Below are positions 1 to 57,476 of a DNA stretch of 57,476 nucleotides, piece by piece (within the stretch, counting starts at the first letter, position 1; each line of letters starts with the position of its first letter). This DNA is from Bacteroidales bacterium (lineage in GTDB: Bacteria; Bacteroidota; Bacteroidia; Bacteroidales; UBA932). Below the pieces are notes generated by a model. That model saw only the letters and a program-made list of their open reading frames with translations, did no database searches and was not told the DNA's origin. The position numbers and the translations under genes were made by a program. The DNA lies in the NCBI GenBank assembly GCA_017938925.1, contig JAGBAO010000015.1, positions 1-57,476 on the forward strand, given 5' to 3'.

Positions 1-190
1 AAGGCAACGCGGCTGGCAAATACGCCAGCCAGCCGCTCAGAGCAAGCTCCGCAGCTCAGCCCAAGGGCTGCTCCGCCTGCTCTGTGCCACGAACCGAAAA
101 TAAATAAAAGTTAAACCGTCCAACAAAAGGGGCGCACATCATTTTGTGACTTCTGTCCGGGATTTCCCTTATAATTACGGATAGCAATGA
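1..190. other. Left-edge noncoding, structured
   Basis: No gene is seen. Positions 11-17 and 24-30 form a 7-bp hairpin. CAGAGCA (38-44) pairs with TGCTCTG (78-84) around a small inner hairpin at 57-70. It lies downstream of the OstA-like gene and could be a terminator, or part of a structured repeat cut by the window edge. The identity is unknown. Confidence 0.3.
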
Positions 191-2986
191 CTACCTTCCG
201 GTTTCCTTGCGTTTCTTTTCTTCGTATTTGCGGCGGTACTTTTCAAGGTACTGCGCATCCTTTTCCGCCTGCCGGGCGGCATCAATCAACGCCTTCCGCT
301 TTCGCTTGCGCTCCTTTTCAAGTTTCTTCGCCTCCTTGGCAGCAAGTTTTTCGGCATCGCGCTTGTCCAGTTCAGCCCATCTGGCCTCACGTTCCTCCTG
401 CTTCTTTTTCTTCTTCGCATCGCGCGCAGCCTTTGCTTCCTCACGAGCCTTGATCCTGGCCTCTTTCGCAGCCTTCCTGGCCGCAGCCTTTTCAGCAGCA
501 GCAAGTTCTTCCGGAGTCATCGCCGCGACAGCTGCAAGAGAATCAGCCACAGCAAGACTGTCTGCCGCCACCTTTATCGAATCTGCAAGTGCAAGCGAGT
601 CAATCCTTGCCGCAGCTAGAGAATCAGCAAAAGCAAGACTGTCCAGAACAGCCAGCGAGTCAGCCAGCTGAAGACTGTCTGCCAAGGCAAGACTGTCAAG
701 CCGTGCTCTTTCAGCAGCACGCTGCTCGGCTATGGCTTTCTCGCGCTGTCTTACTGCACGAAGAGAGTCACGAACCTCTATCTGACGGTGTATGTCGCCT
801 ATATAACCCGGGAAGTATTTTTCCGTCTGGACGAAAGTGGCACGAGGACGAGCCTCATACGACTTTCTCTGGCTCGGCCTCAGAGACAGCGGAGTCACGG
901 CATTCCTGTCTGCAGGACGCTTTTCCGGCTGCCAGTTGAAACCCTTGAGCTTCAATTCCTCTGGGGTCAGCTGGACCACAGGATAGCCATCGTTCTTGGC
1001 CTGATCGAAATAATACACCCTCTGGAGCTCGCCTTCCTTGAAGGTTGCCGAAAGCATCTTGGATTCAGCCTTGTTGACTGTAGCGAGAGCATCGTTTTCC
1101 TCCAGATAGAACAAAGCATTCGCACCTCCAAGCACATCGAAACGCCGCAGGCCGCCCTTGTCATCGAAATATGCCAGCATTTCCGCTCCCTTGATCTGGT
1201 CGAAGTGAGAAGTGTCCTCCTGAATGGCAATGAAGGCATTGGACATAAGACTGGCCTTCTCCATACCCCCATTACGGACCACAAGCGATACACTGTCCGC
1301 AGTATACTGGCGATATATTTCCTGATATATTATAGGTTCCTTGAAAAGGCGGGCCAGCGAATCCAGATCGGAATAAAGCAGGGAGTCGCATACCACCTGC
1401 ATATCCTTCTTATATATCTTGACCTTTCCTATTGCTTCGAGGAAACCGATCTTTGTCGTATCCGGCGGAACGACCACAACAGAATCTGCCAATGCCAGCG
1501 AATCGGATAACGCCAATGAGTCTGTCACGGCGAGGGAATCCGGCAGAGAGAGGGAGTCCGGCAAAGCAGGTTTTACCAAAGAGTCTGCTGATGGGAGTGT
1601 ATCTGACAGAGTCCTAAGGCGAGGCTCAGCCAGTGTATCTGACGTGACAGCCAGACTGTCCGGAGTTATTTTAAGGCTATCGGAGGCAAGTGTCAGACTG
1701 TCCGGCGGAGCCGCTGTTGCAGCAGGTTTTCTCTGTGCCGTCTGACTTGCTCCTGGAGCTGATTTCGCCGGAGAGACAGCCGCACCTTTTGCGGCAGGAC
1801 CCTGTTTGGCCGAGCCTGGAGCCGGTTTGGCTGCTCCAGATTGCGGGCCGCCTGCTGCTCCCTTCGGTCTGTAGTTCGGGTCGTTCTTTGCCGCTTCTTC
1901 AGCAGCCTTTGCAGCCTCCTCTGCCGCCTTCTTACGGAACGTACCCACCGGGTCTATTGCCAAAGACTCCAGACGTTTTCCGGCATCGACAACCACCATG
2001 GAGTCAATGTCACACTTCTTGATGGTGTAGTAGACGAGTTTCTCGGCCCCAAGATAAACGGTGTCGATCGAACCGTCCGGGTTCTCCGTCTGTGTAATCA
2101 CAGCCGGTTTTCTGGTCATTGTAACCTTTGCGAGCGAGTCCACATATTCCAGACGGCCTGCCAGGCCATACACGTTTCTCGTGGTATCTGACACCTGGGC
2201 ATTTCCGAGCATCTCAATTCCAGAGGTCACTCTGTCGAAATACAGACTGTCACACCATCCTTCCTGATCCTGGGACATGACGTGGACCATGTCAGTGAAG
2301 AAGAACAGTTCCTTGCCACGGTCGTACCATCCTCTTTCCGAAGACAGCATATTCTCGTCCTTCCAGGCATTTGTCGCCCTTCCGAAAGTTGCAAGATTCA
2401 GATCTGACTCATATTTCAGGTCCTTTGTCTTGACAAAGATGGAGTCCGTGAACATATTGACATCCGTCTCGAAGGTGAAGGTCTTGACCTTGGAGTCATA
2501 TGTACCGTTACGGCTCTCCACGATCTGACCGTCCTTGTCACGCATGGCTCCACCATTCATGAACACGGCTACAGAGTCTTTTGTGTTATAATCCAGATGC
2601 CTGGTCCTCAGCGTGTTATGATCCTTGTCCACCAGCTGGACAAGAGTGCCTCGGAACTGGGCGAGGTCGTTGTCGATGAGATAGGTCAGTTTTTCGCTGG
2701 TGAGCACAGTCTCTTCCTGAAGTATGCTGACATCTCCCCAGGCATCGATGATTCGCGTCTCAACATTCCACAATGCAGTGTCGCAAAGGAGATATGTATT
2801 GTTGTGAAGGAAACGGGCCGGTCCTATGACCTTTCTGTAGCTTGCTCCTTCAATATCAACCATCTGGGCCGACTTCGCGCTTATCAGCACGACAAGACTG
2901 TCCTGTTCCTGCTCCTGCTGGGCAAAAAGAGGAAAGCCTGCCATAGCGGCAAGCACACAAAGGAATATTTTCTTGAGAATGTGCAT
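191..2986 (-). CDS. OstA-like protein with DSL repeats and charged tail
   Basis: This is a 931-residue exported protein. A signal peptide ends near FPLFAQ at about residue 22. Residues of roughly 30-330 read as the beta-jellyroll OstA/LptA-like fold, with repeated strands such as 'YDSKVKTFTFETDV'; this family in Bacteroidota is linked to lipopolysaccharide transport in the periplasm. Two low-complexity stretches rich in D-S-L-A units follow (about 430-560 and 770-860). The C-terminal 90 residues are a Lys/Glu/Arg/Ala-rich, probably helical tail. A second OstA-like segment lies between the repeat blocks. It is the last gene of the operon led by guaB, 5 nt after the SurA-like gene, which fits outer-membrane biogenesis. 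The function of the tail is unknown. Confidence 0.85.
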   Translation of the reverse strand: MHILKKIFLCVLAAMAGFPLFAQQEQEQDSLVVLISAKSAQMVDIEGASYRKVIGPARFLHNNTYLLCDTALWNVETRIIDAWGDVSILQEETVLTSEKLTYLIDNDLAQFRGTLVQLVDKDHNTLRTRHLDYNTKDSVAVFMNGGAMRDKDGQIVESRNGTYDSKVKTFTFETDVNMFTDSIFVKTKDLKYESDLNLATFGRATNAWKDENMLSSERGWYDRGKELFFFTDMVHVMSQDQEGWCDSLYFDRVTSGIEMLGNAQVSDTTRNVYGLAGRLEYVDSLAKVTMTRKPAVITQTENPDGSIDTVYLGAEKLVYYTIKKCDIDSMVVVDAGKRLESLAIDPVGTFRKKAAEEAAKAAEEAAKNDPNYRPKGAAGGPQSGAAKPAPGSAKQGPAAKGAAVSPAKSAPGASQTAQRKPAATAAPPDSLTLASDSLKITPDSLAVTSDTLAEPRLRTLSDTLPSADSLVKPALPDSLSLPDSLAVTDSLALSDSLALADSVVVVPPDTTKIGFLEAIGKVKIYKKDMQVVCDSLLYSDLDSLARLFKEPIIYQEIYRQYTADSVSLVVRNGGMEKASLMSNAFIAIQEDTSHFDQIKGAEMLAYFDDKGGLRRFDVLGGANALFYLEENDALATVNKAESKMLSATFKEGELQRVYYFDQAKNDGYPVVQLTPEELKLKGFNWQPEKRPADRNAVTPLSLRPSQRKSYEARPRATFVQTEKYFPGYIGDIHRQIEVRDSLRAVRQREKAIAEQRAAERARLDSLALADSLQLADSLAVLDSLAFADSLAAARIDSLALADSIKVAADSLAVADSLAAVAAMTPEELAAAEKAAARKAAKEARIKAREEAKAARDAKKKKKQEEREARWAELDKRDAEKLAAKEAKKLEKERKRKRKALIDAARQAEKDAQYLEKYRRKYEEKKRKETGR

Positions 2987-2991
2987 CCCGG

Positions 2992-4374
2992 TTATTCTGC
3001 CTTACGGAATTTTTCGCTCCATCCCTCACGTTCAAAGACACAATCCTTGAACAGCGGATCAATGACTATATATGTTGACTTTATCTTGGAGTCGATGAAT
3101 TCATCAATCGCCTTTTCCGACTGCGCCTGGGACGCCTGGTCAAGCAGAAGCGTGTAGTCATTCTGGAATGTCGCCGGATGCGCCGGAATGATCTTGTCGA
3201 CCTTCACTATCTTATACACCAGATTTCCATCCCTGCCCTCATTGTCGAGCGACTCGATAGGTTCTGAAATCTCGCCCTCCTTGAGATTCTTTATGGCAGC
3301 ATAGTCCTGAGGCTTGAGCTGGTCTATCTCGAAATATGAAGAACCTGTCATCGGATCGGCCATCTGTCCGCCGTTGGTCCTGGTTGCCGGATCCTCAGAA
3401 TAGAATCTTGCAGCAAGTTCAAAAGTCAGAGCCTCGTTTGCAAGTTCGGTACGGAGGCTGTCAAGAAGCTTGAAGCCCTTCTCCCGGTCCTCGGAAGTAT
3501 ATTCCGGTTTCAAAAGAATGTGACGGGCGTTGAACATGTCTCCCTTCTTCTCTATCACCTCTATGATATGGAAGCCGTCAGGAGTCTCGACAATCTGGGA
3601 TACGACACCCGGCTTGAGAGACATTGCTGCATCCGAGAATGCTGGCCAGAAGATTGATTTTGAGGCCATTCCGAGTTCACCTCCCTTGCGTGCACTGCCG
3701 GGATCCTGAGAATATATTCTGGCAAGTGTCGAGAACTTCTCCCCATTGATGATACGCTCGCGGATGGCCAGCAGGCGCTCCTTTACTGCAAGGTTTGCCG
3801 CCTCGCGGTCAGGATATACGCAGATCTGACTCAGCTGATATTTTATCGGAACCATCGGAAGGTCTTCGGGATCAGTCGCTTCGATATATTTCTGGACATC
3901 ATAAGGAGTGAGTTCCGGAACCTTTTTCGCGATCTCCTGCTGCATCTGCTGAGTGAGTGTCTGGTCTTCTATGGCCTGACGCCACTCCTGACGCAGTTTG
4001 TGGACAGGCTTTCCGAAATACTTCTCCACTTCCTCATCTCCACCGAGAGATGTCCTGACCTGATCCATACGCTGACTGAGCTGTCCCTCCACCATGTCGT
4101 TGTTTACGGACAGGGAATCAAGTCTTGACTGCATGAGGAAGAGCTTGGAAGCCATCATAGACTCCAGGATCTCACAACGTCCTGTCTTGTCCGACATCAT
4201 GCCATAAGCCTTCATCATCTGCACCTCCTCTTCAAGCTGCGAGATCATGATCATTTCGTTTCCTACTACGGCTATTGTCTTGTCTATGATTCCGTTAGGG
4301 TATTTCTGAGCGGATGCTGCCAACGAGATGACAGCAAAGGCCATTAAAGCCACACCTTTGTAAAGATATCGCAT
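2992..4374 (-). CDS. SurA-like peptidylprolyl isomerase, two parvulin domains
   Basis: This is a 460-residue periplasmic foldase. The signal peptide ends at ISLAASAQ (about residue 22). A SurA-type helical N-terminal domain (about 25-170) contains the typical start 'IIDKTIAVVGNEMI'. Two parvulin (PpiC) domains follow at about 175-280 and 283-400; 'SQDPGSARKGGELG' and 'ARHILLKPE' are recognisable family motifs. The family escorts outer-membrane proteins through the periplasm. It sits 2 nt after the PPIase lipoprotein gene and 5 nt before the OstA-like gene, so the three are probably co-transcribed from the guaB promoter. It is the best surA candidate of the window, but the paralogue next to it makes a firm symbol unsafe. 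Confidence 0.88.
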   Translation of the reverse strand: MRYLYKGVALMAFAVISLAASAQKYPNGIIDKTIAVVGNEMIMISQLEEEVQMMKAYGMMSDKTGRCEILESMMASKLFLMQSRLDSLSVNNDMVEGQLSQRMDQVRTSLGGDEEVEKYFGKPVHKLRQEWRQAIEDQTLTQQMQQEIAKKVPELTPYDVQKYIEATDPEDLPMVPIKYQLSQICVYPDREAANLAVKERLLAIRERIINGEKFSTLARIYSQDPGSARKGGELGMASKSIFWPAFSDAAMSLKPGVVSQIVETPDGFHIIEVIEKKGDMFNARHILLKPEYTSEDREKGFKLLDSLRTELANEALTFELAARFYSEDPATRTNGGQMADPMTGSSYFEIDQLKPQDYAAIKNLKEGEISEPIESLDNEGRDGNLVYKIVKVDKIIPAHPATFQNDYTLLLDQASQAQSEKAIDEFIDSKIKSTYIVIDPLFKDCVFEREGWSEKFRKAE

Positions 4375-4376
4375 AT

Positions 4377-5236
4377 CTAATGAATTACAAATTTTCCGTT
4401 TTCGCGCGCGTCGTTAAGCAAATCCTGTTCCAAAGTGGATATCAGAGCCTGCTTTCTTGCGCTTATTATTATATCCCTGATGGTCTGAGCACTATATTCC
4501 AATGGTGCCACCTGCCCCTTCTGCATCATTTCCGGCACATATGCCAGTCTCGCAACACCAAGAGTGTCCGTCTGCTCGATCCAGCTGTTCTTCATCTGGG
4601 CTAGCATCACCGTGTAGTCCATCGGGAATTCACGCGCCAGAGCCGTGACGTCTATCCATCTGTCCGACCATGTCGTAAACTTCAGAGCTGACGAATATGC
4701 CAGACTGTCCGCCTCGACAAGATCCTCAACATCGCTTGACATCATGCGCTTGCGTATCTGGTCCTTGGCCGGAGAATCGGCCGATATGCTCAGGAAGCGC
4801 GCCTTGACCAGCGGACGGCTTAGCACGAACTTGTCCTGATGGGCATTGTAGTACTCCTCCACCATCTCATCGGTGACCGAAGTGTCGAGCCTCTCGTTCA
4901 CATAAAGCTGCTCGTAGCGGTACTTCAGAAGGGACTTTCTGTAATCCTCAAGTTCCTTGGTGACATCCTTCTCACTCTTTGAAAGCTGTTCTTCCGCTAT
5001 CCCGAGAAAGACGAGCTCTGTCGCCCAGGTGTTGATGTACTGCTTTGCCAGGAAGGTGCTGTCATCAGCCGGCAGCCCCCTCGGAATGACCTTGTCCAGA
5101 TCGCTCCTGTAGAGCTTTTCTCCACCGACTTCAGCAACCACTTCGCCTCCTCTGAGAAACGATGAAATCGCCCTGCACGACGGAAGTACCGGCAGGACGA
5201 TCATCATAGCTGCTATTATATTGAGCAGCCTCTTCA

Positions 5237-5237
<1 letters not shown>
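4377..5237 (-). CDS. PpiC/SurA-related lipoprotein
   Basis: This is a 286-residue lipoprotein. The signal sequence ends in the lipobox LPSC with the acylated Cys at about 21. The remainder resembles the N-terminal chaperone part of SurA/PrsA: 'VVAEVGGEKLYRSDLDKVIP' at about 32-52, then long helices and 'EEYYNAHQDKFVLSRP', which normally precedes a parvulin domain. A clear parvulin catalytic domain is not obvious, so it may act as a chaperone without isomerase activity. Its start codon overlaps the guaB stop by one base (TAATG), which suggests translational coupling. The next gene, a full SurA-like protein, starts 2 nt after its stop. In this order such genes commonly occur as a pair. Confidence 0.75.
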
Positions 5238-6724
<1,487 letters not shown>

Positions 6725-6745
6725 TTATATCCGTATAAAATTGGG

Positions 6746-6776
6746 CAAATGTAATCATTTTTTCGCATATCCACAA
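6746..6776 (-). promoter_or_regulatory. guaB operon promoter
   Basis: On the minus strand TTG (6774-6776) is followed by 20 nt and TACATTTG (6746-6753), matching the Bacteroidota consensus TTG-N19/20-TAnnTTTG. The predicted start of transcription is about 6740, giving a leader of roughly 35 nt before guaB. Confidence 0.65.
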
Positions 6777-6916
6777 ACTGCACTTCTATTGGCCTTGCCC
6801 AACAGCTCAAACCAGGTCAGCAGAGAGTTTAAGACACGTATGCACGGACACCTGGCAGATAGGCAGACATGAACCCGCCACACCCATTCGTTTGACTGTC
6901 AGTTGCTTAGACTCAC

Positions 6917-6942
6917 GTCCTGCCATCCTCGCCATGCAGGAC
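6917..6942 (+). repeat. REP-A palindrome, copy 1
   Basis: GTCCTGC (6917-6923) pairs with GCAGGAC (6936-6942) around a 12-nt asymmetric centre. It is the same 26-bp unit as at 7993, 8231, 9458 and 55675. It lies 29 bp past the stop codon of RAYT-A and in the same orientation as the copy on the other side of that gene. Confidence 0.75.
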
Positions 6943-6971
6943 AAGTTCACAACTACCAGGAAAACAGCGCA

Positions 6972-7922
6972 TTAAGTGTCACGACTAGTGGATGACTTTA
7001 TCGGCAAATGAAGGAACCTTGATATCTGGTTCAAAGTTGCGCAAGTGTGTCTCTGCAGAATTTGAGCAAGGCGAAACTTCTCTTCTGGAGTCATAGTCAG
7101 AACAACTTTAACCTGATGATCGGATTCGACTTTCAACTCATTCCTCATTAACGTTATCATCTTCTTATAAACAGTATCCGATTCCGGATAATAAAGTTCC
7201 TTGATATCATACTCATTCCCAGACGTACTACGCATAGCCATAATCATATTCTCATAACTGCCATAAAACTCAAGGAGATAATCTGAATCAAATGGCCAAT
7301 AAGTCATGATTATATGGTCTGCCAACATATCAACTTCCGACGCATTCAAGTCAGCCATCATCTTTTGTAGTCCCATATATGAAATATATTGATCTCGCGA
7401 GTTCATACCATCTACGACTTTCATATACTTGAGTAGCCGTCGGCTCAATTCTCTTTCAGGTATCCGCACTCCTGATTTCATACGCCTTATATATGACAGA
7501 AAATTCCACCTATATCCATCAGCAGAAGCACATATTCCTTTCTCTACGGGATTATTCCCGATGTATACTATCGTAGATCGTATGCTTTTGCTTCCTGTCT
7601 TTGGAGCACTGCCGAAACTTTTATGAAACAATGGTCCGCGACGACCCGAATCGCGATTGAATTCTCTGGCAAAAAGCGAAGTATAATGCATTATAAAATC
7701 ACTGACTTCCTTCAGTTTCTCCGACGCCAGCAGCACATGAATATGATTAATCATAATGCAAAGTTCCAGAATCGTCACTTTGTACAATCTGGCAACAACA
7801 GAAAAAATCATGAAAAACACAAGATAGTCTTCAATCCCATAAAAAATATTGAATCCTTCGACTGACCTTTGATAAATGTGCATACACTCTCCTGACACAA
7901 ATCTTCTTCTTTTGTACTTCAT
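6972..7922 (-). CDS. REP-associated tyrosine transposase (RAYT-A, Y1/HUH family)
   Basis: This 316-residue protein belongs to the IS200-like Y1 transposase superfamily. The metal-binding HUH motif is 'INHIHVLL' (H-I-H) near residue 62. The presumed nucleophile Tyr lies in the helix 'RSTIVYIGNNPVEKG', followed by the 'YRWNFLSY' motif typical of RAYTs. The C-terminal part has a helix-turn-helix-like stretch 'RLAQILQRHTCATLNQIS', also seen in RAYT-B (21940-22818). RAYTs are domesticated single-strand nucleases that process REP palindromes. Two direct copies of the 26-bp REP-A palindrome flank this gene 29 bp downstream and 70 bp upstream, and further copies lie nearby, which supports the call. 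It appears intact. Confidence 0.85.
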   Translation of the reverse strand: MKYKRRRFVSGECMHIYQRSVEGFNIFYGIEDYLVFFMIFSVVARLYKVTILELCIMINHIHVLLASEKLKEVSDFIMHYTSLFAREFNRDSGRRGPLFHKSFGSAPKTGSKSIRSTIVYIGNNPVEKGICASADGYRWNFLSYIRRMKSGVRIPERELSRRLLKYMKVVDGMNSRDQYISYMGLQKMMADLNASEVDMLADHIIMTYWPFDSDYLLEFYGSYENMIMAMRSTSGNEYDIKELYYPESDTVYKKMITLMRNELKVESDHQVKVVLTMTPEEKFRLAQILQRHTCATLNQISRFLHLPIKSSTSRDT

Positions 7923-7992
7923 TTTAACATTCTTTAAGATTATACTTTCTGCAGATCTGCCAAATCGTTAGTACACAAATCCTTATGCTGAC

Positions 7993-8018
7993 GTCCTGCC
8001 TTCCGCCCCATGCAGGAC
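7993..8018 (+). repeat. REP-A palindrome, copy 2
   Basis: GTCCTGC (7993-7999) and GCAGGAC (8012-8018) bound a centre reading CTTCCGCCCCAT. It has the same length and orientation as copy 1 and lies 70 bp before the RAYT-A start codon. Confidence 0.78.
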
Positions 8019-8230
8019 AAAGCCACATGTTATTGTATATCAATGCTTTAGCCGACATGGCCCTGTGCCACCTGCTTCTGCGAATGTAGATGAAGTCAAC
8101 GAACCTGATGATAAAAAAGAGAAAAATGTGGCGAAAATATTTTTATATCTTGCAATGGATCCGGGAAATCTTCTATATTATGTGTATACTGTTTCAATCA
8201 AGTAATTGATTTTCAAACATTTACATCATC

Positions 8231-8256
8231 GTCCTGCATGGAAAGGAAGGCAGGAC
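8231..8256 (-). repeat. REP-A palindrome, copy 3 (reverse orientation)
   Basis: The arms GTCCTGC (8231-8237) and GCAGGAC (8250-8256) enclose ATGGAAAGGAAG. The reverse complement of this centre, CTTCCTTTCCAT, differs from that of copy 2 at only three positions. With copy 2 it forms an inverted pair 212 bp apart. Confidence 0.78.
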
Positions 8257-8367
8257 AACCAGGTGATTGCCTCACTATCAGGGAATTAGGTGTTTTGCAC
8301 ATGGATTGCCTGACCTCCTGAACATTCATTATCTAACAAAAGCCTGAATCGAACAGGAAGAAGGGAA

Positions 8368-9390
8368 TCAGAGGAGACGGCCTTGCCAGGTGGCGCGGGT
8401 GGCGAGGCGCTGCTCCAGGAGACGGAGGAGTTCGACATTGCGGATCAGTCCCCACGGGGTCTCGTTCACAAAGCGTGGGGGCACCTCGCCGACGAAGCGT
8501 TCGATGAACAGGTCGGGGCGAAGACGCTCGAGCATATCCACGAAAAAATCCAGATACTCCTCAAGGGAGAATCTCACGAAATCTTCAGGGCACACTGCAT
8601 ATTCCTTTTCCATGCGGGTGCCCTTTACTATCTGCAGCTGGTGGAATTTGACCGAACGAAGCGGAAGGGAGTTTATCTGCTCGCAGCTGTCAAGCATCAT
8701 CTGCACGCTCTCGCCCGGAAGACCGAGAATGAAATGCGCCCCCACATCCAGTCCGCGCTCTGCAGTCATGGTTATGGCTCTGCGGGCCGTCTCGAAATCG
8801 TGTCCGCGGTTGATGCGCAGGAGAGTCCGGTCATAGCATGATTCCACGCCATATTCCACTATGACTATCGGTGCCGTGCGGACCTGGGAGGCGACAGTGC
8901 GCGACCAGCCTGCCAGGATCTTTCCCTGCGAGAGGTCTGCCAGATAATCCAGTTTTTCCTCATCCACGCAGTCTGGCCTGGTGCCTATCACGATGCCGAC
9001 CACATCAGGGTGACCCAGTGCCTCCTCATAGAGTTCACGGAGCCGGGACAACGGAGCGTAAGTGTTTGAGAATGACTGGAAATATGCAAGATAATGCTCA
9101 GTAGTCCTGTAGCGGACCTTATGGAATTCGATGCCTTCGTCCATCTGCTGGTGGAGGGACTTGCCGGCGGTGCTGTAGGCCGGGTGGAAGGCAGCGTTGT
9201 CACAATATGTGCAGCCTCCCCTTCCCACCTTTACGTCACGGTTGGGACAGGTGAAGCCGGCATCCAGAACGATCTTCTGAAGCCGCTCGCCGTACCTGCG
9301 CTTGAAATATCCTACAAAGGAATTGTATCTTTTCCCGTCCGGGAAGGCATATTTCTCGAAATCCTGTGACATGGGTGCAAAAATAGTCAT
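8368..9390 (-). CDS. YhcC-like radical SAM protein (TIGR01212 family)
   Basis: This 340-residue radical S-adenosylmethionine protein is of the TIGR01212/YhcC type. The N-terminal cluster motif is 'FTCPNRD' followed by 'GRGGCTYCDN', which supplies the cysteines for a 4Fe-4S cluster. Other family motifs are 'YFQSFSNTYAPL', 'GTRPDCVDEEKLDYL', 'VEYGVESCYDRTL' and 'RGHDFETARRAI'. The molecular substrate of the family is not settled. Either Met1 (9390) or Met7 (9372) could be the start: a TATTTTTG box lies at 9378-9385 on this strand, and if it is a real -7 element the start would be Met7. REP-A copies lie on both sides of the gene. Confidence 0.88.
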   Translation of the reverse strand: MTIFAPMSQDFEKYAFPDGKRYNSFVGYFKRRYGERLQKIVLDAGFTCPNRDVKVGRGGCTYCDNAAFHPAYSTAGKSLHQQMDEGIEFHKVRYRTTEHYLAYFQSFSNTYAPLSRLRELYEEALGHPDVVGIVIGTRPDCVDEEKLDYLADLSQGKILAGWSRTVASQVRTAPIVIVEYGVESCYDRTLLRINRGHDFETARRAITMTAERGLDVGAHFILGLPGESVQMMLDSCEQINSLPLRSVKFHQLQIVKGTRMEKEYAVCPEDFVRFSLEEYLDFFVDMLERLRPDLFIERFVGEVPPRFVNETPWGLIRNVELLRLLEQRLATRATWQGRLL

Positions 9391-9398
9391 ATTTTTTA

Positions 9399-9406
9399 TA
9401 TTTTTG
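9399..9406 (+). promoter_or_regulatory. Possible -7 box of the NlpC/P60 gene
   Basis: TATTTTTG matches TAnnTTTG. No clear -33 TTG is seen at the expected distance. If it is used, transcription starts near 9412 and REP-A copy 4 falls within the 5' leader of the downstream gene. Confidence 0.35.
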
Positions 9407-9457
9407 TAGAGGGATGCGTGTCACCCAAAGCGCTAATATTCAAACAATTAGATGTTT

Positions 9458-9483
9458 GTCCTGCATGGAAAGGAAGGCAGGAC
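9458..9483 (-). repeat. REP-A palindrome, copy 4 (reverse orientation)
   Basis: The 26-bp core has the same centre as copy 3 (ATGGAAAGGAAG). Flanking TTT and AAA extend the stem to 10 bp. It lies between the YhcC-like gene and the NlpC/P60 start, 41 bp before that ATG. Confidence 0.8.
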
Positions 9484-9524
9484 AAACGCATAAAACACTG
9501 AGAATCAACACAATACAATATACT

Positions 9525-10649
9525 ATGAAAATGTTCTTCACTATAATATTGATGGCTGCAATGTCGGCCAATGTCGCTCAGAATAGGGACTCCGGACCAG
9601 AAGCCCAAAAGAGAATGGCGGTGGTGGAGACGTCCACATGCTATATGAGACTGATGCCGGACTATGAGTCGGCGCTTGAGACTCAAGAACTTATGGGAAC
9701 CGTCGTGGAGATTGTCGGGCAGAAGGGATACTGGCGGGAGATTGTTTCGCCGCAGCCATATAAAGCCTGGACGACAGAGAAGACGCTCGTGGAGATGACG
9801 CCGGAGCAGATCAGGGAATATGAAGATGCCCCGAAATATATGTTCACCGGACTGTACGGGCATATATTCACCGAACCTAGCGGGAAGTCTGCGACCATAT
9901 GTGACCTTGTGGGAGGAGATGTGATGAGGGTCGTCATGAAGGGGGCAGGACAGAGTGGTGAGAGGGACGGAGCTGGCAAGCGCGGAGATGCGACCGAAGA
10001 TAAAGCCCGAGGACAGAAGGGCAAGCCTGTCGTGAAGGGGAAATGGGCCAAGGTCATGCTGCCTTCAGGAAAGACCGGCTGGGTGCTCAGGAAAGACGTC
10101 TGTCCATTGGGCGAACTCATAGACATCAGGATGGGAGATGCGGCGGAAGGAAAGGTCAGCCAGGAAAAGATGGAAGATATCATCACCTCGGCACGGCAGC
10201 TTCTCGGAGTTCCGTACCTATGGGGAGGCATGTCAGCCAAAGGAGTGGACTGCAGCGGTCTGGTGAGAATAAGCTGCATCATGAACGGAGTCCTGCTGCC
10301 CCGGAATGCATCTCAGCAGATCAGATGCGGAAAGCCGGTGGAGGTGAATGCGGATCCGGCATTCTGGAGTGAAGAGGCAAGAAGGGACAAGGAGGCCTTC
10401 AGCAGGGAGATGAAAAAGAGAATCACCTCCCTGAAAAGAGGTGATCTTGTGTTCTTCGGCACTCCTGCCACAGCTGAAAAGCCGATGAGGGTGACCCATG
10501 TGGGAATATATCTGGGAAACGGTGAAATCATCCACTCGTCCCATCTGGTCCGCATCAACTCCCTTGATCCGGAAGCGGACAACTACTACGAGAATGCCCA
10601 CCGGCTTATCGGGGGATGCCGGCTGGGGGACTATTGGAGTTCCCATTGA
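9525..10649 (+). CDS. NlpC/P60 peptidoglycan endopeptidase with SH3 domains
   Basis: This secreted 374-residue cell-wall hydrolase begins at the ATG followed by a signal peptide (MKMFFTIILMAAMSANVAQ); an upstream in-frame extension is ignored because it runs through the REP-A repeat. Two bacterial SH3-like segments cover about 35-215. The catalytic NlpC/P60 domain has the Cys in 'GVDCSGLVRI', the His in 'MRVTHVGIYLGNGEIIHSS' and the polar residue further on. The layout matches Bacteroidales enzymes that cut gamma-D-Glu-diamino-acid bonds in muropeptides. A Gly/Lys/Arg/Asp-rich insertion (about 142-165) interrupts the second SH3 segment. The 3' end overlaps the convergent tip adhesin gene by 19 bp. 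Confidence 0.9.
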   Translation: MKMFFTIILMAAMSANVAQNRDSGPEAQKRMAVVETSTCYMRLMPDYESALETQELMGTVVEIVGQKGYWREIVSPQPYKAWTTEKTLVEMTPEQIREYEDAPKYMFTGLYGHIFTEPSGKSATICDLVGGDVMRVVMKGAGQSGERDGAGKRGDATEDKARGQKGKPVVKGKWAKVMLPSGKTGWVLRKDVCPLGELIDIRMGDAAEGKVSQEKMEDIITSARQLLGVPYLWGGMSAKGVDCSGLVRISCIMNGVLLPRNASQQIRCGKPVEVNADPAFWSEEARRDKEAFSREMKKRITSLKRGDLVFFGTPATAEKPMRVTHVGIYLGNGEIIHSSHLVRINSLDPEADNYYENAHRLIGGCRLGDYWSSH

Positions 10650-13600
10650 GCATAGAGGTCAAGGGAAGCCGAAAGGTTCATGACATCACCATTGGCATAT
10701 CGCTTTCCTTTGTTGTCATCTCCGTCTGCACGAGTGTGCCAGCCAAGAAACCGATAACCGGCTCTGTTGATAGTGGCTGGCTGGACGAGCACACTGTTTG
10801 TCGCTGTCACGATATTCTGGACAGCAGTATCCGCACCGTTGAGATATCCTCCGTTACCATGGAAAGTTACAACCACATGGGTGACCTGTCCTCCGTTCAG
10901 AGTCACCATACCCAGTTCGTTGGCTACATCCTCATTGGCGACATAAGCAGCAGTGGTGTTTCCTAGGATTGTTCCGCTGTTGATTTCTATGCTGGCATTA
11001 TGACCCACAACGTAAAGGCCACCACCCTGAAGAAGTGACTTGTTGTGTGAAATCATTGGAGAATCGTCTGCTCCTGAAGTAACACCTACCACCACATCGG
11101 CTTTGGCCCCACCTGACTCGGACATATCCACACACAAGCCTCCGCCGAAACGATCTGCTGTATTGTCCATGATCTCACCAGAGAAGACATCCACGAAAAC
11201 ATCTGAAGTCACTGATGACACATATATTCCTCCTCCACAGCCACCTTTGGACGCATCAATCAAGGCGGTATTGCCAGTTATTGAAGCCGTGCCGCCCTCT
11301 GGCATGATGAAGTTTCCTGTTGCAATGCTCACACCTCCCCCATTGCCTCCTACTGAAATATTATCGGAAATCTCACCTCCTGAAACAGTTACGAGGCCAC
11401 CTTCGAGGTATACAGCGCCACCATCAGAAACAGAGGAACACTCCGCAACTGTTCCTGAGGTCATCGTGAAGGTCGGCACATTTGAAGATGTCTTGAGGAT
11501 ACAGATTGCTCCTCCCTTTCTTCCCTCACAGGAAGTGATGATTCCAGTGCCGCCCAGATTTACTTTTCCGTCCTCCAGATAAATTGCACCTCCGTTATAC
11601 TCAGAGCGACATCCGCTGATCGTTCCTCCTGTCATTGAAAACATAGGTTTTGCCACACCTTTGATATACACAGCGCCACCTGACTCTGCAAAACACTCCT
11701 TGATGACTCCGTCAACCATGGAAAAGATTCCGTCTGACATATATACCGCACCTCCGTTTCTCTGCACATGATAATAATCCGGATCATCGACATCACTGTT
11801 TCTTATCACACCACCGTTCATTTCAAACACAGGCCTATCCTCTTCAAGTCCCGAGCCGGTGTTTTCCATGATGAACTGTGCCTGGATATCTCCACCGCGA
11901 ACATAGATTTTTGCCGTACCAATCTTACCACCGGGGCTGTTCGTTTGTCCACCTCCGATAGAGCCTGTACGGATGACAGGACTACCTTCGATTGTCACAG
12001 TAGCGGAACCACCGTTCAGATTGGCGACAGAGCCGCTTGTACAACCCGTGCCTCCACCGATACCGGCTCCAGGAGGTATTATAACCCCTGGATTCAGACC
12101 ACTTTCTGCCGCCACACTCCTTGCCACCACATGACCACCTGTAATTTTTATGACCGCTCCTCCACCATAGGAATTATAACTGCTGCCTCCGCCTATGGCG
12201 GTTCCTATGGCAGACTGGGCATAGACATTTCCGCCAGTAATCGTAACCGTTCCACTATTGCCATGCTTGGCCTTGGAACCAGCTCCTCCTATGGCTGAAC
12301 TCGGAATATCCCATCTGTTTGCCTTGTTGTATGCATAGACATTACCTCCAGAAATCGTAACTGTTCCTGCTCCACCTTGGCTATTAAAGCCGATACCTCC
12401 TCCGATGGCAGTACCGGTAGTCGATGCTACTGCTGTGATGTCACCGCCCTTTATAGTTATAGTACTATTTCCATTGCCACCGCCACCTATTGCTGAGCAG
12501 TTCTCAGCCTTTGTCGTTCCGGCAAAGACAACCCCTCCCTCGAAGACTATTCCATAGCATTGGTCGCTGGAGTCATTATTGCCTATTGCTGCGCACCAGT
12601 GGTTTGAGTAATAGCCATATTCCCAATCTCCGACTACACTAGCCTGAGAATCAGCCTTGCTCTTCTTATAATCGACATCGGCAACAGTCAGAGAGCCCGT
12701 ACCTGTAAATATCAGCTGACAACCATTATTCTTTACTGTGTTGCTATAATGGATCGCACCGAACCTGTTATCTCCCACGATGTTTATGGAAAGATAAGAA
12801 CCCGTACCGCTAGGTATGAAACCGACTCCACCTTTTGTTCTGCTTACTGATGCCTGTTGAAATCTTGAGTATAGGTTATCTATGGTAAGATTGCACTTTA
12901 TCTCTCCAGCCACGTCTATATAATAAGGAGTATGTGCCCTTCCTACCGAACGCACAGCACCGGCAGTTCCGGCCTCATTGTCCCAGTTCTCTATGACATC
13001 CTCAACCACCTGGTTGTTTGTGATGTAGTCGCTCCACTTCTGCCCGTTAAACTCGACTCTTTCATATTCAGGAATACGACACTTACCCACCCGGAGTTGG
13101 GTTTCCCATCCTGTATTTGCCGCATTCGTGGCGGTCTGTGACTCAGAGGACTGATATACATAATACATATTTCCATCCACATGAGGTCCCTTCACTGCAG
13201 TAGCAACACCGCCGACGTATACATATCCCGAATATCCGGAAGGCTTGATGGAAACATCTCCCGCCGCCAGATCGAAATACTGTACGGTAGAATACTGCAC
13301 GGTTTCGTTCAGAGTGTATGTAATCAGTTTGCCATGGTCCCATCTCACACCACTGAGATCGGCACTGAGGGTCTTTCCGCCGTCATAGGTCAGCGTCAGG
13401 CTTGCATTGGTTCCCAACATCTGAGGAATCATCATATAGATGTCATCACCATCATTTACAATCTCTCCCTCTTTGAAGGATTTTCCCCCCGCAAAAGACA
13501 GAGTAAATGTCTTTTCACCGGAAGCCACCCAATCGGAGGTTCCCAGAGTAAGTGTACCCTCTGTGCAGATGCCCTCCATAACTATCGACTCCACGCTGCA

Positions 13601-14266
13601 TGCAAATCCCATCTTGAAACGCACAGCTGTCAATGCATGCTGGAACTCCAGTGGAACGTTATGGTAGAAGTCTTTCCTCTGCACCTGAGTTACGGCGACA
13701 AGCAGTTCTGTCTGTTTCGAAGGGTCCGTATCGACTTTATAATCTACAGTCGGGATTCCAATGCCGTTATCCGGATTCAGGTCCTTATCCACACCCATAT
13801 CCAGGCCACAAGGAGAAACAGCATATACCCTCATGGTTGTTCCGGCCTCGGAGGCAGCAGATTTCCAGGTCACAGGATCAGCCTCGGCCTCCAGAAAGTA
13901 GTCGCGGAAGACAAACTTCTTTTCCGTCAATTTATCCCAGACTTCCGGACTTGCGGTCTCATCCCACGTATCATAGATATATGCACTGACGCTTGCCTCA
14001 AGCCCGTTCAAAGAGGTCTTAGGGGCAGACTTTGTTTCAGCAGATCCTGAAACAAGAGCCAGATCTTCCTCCTGGACAGACAGGTAGCCGAAACAATAGT
14101 CCTGACATGACTTGACCTGTGGCATCAGGGCTGTCTGGAATGATATGTGGCTGTTTGCAGATGTCTGAGGAGTGCCATCTGCCATTTCATCAATGCATCC
14201 CGTTGCCCACACCGACAGAAGAGTAGTTGTAAGCAAAGCATATATGTGTCTGATATTCATCCTCAT
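10631..14266 (-). CDS. Large fimbrial tip-like lipoprotein: fimbrillin-like, beta-helix, Listeria-Bacteroides repeat
   Basis: This is a 1211-residue lipoprotein, lipobox ATGC with Cys24. Residues of about 40-330 resemble a fimbrillin domain ('YNVPLEFQHALTAVRFKMG' variant, 'YMMIPQML'), like its operon neighbours. From about 450 to 1130 it is rich in short repeats of the type 'GGGGNGNSTITIKGGDI' and 'GGAVYLEGGLVTVSGGEIS', as expected for a right-handed parallel beta-helix adhesin. The last 80 residues ('VTFHGNGG', 'GYRFLGWHTRADG', 'LYAQWELQ') are a Listeria-Bacteroides (InlB B / Flg_new) repeat. It is the last gene of the fimbrial operon, starting 4 nt after the preceding gene, and is the natural candidate for the tip adhesin. 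The ligand is unknown. Confidence 0.8.
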   Translation of the reverse strand: MRMNIRHIYALLTTTLLSVWATGCIDEMADGTPQTSANSHISFQTALMPQVKSCQDYCFGYLSVQEEDLALVSGSAETKSAPKTSLNGLEASVSAYIYDTWDETASPEVWDKLTEKKFVFRDYFLEAEADPVTWKSAASEAGTTMRVYAVSPCGLDMGVDKDLNPDNGIGIPTVDYKVDTDPSKQTELLVAVTQVQRKDFYHNVPLEFQHALTAVRFKMGFACSVESIVMEGICTEGTLTLGTSDWVASGEKTFTLSFAGGKSFKEGEIVNDGDDIYMMIPQMLGTNASLTLTYDGGKTLSADLSGVRWDHGKLITYTLNETVQYSTVQYFDLAAGDVSIKPSGYSGYVYVGGVATAVKGPHVDGNMYYVYQSSESQTATNAANTGWETQLRVGKCRIPEYERVEFNGQKWSDYITNNQVVEDVIENWDNEAGTAGAVRSVGRAHTPYYIDVAGEIKCNLTIDNLYSRFQQASVSRTKGGVGFIPSGTGSYLSINIVGDNRFGAIHYSNTVKNNGCQLIFTGTGSLTVADVDYKKSKADSQASVVGDWEYGYYSNHWCAAIGNNDSSDQCYGIVFEGGVVFAGTTKAENCSAIGGGGNGNSTITIKGGDITAVASTTGTAIGGGIGFNSQGGAGTVTISGGNVYAYNKANRWDIPSSAIGGAGSKAKHGNSGTVTITGGNVYAQSAIGTAIGGGSSYNSYGGGAVIKITGGHVVARSVAAESGLNPGVIIPPGAGIGGGTGCTSGSVANLNGGSATVTIEGSPVIRTGSIGGGQTNSPGGKIGTAKIYVRGGDIQAQFIMENTGSGLEEDRPVFEMNGGVIRNSDVDDPDYYHVQRNGGAVYMSDGIFSMVDGVIKECFAESGGAVYIKGVAKPMFSMTGGTISGCRSEYNGGAIYLEDGKVNLGGTGIITSCEGRKGGAICILKTSSNVPTFTMTSGTVAECSSVSDGGAVYLEGGLVTVSGGEISDNISVGGNGGGVSIATGNFIMPEGGTASITGNTALIDASKGGCGGGIYVSSVTSDVFVDVFSGEIMDNTADRFGGGLCVDMSESGGAKADVVVGVTSGADDSPMISHNKSLLQGGGLYVVGHNASIEINSGTILGNTTAAYVANEDVANELGMVTLNGGQVTHVVVTFHGNGGYLNGADTAVQNIVTATNSVLVQPATINRAGYRFLGWHTRADGDDNKGKRYANGDVMNLSASLDLYAQWELQ

Positions 14267-14270
14267 AACA

Positions 14271-15236
14271 TCATTTCAAATAAAAATTATCATCCTTGTA
14301 CTCCCACGATGCCAAAGAGCATTCTCCCTCTATCACAGAGAACGGGTGGAAGTAAAGTTCTATGACGAACTGTCTGCCGGCTGCATCTGACGGGGAATCC
14401 AGAAGTTCTCCCTCCTTGTCGATCAGAGCGACCTCGATAGTCCTCTCTTCATTCTCAGCCTTGACCTTCAGCGTATAAGACGTTGCCGGCGCGCAAAGGA
14501 CAGAGCCGACCTCAAAAATCGATGTGGTCAATTCATAATCGCCTTCATATACAAGAGGTTCGATGCTGCCGGAGTATGACACCTTGGAATCGGCTGATTC
14601 CGCATCATATAACACTATATCTACCTGTGATTCTGTTTCGATGGAAACCTTCCTGACATTGCCCCAGAATTGAGGCGCCTCTGCATCCACGGCCACAAGA
14701 CACACTTTAAGCCACGTCAGAAGATGGTCATAAGTCTGAACTCCGAAATGGCTGCTCCAGCTGCCTGATATCTGCTGGGAGAACATCACGTCAGTGAAAC
14801 CGTCCAAAGCATCATACGTCGCAGTTCTTCCATCATCGGAAATGTCCCACCCTGTCTTCGGACATAGTCCCACACAATAAACAGGAGCATCATCTGTCGG
14901 GTATTTCAGATTATTTCCCTCCCAAGGGTCAGGATCCTTAGGAACCGCATTCTCATACTTTATGGTCGTGTGACATGGCAGGCACGTAGGAAGAGCCGGG
15001 CTATGCTGATACACTCCGGAGGTCATCGAGAACAGAAGAGCGGCCTCCAGAGGATTGGACGGAGACGGTACGGTACCCTCGAAAGGATGAGCCACCTGTG
15101 TACCTCGTGTCAAGACATCCACCTTGTCAACACATACGGAAAGTCTTATGCTTCCGTCATTCTCGTGCATTTCCAAACCCGTGCAGGCTGAACAGGCCAG
15201 CAGTAAAACGACAATATATGCAAATATCCTATTCAT
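14271..15236 (-). CDS. Fimbrillin-family lipoprotein (minor subunit 3)
   Basis: This 321-residue lipoprotein starts at MNRIFAYIVVLL with lipobox ACSAC (Cys18); the longer reading upstream lies inside the previous gene and has no signal peptide. After the lipobox comes 'SIRLSVCVDKVDVLTRG', a fimbrillin-like entry. 'HLLTWLKVCLVAVDAEAPQFWGNVRKVSI' (about 140-170) matches the same region of the neighbour at 15229-16320 ('HLLTWLRLEI...WGKITDITV'), so the two are paralogues. Its start overlaps the previous stop by 8 nt (ATGAATAG) and the tip gene starts 4 nt after it. It is probably a minor or tip-proximal pilus subunit. Confidence 0.75.
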   Translation of the reverse strand: MNRIFAYIVVLLLACSACTGLEMHENDGSIRLSVCVDKVDVLTRGTQVAHPFEGTVPSPSNPLEAALLFSMTSGVYQHSPALPTCLPCHTTIKYENAVPKDPDPWEGNNLKYPTDDAPVYCVGLCPKTGWDISDDGRTATYDALDGFTDVMFSQQISGSWSSHFGVQTYDHLLTWLKVCLVAVDAEAPQFWGNVRKVSIETESQVDIVLYDAESADSKVSYSGSIEPLVYEGDYELTTSIFEVGSVLCAPATSYTLKVKAENEERTIEVALIDKEGELLDSPSDAAGRQFVIELYFHPFSVIEGECSLASWEYKDDNFYLK

Positions 15237-16320
15237 ATAGATTTCCTCCTGCGACACCTTCCACAATCCAGTCATTGACCACAACACTTGTGGTGATGTT
15301 GTTACCCATCCTGAAGGTAAGCGAAATAGTAAACTGCTTTCCCATGGTACTTCCCTCAAACCACTCATCAGCTGCTGTCTTGAGGTCAACCGGAACCGAT
15401 ATAGGACGGTTCTCGGTTGTTATGTCCAACGTGTACTCGGCAACCCTCTCCAATGAGTGGGCGTCCCTGGCATAGGCTGTCACGGGAGAGCACAGTACGT
15501 ATGCAACCTCTTCCATAGCTAGATAAGGGATCCGTTCTCCTCCCGAAGCAGGATACTCTTCATCAGAGTCGGTAACACGGAAGTCCATATCTGCAGATCC
15601 GGAGAAAGAAACGCATGACGACGGATCATACTGCCTCGTAAGATCCACCGACACCTTGTCCTTTGCTCTGACCGTGATGTCTGTGATCTTTCCCCAGACT
15701 TCAGCAACTTCCTCGCTTTCAGCCTTTATCTCCAGACGCAGCCAGGTCAGGAGATGACGGAAATGAAGGGTAGGCCAGACAGGATTGCCTTCTGAGTCTT
15801 TCTTTCCGTAAGAACCGTCCACCTGAGGAGCAAACATGACATCCTCGTATCCATGGAACAGATAGAAGGCAGACCTTCCATCCTCGGTAGTCCATCCGGA
15901 CTCCGGGGTCATGGCAACGAAATAGATAGGAGGAGTATCCACCTTTGAGTAGATGACCTCGGCGAGCAGCTGTGGCCCTCCGCTCTGAAAATGAGCCTGG
16001 GTATGGTAGGCCACCTCATAAGGCACCCCAGGATTGTTGATCGGATCGTACTGAGTTCCGTCAAGCCTTTTGTCTGCAAACAGTCTTGAAGTCGATGATG
16101 CCCACACCTCCGTTTTCAAAGGACAGTCGTTGGTAGGCATATCAGGTTCGACATCATCATCGTCAGACGGAACATATGGAATCCTTGTCCTGACATCATC
16201 CTGAAGAGATGCAGCGATATAGACTCCGCAATCATCACATGGCGAAGGGTCATCATAGTCTCTGTTGCAAGCTGCAAATGTCAAAGCAGAGAACAGCAAT
16301 ATGTAAAGCGCAGTCTTCAT
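15229..16320 (-). CDS. Fimbrillin-family lipoprotein (minor subunit 2)
   Basis: This 363-residue protein has lipobox FAAC (Cys18) followed by an acidic Cys-containing linker ('NRDYDDPSPCDDCGVYI'). 'HFRHLLTWLRLEIKAES' and 'VWGKITDITVRAKD' align with the next gene, showing a tandem duplication of accessory pilins. The C-terminal strand 'ITTSVVVNDWIVEG' resembles the final strand of fimbrillins, which takes part in strand exchange between subunits of type V pili. It starts 4 nt after the previous gene and overlaps the next by 8 nt. Its exact place in the pilus is inferred. Confidence 0.75.
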   Translation of the reverse strand: MKTALYILLFSALTFAACNRDYDDPSPCDDCGVYIAASLQDDVRTRIPYVPSDDDDVEPDMPTNDCPLKTEVWASSTSRLFADKRLDGTQYDPINNPGVPYEVAYHTQAHFQSGGPQLLAEVIYSKVDTPPIYFVAMTPESGWTTEDGRSAFYLFHGYEDVMFAPQVDGSYGKKDSEGNPVWPTLHFRHLLTWLRLEIKAESEEVAEVWGKITDITVRAKDKVSVDLTRQYDPSSCVSFSGSADMDFRVTDSDEEYPASGGERIPYLAMEEVAYVLCSPVTAYARDAHSLERVAEYTLDITTENRPISVPVDLKTAADEWFEGSTMGKQFTISLTFRMGNNITTSVVVNDWIVEGVAGGNLYE

Positions 16321-16324
16321 CTTC

Positions 16325-17395
16325 CTATTGTACGTCTATTTCCTGTTTATAATCCACCACGTCCCATTCATCGACACGGACATTGAAGAGGATCTCTTCC
16401 TGAGGGTCTCCCAGTTTGATATTGTATGTATATCTCTTGCCTGGCTCCCAACTGGTGGCTGAAGGGCTTGCCACAGCTATCCTCTTTGTCTCCGCTCCGA
16501 TGTCATCTCTTTCATATGTTATCGCAAACTGCACCTCCGAGAGACTCTGAGGCACGACAATGTATGGACCTCCTATCTGAGTGTCGAAGTTAATGTTCTC
16601 TCCCGGCACCGGTTCATTGATTTCAAGAACAAGGTCCGACCTCTCTCCTGAAGTAGTCCAGTTGCCACTGGTGAAGTTTGCTGCAGAATCTCCACCAAAA
16701 TCCACTGTGCTGAACCTGTTGGCGTACGTTCCCTTACCGAATATGTTCTCAAAGGCTATCGTCTTGATGGTCATACGATAAGACTCTTTGAGGATTACCA
16801 CCACAGAAGAGAAAGGATGGACAAATCTCAGTTTGACTCCGTCTGTCCCCTGGGTCGTCGGATTCTGATCGGTGGCATAGGCATATATGAACTCCTGCAT
16901 GCTGTCCTGGAGATTATTCAAAGGCAGATTACAAGAGAAAGAAGGGCCGTCAGCAAGTGTGTGCTCTCCTATCGTCACATAGGTCTTCTCCATATTCTGC
17001 TTATAAGGCATATATGCAAAGAAGTTCAGATCATTGTTCTTCGGCCAGTAGTAATCCACATAGGCGTCGTCTGTAATATCCTCCGGCGTTCCGCCGTCGT
17101 CACGGAACTGCCACTTATCCGTACCGCCTGCGAAGAACTTCACCCATGCATCACTGAAATAGCAGGTGCCTGTTTCACAGACGTAGGCATTGACAGAAAA
17201 GTCTCCGCCTCCGATTTCGGTGTTCTTCAAAGGATCATCCCCATCGAAGACAGTTGCGCCTCTTGTCGATATGAGACTTGTGGCGAAACGGATCCGTTCG
17301 CCACCGGACACAGGCTCCCTGCTGTCCTCCTTGGTGCAGGAAAGACATAGGGCCATGAGCGCTACGGCAAGAAAATATGCAGATATCCGTTTCAT
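16325..17395 (-). CDS. Fimbrillin-family lipoprotein (minor subunit 1)
   Basis: This 356-residue lipoprotein has lipobox LCLSC (Cys20). Hallmarks of the FimA/Mfa-like family are 'RIRFATSLISTRGATVFDGDD' in part, 'DYYWPKNNDLNFFAYMPY' (about 112-130), 'LRFVHPFSSVVVILKES' and the C-terminal 'EPGKRYTYNIKLG' then 'VRVDEWDVVDYKQE'. The same landmarks occur in the pilin upstream at 17451-18587. The gap to that gene is 55 nt and contains a hairpin. The next gene follows after 4 nt. It is likely an accessory pilin co-expressed at a lower level than the first. Confidence 0.82.
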   Translation of the reverse strand: MKRISAYFLAVALMALCLSCTKEDSREPVSGGERIRFATSLISTRGATVFDGDDPLKNTEIGGGDFSVNAYVCETGTCYFSDAWVKFFAGGTDKWQFRDDGGTPEDITDDAYVDYYWPKNNDLNFFAYMPYKQNMEKTYVTIGEHTLADGPSFSCNLPLNNLQDSMQEFIYAYATDQNPTTQGTDGVKLRFVHPFSSVVVILKESYRMTIKTIAFENIFGKGTYANRFSTVDFGGDSAANFTSGNWTTSGERSDLVLEINEPVPGENINFDTQIGGPYIVVPQSLSEVQFAITYERDDIGAETKRIAVASPSATSWEPGKRYTYNIKLGDPQEEILFNVRVDEWDVVDYKQEIDVQ

Positions 17396-17410
17396 AATTC
17401 TTTATCGGAA

Positions 17411-17438
17411 CCCTCGGAGGCGGTCAGGCCTCCGGGAG
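17411..17438 (-). terminator. Intergenic hairpin after the first pilin gene
   Basis: CGGAGGC (17415-17421) and GCCTCCG (17428-17434) form a GC-rich stem extended by partly paired CCCT/GGAG ends. It lies in the 55-nt gap between two pilin genes of the same operon. No T-run follows on the minus strand, so partial termination or 3'-end protection is more likely than full stop. Confidence 0.45.
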
Positions 17439-17450
17439 TTAAATGGTTTA

Positions 17451-18587
17451 TTAGAAATTGAAGTCCTGACCATTAGTTGGAACATCAACCCAAGGAGCTA
17501 CGTATGGCTCGAAGTAGATGGTGTCAAGACCGATGATGATGTTGTAGATGTAGCGCTTGCCCATCTCCCAACTGCCTATGGCAGCTGTCTGGAGATCTTT
17601 CTCAATCACCTGAACAAGCTGTTCGCTACCTGTACCATTGTTAGCAAGAGTATAAGTGACCTTGAGCTTGATTCCTGAGAGATTCTGAGGAAGAAGGATG
17701 AAGTCTGTTGCACGGAGGCCGTCGGCAGCTGCAGGCGCAGTCTTGGAATGCGAGGCAGTCCAATAAGCTTCTGTGTCAACATCATAATTAAGATTATCAG
17801 AGTTATCCACGAGGTAATTCTTAGGCTCAGCCGCCGCTGTCCATGATGCTGCAGTTGTTGGAGCATTATTTTCATCTTTAAGATTCTGGTCGAAGGAAGC
17901 CTTTGAGCCCACGTTGAGAAGTTCGATCTTGTTAAGAGTGATCTTGGTGCTGCCGCTGTAGTCTGCAAGAGTCTTCACTGTAAAGGCTACAGAAGAAAGA
18001 GCATGCTTGAATGACAGGTGAACTCCCTTATAGATGTCAGCAGTCACTCCTGCCTCAGCGCCCGTTCCTTCTGATCCCACTTCATTATCATCGACAGCCT
18101 TCTTGTTGTATGCTCTCTCACTGAAAAGAAGATCCACCTGGTCAGAGACAGTCTGTGTGACCTCAAAGTCAGTGAAAGTGATTCCGCTTTCAGTTGCAGC
18201 TGCTTCTGCCTTTCCCGCAGGAGCATAAGCGATGAAGGTGAGGGAACCGTTCTTTGGCCAGTAGTAGTTCTGAGCCGGTGCCCAGGTGTTGTCACTATAA
18301 CTTACTGTCACCTCGTTCATATAGGTCTTACCTTCTGTCCAGGTAGAATATGTTCCATTTGTAACATCCGCTGGATCTACGTAATACTTCGCCCACACAG
18401 CAAAATCGTAAGCAGTGCCGGTAGGATAGTTGTTCCACACCTCGTTGGTTGCCTTTGTGTTGAGGCCGACAACCGGTGCAGCAAATGTGATGGCCTGCTG
18501 ATCAGTAACTGAAGGAGCCGGCTCGTTCTTGGTGCAGCCTGCAAGCGCTACGCCTGCAATCGCTGCGATGAAAAATAACTTTTTCAT
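17451..18587 (-). CDS. Fimbrillin-family lipoprotein (probable major pilin)
   Basis: This 378-residue lipoprotein has lipobox ALAGC (Cys18) and the fimbrillin signature: 'ITFAAPVVGLNTKA' after the leader, 'NYYWPKNGSLTFIAYAPAG' (about 108-126), 'GVHLSFKHALSSVAFTVK' (about 190-207), 'LLPQNLSGIKLKVTYT' and 'EMGKRYIYNIIIGLDTIYF'. It ends 'APWVDVPTNGQDFNF'. In type V pili the lipidated precursor is cut by an Arg- or Lys-specific protease and the freed groove takes the next subunit's C-terminal strand. It is the first pilin after the DUF3575/DUF5119 genes and is followed by a hairpin, which suggests it is the most expressed, shaft-forming subunit. That rank is an inference. Confidence 0.85.
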   Translation of the reverse strand: MKKLFFIAAIAGVALAGCTKNEPAPSVTDQQAITFAAPVVGLNTKATNEVWNNYPTGTAYDFAVWAKYYVDPADVTNGTYSTWTEGKTYMNEVTVSYSDNTWAPAQNYYWPKNGSLTFIAYAPAGKAEAAATESGITFTDFEVTQTVSDQVDLLFSERAYNKKAVDDNEVGSEGTGAEAGVTADIYKGVHLSFKHALSSVAFTVKTLADYSGSTKITLNKIELLNVGSKASFDQNLKDENNAPTTAASWTAAAEPKNYLVDNSDNLNYDVDTEAYWTASHSKTAPAAADGLRATDFILLPQNLSGIKLKVTYTLANNGTGSEQLVQVIEKDLQTAAIGSWEMGKRYIYNIIIGLDTIYFEPYVAPWVDVPTNGQDFNF

Positions 18588-18647
18588 GATTGTAAAACTT
18601 TGGTTGTTAATAAATTATTATTATATATATTGTTTGTTGTTCTCATG

Positions 18648-19721
18648 TTAAATTATTACATCTGACTCAACATCCTGCCAATCGTCCAATCCAGGATCGA
18701 ATCCGCCGCCTCCTACCTTTGGAGGTTCTGGTATCTCTATAGTATGATCTATCAGCAGCCACCTGTTCTCTTGTGCTTCCTTTGTGGCGAACACATCAGT
18801 GATATCCAGAGTCTCACTATATGGGTCTCCATACACCGTCAGGAAATCGAATGTTACCTCCAGATGGTTCTGCTGGGCCGGAATCTTTCCAAAAGTGTTG
18901 AACGTTGTATATACGGTCACAGTACCCTCGTCTCCCTTGACCATTCCAGATGCCGGTCCCTGTCCGGGGAACATATCGAAATATACCGTCACAGGGTCTT
19001 CTTCGTCCATTTTTCCGTCTATCAGCCAGCCGGAACCGGCTACTCCCGTGAGCAAACCTACGGAAGATGAGGCGAACTCAAGCCCCTTTACCCTTACCTG
19101 CAGGTAGTATGACTGTACCATACTCTCTGCCCTGAAATACTTCCCCTCCGGTGTCTTGAGAGTGTCAACAAAGTCCACATAGGGCACGAGGACATCAGGA
19201 CAGGCGACGCGGAACATGTGATCCGGGTCATACACAACCTTGTCAAAGCCCTGGTTCTTCTGCTTTGTAGAATTACGCCTGGAGCGGCTTGGAATATTAG
19301 ACTTAAGGTGGGACGCGATTTCTCCCGTAAAGGCCTTTGCATCAAAATGATTATTGATATCCTTCACCTGGGTGGTTTCAACATCAAAATTGTAAACCAT
19401 AAGTGAATATATACCAGGGGCTGCTACAATATAACCGTCATAATACCTCCCATTTTCGTCCATTCCCATATTTCGCAGGAAGCGCTCGGCCTTTGCGGCT
19501 CCAGTTTCCGGGTCTGCAAGAGTGACTCTCAGAATGCCCGGAGCATTGTACGTCGGTCTCCTGTTGCTTTCATTGTAGAATCCTGTGGTCACGTTCGGAA
19601 TCACTTCATCTATGTACACCCTGATATAGTGGGTATTGGACATCTCCAGCAAAGGTCTCCTCTCGCACGACAAAGTCGTAAACAGCAGGCTAAGGGCAAG
19701 TATGTGAATCAGTTTCCTCAT
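18648..19721 (-). CDS. DUF5119 lipoprotein of the fimbrial operon
   Basis: This 357-residue lipoprotein has lipobox TLSC (Cys19). Residues of about 25-130 ('RPLLEMSNTHYIRVYIDE', 'PGIYSLMVYNFDVETTQV') match DUF5119 proteins, which resemble FimB/Mfa2 pilus anchors in their position and lipidation. The C-terminus is Gly/Pro/Asp-rich ('GGGGFDPGLDDWQDVESDV' in part). Its start overlaps the DUF3575 gene stop by 4 nt (ATGA). A 60-nt AT-rich gap separates it from the first pilin. By context it probably anchors or assembles the pilus at the outer membrane, but the biochemistry of this family is not known to me. Confidence 0.78.
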   Translation of the reverse strand: MRKLIHILALSLLFTTLSCERRPLLEMSNTHYIRVYIDEVIPNVTTGFYNESNRRPTYNAPGILRVTLADPETGAAKAERFLRNMGMDENGRYYDGYIVAAPGIYSLMVYNFDVETTQVKDINNHFDAKAFTGEIASHLKSNIPSRSRRNSTKQKNQGFDKVVYDPDHMFRVACPDVLVPYVDFVDTLKTPEGKYFRAESMVQSYYLQVRVKGLEFASSSVGLLTGVAGSGWLIDGKMDEEDPVTVYFDMFPGQGPASGMVKGDEGTVTVYTTFNTFGKIPAQQNHLEVTFDFLTVYGDPYSETLDITDVFATKEAQENRWLLIDHTIEIPEPPKVGGGGFDPGLDDWQDVESDVII

Positions 19722-21025
19722 CTTGCACCTCCTTTTGTCTTGAATGTGGCCCTGATCGGAATCGTCAGGCTTACTTCAGCCTTCGTAGGTCCGAAATAGT
19801 GAAGGGTTCCCGCATTGTTCTTGTCCTTGATCAGGATCTGCCAGTCGTCGGTAGGGATGTAATGCTGGTACGGGACACGCGCATAGCCTGCAGTTATTGA
19901 AAACTCAAGATTAAGGTGCTTGCTTATCGGCATTGAGTAACCGTATGTCAGGCCGGCGCTCATGAATTCAAACTGATAGCAACCGAAGTCTCTGCCCCAC
20001 TGGATATCGGACTTTCCTCCCCATACGTTAAGTCCGAGGAAATGGCCCACAAGGGCATCTCGAAGCTTTCTGTCGCCGGTATTCTCGCTTGTGCGCGGAG
20101 CAAACCACCAGCGAAACTCTCCTCCGAGAGAGAGGAACTGGAGGCAGTATTTATTGCTGCGGGCCAACCACCATGGGGTGTGCTGCTCGAACTGAAGGGA
20201 AAGATGCTTGTTGAATGGTACCTCAATCGAATAGTTCAATGCAGTCACCGCATCATAGAGCAGATTGGTCTTGAGTCCCACCACAGTCTTCTGCTTCTTA
20301 AACACCGGCTTCTCCGGTATGATGCGGGTGAAGGTGGAGTCCTGAGGCATCACCATCGGGAGGTTCGGGTCTGTGATCGGATTCACCGGCTCGATGATCT
20401 TCTTCCATACGCTGATCCATGTGGCGGCACGCAGTTCCGGCATATATCTGCGGATAAGGAAACTCCAAGTATAACCTCCGTCGAGTTGCTTGAGCCGCCA
20501 TTTTCTGGTTTCATCACCGATTCCCTTCTCCTTCAGGATGGATATTACCTTGTCGCGGTCGTGACGGTGATACTTCTCCTCCACGAGACGGAGGAGACCC
20601 GGCCAGTTTTCTGCCAGCGGACTTATCCTGATCTTCTCGGAATTGAATCGGGAGGAATCCGGGCTATGTTCCAGGAGGAACCTCTTTGCCGCCTTGGCTC
20701 GCTCTATCGAAAGGTATTTATTGAACCTGTATGATCCCTCGGGTGATGCCCAAGCATAGATGACGATGCTATCGATCTTCGGGGAAGTCGAAATGTATCT
20801 GAGAATATGCCTTATCTGGCTCGGATTGTCGAGATAGGTGGTGTCGATGTCAGTCTTGTTGACCCGGTAATATATTGCAAACTCCTCAACGACCATTCCG
20901 CTGTGGATGGAATCCACTCTGACAGCAGCGTCGCGCCCCTGCGCGCAAGCGAAAGAATTTTGCCCTGACAGAACCAGGACAAAACAAAGAATCGCAACAA
21001 TGGGGAGCTTCCTGTACATCTTCAT
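19718..21025 (-). CDS. DUF3575 protein with OmpA-like N-terminal half
   Basis: The ATG at 21025 gives 435 residues with a signal peptide (ILCFVLVLSGQNSFACAQ). A longer TTG-initiated reading is rejected because it would begin inside the -7 promoter box. Residues of about 45-130 look like an OmpA/MotB-type peptidoglycan-associated domain ('IDSIVIYAWASPEGSYRFNK', 'LSIERAKAAKRFLLEHSPD'). Residues of about 250-435 are a DUF3575 outer-membrane barrel ('GLKTNLLYDAVTALNYSIEV', 'LSLGGEFRWWF'). DUF3575 proteins regularly open fimbrillin operons of Bacteroidales and may form the envelope platform. It is the first gene of the operon, behind a promoter with a G8 run in its spacer. Confidence 0.8.
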   Translation of the reverse strand: MKMYRKLPIVAILCFVLVLSGQNSFACAQGRDAAVRVDSIHSGMVVEEFAIYYRVNKTDIDTTYLDNPSQIRHILRYISTSPKIDSIVIYAWASPEGSYRFNKYLSIERAKAAKRFLLEHSPDSSRFNSEKIRISPLAENWPGLLRLVEEKYHRHDRDKVISILKEKGIGDETRKWRLKQLDGGYTWSFLIRRYMPELRAATWISVWKKIIEPVNPITDPNLPMVMPQDSTFTRIIPEKPVFKKQKTVVGLKTNLLYDAVTALNYSIEVPFNKHLSLQFEQHTPWWLARSNKYCLQFLSLGGEFRWWFAPRTSENTGDRKLRDALVGHFLGLNVWGGKSDIQWGRDFGCYQFEFMSAGLTYGYSMPISKHLNLEFSITAGYARVPYQHYIPTDDWQILIKDKNNAGTLHYFGPTKAEVSLTIPIRATFKTKGGAR

Positions 21026-21058
21026 TCCAAACCGACGCCTAACTACTAAAACCTTTTG

Positions 21059-21089
21059 CAAATATACTTACCCCCCCCGGGAAAAACAA
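21059..21089 (-). promoter_or_regulatory. Fimbrial operon promoter with G8/C8 spacer tract
   Basis: On the minus strand TTG (21087-21089) is followed by 20 nt and TATATTTG (21059-21066), a full TTG-N20-TAnnTTTG match. The spacer contains eight consecutive G residues (plus-strand C8 at 21071-21078). The leader to the first ATG is about 25-30 nt. Slippage in the run would change the spacer length; the clear promoters elsewhere in this window use 19 or 20. Confidence 0.65.
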
Positions 21090-21129
21090 TGAAAATTTCA
21101 AGAAAAAAAGACGATTACAGATTTTTTGC

Positions 21130-21137
21130 TATCTTTG
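21130..21137 (+). promoter_or_regulatory. -7 box of the 91-residue protein gene
   Basis: TATCTTTG fits TAnnTTTG exactly and lies 40 bp before the ATG at 21177. No good -33 TTG is visible at 19-20 nt. It is divergent from the fimbrial promoter about 65 bp away. Confidence 0.5.
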
Positions 21138-21176
21138 TCCCGTTATAACAAAAACCTATTTAAATACGTATTTATC

Positions 21177-21452
21177 ATGAATCTTAGAGTTTTCAAGAAA
21201 GACATCGAGTTCTTCATCGGCGAGTTCATCGAGGATTGCGAGCTTTTCGTTCTCCTCAACCCTCATAAGGACGCGGAGAAGATTGACCAGATAATCGAGG
21301 AGGCTGTTGACCTCTACAACGACCTCAAGCAGAAGGCCGCTCATCCGGAAGGAAACAAGAAGGCTTACTACACAGGTCTCACAAAGGCTATGTTCGAGAA
21401 GCTCGACGAGCTTTCAGAGAAGCTCAGCACAGTTGTAGCTGCTGAGGCATAA
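21177..21452 (+). CDS. Conserved short helical protein, unknown function
   Basis: This is a 91-residue acidic cytoplasmic protein with no signal peptide. It begins 'MNLRVFKKDIEFFIGEFIED', continues as predicted helices ('IDQIIEEAVDLYNDLKQKAA') and ends in an Ala-rich tail. I recognise it as the type of small protein conserved in Bacteroidales but know no function. The inner ATG is chosen because it follows a TATCTTTG box by 40 bp and starts the conserved-looking part. A strong terminator hairpin follows at 21473. It is a single-gene unit divergent from the fimbrial operon. Confidence 0.75.
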   Translation: MNLRVFKKDIEFFIGEFIEDCELFVLLNPHKDAEKIDQIIEEAVDLYNDLKQKAAHPEGNKKAYYTGLTKAMFEKLDELSEKLSTVVAAEA

Positions 21453-21472
21453 CGATCGGACATCGTCAAGAT

Positions 21473-21518
21473 AAACCGCCCGGACTCCATCGCTGGAATC
21501 CGGGCGGTTATTGTTTAT
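21473..21518. terminator. Terminator hairpin, copy 1
   Basis: AACCGCCCGGA and TCCGGGCGGTT form a long stem, extended by TCCA/TGGA, followed by TATTGTTTATA. It closes the 91-residue protein gene. A copy identical at 42 of 46 positions, in the same direction, lies at 23271-23316. Confidence 0.8.
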
Positions 21519-21634
21519 AGGCTCCTGACGGAAAGACTCGATCTATGGAAACCGCCAGCCGGGACCTCCTTTAATGTGGCCAGCACAGAGAGGTTCTCAA
21601 TCTTTATGAGAATTGGCGGAGGGCGGAGGGAATT

Positions 21635-21645
21635 CGCTGAGCGGC
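21635..21645 (+). repeat. Extra REP-B half-site
   Basis: CGCTGAGCGGC is a single REP-B-like half-site 25 bp before the upstream REP-B block, and a weaker GTCAGCGGGG follows. They may be remnants of a further decayed unit. Confidence 0.4.
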
Positions 21646-21669
21646 GGGAGTCAGCGGGGAGACGGGAAT

Positions 21670-21801
21670 CCACTGAGCGGACGAACATGTGTCATAGTGG
21701 GGTCTGATACGGATTCGTCCGCTCAGTGGCGGAAATTTGTTGCCAGTGAGCGGGGGAAAGTGCATCTCAAGCTCTCATTTGACGATTTACCCGCTCAGTG
21801 G
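21670..21801. repeat. REP-B block upstream of RAYT-B (132 bp)
   Basis: Four half-sites are seen: CCACTGAGCGG (21670), CCGCTCAGTGG (21719), CCAGTGAGCGG (21743) and CCGCTCAGTGG (21791). They make two inverted pairs of 60 and 59 bp separated by 13 bp. The first pair is a perfect 16-bp inverted repeat (21670-21685 with 21714-21729). The layout is repeated downstream of RAYT-B at 23106-23237. It occupies much of the 420-bp gap before that gene, where I see no other gene. Confidence 0.8.
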
Positions 21802-21939
21802 ATTTAATTTTAGTCGGAAATTTTGAATTGAGAGAGAGATTTGCAACCTTTGCATCAGCTTCAGAATCCACTTGAAGGTCTGAGTGGAGATTGAGGAGGG
21901 AGATTGTAAACAGACCTGAACCCGCAAACACAGACAGCG

Positions 21940-22818
21940 ATGGAAGATATGAGGCGCAGTGGATTTTACCATGTATGCACAAATGGCACAGTTCTGCCGT
22001 GGATGTTCTTGGACGAACCGGATTTCATCTCCGGAATTAATCGCATAGGCATATGTAAAATAATAGCCGGAGTTATGGTCTTCGCCTACTCTCTGATGGA
22101 CAACCACGTTCACTTCCTCCTATATGGCACATACGCCCAATGCCTGAAATTCATAAACAAGTACAAATTTCTTACTGGAATCCGGATTGCACAGAGGCAC
22201 CATCAGAACAAGCACATCAAGAATCTGCCTGTATCCATCATACCACTCAAGACAGAAGAAGATATCCTTGAAGTCGTTGCTTACATTGACCGCAATGCAA
22301 TGATGGCTGGCTTCAAAGGGCTTCCGCATGAATATCAATGGTCTTCTTCAAGATTGTTATTCAAGAAGGACTGCAAGGTGACTGCAGGAGAATTCAAAGT
22401 AGGTGATTTTTCCAGGAATCAGTTGAGGGACCTTCTGAAAACAAGAGTGACGCTTCCGGATGAATGGACCTTTGACGAACGCGGAATGCTGAATCCGGCA
22501 TGCTTCACCGAGTGGCAGAAAGTAGAAAATCTATTCCGTTCAGCAGTGAGATATCTGTACTTCGTCACCAAGAAGTTAGAAGGAAAAATAGACATGACCC
22601 TGAATCAAGGGCATGATTCCTTCATTTCGGACAAAGATCTAAGAATCATTACAAGCGATCTATGCCTTAAGGAGTTCGGCGAACCTGACATCCGTAAGCT
22701 GTCGGTCAGTTCACGACTCAAGCTGGCAAGAACACTCCGAAAGGAATATTCCTCCACTCGCAAACAGATTGCACGCATGCTGCACCTCGATGCGAAGATT
22801 CTTGAAGGATTCATCTGA
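21940..22818 (+). CDS. REP-associated tyrosine transposase (RAYT-B, Y1/HUH family)
   Basis: This 292-residue Y1 transposase-like nuclease has the HUH motif 'MDNHVHFLL' (H-V-H) near residue 51. The catalytic Tyr helix is 'VVAYIDRNAMMAGFKG' (about 112-127), followed by 'HEYQWSSSRL'. The C-terminal region has 'KLARTLRKEYSSTRKQIAR', a DNA-binding-like stretch homologous to the end of RAYT-A. The two proteins are otherwise clearly different. It lies between two 132-bp blocks of REP-B palindromes, 138 bp after the first and 287 bp before the second, as expected for a RAYT and its own REP substrate. The reading frame is intact. No RBS or clear promoter is visible. Confidence 0.87.
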   Translation: MEDMRRSGFYHVCTNGTVLPWMFLDEPDFISGINRIGICKIIAGVMVFAYSLMDNHVHFLLYGTYAQCLKFINKYKFLTGIRIAQRHHQNKHIKNLPVSIIPLKTEEDILEVVAYIDRNAMMAGFKGLPHEYQWSSSRLLFKKDCKVTAGEFKVGDFSRNQLRDLLKTRVTLPDEWTFDERGMLNPACFTEWQKVENLFRSAVRYLYFVTKKLEGKIDMTLNQGHDSFISDKDLRIITSDLCLKEFGEPDIRKLSVSSRLKLARTLRKEYSSTRKQIARMLHLDAKILEGFI

Positions 22819-22927
22819 CAACATGAAGAGAGCTGAACAAAGGTCACCCTCCCCCGGATGGCAGTCTGCTGAACAGGAAATGATCCATGAGAACTCCAGG
22901 CGACTGAACTCTGTGCGGAATGTACTT

Positions 22928-23075
22928 GGAATGATGCAGGGGATGACGTGAGGGGATGTGCTGGAAATGATGCAGGGATGACGTGAGGGGATGTGAGGGG
23001 ATGTGAGGGGATGTGAGGGGATGTGAGGGGATGTGTGGGATGTGTGGGATGTGTGGGATGTGTGGGATGTGTGGG
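22928..23075 (+). repeat. Minisatellite of 10-bp and 9-bp units
   Basis: Two imperfect 33-bp units (22928-22960 and 22963-22995) contain GGAATGATGCAGG. They run into a series of ATGTGAGGGG (10 bp, four exact copies at 22991-23030 after one ACGTGAGGGG), then five exact copies of ATGTGTGGG (9 bp, 23031-23075). All reading frames through it give only His/Pro/Thr/Ser repeats. It lies between RAYT-B and the downstream REP-B block. Confidence 0.9.
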
Positions 23076-23105
23076 AGATAGCCCACGAAAGTCCAAGGTG
23101 ACAGA

Positions 23106-23237
23106 CCACTGAGCGGGGGGAAGTGCCACTGAGAGTTCCTGCATAAGATCTCGCCGCTCAGCGGAAGAAAAAAGTTTCCAGTGAGCGGCGGGATCTATCA
23201 TTTAGGAGGGTTTAGAGCGAATTGAGTCGCTCAGCGG
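23106..23237. repeat. REP-B block downstream of RAYT-B (132 bp)
   Basis: The half-sites are CCACTGAGCGG (23106), CCGCTCAGCGG (23154), CCAGTGAGCGG (23178) and TCGCTCAGCGG (23227). The inverted pairs are 59 and 60 bp long with a 13-bp gap. The total length and order of site variants (ACT first, AGT third) equal those of the upstream block, while most bases between sites differ. Confidence 0.8.
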
Positions 23238-23270
23238 AATCGTGACAAACCTCCCGGATCCGTTTCACAC

Positions 23271-23316
23271 CAACCGCCCGGAATCCATCACTGGAATCCG
23301 GGCGGTTGGTGTTTAT
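23271..23316. terminator. Terminator hairpin, copy 2 (galE side)
   Basis: A stem of AACCGCCCGGA with TCCGGGCGGTT, extended by TCCA/TGGA, lies 10 bp beyond the galE stop. CACC and GGTG lengthen the stem further. It is nearly identical to copy 1 and in the same orientation. It can terminate galE on the minus strand. Confidence 0.75.
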
Positions 23317-23325
23317 ATTCCGATG

Positions 23326-24393
23326 TTATTTGCCGGCGATACGCTTTTCCCAGGCCCAGGCGGCGGCGAGGGTATCCTCGACGCTGCGCTCGGCCTTCCA
23401 GCCGAGCTCGTTGTTGGCGAGCTGGGTGTCAGCCCAGATTGCAACAACGTCGCCTGGACGTCTCGGAGCGAACTTATAGTTGAGTTTCAGACCGTTGACC
23501 TTCTCGAATGCGTTCACCAGTTCGTAAACTGAGACAGGGCGGCCGGTTCCGATATTGAAGATCTCGTAGTCTTCCTTCATCTTTCCGTCAAGCATTCTTG
23601 AAACAGCTACCACATGAGCCTTTGCGAGATCCACAACATCGATATAGTCTCTAAGGCATGTTCCGTCCTCTGTCGGATAGTCGTTGCCGAAGATGCTCAG
23701 GCACTCTCTCTTGCCGATGGCAGTCTGTGTGATGAATGGAACGAGGTTGTTCGGCACTCCTCTCGGGAGCTCTCCGATGAGTGCTGACGGATGGGCTCCG
23801 ATAGGGTTGAAGTATCTGAGGGCGATTCCCTTGACTGGTCCGAGCTGCTGTGCTCCGGCATTGACCTCTGCGCCATAGGCAGCTGTCGCCTTCACGGTGT
23901 CGCGGAGAATGTCCTCGCACATCTGCTTGGTGTTTCCGTATGGGGATGTTGCAGGCAGACGAGGTGTCTGTTCTGTCACAGGAAGCTTCTCAGCCTCTCC
24001 GTAAACGGTAGCGGAAGAGGAGAAGAGCACATTGCAGCCGCCGTGATTCTTGGATGATTCCAGAATATTGAGGAAGGACACAAGGTTGTTGCGATAGTAC
24101 ATGATCGGCTCAGCAACCGACTCACCCACAGCCTTATATGCCGCGAAATGGATGACAGCGTCTATCTTGTAGTCAGTGAACAGCTTCTCGACAGCGGCAG
24201 CGTCACAGCAGTCGATCTGCTCGAAAGGGATGTCTTCCCTGCCGGTGATCTTCTTCACACCTTCAAAGCAGGTCATGTCACAGTTTGACATATTGTCGGC
24301 CACTACCACCTCGTAGCCGGCCTCGATAAGCTCGACAGTCACATGACTGCCGATGTAACCGGCACCACCGGAAACCAGAACTCTCTTTGCCAT
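23326..24393 (-). CDS. galE: UDP-glucose 4-epimerase
   Basis: This 355-residue short-chain dehydrogenase interconverts UDP-glucose and UDP-galactose, feeding glycan and lipopolysaccharide synthesis. The NAD-binding motif 'GGAGYIGSHV' is at residues 9-18. The catalytic region has 'SSSATVYGEAE' and 'YGNTKQMCE' (Tyr-X3-Lys). Substrate motifs are 'LRYFNPIGAHPSALIGE' and 'TCLRDYIDVVDLAKAH'. The length is slightly above the usual 338-345 because of a short insertion before 'VKGIALRYFNP'. A -7-like box CAAATGTA (complement TACATTTG) lies 58-65 bp upstream. The gene is followed by a strong hairpin. Confidence 0.95.
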   Translation of the reverse strand: MAKRVLVSGGAGYIGSHVTVELIEAGYEVVVADNMSNCDMTCFEGVKKITGREDIPFEQIDCCDAAAVEKLFTDYKIDAVIHFAAYKAVGESVAEPIMYYRNNLVSFLNILESSKNHGGCNVLFSSSATVYGEAEKLPVTEQTPRLPATSPYGNTKQMCEDILRDTVKATAAYGAEVNAGAQQLGPVKGIALRYFNPIGAHPSALIGELPRGVPNNLVPFITQTAIGKRECLSIFGNDYPTEDGTCLRDYIDVVDLAKAHVVAVSRMLDGKMKEDYEIFNIGTGRPVSVYELVNAFEKVNGLKLNYKFAPRRPGDVVAIWADTQLANNELGWKAERSVEDTLAAAWAWEKRIAGK

Positions 24394-24450
24394 AATATAT
24401 TAGGATTGATTTTTCTATTCCTGACCCGGGAGCGGTTCCCGGACATCCGG

Positions 24451-24458
24451 CAAATGTA
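24451..24458 (-). promoter_or_regulatory. Possible galE -7 box
   Basis: TACATTTG on the minus strand fits TAnnTTTG, identical to the guaB box. No -33 TTG is seen at 19-20 nt. A small GC hairpin (CCGGGA/TCCCGG, 24426-24442) lies in the predicted leader. Confidence 0.45.
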
Positions 24459-24497
24459 ATAATTTTTAAGTATAAATCGTGCCGCCTGCTGCAACTA

Positions 24498-25715
24498 TCA
24501 GACAAGCGAGGATATTATGGAGTCCGAAACGAAGAAGCGGGATTCAGGAATACGAAGGCGCTCACTTCCCGGCACAGCCTGCAGGTCACCGCTGTCAAGC
24601 GCACGGTCAAAAGCTGCAGGCTCACAGTGAGCACGAAGATAATCTGCTGGAAGACCGGCGGAAGTACGTAGTCCCAGCATTATATGTTCCAGGACCAGCT
24701 GCTCCCGAGTGAGGGTTTCGCCTTCACGGATTGCAGAAAAATCACCGTTGCGATACGCGTCAAGATAGGCTTGAAGGTCATCGGCATTCCATTGACGTGA
24801 GGCATCGAGAGGTGAAAAGCCATGAGCACCCGGCCCCAGACCCACATAAGGCACGTGGCGCCAATATGCCGAATTATGAACAGCCTCATATCCCGGAAGT
24901 GCAAAGTTCGAGATTTCATAGTGATGGTATCCAGCCGAGGCAAGAGCCTCACACAAAGCGGAATACTGTTCCTGACAGACCTCATCCGACGCTTCTGACC
25001 AGACCCCTTTTTCTGCAAAGCGGGCAAGCATGCTGCCAGGCTCTACGGAAAGCTGGTAGGATGACACATGCTGAGGTAGAGTGCCACGAGAAGATATGTT
25101 CAACGCCTTGTCCAGCGTGTTCTTCCACTGATCCAGGGAGAGCTGCGGCAGACCGAAGATAAGGTCGATGCTTATGTTTCTGACCCCGGCTTCTTCCAGA
25201 ATCCCATATGCCTTGACAGCATCTTCCGAGGAGTGCCGGCGGTTCATGAAACGCAAGATCTTATCATCGAACGACTGCACACCCATGCTGATCCTGTTCA
25301 CCCCGAGTTCCAGCAATCCCTCGACATATTCATGTCCTTTCTCTATTATATCTTCCGGATTCACCTCGACCGTGAACTCTTCAAATTCTCTCCTTCCTGA
25401 CGTCGGACACGACGCATCGGCAAGGTCGCTTCCGGAGGCGCCCAGGCGCAGGGCTTTCAAAGTGCCGGCCAATGCTCTGAAAGCAGAAAGAGGCAGCACC
25501 GACGGGGTGCCACCTCCTATATATAACGTGTTCACTTCGTCCGAAATCTCCCCTGCCCTGGAAACCGCCTCGGCGCAAAGAGCCTGTGAAAATTCCTCGA
25601 AAAGCTTCTCCTGTTTCAAGATATCCTCTGCCTTGCGGCACCTGGCCGCAACCTCCGAATAGAAGTCACAATAGGTGCAGAAGTTTCTGCAGAAAGGGAC
25701 ATGGACGTATATCAC
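24498..25715 (-). CDS. hemW: HemW-type radical SAM protein
   Basis: This 405-residue protein is of the oxygen-independent coproporphyrinogen III oxidase-like family. It starts 'MIYVHVPFCRNFCTYCDFYS'; C-X3-C-X2-C binds the 4Fe-4S cluster, and the spacing and the Phe after the last Cys fit HemW rather than HemN. Other motifs are 'TLYIGGGTPSVL', 'EFTVEVNPEDI', 'VNRISMGVQSF' and 'ISIDLIFGLPQL'. HemW is regarded as a heme chaperone, not a true oxidase. The C-terminal wH-like region is present ('LMLGLRTSAGLP' variant). An insertion of about 25 residues follows residue 80. It starts 2 nt after the coiled-coil protein gene, so both are probably one unit. Confidence 0.88.
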   Translation of the reverse strand: MIYVHVPFCRNFCTYCDFYSEVAARCRKAEDILKQEKLFEEFSQALCAEAVSRAGEISDEVNTLYIGGGTPSVLPLSAFRALAGTLKALRLGASGSDLADASCPTSGRREFEEFTVEVNPEDIIEKGHEYVEGLLELGVNRISMGVQSFDDKILRFMNRRHSSEDAVKAYGILEEAGVRNISIDLIFGLPQLSLDQWKNTLDKALNISSRGTLPQHVSSYQLSVEPGSMLARFAEKGVWSEASDEVCQEQYSALCEALASAGYHHYEISNFALPGYEAVHNSAYWRHVPYVGLGPGAHGFSPLDASRQWNADDLQAYLDAYRNGDFSAIREGETLTREQLVLEHIMLGLRTSAGLPADYLRAHCEPAAFDRALDSGDLQAVPGSERLRIPESRFFVSDSIISSLV

Positions 25716-25717
25716 GA

Positions 25718-26581
25718 CTATCTGAGCATCATTTCCGCCTCACCGAGCTTGCTCTGCTCCGTGTAGGCCTCGACTGTATAGATACCCTTTACATATTCAG
25801 GGATGTCGTTCAGATAGATGCTGAGCTCGACCTCCTTGCCCTGATAGTCCACCTCGCGTGAAGCTGAGCAGATCATAGGTTCGCCGTTCACCTCGAATGT
25901 CCTCTGGGAGCTGTTGGTAAGCAGGATTCCATCCGGTCCCTTGATTCTGACATATACTCTCACCGGACCCTTTGCTGCAAGGTCGTTCTCTACGAGACTG
26001 AGCGTCGTAAGAAGGCGTACCACACGGCTGCTGCGGTCTGTGAGCTTGTCCGAACTGTTGTAGGCCTCCATTCTGAGCCCACGTGCCTTGAGCACGGAGC
26101 CGGCAGCAACCTGTCCCGAAAGACTTTCCACAGTCTTGCTGAGTTCCTCGCTCTGACGACGGCTCTCGGCTGCTTCACGGCGAGCTGCCGCCGCATCTGC
26201 CGTAAGCTTCTTGTTGAGTGTGTTGAGCGAGTCGATCTGAACGATGTAGTTCTTCATGATGCTGCGGAGAGTTCCGAGCTCACGTTCATACTGACGGATC
26301 TTGCTCCTGTTCGTTGCCTCTGTCTTCTTTATCCTTTCGATGAGCTGAGACACCTCCTCGCGTGAAGAGTCGAGCTGCGAGTTGATTGTGTCATAATCAG
26401 ATGAAAGTGAGGCATAGTCATTCTGAAGAGCAATCATTTCCTGAGTCAGATTCTCCTTATCGATGGTGAGTTCCTTCACGAGTGAAGACTGCTGATACCA
26501 CACATATGCAAGAGCTCCTGCAAGAAGCACAGCCACCATGATGAGAAGATACATCACCTTTTTCAATCCATTCTGTTCCAT
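25718..26581 (-). CDS. Single-pass membrane protein with long coiled coil
   Basis: The preferred start (MEQNGLKKVMYLL) gives 287 residues. One transmembrane helix lies at about 8-26 ('VMYLLIMVAVLLAGALAYVW'). Heptad-rich coiled coil runs from about 33 to 165, with many Ser/Glu/Asp/Leu. A globular, beta-rich C-terminal part holds 'GPVRVYVRIKGPDG' and 'SIYLNDIPEYVKGIYTVEAY'. No enzyme motif is seen. It is conserved-looking for Bacteroidales, with no function known to me. It precedes hemW by 2 nt. A TATCTTTG box on the minus strand at 26603-26610 supports the start at 26581. Confidence 0.7.
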   Translation of the reverse strand: MEQNGLKKVMYLLIMVAVLLAGALAYVWYQQSSLVKELTIDKENLTQEMIALQNDYASLSSDYDTINSQLDSSREEVSQLIERIKKTEATNRSKIRQYERELGTLRSIMKNYIVQIDSLNTLNKKLTADAAAARREAAESRRQSEELSKTVESLSGQVAAGSVLKARGLRMEAYNSSDKLTDRSSRVVRLLTTLSLVENDLAAKGPVRVYVRIKGPDGILLTNSSQRTFEVNGEPMICSASREVDYQGKEVELSIYLNDIPEYVKGIYTVEAYTEQSKLGEAEMMLR

Positions 26582-26602
26582 ATCTTTTTCTTTTAACGGG
26601 CA

Positions 26603-26638
26603 CAAAGATAGCAAAATATCGGAGTTTTCTTATATTTG
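26603..26638. promoter_or_regulatory. Divergent -7 boxes
   Basis: The minus strand carries TATCTTTG (26603-26610) facing the coiled-coil gene, and the plus strand TATATTTG (26631-26638) facing the gene at 26685. Both fit TAnnTTTG. -33 elements are not evident. Confidence 0.5.
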
Positions 26639-26684
26639 CGTGATTTAACCACGGCGCAGGAATGCGCCCAGCAAATATAGAGCC

Positions 26685-27149
26685 ATGAAATATTTCGTAA
26701 GAGCAATCAAATACTTCATTTATTTTTCACTTCTGACCACCCTTATCGTTGGGGCACTCGTGCTTATCGGAGCCGTTGAAGGAAATATAGACTCCATATT
26801 CGAGGGCGGATGGGGCTCCATCTGGAAGATAGCCGTCTTCTTTGCAGCAGTCTCGGCGATATATCCCAAGCTCGGATTCATCCGCAGGGAGGTGCCTGTA
26901 GAAAAGGACTGGAACGAAGTCAGAAGCGGGATCCTGGAGTTCTTCGCAGACAGGAGATACGTAATCGAAACCGAGACTCCCGACCAGGTGACGTTCCGAC
27001 TGAGAGGTATTTCCGGCCGCCTGCCCAAGATGTACGAGGACAGGATCACTCTGACAAGAACCGCAGGAGGATTCGAGCTTGAAGGACTCAGAAAGGATGT
27101 GATCAGGCTTGCATCAGGACTGGAGCACAGGTTCTACTCTGCTGAGTAG
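26685..27149 (+). CDS. Two-helix membrane protein, unknown function
   Basis: This is a 154-residue protein. Two predicted membrane helices lie at about 12-30 ('YFIYFSLLTTLIVGALVLIG') and 43-62 ('SIWKIAVFFAAVSAIYPKLG'). A cytoplasmic or periplasmic C-terminal half follows with 'WNEVRSGILEFFADRRYVIE' and 'RITLTRTAGGFELEGLRKD'. I know no function; it looks like a conserved Bacteroidales family. Promoter box TATATTTG lies 47-54 bp upstream. It ends 4 bp before the convergent DUF3109 gene. Confidence 0.7.
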   Translation: MKYFVRAIKYFIYFSLLTTLIVGALVLIGAVEGNIDSIFEGGWGSIWKIAVFFAAVSAIYPKLGFIRREVPVEKDWNEVRSGILEFFADRRYVIETETPDQVTFRLRGISGRLPKMYEDRITLTRTAGGFELEGLRKDVIRLASGLEHRFYSAE

Positions 27150-27153
27150 AGAC

Positions 27154-27744
27154 TCAGCCGTTGATCCTCTTTGCAGCGGCGCACATCGCCTGATAGAATT
27201 CCTCTCCGAAATAACGTTCGATAGGTTCGCGCAGAAATTCATAGACGCGGACCTTTTCTTTCTTGCCCTTGGCGAACGCATCCTGGCATATGTGCCAGCG
27301 GTGAAGGTTCAGGGCACGGGTGCCGTTGCTCAGCTGGGTGATACGGATAGGATAGAGCCAGCATGATATCGGCTTGCGGAAATCGCCCTTTCCCTGGAAC
27401 CAGCAGCGCTCCATCGAACAGAAACAGTTCCCCTCCTCATCGAAAAGGGTATATGCACACTCCTCGCTGCCAGGGACAAGCGGAGTCACCATATCACCGT
27501 CTATATCTATCTCAAAGAAACCCTTGTCTGCCACGGCAAGACGTCCTTCCTGCGACATCAGAGGGGAGAATATCTCATAATTCTTTTCTATGGCTTCCGC
27601 CTCACACTCCTCAAGCGGAGCACCGCTGTCGCCTATCACACAGCAGCAGCCCTTGCACTTTTCGTAGTCGCATGCAAAATATTCCGTGAACACTTCCTCC
27701 GAAATGAGGCAGTCGTCTATCTGGATTATGGTTCCGTGATACAT
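27154..27744 (-). CDS. DUF3109 cysteine-rich protein
   Basis: This 196-residue cytoplasmic protein has many cysteines, including 'DYEKCKGCCCVIGDSG' at about 26-41, 'NCFCSMERCW' and 'PISCWLYPIRI'. This pattern is typical of DUF3109, a family with probable metal or Fe-S binding whose function is unknown. The length is normal. It starts 8 nt after the M16-like gene and is probably co-transcribed with it. It is convergent with the membrane protein at 26685. Confidence 0.85.
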   Translation of the reverse strand: MYHGTIIQIDDCLISEEVFTEYFACDYEKCKGCCCVIGDSGAPLEECEAEAIEKNYEIFSPLMSQEGRLAVADKGFFEIDIDGDMVTPLVPGSEECAYTLFDEEGNCFCSMERCWFQGKGDFRKPISCWLYPIRITQLSNGTRALNLHRWHICQDAFAKGKKEKVRVYEFLREPIERYFGEEFYQAMCAAAKRING

Positions 27745-27752
27745 ATCCTGTA

Positions 27753-30398
27753 TTATTTTTCAATTATATATTCCACTCTTCCGGCGTCGGAGAGAGACGC
27801 CAGCAATGCCTTGACCTTTTCCGGGGTCACCGCATCGATCTTTGTCTGATAACCGGTAGTCAGATCCTTTCCGTCGAGATACCTCATGGTCACGGCACGT
27901 GTCCAGTATCTCGGGTCGGTCATCTTCACCTCGATACGACCTTTCAGCAAAGCCTTGTACTTTGCCACATCCTCCTCGGTCACGTCAAGTACGGCAAGCT
28001 CCTCGACCATCTTTTCCAGTCTGTCCAGAGCCTCTTCAAAGCCAGTCAGCTCACAGCCGGCCGCAAATCCTTCCGGCGATGCCTCTTCAAGCGTGATCAT
28101 GACATTGAACCGTTCATCCGGATATATCCTGTTGTTATGAGACAGTCTTACATACACGCCGGTTCCGTCCATGACTTCATTCACCTTCTGCCTGAGGATT
28201 TCCGCTGCGACCTGAGCAGTCATATAGTTGTCTGCCGTGAGGGGATGACGAAGCGTAATTGCCATGTCAACACTGTTTTCCCGGCCCTTTACCTTATATG
28301 AAGCGCTGCCGGATACCGGCTGATATCTGACAACAGTCCTCGGAAACGACCTTTCCGTCGTCCGGAATGCCCCGACATAGGTCTGAAGGAGCTTTCTGAG
28401 TCTGGTCTCCTCAATGTTTCCTATAAGAACAAGGATTCCGTCATTCATCTTGCCGGACTGTGCGGCCAGAAAAGTCTCCGCCTTTTCCTGAAAAGCCGGA
28501 GTAAGACTGTCTGGCGTCTTCAAGGTCGAATACACATAGTCCGGACACATCAGGCTGTCTATTGCAGTTATCCTGTCTCTCAAGCTTCCTTTAACGAATT
28601 CGTGCCTTACCTTATCGCAGGCCATATAATATGAGAATGCCTCTGCATCGGGTTCCCTTTCATTTGCCATGGCCAGAAGAATCCTCACCAGAAGTTCCAC
28701 GTCAGCCTCTCGTGCTGAGCCGCTCAGTATCATATTGGATATATTCACCTCAGACTTCATGGAGATATCGTTCATTTCCAGCGCAAGGCGGAAGTCTCTG
28801 TCCGACATTCCTGACACACGGCACAGATTCAGATAATCTGTCATATATGCGCCTTCTCCGGCGGAAAGATTACGGATGTTTCCAAATCCCCCGTTCATTG
28901 CCAGAGAGTAATACATCCTGCGACCGGTGTCCTGCCTCTTGTAGACCACCCTGAATCCGTTGGCAAAGGTCCATACCGATCCTCCTGTGAGATGCTCGGA
29001 GCGGATCGACTTCACCTTGATCTTCTCCACAGGGCCTGGCAACGGCATGCTGTCCACAGGCTGGACACACACGAGGTGACCTGCCTGTCCCGTCTCATTC
29101 CAGGATGAGGTAAAAAGCTGCCTCAGATGGTCAGAATCCATATCCTTGCCTCCTCCCACGCGACATTCAACCGTCAGATTTTTCTGACCGTCCAGCAGGG
29201 CAGCAGCCACATTGTTGAAAAGACGCTGTTCTGTCTCACCGTCAAGATCACGTGACTTGAGGAACCTGAGGATCTCCTTCTCGGAAGACAGCGGGGAGTT
29301 GTACAGAAACGAAGCTGCACATCTGGAAACATATTCGGAATTCGATTTCAAAGGCTCAAGAGAACGCTCCGTAACAGAAGCAATATACCTCCTGCGCGCA
29401 ATCTCAACCTCGTGCACGGCAGCTCCGGCAGAATCCAGGGACGACATGACTCCGGCAAGGGCTGCTATCGCTGCATCTGCATCCTCCGGTGCTACGGAAA
29501 GGCTTATGGTGAAGCTCTCGTCACCGAGAGACCTGATACTGTCTATATGGTCGAATGAAATATCCGCTACCGGTACTCCCGCCGTAGTGAGAAGGCGGGT
29601 CAGACGTTCCTTGGCTATGATTCCAAGCTCCGCAACGAACATACGGTATATCGCCGGCTGTATCGTGTTCATATATTCACGTGGCGTTCTGGGAGTGGTC
29701 CATGTCGCAGAAACCGTGGCAATATTGCGGTCATGATAAGGAGAGGTCTCGAAGACAGCCTCATCCGCATTCTGCCAGACATATTCATCCCTGTCCTGAG
29801 ACTCTGCCGACGGAGTCATAAGGGAAAGTATCCTCAATTTGTCTGCAAGCGAGACCACATCTATATCACCGGAAATGATGACAGCCTGATCTGCCGGAGC
29901 GTACCACCTGCTCAGAAAAGCATCTCCAGCGCAGTTGCCCCTGTCAGCGATATCCAGCAGAAGAAGCAAAGTCGAATCCACAACCGTCTCCTCTGCCGAA
30001 ACGACCACATTGTCAAAATGGTATAACGTGGCATTGTCGGACACCTTGACAAAGCCATCCCTTCCCGGTGTTGCTCCATGCGCCGTAAGAAAGGCCTGAG
30101 GTGACACGGATTTCATTCTCGGGAGGGAAGCCAGTGCCTCCTGGGAAGCGGACACCACCTTCGAAGCATCGGAGGAGGAAACCGTCTGCCTTCCGGTCTT
30201 CTGGATCAGCGCGAAGTCAGCCAGCCCTTTTGAAGAGGGATTTGCGACAAGATAATATGTCATGCCATTGGGCAGGACACCGGTGGTGACAGCCGGGTCC
30301 GGGGGCATCAGAGGCAGATCCTGAGCTGCGGAAAAAACCGCTGTCAGAAGCCATAAAACGCATATATATATGTACTTATATACTTTTTTCATCTTCAT
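27753..30398 (-). CDS. M16-like peptidase homologue without zinc motif
   Basis: This protein has about 881 residues and a signal peptide (VLWLLTAVFSAAQ). The M16 fold is suggested by 'TTGVLPNGMTYYLVANP' at the start, the internal 'YVWQNADEAV' region and the C-terminal half with 'TGVYVRLSHNNRIYPDERF'. The M16 catalytic motif H-X-X-E-H, normally within 60 residues of the start, is absent; where 'HFLEH' is expected the sequence reads 'KTGRQTVSSSDASKV'. It is therefore predicted to be a periplasmic pseudo-peptidase, perhaps a partner subunit. The start is taken at 30398 or 30392, behind a TATTTTTG box. DUF3109 follows after 8 nt. Confidence 0.72.
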   Translation of the reverse strand: MKMKKVYKYIYICVLWLLTAVFSAAQDLPLMPPDPAVTTGVLPNGMTYYLVANPSSKGLADFALIQKTGRQTVSSSDASKVVSASQEALASLPRMKSVSPQAFLTAHGATPGRDGFVKVSDNATLYHFDNVVVSAEETVVDSTLLLLLDIADRGNCAGDAFLSRWYAPADQAVIISGDIDVVSLADKLRILSLMTPSAESQDRDEYVWQNADEAVFETSPYHDRNIATVSATWTTPRTPREYMNTIQPAIYRMFVAELGIIAKERLTRLLTTAGVPVADISFDHIDSIRSLGDESFTISLSVAPEDADAAIAALAGVMSSLDSAGAAVHEVEIARRRYIASVTERSLEPLKSNSEYVSRCAASFLYNSPLSSEKEILRFLKSRDLDGETEQRLFNNVAAALLDGQKNLTVECRVGGGKDMDSDHLRQLFTSSWNETGQAGHLVCVQPVDSMPLPGPVEKIKVKSIRSEHLTGGSVWTFANGFRVVYKRQDTGRRMYYSLAMNGGFGNIRNLSAGEGAYMTDYLNLCRVSGMSDRDFRLALEMNDISMKSEVNISNMILSGSAREADVELLVRILLAMANEREPDAEAFSYYMACDKVRHEFVKGSLRDRITAIDSLMCPDYVYSTLKTPDSLTPAFQEKAETFLAAQSGKMNDGILVLIGNIEETRLRKLLQTYVGAFRTTERSFPRTVVRYQPVSGSASYKVKGRENSVDMAITLRHPLTADNYMTAQVAAEILRQKVNEVMDGTGVYVRLSHNNRIYPDERFNVMITLEEASPEGFAAGCELTGFEEALDRLEKMVEELAVLDVTEEDVAKYKALLKGRIEVKMTDPRYWTRAVTMRYLDGKDLTTGYQTKIDAVTPEKVKALLASLSDAGRVEYIIEK

Positions 30399-30413
30399 TC
30401 CTGTTTGGATTTG

Positions 30414-30443
30414 CAAAAATACGATAAAAAATTCCTATTTTTG
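30414..30443. promoter_or_regulatory. Divergent -7 boxes, M16-like and TPR genes
   Basis: CAAAAATA (30414-30421) reads TATTTTTG on the minus strand toward the M16-like gene. TATTTTTG (30436-30443) on the plus strand faces the TPR gene. The two boxes are 14 bp apart and may compete. -33 elements are weak. Confidence 0.45.
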
Positions 30444-30491
30444 CATTTCTGCGACATTTAGGAAATTAATGTTAAACAAAAAGATAGTACG

Positions 30492-31436
30492 ATGAAGAGA
30501 TTTTTTCTTTTGATTACAGCAGTTGTGATGACTGCGGGAATTGCATCCGCACAGGACATCAACGAAGCGACAACAAACTACAACAGCGGAGCGACCGAGC
30601 TCCAGATGGGCAACAATGAAGCGGCTCTCACATATTTCCAGACTGCCCTCCAGATGGGTGAGGCTCTCGGTGAGCCAGCTGCAGACCTCGTTGCAAACTG
30701 TAAGAACGCAATCTGCTCCGTGACTCTTTCCATGGCAAAGGATCTTTACAACGCAAAGGACTTTGCAGGAGCGATCGAGGCCTTCAACAAGGCTAAGGAA
30801 GTGGCTGAAGGTTATGGTAATGCAGAAGTGGCTGCTGAAGCAGAGGAGCTCGTGAAGAACAGCCAGATGAACATGTACAACACTGCAGGAACAGCAGCAA
30901 AGAGGAGCAAGGACTATGCTGGAGCCATCGAGAACTTCACAAAGGTTCTCGAAATGGATCCGACCAACGGTGCGGCTGCATTCAACCTCGGTGACAGCTA
31001 CTACAGACTCAAGAAGTTCGCTGAGGCTGAGACATATCTCCTTCAGGCTAAGGAGAACGGCCAGGAGAAGGCAGCCAACCCAAGACTTGCAAGCATCTCT
31101 CTCATGAAGGCAAAGGCAAGCCTCAAGGCTAAGAACTATCAGGAGGCACTTGACAATGCAAACGCTTCACTTGGTTACGACAGCACATCGGCTGCATATG
31201 AGACCGCAGGTGACGCGCTCAAGGGTCTTGGCAAGGATGCTGAGGCTATTGCAAACTATGAGCAGGCCCTTCCTGAGGCTAAGCCAAAGGCAGTGAACCA
31301 GCTTAAGTACAAGATTGCAGCTGCCGCTCAGGCAATGGGTGACAAGGCAAAGGCCATCGAGTACTACAACATGATTCTCGGCGACCCTAACTTCGCTGAA
31401 TTTGCAAAGTATCAGATCGCTGAGCTCAGCAAGTAA
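30492..31436 (+). CDS. Periplasmic TPR protein
   Basis: This 314-residue protein has a signal peptide (LLITAVVMTAGIASAQ). Tetratricopeptide repeats run through the rest: 'ATELQMGNNEAALTYFQTAL', 'AKDFAGAIEAFNKAKE', 'SKDYAGAIENFTKVLEMDPT', 'NLGDSYYRLKKFAEAETYLL' and further degenerate units up to 'GDKAKAIEYYNMIL'. TPRs mediate protein contacts; the partner is unknown. The stop overlaps the U32 start by one base (TAATG), so translation of the two is probably coupled although the U32 protein is cytoplasmic. Codon use is strongly biased, as in well-expressed genes. Confidence 0.85.
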   Translation: MKRFFLLITAVVMTAGIASAQDINEATTNYNSGATELQMGNNEAALTYFQTALQMGEALGEPAADLVANCKNAICSVTLSMAKDLYNAKDFAGAIEAFNKAKEVAEGYGNAEVAAEAEELVKNSQMNMYNTAGTAAKRSKDYAGAIENFTKVLEMDPTNGAAAFNLGDSYYRLKKFAEAETYLLQAKENGQEKAANPRLASISLMKAKASLKAKNYQEALDNANASLGYDSTSAAYETAGDALKGLGKDAEAIANYEQALPEAKPKAVNQLKYKIAAAAQAMGDKAKAIEYYNMILGDPNFAEFAKYQIAELSK

Positions 31437-33295
31437 TGAGACATCTTGAACTGCTTGCTCCGGCAAGAGACATGCATATCGGCATCGCGGCAATCGACTG
31501 CGGTGCCGATGCTGTGTATATAGCCGGACCGCAGTTTGGAGCAAGACAGGCTGCCGGAAATGACATAGATGATATCAGGCGGCTATGCGAATATGCACAC
31601 CGTTTCGGCGCCAAGATATTCATAACCCTGAACACCATTCTGTATGACTCCGAGCTGGAAGACGCATACAGGTTCATGCTGGAGGTGCAGGAGGCTGGCG
31701 CAGATGCCATCATAGTCCAGGATATGGCTGTTGTGGAGATGGCGCAACGAGGAATCGGGAACCTTCGCGAAGATATCAGGATTCCCCTCCACGCATCCAC
31801 CCAGTGCGCAATCAGGACACCGCAGCAGGCCATGTGGCTGGAAAGTATTGGATTCTCCAGGCTGATTCTTGAAAGACAGCTTTCCCTTGAAGACATCAGG
31901 GCAATCCGCGAGGCTGTCAGCTGCGAACTGGAGTTCTTTGTTCACGGGGCCCTCTGCGTATGCTACAGCGGTCAGTGCTATCTTTCCGAGAAGATTTCCG
32001 GCAGGAGTGCGAACAGAGGAGCATGCATCCAGGCCTGCAGATCGAGATATGACCTTGTGGATTCAAACGGCAAAGTGCTGGTGCGCGACAAGGCCCTGCT
32101 TTCTCTGAAGGACTATAACCTGCGCTCAAGGCTGAAGGATCTCGCAGACGCAGGAATAACCTCGTTCAAGATTGAAGGACGCCTCAAGAACGAGTCATAT
32201 GTCAGAAATGTTGTCCGGGACTACTCCATCGCATTGGACAACCTGGTTGAAAGCGGACACGGGAAATATGCACGTGAATCGTTCGGCTCAGTTACGGGAG
32301 GTTTCACACCAGACACTGCAAAGACCTTCAACAGAGGCTACACTGAACTGTTCCTGGACGGAAAGCGCGGCAAATGGGCAGCAATGGATGCAGCCAAATC
32401 CATGGGAGAACCTGTCGGAACCGTGACATCCATCGGAAAGGGAGAAATCCGGATTCAGGCCGCGAAAGGGGTCAGCCTCAACAACGGCGACGGATTTTCT
32501 TTCGTATCAAGACAAGGAAAGGTGGAGGGTTTTCGCGGAGATGTGTGCGCGGGGAACTCCATCAGGTGCAAGATTGTGCCGGCACTCTTTGTGGGGGCAG
32601 CCCTCTACCGCAACATCAACACTGCCTTCGAAAGGGAGATCGAAAGACAGGCATGCACACGTGAAATACTGGTTGACACCAGACTTTCGTTCAGCATGAG
32701 GGACGGGGCATGGAGGCTTGACGCCTCGGCAGTTTCTGAAGACGGCCGCTCTGCCGGACTTTCACTTGACGCAGGAAATCAGAAGGCAGACAATCAGGAG
32801 AGGATGGCAGGAATGCTTGCCTCACAGATAGGTAAAAGCGTCGGACACTATAGGTTCCGTCTTGCCGACACGGAGGCTCAGGAGGGTCTCCCGTTCATGA
32901 GTTCGTCGGCGCTGAATGCAGTCAGGAGGGCTCTTGCGGAGCAGCTGGACGCGATCCCTTGCAAGGCTTTTCCTCTGCTCAACCGTTCTCTGGGCACACA
33001 GGCCGCAGCATTCCCCGAGGGTAAGGCCTCATACAGGCAGAACATTTCCAACAGGCTGTCAGAGGGAGTATATCAGTCGTCGGGAGCAGCCTCCATTGAA
33101 AAGGCATACGAACTCACCCATAAGGACGGAGCGGAACTTATGCGCACGAAATACTGCATCCGCCACGAACTGGGACTTTGCCCGATCCATCAGGGCGCCA
33201 AGGACAGCGGCCCGCTCTTTCTTCTGAACAACGGCCAGCGCTTTGCCCTTCACTTTGACTGCCGCAACTGCGAGATGACAGTAACTTTGGCATAA
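31436..33295 (+). CDS. U32 family protein (collagenase-like / RNA hydroxylation type)
   Basis: This is a 619-residue cytoplasmic protein. The N-terminal TIM-barrel-like domain starts 'LELLAPARDMHIGIAAIDCGADAVYI' in family style and contains 'IPLHASTQCAIRTPQQAMW'. The diagnostic U32 cysteine cluster is at about 172-202 ('CYSGQCYLSE', 'NRGACIQACR'). A C-terminal extension of about 300 residues ('KSMGEPVGTVTSIGKGEI') resembles the DUF3656-type part of longer members such as E. coli RlhA (YdcP), which hydroxylates a 23S rRNA cytidine. TrhP-type members act on tRNA. Length favours the RlhA type, but the RNA target is not certain. It is coupled to the TPR gene. Confidence 0.88.
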   Translation: MRHLELLAPARDMHIGIAAIDCGADAVYIAGPQFGARQAAGNDIDDIRRLCEYAHRFGAKIFITLNTILYDSELEDAYRFMLEVQEAGADAIIVQDMAVVEMAQRGIGNLREDIRIPLHASTQCAIRTPQQAMWLESIGFSRLILERQLSLEDIRAIREAVSCELEFFVHGALCVCYSGQCYLSEKISGRSANRGACIQACRSRYDLVDSNGKVLVRDKALLSLKDYNLRSRLKDLADAGITSFKIEGRLKNESYVRNVVRDYSIALDNLVESGHGKYARESFGSVTGGFTPDTAKTFNRGYTELFLDGKRGKWAAMDAAKSMGEPVGTVTSIGKGEIRIQAAKGVSLNNGDGFSFVSRQGKVEGFRGDVCAGNSIRCKIVPALFVGAALYRNINTAFEREIERQACTREILVDTRLSFSMRDGAWRLDASAVSEDGRSAGLSLDAGNQKADNQERMAGMLASQIGKSVGHYRFRLADTEAQEGLPFMSSSALNAVRRALAEQLDAIPCKAFPLLNRSLGTQAAAFPEGKASYRQNISNRLSEGVYQSSGAASIEKAYELTHKDGAELMRTKYCIRHELGLCPIHQGAKDSGPLFLLNNGQRFALHFDCRNCEMTVTLA

Positions 33296-33342
33296 AATCC
33301 GACAAAATTGTTTTAATGAACGGCATGATTTAACGTTTGATA

Positions 33343-33372
33343 TTGTATCCGGGATATAATCTTTTATATTTG
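33343..33372 (+). promoter_or_regulatory. Promoter of the three-gene cytoplasmic operon
   Basis: TTG (33343-33345), 19 nt, TATATTTG (33365-33372): a perfect match to the Bacteroidota consensus. Predicted transcription start is about 33379, which rules out the GTG at 33372 as start of the next gene. Confidence 0.75.
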
Positions 33373-33428
33373 TGCGTCCGCCAGGGCTGATAATGAATTG
33401 TCCTGAGGTCAAAGCAATTCACTGCATC

Positions 33429-34370
33429 ATGGATATGAAACAGATCTTTAACATTGTGAAAATCAACACCTCCATGGACCATGGAGTCGGGAATCGCTAT
33501 CGGGAATGGGAATGGATTGACAACGAGGACCTGATCCCCGGGTATGTGTTCGACATTTATGGTCACGACCTTACCATCGTTTCGGTGGACGAGGACGAAA
33601 TGGAGTTCACCTACAGAGGCAAGACATTCAGAATCAACCGATACTGGCAGGTACTGGGCACACCTCAATACGGTGTGCAGGGAGAGTATATCCCCCAGCA
33701 GGAAAGGTATATCTTTCATTTCAGCAGGAGCAAGGAAGATATATGCGACTGGACGGAAAAGCATATCACGGATCTTGTCATCCGGATGAACGGGAACAAT
33801 GACGAGGGACAGATATGGAAGAACATCCCTCTCCTGCGTGAAATCATACACGAGTTCAAGGATGTCGCTCCTTTCAGGTCTGAAGATGTAAATCCCGCCT
33901 GCAAGGCTCATTACATTTCATGTATCCTGAAGAATGATTATCTGGTAAAGACAGACACTCCTCGCCTTTTCCAGTCTCTTTGCGAATTGTACAGGCTCTA
34001 CATTGACTTTGGCTTGAGTGAGGATTATGACGAAGATCTGAACAAGGAGTTCGACAAGTATTACTTCAGATATGTGGATGAATGGATATACCATCTTGCA
34101 TGGATAATGGACGATCCTGCCAGCGGATACGCTCAGGAGTGCTGGGACTGGTTTGGAAAGATGCTCAAGGTGGACATCGTTCAGGCTACCCCCGAGTGGG
34201 AGTACGTCATCTATGAGGTGGAGAAGGAGGTGGAGGAAGAACTCAAGGACGAGCCTCGCGGAATGGGATTCTGCTTTGGATACTGGAGTGCCAAACGCGC
34301 CGCTCTGGAGCGCAGAGGCATCCAGTGGAGAAGTCCGTCTTCCATGAATCCAAGGGTTATGTTTGACTAA
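33429..34370 (+). CDS. Cytoplasmic protein, unknown function
   Basis: The start at MDMKQIFNIVKINTSM gives 313 residues with no signal peptide or membrane helix. The N-terminal 110 residues are beta-rich and Tyr/Asp-rich ('PGYVFDIYGHDLTIVSVDED', 'MEFTYRGKTFRINRYW'), which could be a small beta domain. The C-terminal half is helical, acidic and Trp/Tyr-rich ('WIYHLAWIMDD', 'EYVIYEVEKEVEEELKDE'). I recognise no family. It is the first gene of an operon with a Sel1-repeat gene (14 nt later) and a DUF1963 gene. Such standalone cassettes resemble immunity or stress-response genes, but no toxin is seen. Confidence 0.65.
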   Translation: MDMKQIFNIVKINTSMDHGVGNRYREWEWIDNEDLIPGYVFDIYGHDLTIVSVDEDEMEFTYRGKTFRINRYWQVLGTPQYGVQGEYIPQQERYIFHFSRSKEDICDWTEKHITDLVIRMNGNNDEGQIWKNIPLLREIIHEFKDVAPFRSEDVNPACKAHYISCILKNDYLVKTDTPRLFQSLCELYRLYIDFGLSEDYDEDLNKEFDKYYFRYVDEWIYHLAWIMDDPASGYAQECWDWFGKMLKVDIVQATPEWEYVIYEVEKEVEEELKDEPRGMGFCFGYWSAKRAALERRGIQWRSPSSMNPRVMFD

Positions 34371-34384
34371 TCAGATACATTGAC

Positions 34385-35479
34385 ATGAAACGATTATACC
34401 ATTTGCAAGACGTCCTGTCCATTCCGGAAGAGGAAATGGAACAGATCAGGAGACAGGCTCAGGAAGGTGATCCGGCCGCATGCTATGAGCTGGCACGCAT
34501 ACACCTGCTTCTGCACGACTGTGAAGATTATCTGGAATCAGCCCATGAACTTCTTCTCAAGGCACAAAAGGGAGGGATTGCTGATGCTGAGGCTGTTATA
34601 GCAGCAATGATGTTCAGAGGGGGAATTGAGCCATATGATCCTCACGGTGCAGCAAAGATGCTGGAGAATGCTCTCCAAGACAATAGCGAATACGCGGCAT
34701 ATTTCCAGCTGGCCAACCTGATTTATGGAAGATTCGGTGTCAGACAGGATGTGGAGCTTGCCCTTAGTACTCTGGACAGCCTCATCGCGACAAGTGACAA
34801 CCCATACTGGTACAGCCTTAAAGGAGACGCTCTTTTCTATATAGGCAGGATCGAGGAGTCTGCTGCATGGTTTGAAAAGGCGGTTGAAGGAGGAGTGATC
34901 AGTGCATGTGGAGATCTTGCGCTGGCAAGAGGCATGAACGACAACGGAGAGTTCACTGACCGCGACACCTACCTTGAAGCTTTGGTGGAAGGCGACGGGA
35001 TGGGCGATCCGATGTGCATGTACTACATGGTTCTGGAAAGGATGTTTGAATATGACGACATCGATCCGGAAGACACAGAAACCTGTGACAATTACCGCGA
35101 GTTGATCATCCAGGCACTTGAAATATGCGCAGAGCAATGTCTGCCAGCGTCTTTCAGTCTCCTTGGAGACATCTTCCATGAGGGCAGGATCGGCATTCCG
35201 GCAGATCCTGTCAAAGCATGGGAGTACTATGTGAAAGGCTCCGAGTTCATGCATGAGTCCTGCTTCGAGAAGATGTACGACATGCTCCATGATGGGGAGA
35301 TTGAACTTGGCAGAATGAACAGGGAGGACGCAATGGATCTCTGCGCAGTCAACGGCGCCAGACTTCATAACAGGAAACTTCTCGTGGCTGCTGTGGAGGC
35401 TTACAGAAGAGGACGTCTGACTCAATTTGCAAGAGAGATGGAAATGTATCATATTCCTGCATATGACACTTGGGCATAG
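34385..35479 (+). CDS. Sel1-like repeat protein
   Basis: This 364-residue cytoplasmic protein is built of alpha-helical Sel1/TPR-type repeats: 'AQEGDPAACYELARIHL', 'AQKGGIADAEAVIAAMMFRG', 'KMLENALQDNSEYAAYFQLA', 'YSLKGDALFYIGRIEESAAW' and 'PADPVKAWEYYVKGSEFMHE'. There is no signal peptide. Sel1 repeats usually act as adaptors. A 504-codon open frame on the opposite strand spans this gene and the next and is judged to be a by-product of codon use. It lies 14 nt after the unknown gene and 3 nt before the DUF1963 gene. Confidence 0.8.
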   Translation: MKRLYHLQDVLSIPEEEMEQIRRQAQEGDPAACYELARIHLLLHDCEDYLESAHELLLKAQKGGIADAEAVIAAMMFRGGIEPYDPHGAAKMLENALQDNSEYAAYFQLANLIYGRFGVRQDVELALSTLDSLIATSDNPYWYSLKGDALFYIGRIEESAAWFEKAVEGGVISACGDLALARGMNDNGEFTDRDTYLEALVEGDGMGDPMCMYYMVLERMFEYDDIDPEDTETCDNYRELIIQALEICAEQCLPASFSLLGDIFHEGRIGIPADPVKAWEYYVKGSEFMHESCFEKMYDMLHDGEIELGRMNREDAMDLCAVNGARLHNRKLLVAAVEAYRRGRLTQFAREMEMYHIPAYDTWA

Positions 35480-35482
35480 ACT

Positions 35483-36091
35483 ATGGCGATAAAGATCAAC
35501 ATACAACCGACAACGGAAGACCTCACCGGACAGAGCCACTGGTGGGGCTTCCCTGACCTTCCGGAAGCATTGGAATGGCCTTGCAGCAACGACGGAGAAC
35601 TGCTGACATTCATATGCCAGATACGATTGGAAGATATTGCAGGATACGATTCCGCCGGCATACTGCCACATAAAGGCATGCTGTGGTTCTTCGCAGAACT
35701 TGATTATTTTCTGGGAGACCTTGATGCGCCATGCGAAGGTACCGGAGACTGGAGTCCAGGAACATTCAAGGTCCTGTACAGCGAAGACTGCACCGACCTC
35801 TGCACTCACGAGTACTTCCGGGAAGATGGCGAGCCAGCCGTACTGACTGCTGAGAAGATCGGTTTTGAAACTGTAGCAGAAACAGAATTCGGCTTCAAGC
35901 TTCTTGGCATGCCTGCCATGACTGAAGGTTATGAGAATGAGAACGAAGGTCTTTTCTCTCTCCTCCAGCTGGATGAAGAAGATAGATGGGGACTGCGTTT
36001 CTTTGACTGCGGCACTATAAACTTCATGCTGCCGACAGACCGCCAGCAGCATGATTTTTCAGAAGCATCGCTTTGTCTTCACTCGTCCTGA
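35483..36091 (+). CDS. DUF1963 (YwqG-like) protein
   Basis: This 202-residue cytoplasmic protein has the YwqG/DUF1963 layout: 'SHWWGFPDLPEALEWP' near the start (fold motif GxPxLP-x-W), 'LTFICQIRLEDIAGYD', 'LPHKGMLWFFAELD' and a C-terminal 'HKLLG'-like region ('EFGFKLLGMP', 'LLQLDEEDRWGLRFFDCG'). The family function is not established; members occur among immunity-like proteins of polymorphic toxin loci. It starts 3 nt after the Sel1-repeat gene, the last in the operon. The length is somewhat short but includes the core. Confidence 0.8.
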   Translation: MAIKINIQPTTEDLTGQSHWWGFPDLPEALEWPCSNDGELLTFICQIRLEDIAGYDSAGILPHKGMLWFFAELDYFLGDLDAPCEGTGDWSPGTFKVLYSEDCTDLCTHEYFREDGEPAVLTAEKIGFETVAETEFGFKLLGMPAMTEGYENENEGLFSLLQLDEEDRWGLRFFDCGTINFMLPTDRQQHDFSEASLCLHSS

Positions 36092-36159
36092 CCGGCTTGA
36101 CTATCCCAAATGCATTGATGATGCAGAAGAAAAGCCCCGCACTCAGATTCACATGCCCC

Positions 36160-37407
36160 TCAATATTCCACCACCTCAAAGGTGAGGTCCACATCGCCGA
36201 AGTGGCCGACCATATTGCTGTTGGCCTGGAGCCATTTGGCAGCCAGCTGGCCACGCCAGACTATGTCGTCGCGGGAGTTGAACGGGATCTTCATTTCCAC
36301 GCCATAGCTTTTGGATGCCACACGGACCAGCGCCGTGCAGTTCCAATCAGTCCTGGTGCCTCCGTCATCCTCAGTAATCAAGAAAGCGCAGTTGAGCATC
36401 TGATCTGTCCAGTCAGACACCAGGACTGCATTGAACGGCTGGGGCTTACCCACCTGGCTTCTTTTGACCACAATCATGAAATCGGTCACCGCCGGGACAT
36501 AGAGTTTCATCTCCGCTTCCGTCGTTGCAGTGAAGTCCTCCACAGAACCGACCTTGACGAAAAACTCCGACGCTCCGGCAAACCACGAATCATAATTCCT
36601 CTTCATGGTGAATTCTTTCAGTATGAGGGTCTTTCCTCCTGCCTCATCCCCTGCCCCGCCATCTGTCTTCGACCGGACGGCAGACGGGGAAACAGACTGA
36701 GGCTCAAGAATGATGGCACCGCCCCCTTCTCCCCAATTCTCATCTTCCCTTCTCAGTATTTCCAGTGAAGTGTACTCTGCATCCTCGTTCCTGTTGACCA
36801 CCCACACCGGATTCCTCCTCGCCAAGTCCTCATCCACGGCTATCTCACGTATCCGGCGGGAGCCATCATCATCGACCTCTATCCTGTATCCTATATTGAC
36901 TTCCGACCCATCCTCCGGATCGAAAGTTATGACCGGCAGCGCCGATCCGTCCCAATCTTCCGAAAACGGCCAGTATATCTGTATGTCGGAAGACATCAGG
37001 GCATTGAGAAAGTCCTCCGCATTCCTTGCCTCACCTGCAGATTTTGTGAAGGCTTCCGAACGCACATGATTTTCGATAAGACTCTTCAACGGATTGTCAT
37101 AAATCCTGGTTGAGCGTGTCTGGTTCTCCCCCACACCTTTCCCGGGAACGGAGAACATATCCCTGACAGTATATTCCTCATCATAGCCGTTACCCGAAGA
37201 AGATGTCACAGCAGAATGCACCTCGTACAGATGTTCTCCCTCCAAAGGCACGGCAGACAGTATGGAAGCCACTTCCTGCAAGGCTACATAACTACTGTCA
37301 TTCTGCGTGTCCACATGCTTTTCCATGTCATTGTCCACCACTTCACAGGCTGACGCCACAGCCAGCACTACTGGAAAGATTCCCTTAAGCAATTCTATCT
37401 TCTTCAT
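36160..37407 (-). CDS. Orphan lipoprotein, unknown function
   Basis: The start at MKKIELLKGIFPVV gives 415 residues with lipobox ASAC (Cys21); 8 residues of upstream reading are dropped. An acidic linker ('EVVDNDMEKHVDTQNDSSY') leads to a helical segment and then beta-rich parts: 'IQIYWPFSEDWDGSALPVIT', 'NPVWVVNRNEDAEY' and the C-terminal 'GHFGDVDLTFEVVEY'. No family is recognised. It resembles surface-exposed lipoproteins of Bacteroidales. It stands alone, convergent with the DUF1963 operon 68 bp away, and behind the terminator of the prmC operon. Confidence 0.7.
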   Translation of the reverse strand: MKKIELLKGIFPVVLAVASACEVVDNDMEKHVDTQNDSSYVALQEVASILSAVPLEGEHLYEVHSAVTSSSGNGYDEEYTVRDMFSVPGKGVGENQTRSTRIYDNPLKSLIENHVRSEAFTKSAGEARNAEDFLNALMSSDIQIYWPFSEDWDGSALPVITFDPEDGSEVNIGYRIEVDDDGSRRIREIAVDEDLARRNPVWVVNRNEDAEYTSLEILRREDENWGEGGGAIILEPQSVSPSAVRSKTDGGAGDEAGGKTLILKEFTMKRNYDSWFAGASEFFVKVGSVEDFTATTEAEMKLYVPAVTDFMIVVKRSQVGKPQPFNAVLVSDWTDQMLNCAFLITEDDGGTRTDWNCTALVRVASKSYGVEMKIPFNSRDDIVWRGQLAAKWLQANSNMVGHFGDVDLTFEVVEY

Positions 37408-37441
37408 ACGACGACCTTTTTTCTGCTGCAAAGGTCAAGAC

Positions 37442-37476
37442 AATTAGCCGTATACCGAAAAAGTATACGGCTAATT
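37442..37476 (-). terminator. Hairpin after prmC
   Basis: A perfect 14-bp inverted repeat, AATTAGCCGTATAC (37442-37455) with its complement at 37463-37476, encloses a 7-nt loop. It lies 71 bp past the prmC stop and before the lipoprotein start. No clear T-run follows, so an operator role for the lipoprotein gene is an alternative. Confidence 0.6.
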
Positions 37477-37546
37477 TCAGAAATCGCGGACTGAGTGCAG
37501 TACAAGGGGTCTTCAATGGTAAAATTCCGTCTTGAAACGTTACGTT

Positions 37547-38416
37547 TTATCGTGCAAATGTCACGAATCTGTCCTTCTCGTTGAGATCTTTTTCCACCTC
37601 CACACGAGCAAAACCGGCGGAGCGGAAGACTTCCGCAGTCTGAAGTCCCAAAGCCTCATTGATTTCCACTACACCGCATCCGTCGGGAGCAAGAAGAGAA
37701 GAAGCCCATGATGCAACAGCTCTATAAAAGAGAAGAGGATCATCATCCGAAACGAAAAGTGCCATGTGAGGTTCATGTTCAAGGACATTCTGACGCATCT
37801 GAGATTTTTCCTTGTCCATGACATAAGGAGGATTGCTGAGAATGAGGTCGTAGGATCCTGAAGAAAAGGCTGCTGGAGGAGCAGCAAGGACATCCGCCTT
37901 TATAAACTCCGGAGCAGAAGCTCCCGTGCGGGATATTTCCTCAACAAAATCCTGAGCGGAGGCGATTTCGAGGGCACCTTCCGAAAGATCGACAGCAGTC
38001 ACATCAGACTTGGGCAGTTCAAGAGCCATGGTCCAGGCTATGCAGCCGCTTCCGGTGCACATGTCCAGCACACGAGGGGACTTCGACGGGGAGGCGTTCA
38101 GAGCGAGTCTGCACAGAAGTTCCGTCTCAGGGCGGGGAATCAGAGTGGCTGGGGTCACATGAAAGGTCCTTCCATAAAAGGGTGCCTTCCCCGTCACATA
38201 TTGCAGGGGCTCGCCCGATGCCATGCGTTCAAAAGCCTTGACCGCCGCATCCGACTGCTCCTGAGTGACTTCATAATCCGGCTCCAGAATATGGGTATGC
38301 CTCCGGATTCCGAGTGTGTCACATAAATAAGCCAGAACCATCTCCCGGGCCTCTGATTCAGGATAGAGGCGGGAGATGGTCTGTGTTCCACTGTATATCA
38401 ACGATTTGAGATACAT
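37547..38416 (-). CDS. prmC: Peptide chain release factor N5-glutamine methyltransferase
   Basis: This 289-residue cytoplasmic enzyme methylates the GGQ glutamine of release factors with S-adenosylmethionine. The helical N-terminal domain runs to about 90 ('YVTGKAPFYGRTFHVTPATL'), then the SAM-binding 'VLDMCTGSGCIAWTMALELP' (about 118-137). The signature 'DLILSNPPYVM' (NPPY) binds the target Gln. The C-terminal 'NEKDRFVTFAR' is typical. The length matches the family (280-290). The start overlaps the ddl stop by one base (TGATG), third gene of the pbp1A-ddl-prmC unit. Confidence 0.94.
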   Translation of the reverse strand: MYLKSLIYSGTQTISRLYPESEAREMVLAYLCDTLGIRRHTHILEPDYEVTQEQSDAAVKAFERMASGEPLQYVTGKAPFYGRTFHVTPATLIPRPETELLCRLALNASPSKSPRVLDMCTGSGCIAWTMALELPKSDVTAVDLSEGALEIASAQDFVEEISRTGASAPEFIKADVLAAPPAAFSSGSYDLILSNPPYVMDKEKSQMRQNVLEHEPHMALFVSDDDPLLFYRAVASWASSLLAPDGCGVVEINEALGLQTAEVFRSAGFARVEVEKDLNEKDRFVTFAR

Positions 38417-39426
38417 CAGTTTTCGATGACGGTGGTGAGGAAGTCTGTCATGTCAAGGCCCGCAGCCCTTACCATCTGAGGAACGAGAGAAGCTGCTGTC
38501 ATTCCCGGAATGGTGTTGACTTCAAGGAAGTACAGCCCGTCCTCAGAACTTATATAGTCCACACGGACCAGTCCTGAGCAGCCAAGATGAGCATATACCT
38601 TCTTCGAGACCTCCTGGATCTCGTCACGCAGACTGTCCGGAATCTCTGCCGGACAGACCTCACGGCTGTGGCCGTTGTACTTTGCCTCATAATCAAAGAA
38701 TTCGTTCTCCGTTATGATCTCGATAACAGGAAGAGCGACATATTCCTTACCATTATAATATACCGCACAGGTAAGTTCCCTGCCGACTACAGCAGACTCC
38801 GCGATAAGCATATTTCCTTCGGAGAAGGCATACTCGACAGCCTTGTCGAAGTCCTCGACTGTCTTGACCTTGGTGACTCCGAAGCTGCTGCCGCCGTCGG
38901 TCGGTTTGACGAACATCGGCAGTCCGAGCTTCTGCACGGCCTTTTCAGCCAGTCCTTCCAGAGACTCACCCTTGCGGATGAACATATCCTCGGCACACTT
39001 GACGAAGTCCACGTCCTTAAGATAGCTCTTGCAGGAGAACTTGTCGAAGGTCATTGCTGCCACAAAGGCGTTGCAGCCGCTGTGAGGGACACCGAGCATC
39101 TCAAGGTAGCCCTGCATAAGACCGTTTTCGCCAGGGGTGCCATGCTGCATTATATATGCATAGTCGAACTTCACCTTCTCCCCAGCCACGGTGACAGAAA
39201 AGTCGTTCTTGTCGATGACAGGACGTTCTCCTTCGGGAATGACCACCCTCATGGAGTTCTTCTTCCTGTACGCCGCAAGGGTCCACCGGCCGAAACGGGC
39301 AAAGATTTCATATACATCGAACTTCGCTCCGTCGATCCTGGAGGCGGTGAACTCGCCGCTTCGGCATGATACCTCCCACTCTGAGGAGTCGCTGCCGTAT
39401 ATTACTGCTATTTTATTGTATTTCAT
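38416..39426 (-). CDS. ddl: D-alanine--D-alanine ligase
   Basis: This 336-residue ATP-grasp enzyme joins two D-Ala for the peptidoglycan stem. N-terminal 'KIAVIYGSDSSEWEVSCRSG' is a family start. 'QHGTPGENGLMQGYLEMLGV' (HGxxGEdGxxQG) marks the substrate loop and 'MFVKPTDGGSSFGVTKV' the ATP-binding loop. 'GLVRVDYISSEDGLYFLEVN' and 'NTIPGMTAASLVP' carry the metal ligands and the end of the active site. It starts 6 nt after the penicillin-binding protein gene and overlaps prmC by one base. Confidence 0.96.
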   Translation of the reverse strand: MKYNKIAVIYGSDSSEWEVSCRSGEFTASRIDGAKFDVYEIFARFGRWTLAAYRKKNSMRVVIPEGERPVIDKNDFSVTVAGEKVKFDYAYIMQHGTPGENGLMQGYLEMLGVPHSGCNAFVAAMTFDKFSCKSYLKDVDFVKCAEDMFIRKGESLEGLAEKAVQKLGLPMFVKPTDGGSSFGVTKVKTVEDFDKAVEYAFSEGNMLIAESAVVGRELTCAVYYNGKEYVALPVIEIITENEFFDYEAKYNGHSREVCPAEIPDSLRDEIQEVSKKVYAHLGCSGLVRVDYISSEDGLYFLEVNTIPGMTAASLVPQMVRAAGLDMTDFLTTVIEN

Positions 39427-39432
39427 AATCTC

Positions 39433-41784
39433 TTATTCAAAGAAGAAGGAGTCGTCCTCTTCTGCCTTCATTTCCGCATCCGCATCACTTCCGTCACAAT
39501 CCAGGTTGAGCGAGATTCCTGGAGGAGCAATGAAACGATCGGTTTCATATACTCCCAGAGTACCGTCTGCAAGCACTTTCTTCATGAAGATTCCCCAGAT
39601 CGGAAGGGCCATATTGGATCCTCCTCCGAGAGAAAGTGATTCGAAGTGCACCTGACGGTCTTCCGCACCGACCCAGACACCTGCCGTCAGTGACGGAGTA
39701 TATCCTATGAACCATCCGTCCGACTGGTCGTTGGTCGTTCCTGTCTTTCCTGCGATCTCACCCTTGAGACCGTACTTGGCGCGAAGTCTGATACCTGTTC
39801 CGCTGTTCACGACTCCCTGCATGAGGTTGGCCATAAGGTATGCCGTATATTCGCTGACAGCCTCACGCTTGCGGTTGTTGAACTCGCCCAGGACGTTTCC
39901 GTTACTATCCTCGATTCGGGTGACGAATATAGGCTCCACGAACACACCTTTCGACGGGAAGGTGTTGTATGCCGATACCATCTCATACACATTGAGGTCG
40001 GCAGAGCCCACACAAAGGGAATAGGTCTCATCTATATAGCTGCCCACTCCCATCTTACGCATCATATCGGTCATCGCATGAGGACCGTACTGCTTCATCA
40101 GATAGGCGGAAATGTTGTTGGAACTCTTGGTCAGTCCCCATTTGAGTGTCACCGTCTGGCCGATCCATTCATCCCTGTCTGTACTCTTAGGCGTCCATGT
40201 GGTGTCCTGGACAAGGAAGGTCTGAGGCACATTCACGACCTTGTCGCAAGGGCTCATGCCCTCCTGCATCGCGAGGGTGTAGAGGAATGGCTTGATGGTC
40301 GATCCCACCTGACGCTTGCCCTGGCGGACATTGTCATATTTGAAATATCTGTAGTTCGGACCTCCGACATATGCCTTTATATGACCTGTATGAGGCTCTA
40401 TCGCCATGAAGGCCGCCCTCAGGTGCGACTTGTAGTAGCGGATCGAATCGTCCGGAGTCATCACGGTGTCGATATAACCCTTCTTGTTCCACGCGAAAAC
40501 CCTCATCTTCGTCTTCTGCCCGAAACTCTTGCGGATTTCAGACTCTGATGCCCCGTTGTTCTTCATTATGCGGTAGCGGTCGCTCCAGCGCCTTGCCTGC
40601 TTCATGAGCTGATCCACGAGCTCTTCCGGCACATCGTCCGAAAAAGGCTTGTTCTTCTTCCACCTGAGATCCCTCCAGAAACTTCTCTGAAGATCCTTTC
40701 CGAGATGTTCCTCAACAGCCTCCTCTGCATATTTCTGCATCTTGTAGTTGATGGTGGTGTATATGCGGAGTCCGTCCCTGTCGAGATTGTATTTCGAGCC
40801 GTCAGCCTTGCGGTTCTTGTTCAGCCAGCCGTAGAATCCGTCATTAGCCCACAGAAGCGAGTCCACGACATAATCCTCATACTGATAATATGAAGAACGC
40901 TTCGGTTCCTTGGCGTTCATGGTGCGGCGGAGCATGTCTCGGAAATATGGCCCGAGACCGGCATTGTGGTCCTGCACCTTGTAAGAGAGCTGAATCGGAA
41001 CCTGCTGGACGGAGTCACGCACCTGTTCTGTTATGAATCCGGCCTTCTCCATCTGCGAAATAACGAAGTTCCTTCTGGTGAGGGACTTGTCCGGATTCAG
41101 AGCCGGATTGTAGCGGGTCGGTTTGTTTACCATTCCCACAAGGGTAGCCGCCTCTTCGACAGTCAGGTCTATCGGAGCCTTGCCGAAAAAGGTCTGAGCC
41201 GCCGCCTTGATTCCGTATGCATTGCTGCCGAAGAAGACCTGGTTCATGTACATGGTCATGATCTCGGCCTTGGTATAGTTCCTCTCCAGCTTGACCGCCG
41301 TGATCCACTCCTTGAGCTTGATCCACACCATCTTCAGCATAGACACTCCGGGAATCCTGCTGCTGACATCCTCACGAGGATAGAGGGTCTTTGCCAGCTG
41401 CTGGGTGATGGTACTTCCTCCTCCCTGGCTGGAATCACCTCCGAGCAGGGTCTTGAACATCACTCGGCCCAGGCTCTTGAAGTCAATGCCTGAATGGTTA
41501 TAGAAACGTACATCCTCGGTAGCCACTGCCGCATTTACAAGATTCGGAGAGAGCTCGTCATAAGTCACATATGAGCGGTTCTCGATATGGAATGTCGTCA
41601 GTATCTCACCATCCTCGGCAATTACCTGAGTGGCCAGATTGCTTTCCGGATTCTCAAGTTCCTCAAATGAAGGAATGTCTGCAAAAGCCCAGACAAGCAG
41701 AATCAGGGCTATGACCAGCGTCACCGGAACCGAGAAGAGGATCCAGAACCACTTCACTATCTTCTTTCTTGTATCTTCTGTCAT
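39433..41784 (-). CDS. Class A penicillin-binding protein (PBP1A type)
   Basis: The ATG at 41784 gives 783 residues; upstream codons lie in the leader. One membrane anchor is at about 14-32. The glycosyltransferase GT51 domain has 'AVATEDVRFYNHSGID' (catalytic Glu), 'GGSTITQQLAKTL' and 'KAEIMTMYMNQVFFG'. The transpeptidase domain has the Ser in 'VGSTIKPFLY' (S-x-x-K), 'SSN' in 'TKSSNNISAYL' and 'GKTGTTNDQSDGWF'. It polymerises and cross-links peptidoglycan at the inner membrane. The C-terminus is acidic ('DGSDADAEMKAEEDDSFFFE'). It is the first gene of pbp1A-ddl-prmC, behind a TACTTTTG box and a palindrome in its leader. Confidence 0.94.
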   Translation of the reverse strand: MTEDTRKKIVKWFWILFSVPVTLVIALILLVWAFADIPSFEELENPESNLATQVIAEDGEILTTFHIENRSYVTYDELSPNLVNAAVATEDVRFYNHSGIDFKSLGRVMFKTLLGGDSSQGGGSTITQQLAKTLYPREDVSSRIPGVSMLKMVWIKLKEWITAVKLERNYTKAEIMTMYMNQVFFGSNAYGIKAAAQTFFGKAPIDLTVEEAATLVGMVNKPTRYNPALNPDKSLTRRNFVISQMEKAGFITEQVRDSVQQVPIQLSYKVQDHNAGLGPYFRDMLRRTMNAKEPKRSSYYQYEDYVVDSLLWANDGFYGWLNKNRKADGSKYNLDRDGLRIYTTINYKMQKYAEEAVEEHLGKDLQRSFWRDLRWKKNKPFSDDVPEELVDQLMKQARRWSDRYRIMKNNGASESEIRKSFGQKTKMRVFAWNKKGYIDTVMTPDDSIRYYKSHLRAAFMAIEPHTGHIKAYVGGPNYRYFKYDNVRQGKRQVGSTIKPFLYTLAMQEGMSPCDKVVNVPQTFLVQDTTWTPKSTDRDEWIGQTVTLKWGLTKSSNNISAYLMKQYGPHAMTDMMRKMGVGSYIDETYSLCVGSADLNVYEMVSAYNTFPSKGVFVEPIFVTRIEDSNGNVLGEFNNRKREAVSEYTAYLMANLMQGVVNSGTGIRLRAKYGLKGEIAGKTGTTNDQSDGWFIGYTPSLTAGVWVGAEDRQVHFESLSLGGGSNMALPIWGIFMKKVLADGTLGVYETDRFIAPPGISLNLDCDGSDADAEMKAEEDDSFFFE

Positions 41785-41821
41785 CGTCAAATGTTTTTCA
41801 TTTAAAATTCCTGCATAATTT

Positions 41822-41835
41822 TTACCTAAAGGTAA
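41822..41835. promoter_or_regulatory. Palindrome in the pbp1A leader
   Basis: TTACCT-AA-AGGTAA is a perfect inverted repeat, 17 bp downstream of the pbp1A -7 box and 38 bp before its ATG. It could be a repressor operator or a small RNA hairpin. No other copy was noticed. Confidence 0.4.
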
Positions 41836-41851
41836 GAACTGCACAAGACGA

Positions 41852-41859
41852 CAAAAGTA
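41852..41859 (-). promoter_or_regulatory. pbp1A -7 box
   Basis: TACTTTTG on the minus strand fits TAnnTTTG. The predicted start is near 41845, giving a leader of about 60 nt that carries the TTACCT palindrome. The -33 element is not clear. Confidence 0.45.
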
Positions 41860-41944
41860 GCAACAAAATTTGGAAAATTGCCCGGTTTGTGCCTTACTTT
41901 GCACATTCTTTTTGAAAAAGAGTCATAAATAAGGAGAGTAAGAC

Positions 41945-44254
41945 ATGAAGGAAAGCAATCTTGTGATCGTCGAGTCACCCGGAAAAATCGACAAAATCAA
42001 AAAGGCACTCGGAAGCGACTATATGGTCAAGGCCAGCATCGGACACATACGCGACCTTGACGAAAGCGGCCTCAGCATAGATGTAGAAAACGGATTCAAA
42101 CCGGAATATGTTGTTCCCGCAGACAAGAGAAAGGTGGTTGCAGACCTGAAGAAGGCAGCAAAGGAAGCAAAGGCAGTGTGGCTGGCATCCGATGCCGACC
42201 GGGAGGGAGAGGCTATCTCATGGCATCTTTTCGAGACTCTCGGACTCAATAAGGAAAACACGAAACGTATTGTCTTCCAGGAAATAACAAAGCCGGCAAT
42301 CCTCAACGCCATCGAGAATCCCCGCGAAATCGACATGAATCTCGTGAATGCCCAGCAGGCACGTCGCGTACTCGACCGTCTTGTGGGATTCGAACTTTCA
42401 CCGGTGCTCTGGAGAAAGATTCAGCCGAAACTCTCGGCTGGACGTGTCCAGTCAGTGGCACTCAGACTGATCGTTGACAGGGAAAGGGAGATTCTGGCGT
42501 TCAACCATGAAGCATATTATAAGGTAGAGGCCATGTTCCACCCGGAAGGAACAGCAGAGGGAACTCTGGTGAAGGCGACTCTTGACAGAAAGTTCAAGGA
42601 TATGGAGTCTGCCAAGGCCTTCCTGGAAAAATGCATTGGCGCGGAATTCTCCATCTGCGACATCGAAAAGAAGGAAGGAAACCGCTTTCCTGCACCTCCA
42701 TTCACAACCTCGACACTCCAGCAGGAGGCGGCACGCAAGCTCAGATTCTCCGTCAGTCAGACAATGAGCATCGCTCAGAAGCTGTATGAAAACGGATATA
42801 TCACCTACATGCGTACCGACTCCACCAATCTTTCCGCCCTGGCTCTCGGCACCGCAAAGAAATTCATCTGCGACAACTTCGGCGAGGAATATTCGAAGAT
42901 GAGGAACAAATGGGGAAAGGTCAAGGGAGCCCAGGAAGCCCATGAAGCCATCCGCCCGACCTATATCGACAACACCACTATCGAAGGCACCCCGCAGGAG
43001 AAGAGGCTCTATGAGCTGATCTGGAAACGTACGGTGGCCTCTCAGATGGCAGACGCCCGCGTCCTCAAGACGGACATAAAGGTGGCATCAGACAAAGGCG
43101 AGGAGAAATTCAATGTCCAGGCAAGTCAGGTCCTCTTTGACGGATTCCTCAAGCTTTACATCGAGAGCACTGACGATCCGCAGCAGGACGACGAGCTGGT
43201 GATCCTGCCGGAGCTCGGCATAGGCGACAGGATGACGGAAAACGGAATCACCGCAGAATGCAAATATACCGCTGCACCGTCAAGATATACGGACGCATCA
43301 CTTATCAAGAAACTTGAAGAGCTGGAGATCGGACGCCCTTCCACCTATGCCCCTACCATCACCACGCTGACAAAGGCAAGGGGATATGTCGTAAAGGGCG
43401 ACAAACCGGGTGAGAAGCACACCGTGACCAACCTCTCGCTCAAGAACGGAAAGATAAAGACCTCGACACAGACTGAGACGGTCGGAGCGGAAAAGAACCG
43501 CCTTCTTCCACAGGATATTGGAATGATAGTTACCGACTATCTCGTGAAGAATTTCCCGCAGGTCCTGGACTATAAGTTCACTGCCAACGTGGAGGAGGAC
43601 TTCGACAAGGTTGCAGAAGGAGAACTTGTCTGGAACAGCATGATCGGAGATTTCTACGGACCGTTCCATGCCACAGTCCAGGAGACCATGAGCAGCCGCG
43701 AGTACAGCAATGTAAGCCGCGAGCTCGGAACTGATCCGTCTGACGGACAGCTGCTCGTCGCACGTTTCGGACAATATGGTCCGTATGTGCAGAAGGGAGA
43801 CGGGGACAAGAAGCAGTACGCAAGTCTTGCACCTGGCCAGCTCATCGAGAGCATCACTCTGGAAGAGGCTCTGAAGCTGTTTGCACTTCCACGCATTGTG
43901 GGACAGCTCGACGGAACTGACATCATCTGCACCAAGGGACGTTTCGGCCCTTACATCAAATATGGTGACAAGAATGTATCACTCCCTCGCGGAACCGATC
44001 CTTTGAAAGTCGATCTCCAGACATGCATCAAGCTTATAGCTGACAGCATGAACAACACCAAGGGAGGCATCATCGCCGAGTATAAGGACTCTGACATTCA
44101 GGTGATAGACGGCAATTACGGCCCGTATATCAAACATGCCGGAAGCAACTACAAGATCCCGAAAGGGATAGACGCATCGTCACTTACAGAAGATAAGTGC
44201 AAGGAGATCATTTCGTCCTCTGAGCCTACAGGACGTAAGAAAAGACGCAGATAA
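41945..44254 (+). CDS. topA: DNA topoisomerase I
   Basis: This 769-residue type IA topoisomerase relaxes negative supercoils. The Toprim domain starts 'NLVIVESPGKIDKIKKALG' and has 'WLASDADREGEAISWHL' (acidic triad). The active-site Tyr lies in 'GYITYMRTDSTNLS' (about 285-298). 'EAHEAIRPTY' is also conserved. The C-terminal region lacks the Cys4 zinc fingers of E. coli TopA. It has instead three related segments, 'RFGQYGPYVQKGDGDK', 'KGRFGPYIKYGDKNVSLP' and 'DGNYGPYIKHAGSNYKIP', the usual Bacteroidota form. It ends in Lys/Arg. It is divergent from pbp1A. Confidence 0.97.
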   Translation: MKESNLVIVESPGKIDKIKKALGSDYMVKASIGHIRDLDESGLSIDVENGFKPEYVVPADKRKVVADLKKAAKEAKAVWLASDADREGEAISWHLFETLGLNKENTKRIVFQEITKPAILNAIENPREIDMNLVNAQQARRVLDRLVGFELSPVLWRKIQPKLSAGRVQSVALRLIVDREREILAFNHEAYYKVEAMFHPEGTAEGTLVKATLDRKFKDMESAKAFLEKCIGAEFSICDIEKKEGNRFPAPPFTTSTLQQEAARKLRFSVSQTMSIAQKLYENGYITYMRTDSTNLSALALGTAKKFICDNFGEEYSKMRNKWGKVKGAQEAHEAIRPTYIDNTTIEGTPQEKRLYELIWKRTVASQMADARVLKTDIKVASDKGEEKFNVQASQVLFDGFLKLYIESTDDPQQDDELVILPELGIGDRMTENGITAECKYTAAPSRYTDASLIKKLEELEIGRPSTYAPTITTLTKARGYVVKGDKPGEKHTVTNLSLKNGKIKTSTQTETVGAEKNRLLPQDIGMIVTDYLVKNFPQVLDYKFTANVEEDFDKVAEGELVWNSMIGDFYGPFHATVQETMSSREYSNVSRELGTDPSDGQLLVARFGQYGPYVQKGDGDKKQYASLAPGQLIESITLEEALKLFALPRIVGQLDGTDIICTKGRFGPYIKYGDKNVSLPRGTDPLKVDLQTCIKLIADSMNNTKGGIIAEYKDSDIQVIDGNYGPYIKHAGSNYKIPKGIDASSLTEDKCKEIISSSEPTGRKKRRR

Positions 44255-44277
44255 TATTAAGAATTTTAAATTTTTGG

Positions 44278-44320
44278 CCGCGATTTATTGATAATTTACA
44301 TTTTATCATTAATTTCGCGG
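44278..44320 (+). terminator. Hairpin between topA and the Lrp-like gene
   Basis: CCGCGA (44278-44283) pairs with TCGCGG (44315-44320). Inside, TTGATAA and TTATCA extend the stem with a few mismatches. It lies 24 bp after topA and 28 bp before the regulator start, so it can terminate topA or serve as an operator of the regulator. Confidence 0.5.
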
Positions 44321-44347
44321 TCGAAATCGTTTTAAATCGTAAGTATC

Positions 44348-44881
44348 ATGTCAAACAGCTATCAGATCGACCAGATCGATCAGAAGATCCTTTCATTTCT
44401 GGTCAAGAACGCAAGAATGCCTTTCCTTGAGATTGCACGTGAGTGTAATGTTTCGGGAGCCGCCATCCATCAGAGAGTAAAGAGGCTGGAAGCCAATGGT
44501 GTGATCACCGGATCCCGTCTTCTTGTCAAGCCGCAGGCCCTTGGTCTGAACGTGTGTGCATATGTCAGCGTGTCGCTTTCGGAAGCAAACAAGTATCCTG
44601 AAGTGATCGAGGCGTTCAAGAAGATTTCAGAAGTCGTGGAGTGCCATTTCGTAACCGGCAAGCATAATCTTCTGATCAAGATCTACTGTTTTGACCATGA
44701 CCATCTTATGCAGATTCTCCTGAACACCATCCAGAAGATTCCGTATGTTCAGCAGACAGAGACTCAGATATCACTCGACCAGGCGATCGAGCGTCAGGTG
44801 TGGGTGAAGGAATATCAGAATACAAGCTTCTCCGCAAGCGTCAAGAAGAGCAAGGAAGCGAAGAAGCATCACAAGGAGTAA
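44348..44881 (+). CDS. Lrp/AsnC-family transcriptional regulator
   Basis: This is a 177-residue regulator. The N-terminal helix-turn-helix ('IDQIDQKILSFLVKNARMPF' and 'ECNVSGAAIHQRVKRLEANG') is followed by the RAM ligand-binding domain ('VCAYVSVSLSEANKYPEVIE', 'VVECHFVTGKHNLLIKIYC'). Family members respond to amino acids and bind DNA as octamers. A Lys-rich C-terminal tail ('SASVKKSKEAKKHHKE') extends it beyond the usual 150-160 residues. The 3' end overlaps convergent ispD by 13 bp. Its targets are not visible here; autoregulation through the upstream inverted repeat is possible. Confidence 0.9.
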   Translation: MSNSYQIDQIDQKILSFLVKNARMPFLEIARECNVSGAAIHQRVKRLEANGVITGSRLLVKPQALGLNVCAYVSVSLSEANKYPEVIEAFKKISEVVECHFVTGKHNLLIKIYCFDHDHLMQILLNTIQKIPYVQQTETQISLDQAIERQVWVKEYQNTSFSASVKKSKEAKKHHKE

Positions 44882-45588
44882 CCCTGTTCCAGAAGCGACG
44901 TCACAGCCCGGGCAAGGATCAGGTCCTCCGGAGTCGTGATCTTTATATTAAGCCTCTCCCCCATTACATAGGAGAGGCTTTTTCCATATCTTGAAACCAC
45001 CGAGGCATCGTCTGTGAAGGCTGTGTCATATGGCAGGTCATATGCAGCCTTGAGGATTTCAGATTGAAAGACCTGTGGAGTCTGAGCTCCGAAAAGTACG
45101 CTTCTGTCCACATTCTGTCCGTCGTTTTCCTTCCAGATATCTTTTGAATCGGAAGGCGTAAGGATCTTCATGGTGTCGACACAGGGAACCACGGGAATCA
45201 CCCCAGGACAGTTCTCCGCACGGTCAAACAGTTCACGGACTTTTGCCGGAGTGACCAGCGGACGAACACCGTCATGGACTGCAGCAAGGGCTCCGTCCGG
45301 GATCCTTGCAAGGGCATTCCGCACTGAATGGAAACGTGTGATTCCTCCTTTGACAAGAATCTGAGGGCAGATGAAATTGTGTTTCAGACAGTAATCCTTC
45401 CAGTATCCTATGAAGTCCTCCGGAAGCACAGTCACCACCGATATGCCCGGACAGGCTTCAAGAAAGACCTCGATGGTCCTCTGCAGGACTGCCTTTCCGT
45501 CCAGTTCCAGAAACTGCTTGGGCCTGTCAGCCCCCATTCTCGTGCCGCTACCCGCAGCCATGATGATGACATATTTCTTTCTATCCAT
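44869..45588 (-). CDS. ispD: 2-C-methyl-D-erythritol 4-phosphate cytidylyltransferase
   Basis: This 239-residue cytoplasmic enzyme forms CDP-methylerythritol from MEP and CTP in the non-mevalonate isoprenoid pathway. The N-terminal 'IMAAGSGTRMGADRPKQFLE' is the CTP-binding loop. 'RFHSVRNALARIPDG', 'AVHDGVRPLVTPAKV' and 'FTDDASVVSRYGK' are conserved, and 'NIKITTPEDLILA' closes the fold. The length is standard. It is a single gene, convergent with the Lrp-like gene and divergent from mreB. A TAATTTTG box lies at 45609-45616 on this strand. Confidence 0.95.
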   Translation of the reverse strand: MDRKKYVIIMAAGSGTRMGADRPKQFLELDGKAVLQRTIEVFLEACPGISVVTVLPEDFIGYWKDYCLKHNFICPQILVKGGITRFHSVRNALARIPDGALAAVHDGVRPLVTPAKVRELFDRAENCPGVIPVVPCVDTMKILTPSDSKDIWKENDGQNVDRSVLFGAQTPQVFQSEILKAAYDLPYDTAFTDDASVVSRYGKSLSYVMGERLNIKITTPEDLILARAVTSLLEQGYSL

Positions 45589-45608
45589 AACCGTGTTTTA
45601 ACCGGAGA

Positions 45609-45616
45609 CAAAATTA
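45609..45616 (-). promoter_or_regulatory. Possible ispD -7 box
   Basis: TAATTTTG fits TAnnTTTG and lies 21-28 bp before the ispD ATG, which would give a short leader of about 15 nt. No -33 TTG is found at 19-20 nt. Confidence 0.4.
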
Positions 45617-45698
45617 ACAATTTTTTGTCTTCGTTATTGAGATATATTTTGTAATTTTACGCCCTGTTTGGATTAACCGAAAAATTGCACGTAAAAAT

Positions 45699-46721
45699 AT
45701 GGGATTTTCATTTTTGACACAGGAGATCGCAATGGACCTCGGCACCGCGAATACGGTCATCTTCCAGAATGACCAGATCGTGCTTGACGAGCCGAGCATC
45801 GTGGCGATCGACAACAATACAGGCAAGGCGATTGCCTTGGGACAGAAGGCCAAGCTGATGCAGGAAAGGGAGAACCCTGGCATCAAGACCGTGCGTCCTA
45901 TGAAGGACGGTGTCATCGCGGACTTCAACGCCGCCGAGATGATGATCAGAGGCTTCATCAAGCAGGTGAACAGCCGCCGCAGATCGCTCTTCACACCTAA
46001 CATCAAGATGGTGGTCGGCATTCCTTCGGGAAGTACCGAGGTGGAGATCAGAGCCGTGCGTGACTCATCGGAGCATGCCGGAGGACGTGATGTATATCTG
46101 ATCTTCGAGCCAATGGCCTCAGCCCTCGGTATCGGTCTCGACGTGGAGGCGCCTAAGGGCAACATGGTCGTGGACATAGGAGGAGGTACGACTGAAATTG
46201 CAGTCATCTCCCTCGGAGGCATCGTGGTCCAGGACTCCATCAAAGTGGCTGGAGACGTGTTCACCAACGACATCCAGCAGTACCTCAGGCAGCAGCACAA
46301 CATCAGGGTGGGACAGATCACCGCTGAGAAGATAAAGATTGCCATAGGAGCGGTCCTTCCTGACCTGGATGATGAACCGGAGCCATACTCGATCACAGGC
46401 CCGAACCTGATGACCGCACACCCGGTACACGCCACCATCACATACCAGGAGATCGCTCACTGCCTCGACAAGTCGGTGGCAAGAATCGAGACCGGAATCC
46501 TTCATGTCCTGGAGCAGACTCCGCCAGAGCTCTATTCCGACATCGTGGAGAACGGTATCCACCTCGCGGGAGGCGGATCGCTCCTCAGAGGACTTGCAAA
46601 GCGTCTGAGCGAGAAGGTGAACATTCCGTTCTATGTGGCGGAAGACCCGCTCAGGGCTGTGGCACGCGGAACCTGCCTTGCACTCAAGAACACAGAGAAC
46701 TACACATTCCTCATGAGATAA
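45699..46721 (+). CDS. mreB: Rod shape-determining actin homologue MreB
   Basis: This 340-residue ATPase polymerises along the inner membrane and guides cell-wall elongation. Its start 'MGFSFLTQEIAMDLGTANTV' holds the phosphate-1 loop. 'MVVDIGGGTTEIAVISLGGI' is the phosphate-2 loop, and 'GIHLAGGGSLLRGLAKRLSE' the adenosine motif. The length and motifs are standard. It is the first gene of mreB-mreC-mreD-mrdA-rodA, with intergenic distances between -4 and +11 nt, the core elongasome operon. An imperfect TATATTTTG about 50 bp upstream may be its -7 region. Confidence 0.97.
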   Translation: MGFSFLTQEIAMDLGTANTVIFQNDQIVLDEPSIVAIDNNTGKAIALGQKAKLMQERENPGIKTVRPMKDGVIADFNAAEMMIRGFIKQVNSRRRSLFTPNIKMVVGIPSGSTEVEIRAVRDSSEHAGGRDVYLIFEPMASALGIGLDVEAPKGNMVVDIGGGTTEIAVISLGGIVVQDSIKVAGDVFTNDIQQYLRQQHNIRVGQITAEKIKIAIGAVLPDLDDEPEPYSITGPNLMTAHPVHATITYQEIAHCLDKSVARIETGILHVLEQTPPELYSDIVENGIHLAGGGSLLRGLAKRLSEKVNIPFYVAEDPLRAVARGTCLALKNTENYTFLMR

Positions 46722-46725
46722 CATC

Positions 46726-47550
46726 TTGCGCAGAGGCAATTTCATAGGCACACTTATCAACGCTGCTATCTTCATTCTTTTGGAGATAGCAGCGTTGAGT
46801 ATGCTCAACCATAACAGTCAGCTGCAGCGCGTCTGGTTCTCACGAGGCACGCATGCCTTCATGGGAGCAGTCTGGGGAGGTACCCAGAGCATCAAGGACT
46901 ATTTCTCACTCCGCAAGGCCAACGAGGCTCTTGCACAGGAAAACTTCGAACTCAGGACAAGACTTGCACGTTTCGAACTGCAGGAAGAGGAGATATGGGA
47001 AGACAGCATCCCGGGAGCAGCGAAGACTGCGGGCGATTTCAGATTCATTCCCGCATCAATCGTGAAGATCAGCAACAACACCCAGCACAACTACATGATC
47101 ATAGGCAAAGGCTCGGATGACGGCATCACCGTCGGCTCCGGAGTCATAACCGGCAAAGGTGCCGTGGGAATCGTGGATGCCGTCAGCGACAACTATTCAT
47201 ATGCCCGGTCGTTCCGTAACTTCGGAATGAGCATCAGTGCAAGAATAGGACAGTCAGGCTCGGTCGGTCCTATGGAATGGGACGGACGCAGCAGGGACAG
47301 GGCCATTCTTAAAGAGATACCGCATCATGTGGAGTTCCATGAGGGAGACACCATATACACCAGCGGATATTCCTCCATCTTTCCTCCTGACATCCCGCTC
47401 GGAACACTAGGACATTCAAAGGTTGTGAATGGAGCGACATTCGAAATATCCGTGGATCTCTTCGAGGATTTCGGAGCCATCAGACACGTCACCGTAGTCG
47501 ACAACATGGGAAAGGAGGAAATGAACAGACTTGAGGAGGAACAGCGATGA
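46726..47550 (+). CDS. mreC: Rod shape-determining protein MreC (TTG start)
   Basis: This is a 274-residue protein. A membrane helix at about 6-25 ('FIGTLINAAIFILLEIAALS') and a short coiled coil (about 60-90, 'LAQENFELRTRLARFELQEE') precede the periplasmic beta domains ('YMIIGKGSDDGITVGSGVIT', 'YTSGYSSIFPPDIPLGTLGH'). It links MreB to PBP2 and RodA. There is no ATG before the membrane helix: TTG at 46726, 4 nt after the mreB stop, is the only plausible start, since the first ATG (codon 26) would remove the anchor. It overlaps mreD by 4 nt. Confidence 0.92.
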   Translation: MRRGNFIGTLINAAIFILLEIAALSMLNHNSQLQRVWFSRGTHAFMGAVWGGTQSIKDYFSLRKANEALAQENFELRTRLARFELQEEEIWEDSIPGAAKTAGDFRFIPASIVKISNNTQHNYMIIGKGSDDGITVGSGVITGKGAVGIVDAVSDNYSYARSFRNFGMSISARIGQSGSVGPMEWDGRSRDRAILKEIPHHVEFHEGDTIYTSGYSSIFPPDIPLGTLGHSKVVNGATFEISVDLFEDFGAIRHVTVVDNMGKEEMNRLEEEQR

Positions 47551-48062
47551 GAACAGGACAGAATTTCTTCATATTGTATCTTCTGCTGCTGATCTGTCAG
47601 ATAGCCATCTGCAACTATGCCGCGCTCGGACCATATCTGATGCTGACCCTTCTTCCTGCCATGGTCATATGCATTCCTCTGACAATCAGCACTCCTGCCT
47701 GCATGCTGATTGCATTTGCCAGCGGGCTTGCCGTTGACTGGCTTTCCGAGGGACTTATAGGCATAAACGCAGCATCTCTCATCCCCGTGGCGGCACTCCG
47801 CAGCACTTTCATCAGAATCTTCCTCGGTGAAGACATCATAAACAGAAAGGACAGTTTCTCAGTCAGAAGGAATGGTGCAGGCAAGATATCCATAGTAATG
47901 GCTGCCACCACATCAGTCTTTCTGCTTGTGTACATCTTCCTTGACGGAGCCGGCACCCGGCCGTTCTGGTTCTGCACAGCCCGCTTCTTTGCATCGCTTG
48001 CCGCCAACATGATTCTTGCCATGCTGGTGACAGACATTCTGACACCTGACGACAGGAGATAG
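47547..48062 (+). CDS. mreD: Rod shape-determining protein MreD
   Basis: This 171-residue polytopic inner-membrane protein has about five hydrophobic helices ('FFILYLLLLICQIAICNYA', 'LMLTLLPAMVICIPLTIS', 'CMLIAFASGLAVDWLSEGL', 'TSVFLLVYIFLDGAG' and a last one ending 'ANMILAMLVTD'). 'GLAVDWLSEGLIGINAAS' corresponds to the conserved 'DxxxGxxxG' MreD segment. It was identified by position between mreC and mrdA as well as topology, since MreD sequences are weakly conserved. Start ATGA overlaps the mreC stop; 11 nt separate it from mrdA. Confidence 0.85.
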   Translation: MRTGQNFFILYLLLLICQIAICNYAALGPYLMLTLLPAMVICIPLTISTPACMLIAFASGLAVDWLSEGLIGINAASLIPVAALRSTFIRIFLGEDIINRKDSFSVRRNGAGKISIVMAATTSVFLLVYIFLDGAGTRPFWFCTARFFASLAANMILAMLVTDILTPDDRR

Positions 48063-48073
48063 GAGGGAATCGG

Positions 48074-49915
48074 ATGAAACTTAACAGAGAGAACAAACTC
48101 CTGATCGGCCTGTGCACAGCCGCTGCAATCCTGATTGCCAAGCTTTTCTCCATCCAGATACTTGATGAGGAATACAAGCTGGATGCCCGCAACAACTCGA
48201 TGGTATATACTACCATCTACCCCACCCGAGGCATAATCCACGACAGGAACGGTGAGATCCTTGTCGGGAACAAGGTCGCATATGACCTGATGGTGACTCC
48301 ACGTGAGGTGGAGGAATTCGATACGCTCGCCCTCAGCCGCGTGCTTGACGTCACTCCGGAGTTCATCAAGGAAAAGATGGCAGAATACCGCAGGTTCCGC
48401 AGAAAGATCGGCTGGCAGACAGTCGTGATGATCAAACAGATGCCTCAGGAAACCTATATGAAATTCGCCGAAGTGGCTTATAAGTTTCCCGGCTTCCGAG
48501 GCCAGGCCAGAAGCATACGCGAATATCCGTTCAATGCCGGAGGAAATCTTCTCGGCTATGTTTCCGAGGTCGATGCCGCATTCATGAAAAGACATCCGGA
48601 CGAATACAAGGCAGGAGACTATGCCGGAAAGACCGGAATCGAGGCTGCACGGGAGAAGGAACTGAGGGGAGAAAAAGGATACAACATCTGGCTGCGCGAC
48701 TCACGCAACAAGATCATGTCCCGATATGAGGGCGGTGCCGAGGACAAGGAGGCGGTGCCGGGAAAGGATATAACCACCACCATTGATGCACATCTGCAGC
48801 ACTATGGACAGGAGCTGATGAACAACAAGGTGGGAAGTCTCGTGGCTATCGAGCCTTCGACCGGCGAGATCCTTACCATGGTTTCCAGCCCGGGAATAGA
48901 CGTGGAGATGCTGGCGGACATCGGAAAACATTATGGCGAGATATCCGCCAATCCATACAAGCCTATGTTCAACCGTGCCGTGCAGGCGCCATATCCTCCG
49001 GGTTCGGTCTTCAAGCTGGTCAATGCCCTCATCGGCCTGGAAGAAGAAGTGGTATATCCCGGGACCCAGTATCCTTGCCGCATGGGTTATCATTTCGGAC
49101 GCAACAAGCTGGGCTGTCACGAACACAGGTCCCCTATCAATCTGGAGGAATCCATAATGATGTCATGCAACGCATATTACTGCTATGTCCTGCGCGACCT
49201 TCTGGAAAATCCGGAATATGGATCCTTCGACGAATCAATGGACAGATGGAATGAATATGTCAAGAGTTTCGGATTCGGAAGAAAGCTTGGAAGCGACTTC
49301 CCGTCAGAGCTTGGCGGCTTTGTCCCTGATTCCAGATACTACAACAAGGTTTACGGCAAGGGCGGCTGGAAGGCGACCACTGTGATTTCGCTGTCCATCG
49401 GACAGGGTGAGCTCGGCTGCACCCCTCTCCACCTGGCGAACCTGTGCGCAACAATAGCCAACCGCGGCTACTATCACATACCGCATATAATCAAGGACTC
49501 CGAGCATGTGGAGATAGACCGGAAATACAAGGAGCGCAACTACACGCTGGTGGACACCCTTCATTTTCCTAAGGTCATCAAGGGAATGTACCGTGCCGTC
49601 AACAGTGGTTTCGGCTCGGGAGGAACAGCCAGCATAGCTGCGGTGGATGGTCTGGACATATGCGGAAAGACGGGTACGGCTCAGAACCCTCACGGACATG
49701 ACCACTCGATATTCATATGCTTTGCTCCGATGGATGATCCTAAGATTGCAGTGGCGGCATATGTCGAAAATGGAGGATTCGGTGCGACCTGGGCGGCTCC
49801 GATAGCATCTCTTCTGGTGGAGAAATACCTCAACGGTGAGATTTCAGACAAAAGGAAGTATCTTGAGACAAGAGTCCTGGAGGGCGACCTCATGGACAGG
49901 GTAAAAGTGAAATAA
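48074..49915 (+). CDS. mrdA: Penicillin-binding protein 2 (elongation transpeptidase)
   Basis: This is a 613-residue class B PBP. An N-terminal membrane helix (about 10-28) is followed by the dimerisation region with 'TRGIIHDRNGEILVGNKVAY' and 'AGKTGIEAAREKELRGEKGY' (the G-x-E-x...E-L-R-G motif). The transpeptidase Ser is in 'YPPGSVFKLVNALIGL' (S-x-x-K), then 'MMSCNAYYCYVL' (S-x-N) and 'ICGKTGTAQNPHGHDHS' (K-T-G). It cross-links side-wall peptidoglycan together with RodA, encoded 4 nt downstream. Confidence 0.95.
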   Translation: MKLNRENKLLIGLCTAAAILIAKLFSIQILDEEYKLDARNNSMVYTTIYPTRGIIHDRNGEILVGNKVAYDLMVTPREVEEFDTLALSRVLDVTPEFIKEKMAEYRRFRRKIGWQTVVMIKQMPQETYMKFAEVAYKFPGFRGQARSIREYPFNAGGNLLGYVSEVDAAFMKRHPDEYKAGDYAGKTGIEAAREKELRGEKGYNIWLRDSRNKIMSRYEGGAEDKEAVPGKDITTTIDAHLQHYGQELMNNKVGSLVAIEPSTGEILTMVSSPGIDVEMLADIGKHYGEISANPYKPMFNRAVQAPYPPGSVFKLVNALIGLEEEVVYPGTQYPCRMGYHFGRNKLGCHEHRSPINLEESIMMSCNAYYCYVLRDLLENPEYGSFDESMDRWNEYVKSFGFGRKLGSDFPSELGGFVPDSRYYNKVYGKGGWKATTVISLSIGQGELGCTPLHLANLCATIANRGYYHIPHIIKDSEHVEIDRKYKERNYTLVDTLHFPKVIKGMYRAVNSGFGSGGTASIAAVDGLDICGKTGTAQNPHGHDHSIFICFAPMDDPKIAVAAYVENGGFGATWAAPIASLLVEKYLNGEISDKRKYLETRVLEGDLMDRVKVK

Positions 49916-49919
49916 GCAA

Positions 49920-51440
49920 ATGAGAGATCTGGGCGGACATAGAGGAAGAGGTCTTGCAAAGACCATAGACTGGTGGCTGGTGGCCTGCTGGTTCCTGATG
50001 ATAATGATCGGATGGGCCAACATATATGCATCCATCCACTCGTCCGAGCCGTCATCCATCTTCGACTTCGACAGCCGCAGCGGAAAGCAGTTCATCTGGA
50101 TGATGACCTCCCTGGGACTGGCCGGACTCATTCTGTTCGTCATTCCTCCGCGGGCCTATGAAGGGCTGTCTCTTTTCATATACGGCTTCACCATATTGCT
50201 GCTGATTGCGGTGATCTTCCTGGGAATAGAGGTCAAGGGCTCACGGTCGTGGTTCGCCTTCGGCCCGGTCCGGTTCCAGCCGGCCGAGATATCCAAGATA
50301 TCCACATCCCTGCTTCTGGCGACCGTCATGAGTCAGCTCGGCTACAGGATCGGACGCATGAAGGACTTTATCATAACCGCTGCTATCATCCTGGTGCCGA
50401 TGATGATAATCGTGCTTCAGAGTGAGACAGGATCTGCCCTGGTGTATGTGGGCTTCATATTCATGCTATACCGCGAAGGGCTGTCCGGCTGGCTGATCTT
50501 CATGGTCGGAATGGCTATTCTGCTGTTCATCCTCACACTGACGGCCACGCCTTATGTGGCACTCCTGGTGCTTGTCGGCGTCGCTACCTTGTGCATATTC
50601 CTCTATTCGGGACGATTCAAATGGTGGCTTCTTGCTGTTGTGCCCATGATTGTGCTCTTCGCATTCCTGCCGTCTCTGATGGAGCTTCTGTCCGAGTGGG
50701 TGGTCGGTGCCGAGCAGATGGCTTCGATTTCCGCAGCCTTGGAGGCCGGAGAAGAAGTCGCTATGCCGTTTGTGATGAAGATCAAGCCTTTCTACATCCT
50801 GCTGGGATGCTCTATTCTGGCCATGCCGTTTTTCGCCTTCCAGGCATTCCGCGAAGGAAACAGGTTCACATATCTTGCTCTTCTTGGCTTCATCGGGGGC
50901 ATACTTCTGGTCTTCTCGACCGACTTCCTGTTCAACGACGTGCTCCAGGACCACCAGCGCAAGAGAATCGAGGTGCTGCTGGGAATGAAGGAGGACCCGT
51001 CGGGCGTGGGATATAACGTGAACCAGTCCAAAATCGCCATAGGATCCGGAGGATTCTTCGGAAAGGGCTATCTGAAAGGCACACAGACAACATACGGATT
51101 CGTACCGGAGCAGAGCACCGACTTCATCTTCTGCACGGTGGGAGAGGAATGGGGATTCATGGGCACCTCCCTTCTGATACTGATGTTCGTGTTCCTGATC
51201 TGGAGGATCATACACGACGCCGAACGAAGCCGAGAGGCCTTCACCCGCATATACGGCTACTGCGTGGCCTGCTGCATATTCATGCACCTTTTCATCAACA
51301 TCGGCATGACAATAGGCCTTATGCCGGTCATCGGTATCCCGCTTCCGTTCATCAGCTACGGCGGTTCGTCGATGTGGGCCTTCACCATCATGCTCTTCAT
51401 CTTCATCGCCCTCAACCGTAACGAAAGAAAGTATTTCTAA
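49920..51440 (+). CDS. rodA: SEDS glycosyltransferase RodA
   Basis: This 506-residue polytopic membrane protein polymerises glycan strands during elongation. SEDS motifs are 'FGPVRFQPAEISKISTSLLL', 'SETGSALVYVGFIFMLYREG', 'GYNVNQSKIAIGSGGFFGKG' and 'STDFIFCTVGEEWGFMGTS', with 'IGIPLPFISYGGSSMWAF' at the end. It is longer than E. coli RodA (370) because of an extended periplasmic loop (about 245-345), usual in this phylum. It is the last gene of the mre operon. A 15-bp inverted repeat covers its stop codon and should end transcription. Confidence 0.94.
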   Translation: MRDLGGHRGRGLAKTIDWWLVACWFLMIMIGWANIYASIHSSEPSSIFDFDSRSGKQFIWMMTSLGLAGLILFVIPPRAYEGLSLFIYGFTILLLIAVIFLGIEVKGSRSWFAFGPVRFQPAEISKISTSLLLATVMSQLGYRIGRMKDFIITAAIILVPMMIIVLQSETGSALVYVGFIFMLYREGLSGWLIFMVGMAILLFILTLTATPYVALLVLVGVATLCIFLYSGRFKWWLLAVVPMIVLFAFLPSLMELLSEWVVGAEQMASISAALEAGEEVAMPFVMKIKPFYILLGCSILAMPFFAFQAFREGNRFTYLALLGFIGGILLVFSTDFLFNDVLQDHQRKRIEVLLGMKEDPSGVGYNVNQSKIAIGSGGFFGKGYLKGTQTTYGFVPEQSTDFIFCTVGEEWGFMGTSLLILMFVFLIWRIIHDAERSREAFTRIYGYCVACCIFMHLFINIGMTIGLMPVIGIPLPFISYGGSSMWAFTIMLFIFIALNRNERKYF

Positions 51441-51461
51441 AACCTGTTTAGAAATACTTTC
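51427..51461. terminator. Terminator overlapping the rodA stop codon
   Basis: GAAAGTATTTCTAAA (51427-51441) pairs perfectly with TTTAGAAATACTTTC (51447-51461) around ACCTG. The TAA stop lies inside the left arm. It closes the mre operon; ahcY on the other strand ends 57 bp beyond. Confidence 0.7.
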
Positions 51462-51517
51462 CATATGAATTTACACCCGACTTGTCTCCTGTCATGCCGA
51501 GTGGTGTCGAGACATCT

Positions 51518-52771
51518 TTACTCTCCGAACAGATAGCGGTGCTGCTCAGGGGTGAGGGTGTCGATCTCGCAGCCCCAGTAGGTGAGCTTGCGGCGCGCAA
51601 CCTCCTGATCGATTTCCAGAGGCACGTCGTTCACCATCTTTCCCGGTTCGCGGCTGATCCTGTCGCGGTTTTCCACAAGATATTTCGCACTGAGCGCCTG
51701 GATGGCAAATGACATGTCCATGATTTCTGCAGGGTGTCCGTCACCTGCTGCGAGATTCACAAGACGGCCTTCTGCAATCACATATATCCTGTTGCCGTTC
51801 TCAAGAGTATATCCTATGATATTCCTGCGGGCCGGCTTGACCTCCTTCGCGATCTCGCGGAGTCCCGCTACATCCACCTCGCAATCGAAGTGACCTGCAT
51901 TGCAGCAGATCGCTCCATCCTTCATCTTCATGAAATGGTCCCTGGTTATCACTGCGTCGCAGCCGGTCACAGTCACGAAGATATCTCCGACCTGCGCTGC
52001 CTGCTCCATCTTCATCACCTTGAAGCCGTCCATCACAGCCTCCATAGCCTTGATAGGATCCACCTCGGTCACGATAACCTCTGCGCCCAGACCCTTGGCA
52101 CGCATCGCCACTCCCTTTCCGCACCAGCCATATCCGGCAACTACGACATTCTTGCCTGCCACGATGAGGTTCGTCGTGCGGTTGATTCCGTCCCATACCG
52201 ACTGGCCTGTGCCGTAACGGTTGTCAAACAGGTGCTTGCAGTCAGCATTGTTGACAAGCATCATCGGGAACTGCAGGGCGCCCGCCTTGTTGAGCTGAAC
52301 CAGGCGAAGGATTCCTGTCGTGGTCTCCTCACAGCCTCCGATCACGCCGGGGATCAGATCCTTATACTCCGTATGCATCAGGTTCACCAGGTCGCCGCCA
52401 TCGTCTATGATGATGTTCGGCCCCACTTCCAGAACCCTTCTGATGTGCTCCTCATACTCCTGAGGCGTAGCGTCATACCACGCGAACACATTCAGGCCGG
52501 CCTTCACGAGGGCTGCCGCAACGTCGTCCTGAGTCGAAAGAGGGTTGCTTCCCGTCACATACATCTCGGCTCCACCAGCAGCGAGAACCTCGCAGAGGTA
52601 TGCTGTCTTGGCCTCAAGATGCACCGAAAGAGCCACCTTGAGTCCCTTGAAAGGGAGAGTGGCCTTGAACTCCTCTTCCAGTCCGTTGAGAAGAGGCATA
52701 TGATGTCTTACCCAGTCTATTTTCAGCCTGCCGTCCTGCCAAAGCTGAGGATCTCTGATTTCGCTTGCCAT
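51518..52771 (-). CDS. ahcY: Adenosylhomocysteinase, short form
   Basis: This 417-residue NAD-dependent enzyme splits S-adenosylhomocysteine into adenosine and homocysteine, completing the methyl cycle. Family motifs are 'ALSVHLEAKTAYL', 'GGCEETTTGILRL', 'LVNNADCKHLFDNRYGTGQS' (catalytic Lys/Asp), the NAD-binding 'VVAGYGWCGKGVA' and 'CNAGHFDCEVDV'. It ends 'LTPEQHRYLFGE' and lacks both the C-terminal K-P-x-H-Y-R-Y tail and the internal 40-residue insert of the long form. The Bacteroidales enzymes I know are about 470 residues, so this short, Thermotoga/Clostridia-like type may reflect lineage difference or transfer. Confidence 0.93.
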   Translation of the reverse strand: MASEIRDPQLWQDGRLKIDWVRHHMPLLNGLEEEFKATLPFKGLKVALSVHLEAKTAYLCEVLAAGGAEMYVTGSNPLSTQDDVAAALVKAGLNVFAWYDATPQEYEEHIRRVLEVGPNIIIDDGGDLVNLMHTEYKDLIPGVIGGCEETTTGILRLVQLNKAGALQFPMMLVNNADCKHLFDNRYGTGQSVWDGINRTTNLIVAGKNVVVAGYGWCGKGVAMRAKGLGAEVIVTEVDPIKAMEAVMDGFKVMKMEQAAQVGDIFVTVTGCDAVITRDHFMKMKDGAICCNAGHFDCEVDVAGLREIAKEVKPARRNIIGYTLENGNRIYVIAEGRLVNLAAGDGHPAEIMDMSFAIQALSAKYLVENRDRISREPGKMVNDVPLEIDQEVARRKLTYWGCEIDTLTPEQHRYLFGE

Positions 52772-52795
52772 ATATCAGTCTTTTATAATCGGCCG

Positions 52796-52803
52796 CAAAG
52801 ATA
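52796..52803 (-). promoter_or_regulatory. ahcY -7 box
   Basis: TATCTTTG on the minus strand fits TAnnTTTG exactly, 25-32 bp before the ATG. CTG at 20 nt upstream (52824-52826) may serve as a weak -33 element. Confidence 0.5.
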
Positions 52804-52950
52804 GTCTTTTTATTGTTGAAAATCAGCAGAATCAGATATGATAAAATTTATTTTAGTCTGAATAAAAAATTTTTTAGTCACAGATTTTCGTCACATTTTT
52901 CTCTTTTTATATCTGCCCTTCCCAAAATCACCATACCTTAAGAGCAAAAT

Positions 52951-52982
52951 GTTTGACCACAGAAAAGGGAGGTTTGACCACA
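52951..52982 (+). repeat. Direct repeat upstream of the fabG promoter
   Basis: GTTTGACCACA occurs at 52951-52961 and 52972-52982, exactly 21 bp apart, which is two helical turns. It ends 36 bp before the -33 TTG of fabG, a position suited to an activator site. Confidence 0.5.
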
Positions 52983-53018
52983 TCGGTCCGGTTTTGGCCA
53001 ATCTTGGGGTGAAATATT

Positions 53019-53048
53019 TTGGTATTCTGAGGCAGAAGGGTAATTTTG
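53019..53048 (+). promoter_or_regulatory. fabG-comF promoter
   Basis: TTG (53019-53021), 19 nt, TAATTTTG (53041-53048): a perfect consensus. Transcription should begin near 53054, leaving a leader of only about 11 nt before the ATG at 53065. Confidence 0.7.
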
Positions 53049-53064
53049 CAGGAGATAAAGACAT

Positions 53065-53817
53065 ATGGATATGGGACTTTTGACAGGAAAAGTGGCTCTC
53101 GTGACGGGGGCGACAAGGGGAATCGGAAGGGCGATCGCCCTGAGGTTCGCAGCGGAAGGCGCTGACGTAGCCTTCACATACAGGTCACAGCATGAAGCGG
53201 CCCAGGCTCTGGTCAGCGAGATCGAGGCCATGGGAGTGCGCGCAAAGGCATATACATCAGACGCAGCCGACTTCAACATGGCTCACGAAGTGGTGGATGA
53301 CGTCAAGGCGACATTCGGACATATAGACATATTGGTGAACAACGCCGGCATCACAAAGGACGGACTGATGATGAGGATGGACGAGGCGCAGTGGGACGCT
53401 GTGATCGACACCAATCTTAAATCCGCCTTCAACTTCATCCATGCATGCACTCCGGTCATGGCACGCCAGCGCGGAGGCAGCATAATAAACATGTCGTCCG
53501 TAGTGGGAGTGTCCGGAAATGCCGGGCAGTGCAACTACTCCGCTTCCAAGGCCGGACTAATAGGACTGACCAAGTCCATCGCCAAGGAAATGGGACCTCG
53601 CGGGATCCGTGCAAACTGCATAGCACCGGGCTTCATTGCAACTGACATGACCGGAGCCCTTCCGGAAGACATCCGCAAGGAATGGGAGAAGCAGATCCCG
53701 ATGAGACGCGGCGGCACGCCGGAGGACGTGGCCGGAGTGGCGGTGTTCCTTGCCAGCGACCTTGCCGGCTATGTGACAGGACAGGTAATCAGCTGCTGCG
53801 GAGGAATGGGCTGCTGA
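53065..53817 (+). CDS. fabG: 3-oxoacyl-[acyl-carrier-protein] reductase
   Basis: This 250-residue short-chain dehydrogenase reduces 3-oxoacyl-ACP with NADPH in fatty acid elongation. The cofactor motif 'VTGATRGIGRAIAL' is at about 12-25, 'NNAGITKDGLMMRM' at 92-105, the catalytic Ser in 'INMSSVVGVSGN' and Tyr-X3-Lys in 'CNYSASKAGLIG'. 'ITKDGLMMRM' and 'IAPGFIATDM' are FabG-like rather than those of other SDRs. The C-terminus 'TGQVISCCGGMGC' ends in Cys where most FabG have '.V.GGM.M'. comF follows 24 nt later and is probably co-transcribed. Confidence 0.92.
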   Translation: MDMGLLTGKVALVTGATRGIGRAIALRFAAEGADVAFTYRSQHEAAQALVSEIEAMGVRAKAYTSDAADFNMAHEVVDDVKATFGHIDILVNNAGITKDGLMMRMDEAQWDAVIDTNLKSAFNFIHACTPVMARQRGGSIINMSSVVGVSGNAGQCNYSASKAGLIGLTKSIAKEMGPRGIRANCIAPGFIATDMTGALPEDIRKEWEKQIPMRRGGTPEDVAGVAVFLASDLAGYVTGQVISCCGGMGC

Positions 53818-53841
53818 TTTTCATAAACATCCGGACTGATA

Positions 53842-54627
53842 ATGGTCCAGGCAGATGTGAGGGAGATGAGAGAGATAATTACAGAAGGATTGAGAGCGGC
53901 GGCTGATGTGATACTGCCCAGGACCTGCACGGTCTGCGGAACAAGACTGAATCTTAACGAGAGGCATCTCTGTCTGCAGTGCATGGCGGAGCTGCCTCTG
54001 ACTCATTTCTGGGAGAGGTCCCACAATCCGATGGCAGACCGCCTGAACCTTCTGATCGAACGAGGAGTGGATTCCTGTCTCACCGAGGGCAGGCTGGAAA
54101 GATATGCCTTCGCAGCAGCACTCTTCTTCTATGACGGAGAAGGAGACTATCGCAGAATTCCCCATCAGCTGAAATATCACGGCAACCTAAGCCTCGGCCG
54201 CCATTTCGGACGAATGCTGGGCGTCCGGCTCAAGCGTTCGGAGTGCTTCAAGGATGTGGATGCAGTGATCCCTGTTCCCCTGCACTGGAGCCGCCGCTGG
54301 AAAAGAGGCTATAACCAGGCTGAAGTCATCGCAGAGGAGGTCGCATGCGAACTGGGGGTCTTCATGCGCACCGACATTCTCAGCCGCCGCAGACGCACCC
54401 GCACCCAGACCAAGGTCTCCCCCGAGCAAAAGGCCGCCAACGTGAAAGGCGCATTCGAAGCTGACAAAGCACGCGCACAGGAAGACGGATATCGCCACAT
54501 CCTCCTGGTGGACGACGTCTTCACCACCGGTTCCACCCTCCACAACTGTTTCCTGGCCCTGCGCGCCGTCCTGCCCGTTTCCGTCCGCATCAGTGTGGCC
54601 ACCCTGGGGTTTGTGGGAGGGGCGTAG
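53842..54627 (+). CDS. ComF family phosphoribosyltransferase-like protein
   Basis: This is a 261-residue protein. An N-terminal zinc-binding part ('LPRTCTVCGTRLNLNERHLC' and 'CLQCM') is followed by the ComF body: 'YRRIPHQLKYHGNLSLGRHF', 'AVIPVPLHWSRRWKRGYNQA' and 'RRTRTQTKVSPEQKAANVKG'. It ends with the phosphoribosyltransferase PRPP loop 'ILLVDDVFTTGSTL'. ComF/GntX proteins are needed for DNA uptake in some bacteria and act in the cytoplasm. Here no other competence gene is nearby, and the gene is paired with fabG 24 nt upstream. Confidence 0.9.
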   Translation: MVQADVREMREIITEGLRAAADVILPRTCTVCGTRLNLNERHLCLQCMAELPLTHFWERSHNPMADRLNLLIERGVDSCLTEGRLERYAFAAALFFYDGEGDYRRIPHQLKYHGNLSLGRHFGRMLGVRLKRSECFKDVDAVIPVPLHWSRRWKRGYNQAEVIAEEVACELGVFMRTDILSRRRRTRTQTKVSPEQKAANVKGAFEADKARAQEDGYRHILLVDDVFTTGSTLHNCFLALRAVLPVSVRISVATLGFVGGA

Positions 54628-54827
54628 GCGCCAGATGCATATATTATAGAAATTTACTGCATCATTATTGCATATTCCAATTATACCGTTGAATGGATGG
54701 TGCATTGCACTTTTTTGTGGCGGTATGATTCATGCATTGCATAAATAGGGGTGGATTGGGGCGTGATTCCGAAGAAATGTCTAAATTTGAAGAGTGGTTG
54801 AATATTGATCTCTAAATTAAGGATATT

Positions 54828-55631
54828 ATGAACTATTTATTGATTCTTCTTGCCGTTTCGATGGCAGTTTCAGGACTGGGATGGATCTATTTCATCTATT
54901 TCTTCAGCATCGGTTATGGATTTGGTGTGTCGGCACTGGCAGTGGCCATTGCTGCACTTTTCTGGGATGTGCTGACGGTTCCGACCGCTCTTCTCTGCGC
55001 CGTGATGTTCATTTTCGGATGCAGACTCGGGCTTTACCTTCTTACCCGTGAGAAAAGGTCTCCGGAATATAAGAAGATTCTCTACGGACCTGATGCAGCG
55101 AAGAAGAAACCGCTGTTTGTGGTGATCACCGTGTGGATTTTCTGCGCATTGCTCTATGTCGGTCAGGTCAGCCCTGTGGCATTTTTCCTTGCTAACAAGG
55201 CTTCTGGAGCTCCGGTGAATGAAGTGTGGGCATGGGTGGGAGCCTGTCTGATGGCTTCCGGTGTCATTCTTGAAAGCGTTGCGGACGCACAGAAAAAGGC
55301 CGCCAAGAAGATAAACAAGCACAGATTCGTGGACACTGGAGTGTACAGGCTGGTTCGCTGCCCGAATTATCTTGGCGAGCTCGTGATCTGGACCGGATCA
55401 TTCATCGTCTGCTTCGGAGCATGCTGTACAGTATGGCAGTGGGTCATCGCAGCAATCGGCTACATCGGAATCGTATATGTGATGTTCAGCGGAGCACGCA
55501 GACTTGAAATCCGCCAGAACGGAGCCTACGGACAGGATCCTGAGTATCAGGCATATATAAAGAAAACCCCTATCCTTCTTCCATTCGTTCCTATCTACAG
55601 TGTGGAGAAACATAAATGGTTGCAGGCTTAA
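54828..55631 (+). CDS. DUF1295 membrane protein (ICMT / steroid reductase fold)
   Basis: This 267-residue integral membrane protein has six or seven helices. The C-terminal half carries the isoprenylcysteine methyltransferase / DUF1295 signature: 'RFVDTGVYRLVRCPNYLGEL' (about 165-184), then 'VIWTGSFIVCFGA', 'MFSGARRLEIRQNGAYGQDP' and 'EYQAYIKKTPILLPFVP'. Enzymes of this fold are membrane methyltransferases or NADPH-dependent reductases. The R-C-P-N-Y motif fits DUF1295; the substrate is unknown. It stands alone after a 200-bp gap with no gene. A REP-A copy lies 44 bp beyond the stop. Confidence 0.85.
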   Translation: MNYLLILLAVSMAVSGLGWIYFIYFFSIGYGFGVSALAVAIAALFWDVLTVPTALLCAVMFIFGCRLGLYLLTREKRSPEYKKILYGPDAAKKKPLFVVITVWIFCALLYVGQVSPVAFFLANKASGAPVNEVWAWVGACLMASGVILESVADAQKKAAKKINKHRFVDTGVYRLVRCPNYLGELVIWTGSFIVCFGACCTVWQWVIAAIGYIGIVYVMFSGARRLEIRQNGAYGQDPEYQAYIKKTPILLPFVPIYSVEKHKWLQA

Positions 55632-55674
55632 ACCATTTCACCCAACTATTTGAAGTTGAAATAATTACGCAATT

Positions 55675-55700
55675 GTCCTGCCTTCCTCGGAACGCAGGAC
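55675..55700 (+). repeat. REP-A palindrome, copy 5
   Basis: GTCCTGC (55675-55681) and GCAGGAC (55694-55700) are extended by CAATT and AATTG into a 12-bp stem. The centre begins CTTCCTC as in the other forward copies. It is 46 kb from the RAYT-A cluster and lies downstream of the DUF1295 gene. Confidence 0.75.
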
Positions 55701-55748
55701 AATTGGTTAATGTACTGGGTTTCAACCTGTTAAGCGCTTCAATTGACA

Positions 55749-56012
55749 TTAAGGCCTGACAGAAATCCTTTCTGAAGGGATGAAATAGAAACGATGGATG
55801 TCGAAGGCTGTTTCCCGGTCGGCTGCGATTATTACATCCGAGTGTCTCAGAGCCCATTTCAGCCAGTGATGGCGGATGTGCCTCTGGAACCAGTTGAAGC
55901 CGTGTTTCGGATTCTTCAGAAACTCCAGGTCATCGACTTCCAGCACTACCCGGCCGGTTTTCGGGTCTTCATATCTTCTCAATGTCTCAAAACTCAGCAT
56001 ATTCGGCTTCAT
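55749..56012 (-). CDS. Small glycosyltransferase-like (GT4 N-terminal segment) protein
   Basis: The ATG at 56012 gives 87 residues. 'VVLEVDDLEFLKNPKHGFNW' and 'WALRHSDVIIAADRETAFDI' plus 'HRFYFIPSERISVRP' follow the pattern of the middle of GT4 glycosyltransferases, where the motif reads roughly ADxIIAxSxxTxxDLxRxYxIPxExIxVxP. The signal-free start and the stop right after this motif mean that no nucleotide-sugar-binding half exists. A TAAATTTG box at 56030-56037 lies 18 bp before the ATG, arguing for an expressed small gene rather than random debris. Either a conserved small family or a truncated transferase is possible. Confidence 0.5.
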   Translation of the reverse strand: MKPNMLSFETLRRYEDPKTGRVVLEVDDLEFLKNPKHGFNWFQRHIRHHWLKWALRHSDVIIAADRETAFDIHRFYFIPSERISVRP

Positions 56013-56029
56013 AGGGATGATTCGGACGG

Positions 56030-56037
56030 CAAATTTA
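56030..56037 (-). promoter_or_regulatory. -7 box of the small GT-like gene
   Basis: TAAATTTG on the minus strand matches TAnnTTTG, 18-25 bp from the ATG at 56012. No -33 TTG is found. It is divergent from and close to the PAP2 promoter. Confidence 0.4.
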
Positions 56038-56042
56038 TAAAT

Positions 56043-56073
56043 TTTGAATGAATTATATAATTCCATAATTTTG
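56043..56073 (+). promoter_or_regulatory. PAP2 gene promoter
   Basis: TTTG (56043-56046), 19 nt, TAATTTTG (56066-56073): a perfect consensus. Start near 56080, leader about 12 nt before the ATG at 56092. Confidence 0.75.
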
Positions 56074-56091
56074 CAGCCTGATCAGACTCTT

Positions 56092-57192
56092 ATGAATAAA
56101 TTCGTCATATATATTTCATTGGCACTTACTTTCATGCTCTCAGCTGCCTGGGCAGCTGACGCTCAGATTGCGACGAGCATGAGATCTTTGGACGATTTCA
56201 CCATAGACACAGACATCCACAGCCTTAGAAATGCAGCTGTTCCTGCTTTTCATTACAGCTTTGACGACTACACACAGTTTGCTCCAGCCGCCTTGGTTTT
56301 GGGTCTAAAGTCCTGCGGATATGAAAGTCGCACAAAATGGGGAGGCATGATAGTCTCGGATGCGTTCTCACTGGGAATTCTCAGCGCTGCTACATATGGG
56401 TTAAAATATACGGTGAAACGTATGAGACCGGACTGCAGCGAACGGACCTCATTTCCGTCGGGACACTCTGGAAGGGCATTTGCTGCAGCAGCCGTTCTGG
56501 ACAAGGAATACGGATGGAGAAGCCCGTGGTTCAGCATCGGAGGATATACGGTGGCAGCAGTGACAGGTGTATCCCGAATTCTTAACGACAGACATTGGAT
56601 GAGCGATGTTGTTGCCGGTGCAGCTCTTGGTGTTGGCTCCGTGCATCTGGGTTATTATCTTGCCGACCTTATCTTCAAGGGCAAGCACCTTTATGACGGA
56701 TATGAAAAGCCTGTCTTTGAATATGACCCCGGGCAGAAGCACTATGTGGCTGAACTGCTTTTTGCCAGGAGATTCATTCTCGGCTCTGAAAGCCAGAAGA
56801 ATGCTGGTGCCCTTCCTTTCCGTGGCAGTCTTGCCGGCTTACAGACAGACATCCCGATGATTCCAGGGACAGGTGTAACAGGTCGGTTTACAGCCAGTTC
56901 AATGACATATAAGGATGAGCACACCTCAGTGCTGTACTCGGCCACTGTCGGAGGATACTGGAACTTCCCGTTTGCCCGCAGATTCGAGCTCCAGACCAGA
57001 GCGGGAGTCGGATATGCCGGAATGAGAGGAGAAAGTGGAATGGATCTCACAGCAGGAGCCGGTCTGAGTTTCATGCTGGACAATAACTTCAAGATCAAGG
57101 CGCTGGCAGAATATGACTCCATCGGGCTTCTCCCGTCCACACCGTGGATCCACAGTTTCCTGATCGGATATTCAGTGTCCTGGTTCTGGTAG
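56092..57192 (+). CDS. PAP2 phosphatase with C-terminal outer-membrane barrel
   Basis: The ATG at 56092 gives 366 residues with a signal peptide (LALTFMLSAAWAADAQ); earlier codons lie upstream of the promoter -7 box. The PAP2 domain (about 50-205) has all three motifs: 'KYTVKRMRPD' (K-x6-R-P), 'SFPSGHSGRAFA' (P-S-G-H) and 'GVSRILNDRHWMSDVVAG' (S-R-x5-H-x3-D). The remaining 150 residues alternate in strands ('VLYSATVGGYWNFPF', 'LQTRAGVGYAGMRG', 'KIKALAEYDSIG') and end in 'YSVSWFW', an outer-membrane barrel-type end. It may dephosphorylate lipid phosphates (lipid A or undecaprenyl). The substrate is not determinable. Confidence 0.88.
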   Translation: MNKFVIYISLALTFMLSAAWAADAQIATSMRSLDDFTIDTDIHSLRNAAVPAFHYSFDDYTQFAPAALVLGLKSCGYESRTKWGGMIVSDAFSLGILSAATYGLKYTVKRMRPDCSERTSFPSGHSGRAFAAAAVLDKEYGWRSPWFSIGGYTVAAVTGVSRILNDRHWMSDVVAGAALGVGSVHLGYYLADLIFKGKHLYDGYEKPVFEYDPGQKHYVAELLFARRFILGSESQKNAGALPFRGSLAGLQTDIPMIPGTGVTGRFTASSMTYKDEHTSVLYSATVGGYWNFPFARRFELQTRAGVGYAGMRGESGMDLTAGAGLSFMLDNNFKIKALAEYDSIGLLPSTPWIHSFLIGYSVSWFW

Positions 57193-57200
57193 GAATTTGA

Positions 57201-57230
57201 TTGAATTTTCCAAAAATTAGACTATCTTTG
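57201..57230 (+). promoter_or_regulatory. tRNA-Leu promoter
   Basis: TTG (57201-57203), 19 nt, TATCTTTG (57223-57230): a perfect consensus, 10 bp before the first tRNA base. Confidence 0.75.
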
Positions 57231-57240
57231 CGTCCGGTTC

Positions 57241-57326
57241 GCCTTGGTGGTGGAATAGGTAGACACGCGGGACTTAAAATCCCGTGGCCAGAAATGGCCG
57301 TACGGGTTCGATTCCCGTCCGAGGCA
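57241..57326 (+). tRNA. tRNA-Leu (anticodon UAA)
   Basis: The acceptor arm GCCTTGG pairs with CCGAGGC (one G-U), with discriminator A at 57326. The anticodon stem CGGGA/TCCCG encloses the loop CTTAAAA with TAA at 57275-57277. The long variable arm GGCCAGAAATGGCC marks a class II tRNA, and the T-arm GGGTTCGATTCCC is canonical. CCA is not encoded (CAT follows). Its own promoter and terminator frame it. Confidence 0.96.
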
Positions 57327-57329
57327 CAT

Positions 57330-57375
57330 GAGGCTGACTAAAAAGTCTATATGACTGATTAGTCAGTCTCTTTTC
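57330..57375 (+). terminator. Terminator of tRNA-Leu
   Basis: GAGGCTGACTA (57330-57340) pairs with TAGTCAGTCTC (57360-57370), one G-U pair, and TTTTC follows: an intrinsic terminator. Confidence 0.8.
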
Positions 57376-57476
57376 TATATATATGGTTGCACCGGGAGGA
57401 TGATAGTGATTGCGGAGGACTCCGTTCGCTTCGCTCACTCCGGCCCCTCCCACAATCTACTTCGTCCCGCTATCGC
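57376..57476. other. Right-edge structured noncoding sequence
   Basis: GATTGCGGAGG (57408-57418) and CCTCCCACAATC (57446-57457) can pair with one bulge around a GC-rich middle with CCGTTCGCTTCGCTCAC. It is cut by the window edge and may be part of a repeat or another structured element. No gene is seen. Confidence 0.3.

Follow-up and report, generated by a model that had tools for sequence, protein, structure and literature searches.

The operon and its promoter

The window, by which we mean the whole 57,476-base stretch of DNA analysed, has seven open reading frames on the minus strand, running from 21025 down to 10631, and DUF3575, DUF5119 or Mfa_like_1 scored above the Pfam cut-off in five of the seven (Mfa_like_1 above the cut-off in three and below it in one). 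The lead gene (19718-21025, 435 aa) encodes a predicted outer-membrane protein of OmpA-like plus DUF3575 type (DUF3575, E 1.1e-30; OmpA, 24.7 bits, below the cut-off of 27.2). It is followed on the same strand by a DUF5119 protein (18648-19721, 357 aa), two fimbrillin-like Mfa_like_1 proteins (17451-18587, 378 aa, and 16325-17395, 356 aa), a probable fimbrillin-like protein (15229-16320, 363 aa; Mfa_like_1 23.2 bits, below the cut-off of 27), a frame without a Pfam match (14271-15239, 322 aa as searched, the same frame also opening at an earlier TTG), and a large surface protein with Mfa_like_1 and a Flg_new repeat (10631-14266, 1211 aa), which is possibly the tip adhesin. Together, the gene set is a predicted Bacteroidales fimbrillin (type V-like) pilus operon, and the seven-gene pilus operon of the earlier note was recovered by Pfam as seven same-strand frames with fimbrillin-like subunits and a DUF3575 lead gene. 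A divergent small gene on the plus strand (21177-21452, 91 aa, no Pfam family) has a common intergenic region with the operon; its start is conserved across the genus, and most of the genomes compared within the genus have a match to its DNA. A tandem repeat with a unit of 9-10 bp and about 9.5 copies lies at 22983-23075.

Read on the minus strand, 21089-21059 is TTGTTTTTCCCGGGGGGGGTAAGTATATTTG, a TTG-N20-TATATTTG layout with a run of eight G in the spacer. The TTG (21087-21089) is a candidate -33 element, whose context ATTG falls short of a full TTTG, and TATATTTG (21059-21066), 20 nt from the TTG, is a -7 box of the Bacteroidota TAnnTTTG type, a consensus quoted in a passage of PMC7366714. 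The proposed slippage site, G8 on the minus strand and C8 on the plus strand, occupies 21071-21078 (21078-21071 along the minus strand), and the ATG of the lead gene follows at 21025, 45 nt 3' of the tract. The earlier description of this tract and its 20 nt spacer before the DUF3575 gene was thus exact. All three frames contain a stop codon between the tract and the ATG (read by eye), so that a switch at this promoter would be transcriptional and not translational. As far as the letters themselves can tell, the homopolymer lies between two core promoter elements, as in a spacer switch, and in a position where a change of length should alter expression, given the promoter-like spacer and the spacing peak of the genome.

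A strict search of the 2.67 Mb genome for TTG-N8-G8-N4-TANNTTTG gave this one site, and the G8 tract is the sole G or C run of at least 7 in the window. A first-order Markov model predicts about 1.2 runs of at least 8 per window, under which one G8 is unremarkable, but the real run counts drop much faster with length (G and C runs of length 5: 24; 6: 2; 7: 0; 8: 1). The window has 5 copies of TATATTTG, where 0.95 would be expected. No similar DNA was found among phage records.

Promoter spacing in the genome

The pattern TTTG-N14..26-TANNTTTG has 228 sites genome-wide, compared with 68 for the reversed control. Among the 100 sites listed of these 228 (contigs 1-12), a spacer of 19 nt occurs 29 times and one of 20 nt 17 times, followed by 21 nt (7), 22 nt (6) and 18 nt (5), while the outer bins (14-17 and 23-26) average about 4.5 sites. 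With the peak at 19 and 20 nt, a single slipped base should matter: judging from this histogram, a one-base change would shift the window promoter (N20) either to the commonest spacing or to a near-background one. In the window, nine TANNTTTG boxes have a TTG 17-23 nt upstream, and their spacers agree with the genome-wide histogram. The earlier note had put the other clear promoters of the window at 19 or 20 nt, and this roughly holds: the spacer is 19 at four boxes (33365, 53041, 56066 and 57223, the last also 23), 20 at two (the G8 promoter and 6753 on the minus strand), and 18, 22 and 23 at the remaining three. For B. thetaiotaomicron, the -33/-7 spacer is described as variable in length in a passage of PMC7366714.

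Tracts at homologous lead genes

Thirty lead-gene loci were taken from 101 genomes of the genus and six from GTDB genomes (MAGs named Alistipes sp. or Bacteroidales bacterium), giving 36 loci with no near-duplicate pair. The start zone was defined as 250 bases before to 150 bases after the start of the open frame and the first ATG. G or C runs of at least 8 numbered 15 in 15,981 bp of start zones and 5 in the remaining 154,314 bp, a 29-fold higher density around the lead-gene starts (binomial p 4e-12); the rule was applied blindly and put the signal-peptide tract of L138 under elsewhere. The claim that the tract is enriched at this locus beyond chance was therefore upheld among the 36 homologous loci, yet only 12 of them, the window's own included, have such a run in the start zone and 24 have none. 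A sense-strand G run is present in 9 of the 36; the runs of L123, L128 and L129 are all of C. The start-zone tracts of the relatives are G8-G10 and lie in promoters and near signal peptides. Among the named homologues, the only run of L149 is a G7 adjoining the ATG and that of L150 an internal G8, and L153 has none. Forty further hits from the genus list, among them six short sequences of 170-1,444 bases and some whose match is confined to the OmpA or to the DUF3575 part, gave no run of at least 7 (0/40), and poly-G as a trait of all DUF3575/OmpA genes was thus not borne out.

Ten DUF3575 promoter tracts were compared, namely G8 in the window and L130 and G9 in L120, L146, L151, L152, L154, L159, L172 and L015; L159, L172 and L015 are outside the 36 loci, and the tracts of L159 and L172 turned up without the gene as query. 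The gap from the tract to the -7 box is 4 nt in the window and 13, 13, 21, 22, 22, 23, 31, 42 and 54 nt in the others. The tract is inside a TTG-to-box spacer of 17-23 nt in two of the ten only (window and L120); it is upstream of the TTG in L015, L151 and L154, and in the other five (L130, L146, L152, L159 and L172) the box is not preceded by a TTG at 17-23 nt.

Coding tracts near the signal peptide were found in five loci, with the frame open in L138, L152 and L154 and split in L142 and L151; these states, 3/5 open and 2/5 split, are from a comparison across species with one genome for each. L151, L152 and L154 carry both a promoter tract and a coding tract. DUF5119 and Mfa_like_1 genes are downstream in L149, L151 and L152, and DUF5119 alone in L154. 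The scan of GTDB contigs gave no second genome of the same species, the best match having 63% identity (near records possibly omitted). Enrichment near the starts and some split frames are, on the face of the sequences, the look of slippage contingency loci.

G-tract promoters found without the gene as query

A search of 61 genomes for G8 followed by TANNTTTG within 28 nt gave 20 hits at 15 distinct tracts, spread over 9 of the genomes, and the reversed control gave 4 hits. Some overlap open reading frames: L158 is inside one, L172 is at the end of a transporter frame, and L170 is in an antisense frame. Ten downstream frames were searched with Pfam, with matches to DUF3575 in two (L159 and L172), SusC-type receptor in one, M16 peptidase in one, metallophosphatase in one and galactokinase-like in one, fn3-like matches below cut-off in two and no match in two; the window promoter is a further DUF3575 case beside these ten. 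Genome G010 has three look-alike promoters with G8, G8 and G9 and spacers of 21-22, off the optimum. Among ten G-tract promoters examined, no TTG stands 17-23 nt upstream of the box in L159, L160 and L161, and the tract is in or at the edge of an 18-22 nt TTG-to-box spacer in L156, L162, L163, L167, L168, L170 and the window. Genome G018 was rejected as a poly-G-rich extreme, since three runs, two of 17 bases and one of 37, account for 47 of its 54 G9 hits; these long runs are on contigs 1 and 57, two of them at the contig start and that of contig 57 from the first base, and the runs of 17 and 37 bases are most likely assembly artefacts.

Length classes of G runs in the genome

Exact G runs on both strands of the genome number 55 of length 6, 1 of length 7, 21 of length 8 and 6 of length 9. 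Run lengths are thus not geometric, with a deficit of G7 and an excess of G8-G9 under assumed decay ratios of 0.1-0.25. The 28 runs of at least 7 fall into two classes, A with 15 sites and B with 13 tracts.

Class A consists of (A/T)GGGGGGGGCAG at 15 sites in 14 distinct contexts (L002, L004, L006/L020, L013, L018, L029, L031, L058:1438, L059, L060, L061, L065, L066 and L067) and takes up 15 of the 21 exact-8 runs. All 15 are exactly G8, and none interrupts the open frame around it; the sites occur on either gene strand and in each of the three frames. The genes with a Pfam match are SusC-type receptors, Reg_prop regulators, sigma factors, a LacI regulator and a FAD oxidoreductase; the Pfam search gave no match for L013, L031 and L067 and none above cut-off for L029. 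L006 and L020 are two copies of a sigma-factor region in one assembly, with the same G8CAG tract and flanks. GGGGGGGGCAG occurs 15 times in the window's genome against 0 for the reversed control and 19 against 10 times in the other 60 genomes of the genus; the order sample, with 294 other genomes, has 88 against 21 (summed by hand). An origin of the site by G6 insertion was rejected for the FAD oxidoreductase L059, one of the 14 distinct contexts and the only one checked: there was no gap within the site in the 16 matches listed, and L113 and L114 are gapped three to four columns before it. Class A tracts are apparently fixed in length and their variability is doubtful, and we set this G8CAG class apart and did not count it as support for a slippage switch.

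Class B (one G7, six G8 and six G9) differs in length from class A (Fisher p 0.005). Its promoter members are the window promoter, that of the second DUF3575 gene L015, and L064 (= L168), in which a G9 lies within the spacer of a TTTG-N19-TATATTTG promoter of the same genome. Further members are L062, the SusC gene L025, L011, L063 and the G7 of L058. A D12-class adenine DNA methyltransferase has C9 in its coding sequence with the frame open (L008:1501-1509) and is, by its sequence, a candidate phase-variable methyltransferase. Two small peptide frames have G9 (L022:1501-1509 and L068:1525-1533); their products have a common EGV-(M/L)-C-(F/A)-SF motif by eye, in L022 off the start frame. The frame appears split at the G8 of an HD-domain protein (L027:1501-1508), where only the downstream piece has a match, to HD from position 20 onward, and also in a DeoR-family regulator with G9 (L058:7036-7044), where the Pfam match ends at 108 of 160.

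Interpretation and alternatives

We predict, with a probability of about 0.6, that the G8 tract is a simple-sequence contingency element which would tune the pilus-operon promoter by slippage, through the -33/-7 spacing. Slipped-strand mispairing at replication would add or remove a G, the -33/-7 distance (20 nt as assembled, commonest 19) would be altered, and transcription of the whole operon would move from a stronger state to a weaker one or back. The tracts that this lead gene carries in related species lie in its promoter, in the signal-peptide region or at both places. We infer slippage in living populations, an effect on expression, heterogeneous expression and an adhesion phenotype. 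The slippage switch proposed in the earlier note agrees with the constrained promoter spacing and with the homologues' tracts near the start, but the placement in the spacer was found in only 2/10 DUF3575 promoters. Spacer switching may apply to the window promoter, and the property common to the homologues would be promoter-proximal tuning.

The position of the tract differs among the homologues, and therefore a serious, if unlikely, alternative is that a variable tract acts as a graded rheostat, by DNA bending or helical phasing to upstream elements and independently of the -33/-7 distance. This would suit the 7/10 DUF3575 promoters in which 21-54 nt separate the tract from the -7 box, so that it is level with the -33 element or further upstream, and PMC4081817 describes such a mechanism for the sabA T-tract of Helicobacter pylori; the rheostat is opposed by the tracts in or at the edge of the 18-22 nt spacer in the window promoter and the six others named above, and by the constrained promoter spacing in its own genome. 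Improbable is a fixed regulatory or structural feature, such as a protein-binding site, with no biologically relevant slippage. It would be in keeping with the genome's own (A/T)GGGGGGGGCAG class, 15/15 exactly 8 with open frames, but a binding site does not explain the homologues' tracts in signal-peptide codons, 2/5 of them frame-splitting. The one G8 in 57 kb, unremarkable under the first-order Markov model, and the 24/36 homologous loci without a tract near the start would fit a chance homopolymer or neutral drift, a reading that we hold very improbable in view of the 29-fold density near lead-gene starts and of the G7 deficit and G8-G9 excess. An assembly or sequencing artefact, to which the long runs of G018 lend a precedent, deserves almost no weight, for the window tract is mid-contig between open genes and similar tracts recur in separately named MAGs. 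Equally hard to credit is phase variation of the promoter by DNA inversion, the usual mode of the order, by which surface loci of Bacteroidales, those for fimbrillins included, are controlled (parts of PMC12632263 and PMC11892184): 20700-21500 has no flanking inverted repeats suited to an invertible promoter, and holds one weak 15-nt, 87% inverted pair across the promoter with both arms coding and a second pair that is a palindrome beside the promoter.

Beyond the operon, we give even odds to genome-wide, Campylobacter-like poly-G phase variation in this genus, including double control of some pilus lead genes. Both promoters and signal-peptide codons would carry tracts, the targets being pilus operons, SusC-type receptors, genes for small peptides, regulators and a DNA methyltransferase, and L151, L152 and L154 would combine promoter tuning with a translational on/off switch.

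Comparison with known systems

Invertible promoters of capsule, SusC and fimbrillin loci in Bacteroidales, as described in portions of PMC12632263 and PMC11892184, are from the same order and have the same target classes; they differ in that a recombinase inverts a segment there, whereas no suitable inverted repeats are present here. Bacteroides phase variation is treated as inversion in passages of two reviews from 2025, one on phase variation and one on Bacteroidales, and the terms slipp, homopolymer and frameshift are absent from the latter. No paper on homopolymer phase variation in Bacteroidales, pili included, was identified by title or beginning of abstract among the matches listed in the open-licence literature. 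In Bacteroides fragilis, one additional C in a run of four prompted speculation about slippage in a polysaccharide locus (a passage of PMC3090145).

Campylobacter jejuni NCTC11168 has 29 poly-G/poly-C loci with tracts of at least 7 (a passage of PMC4965091), similar to the 28 runs of at least 7 here and with overlapping lengths (G8-G9 here, G8-G12 there), but 15 of the 28 runs here belong to the separate G8CAG class of doubtful variability. Helicobacter pylori sabA (part of PMC4081817) resembles the present locus in having a promoter-proximal homopolymer at an adhesin gene, and the tracts of several homologues, at or upstream of the -33 element, look similarly placed; it is a T-tract there and a G tract here, and the effect was demonstrated by experiment there and is predicted here.

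If the pili and receptors of uncultured gut Bacteroidales switch by slippage, inversion-based surveys would overlook such switching. Moreover, the heterogeneity of populations could then be counted as tract lengths in existing metagenome reads.

At fim of Bordetella pertussis and in Neisseria, poly-C or poly-G lies between or beside promoter elements. The likeness is in a promoter homopolymer at an adhesin or outer-membrane gene, in which a one-base change alters the spacing, while the phylum and the type of promoter are different, with -33 TTG/TTTG, -7 TAnnTTTG and a commonest spacing of 19-20 here. The spacer layout of the Bordetella fim type is that of the window promoter and of one of the nine other DUF3575 promoter tracts (L120).
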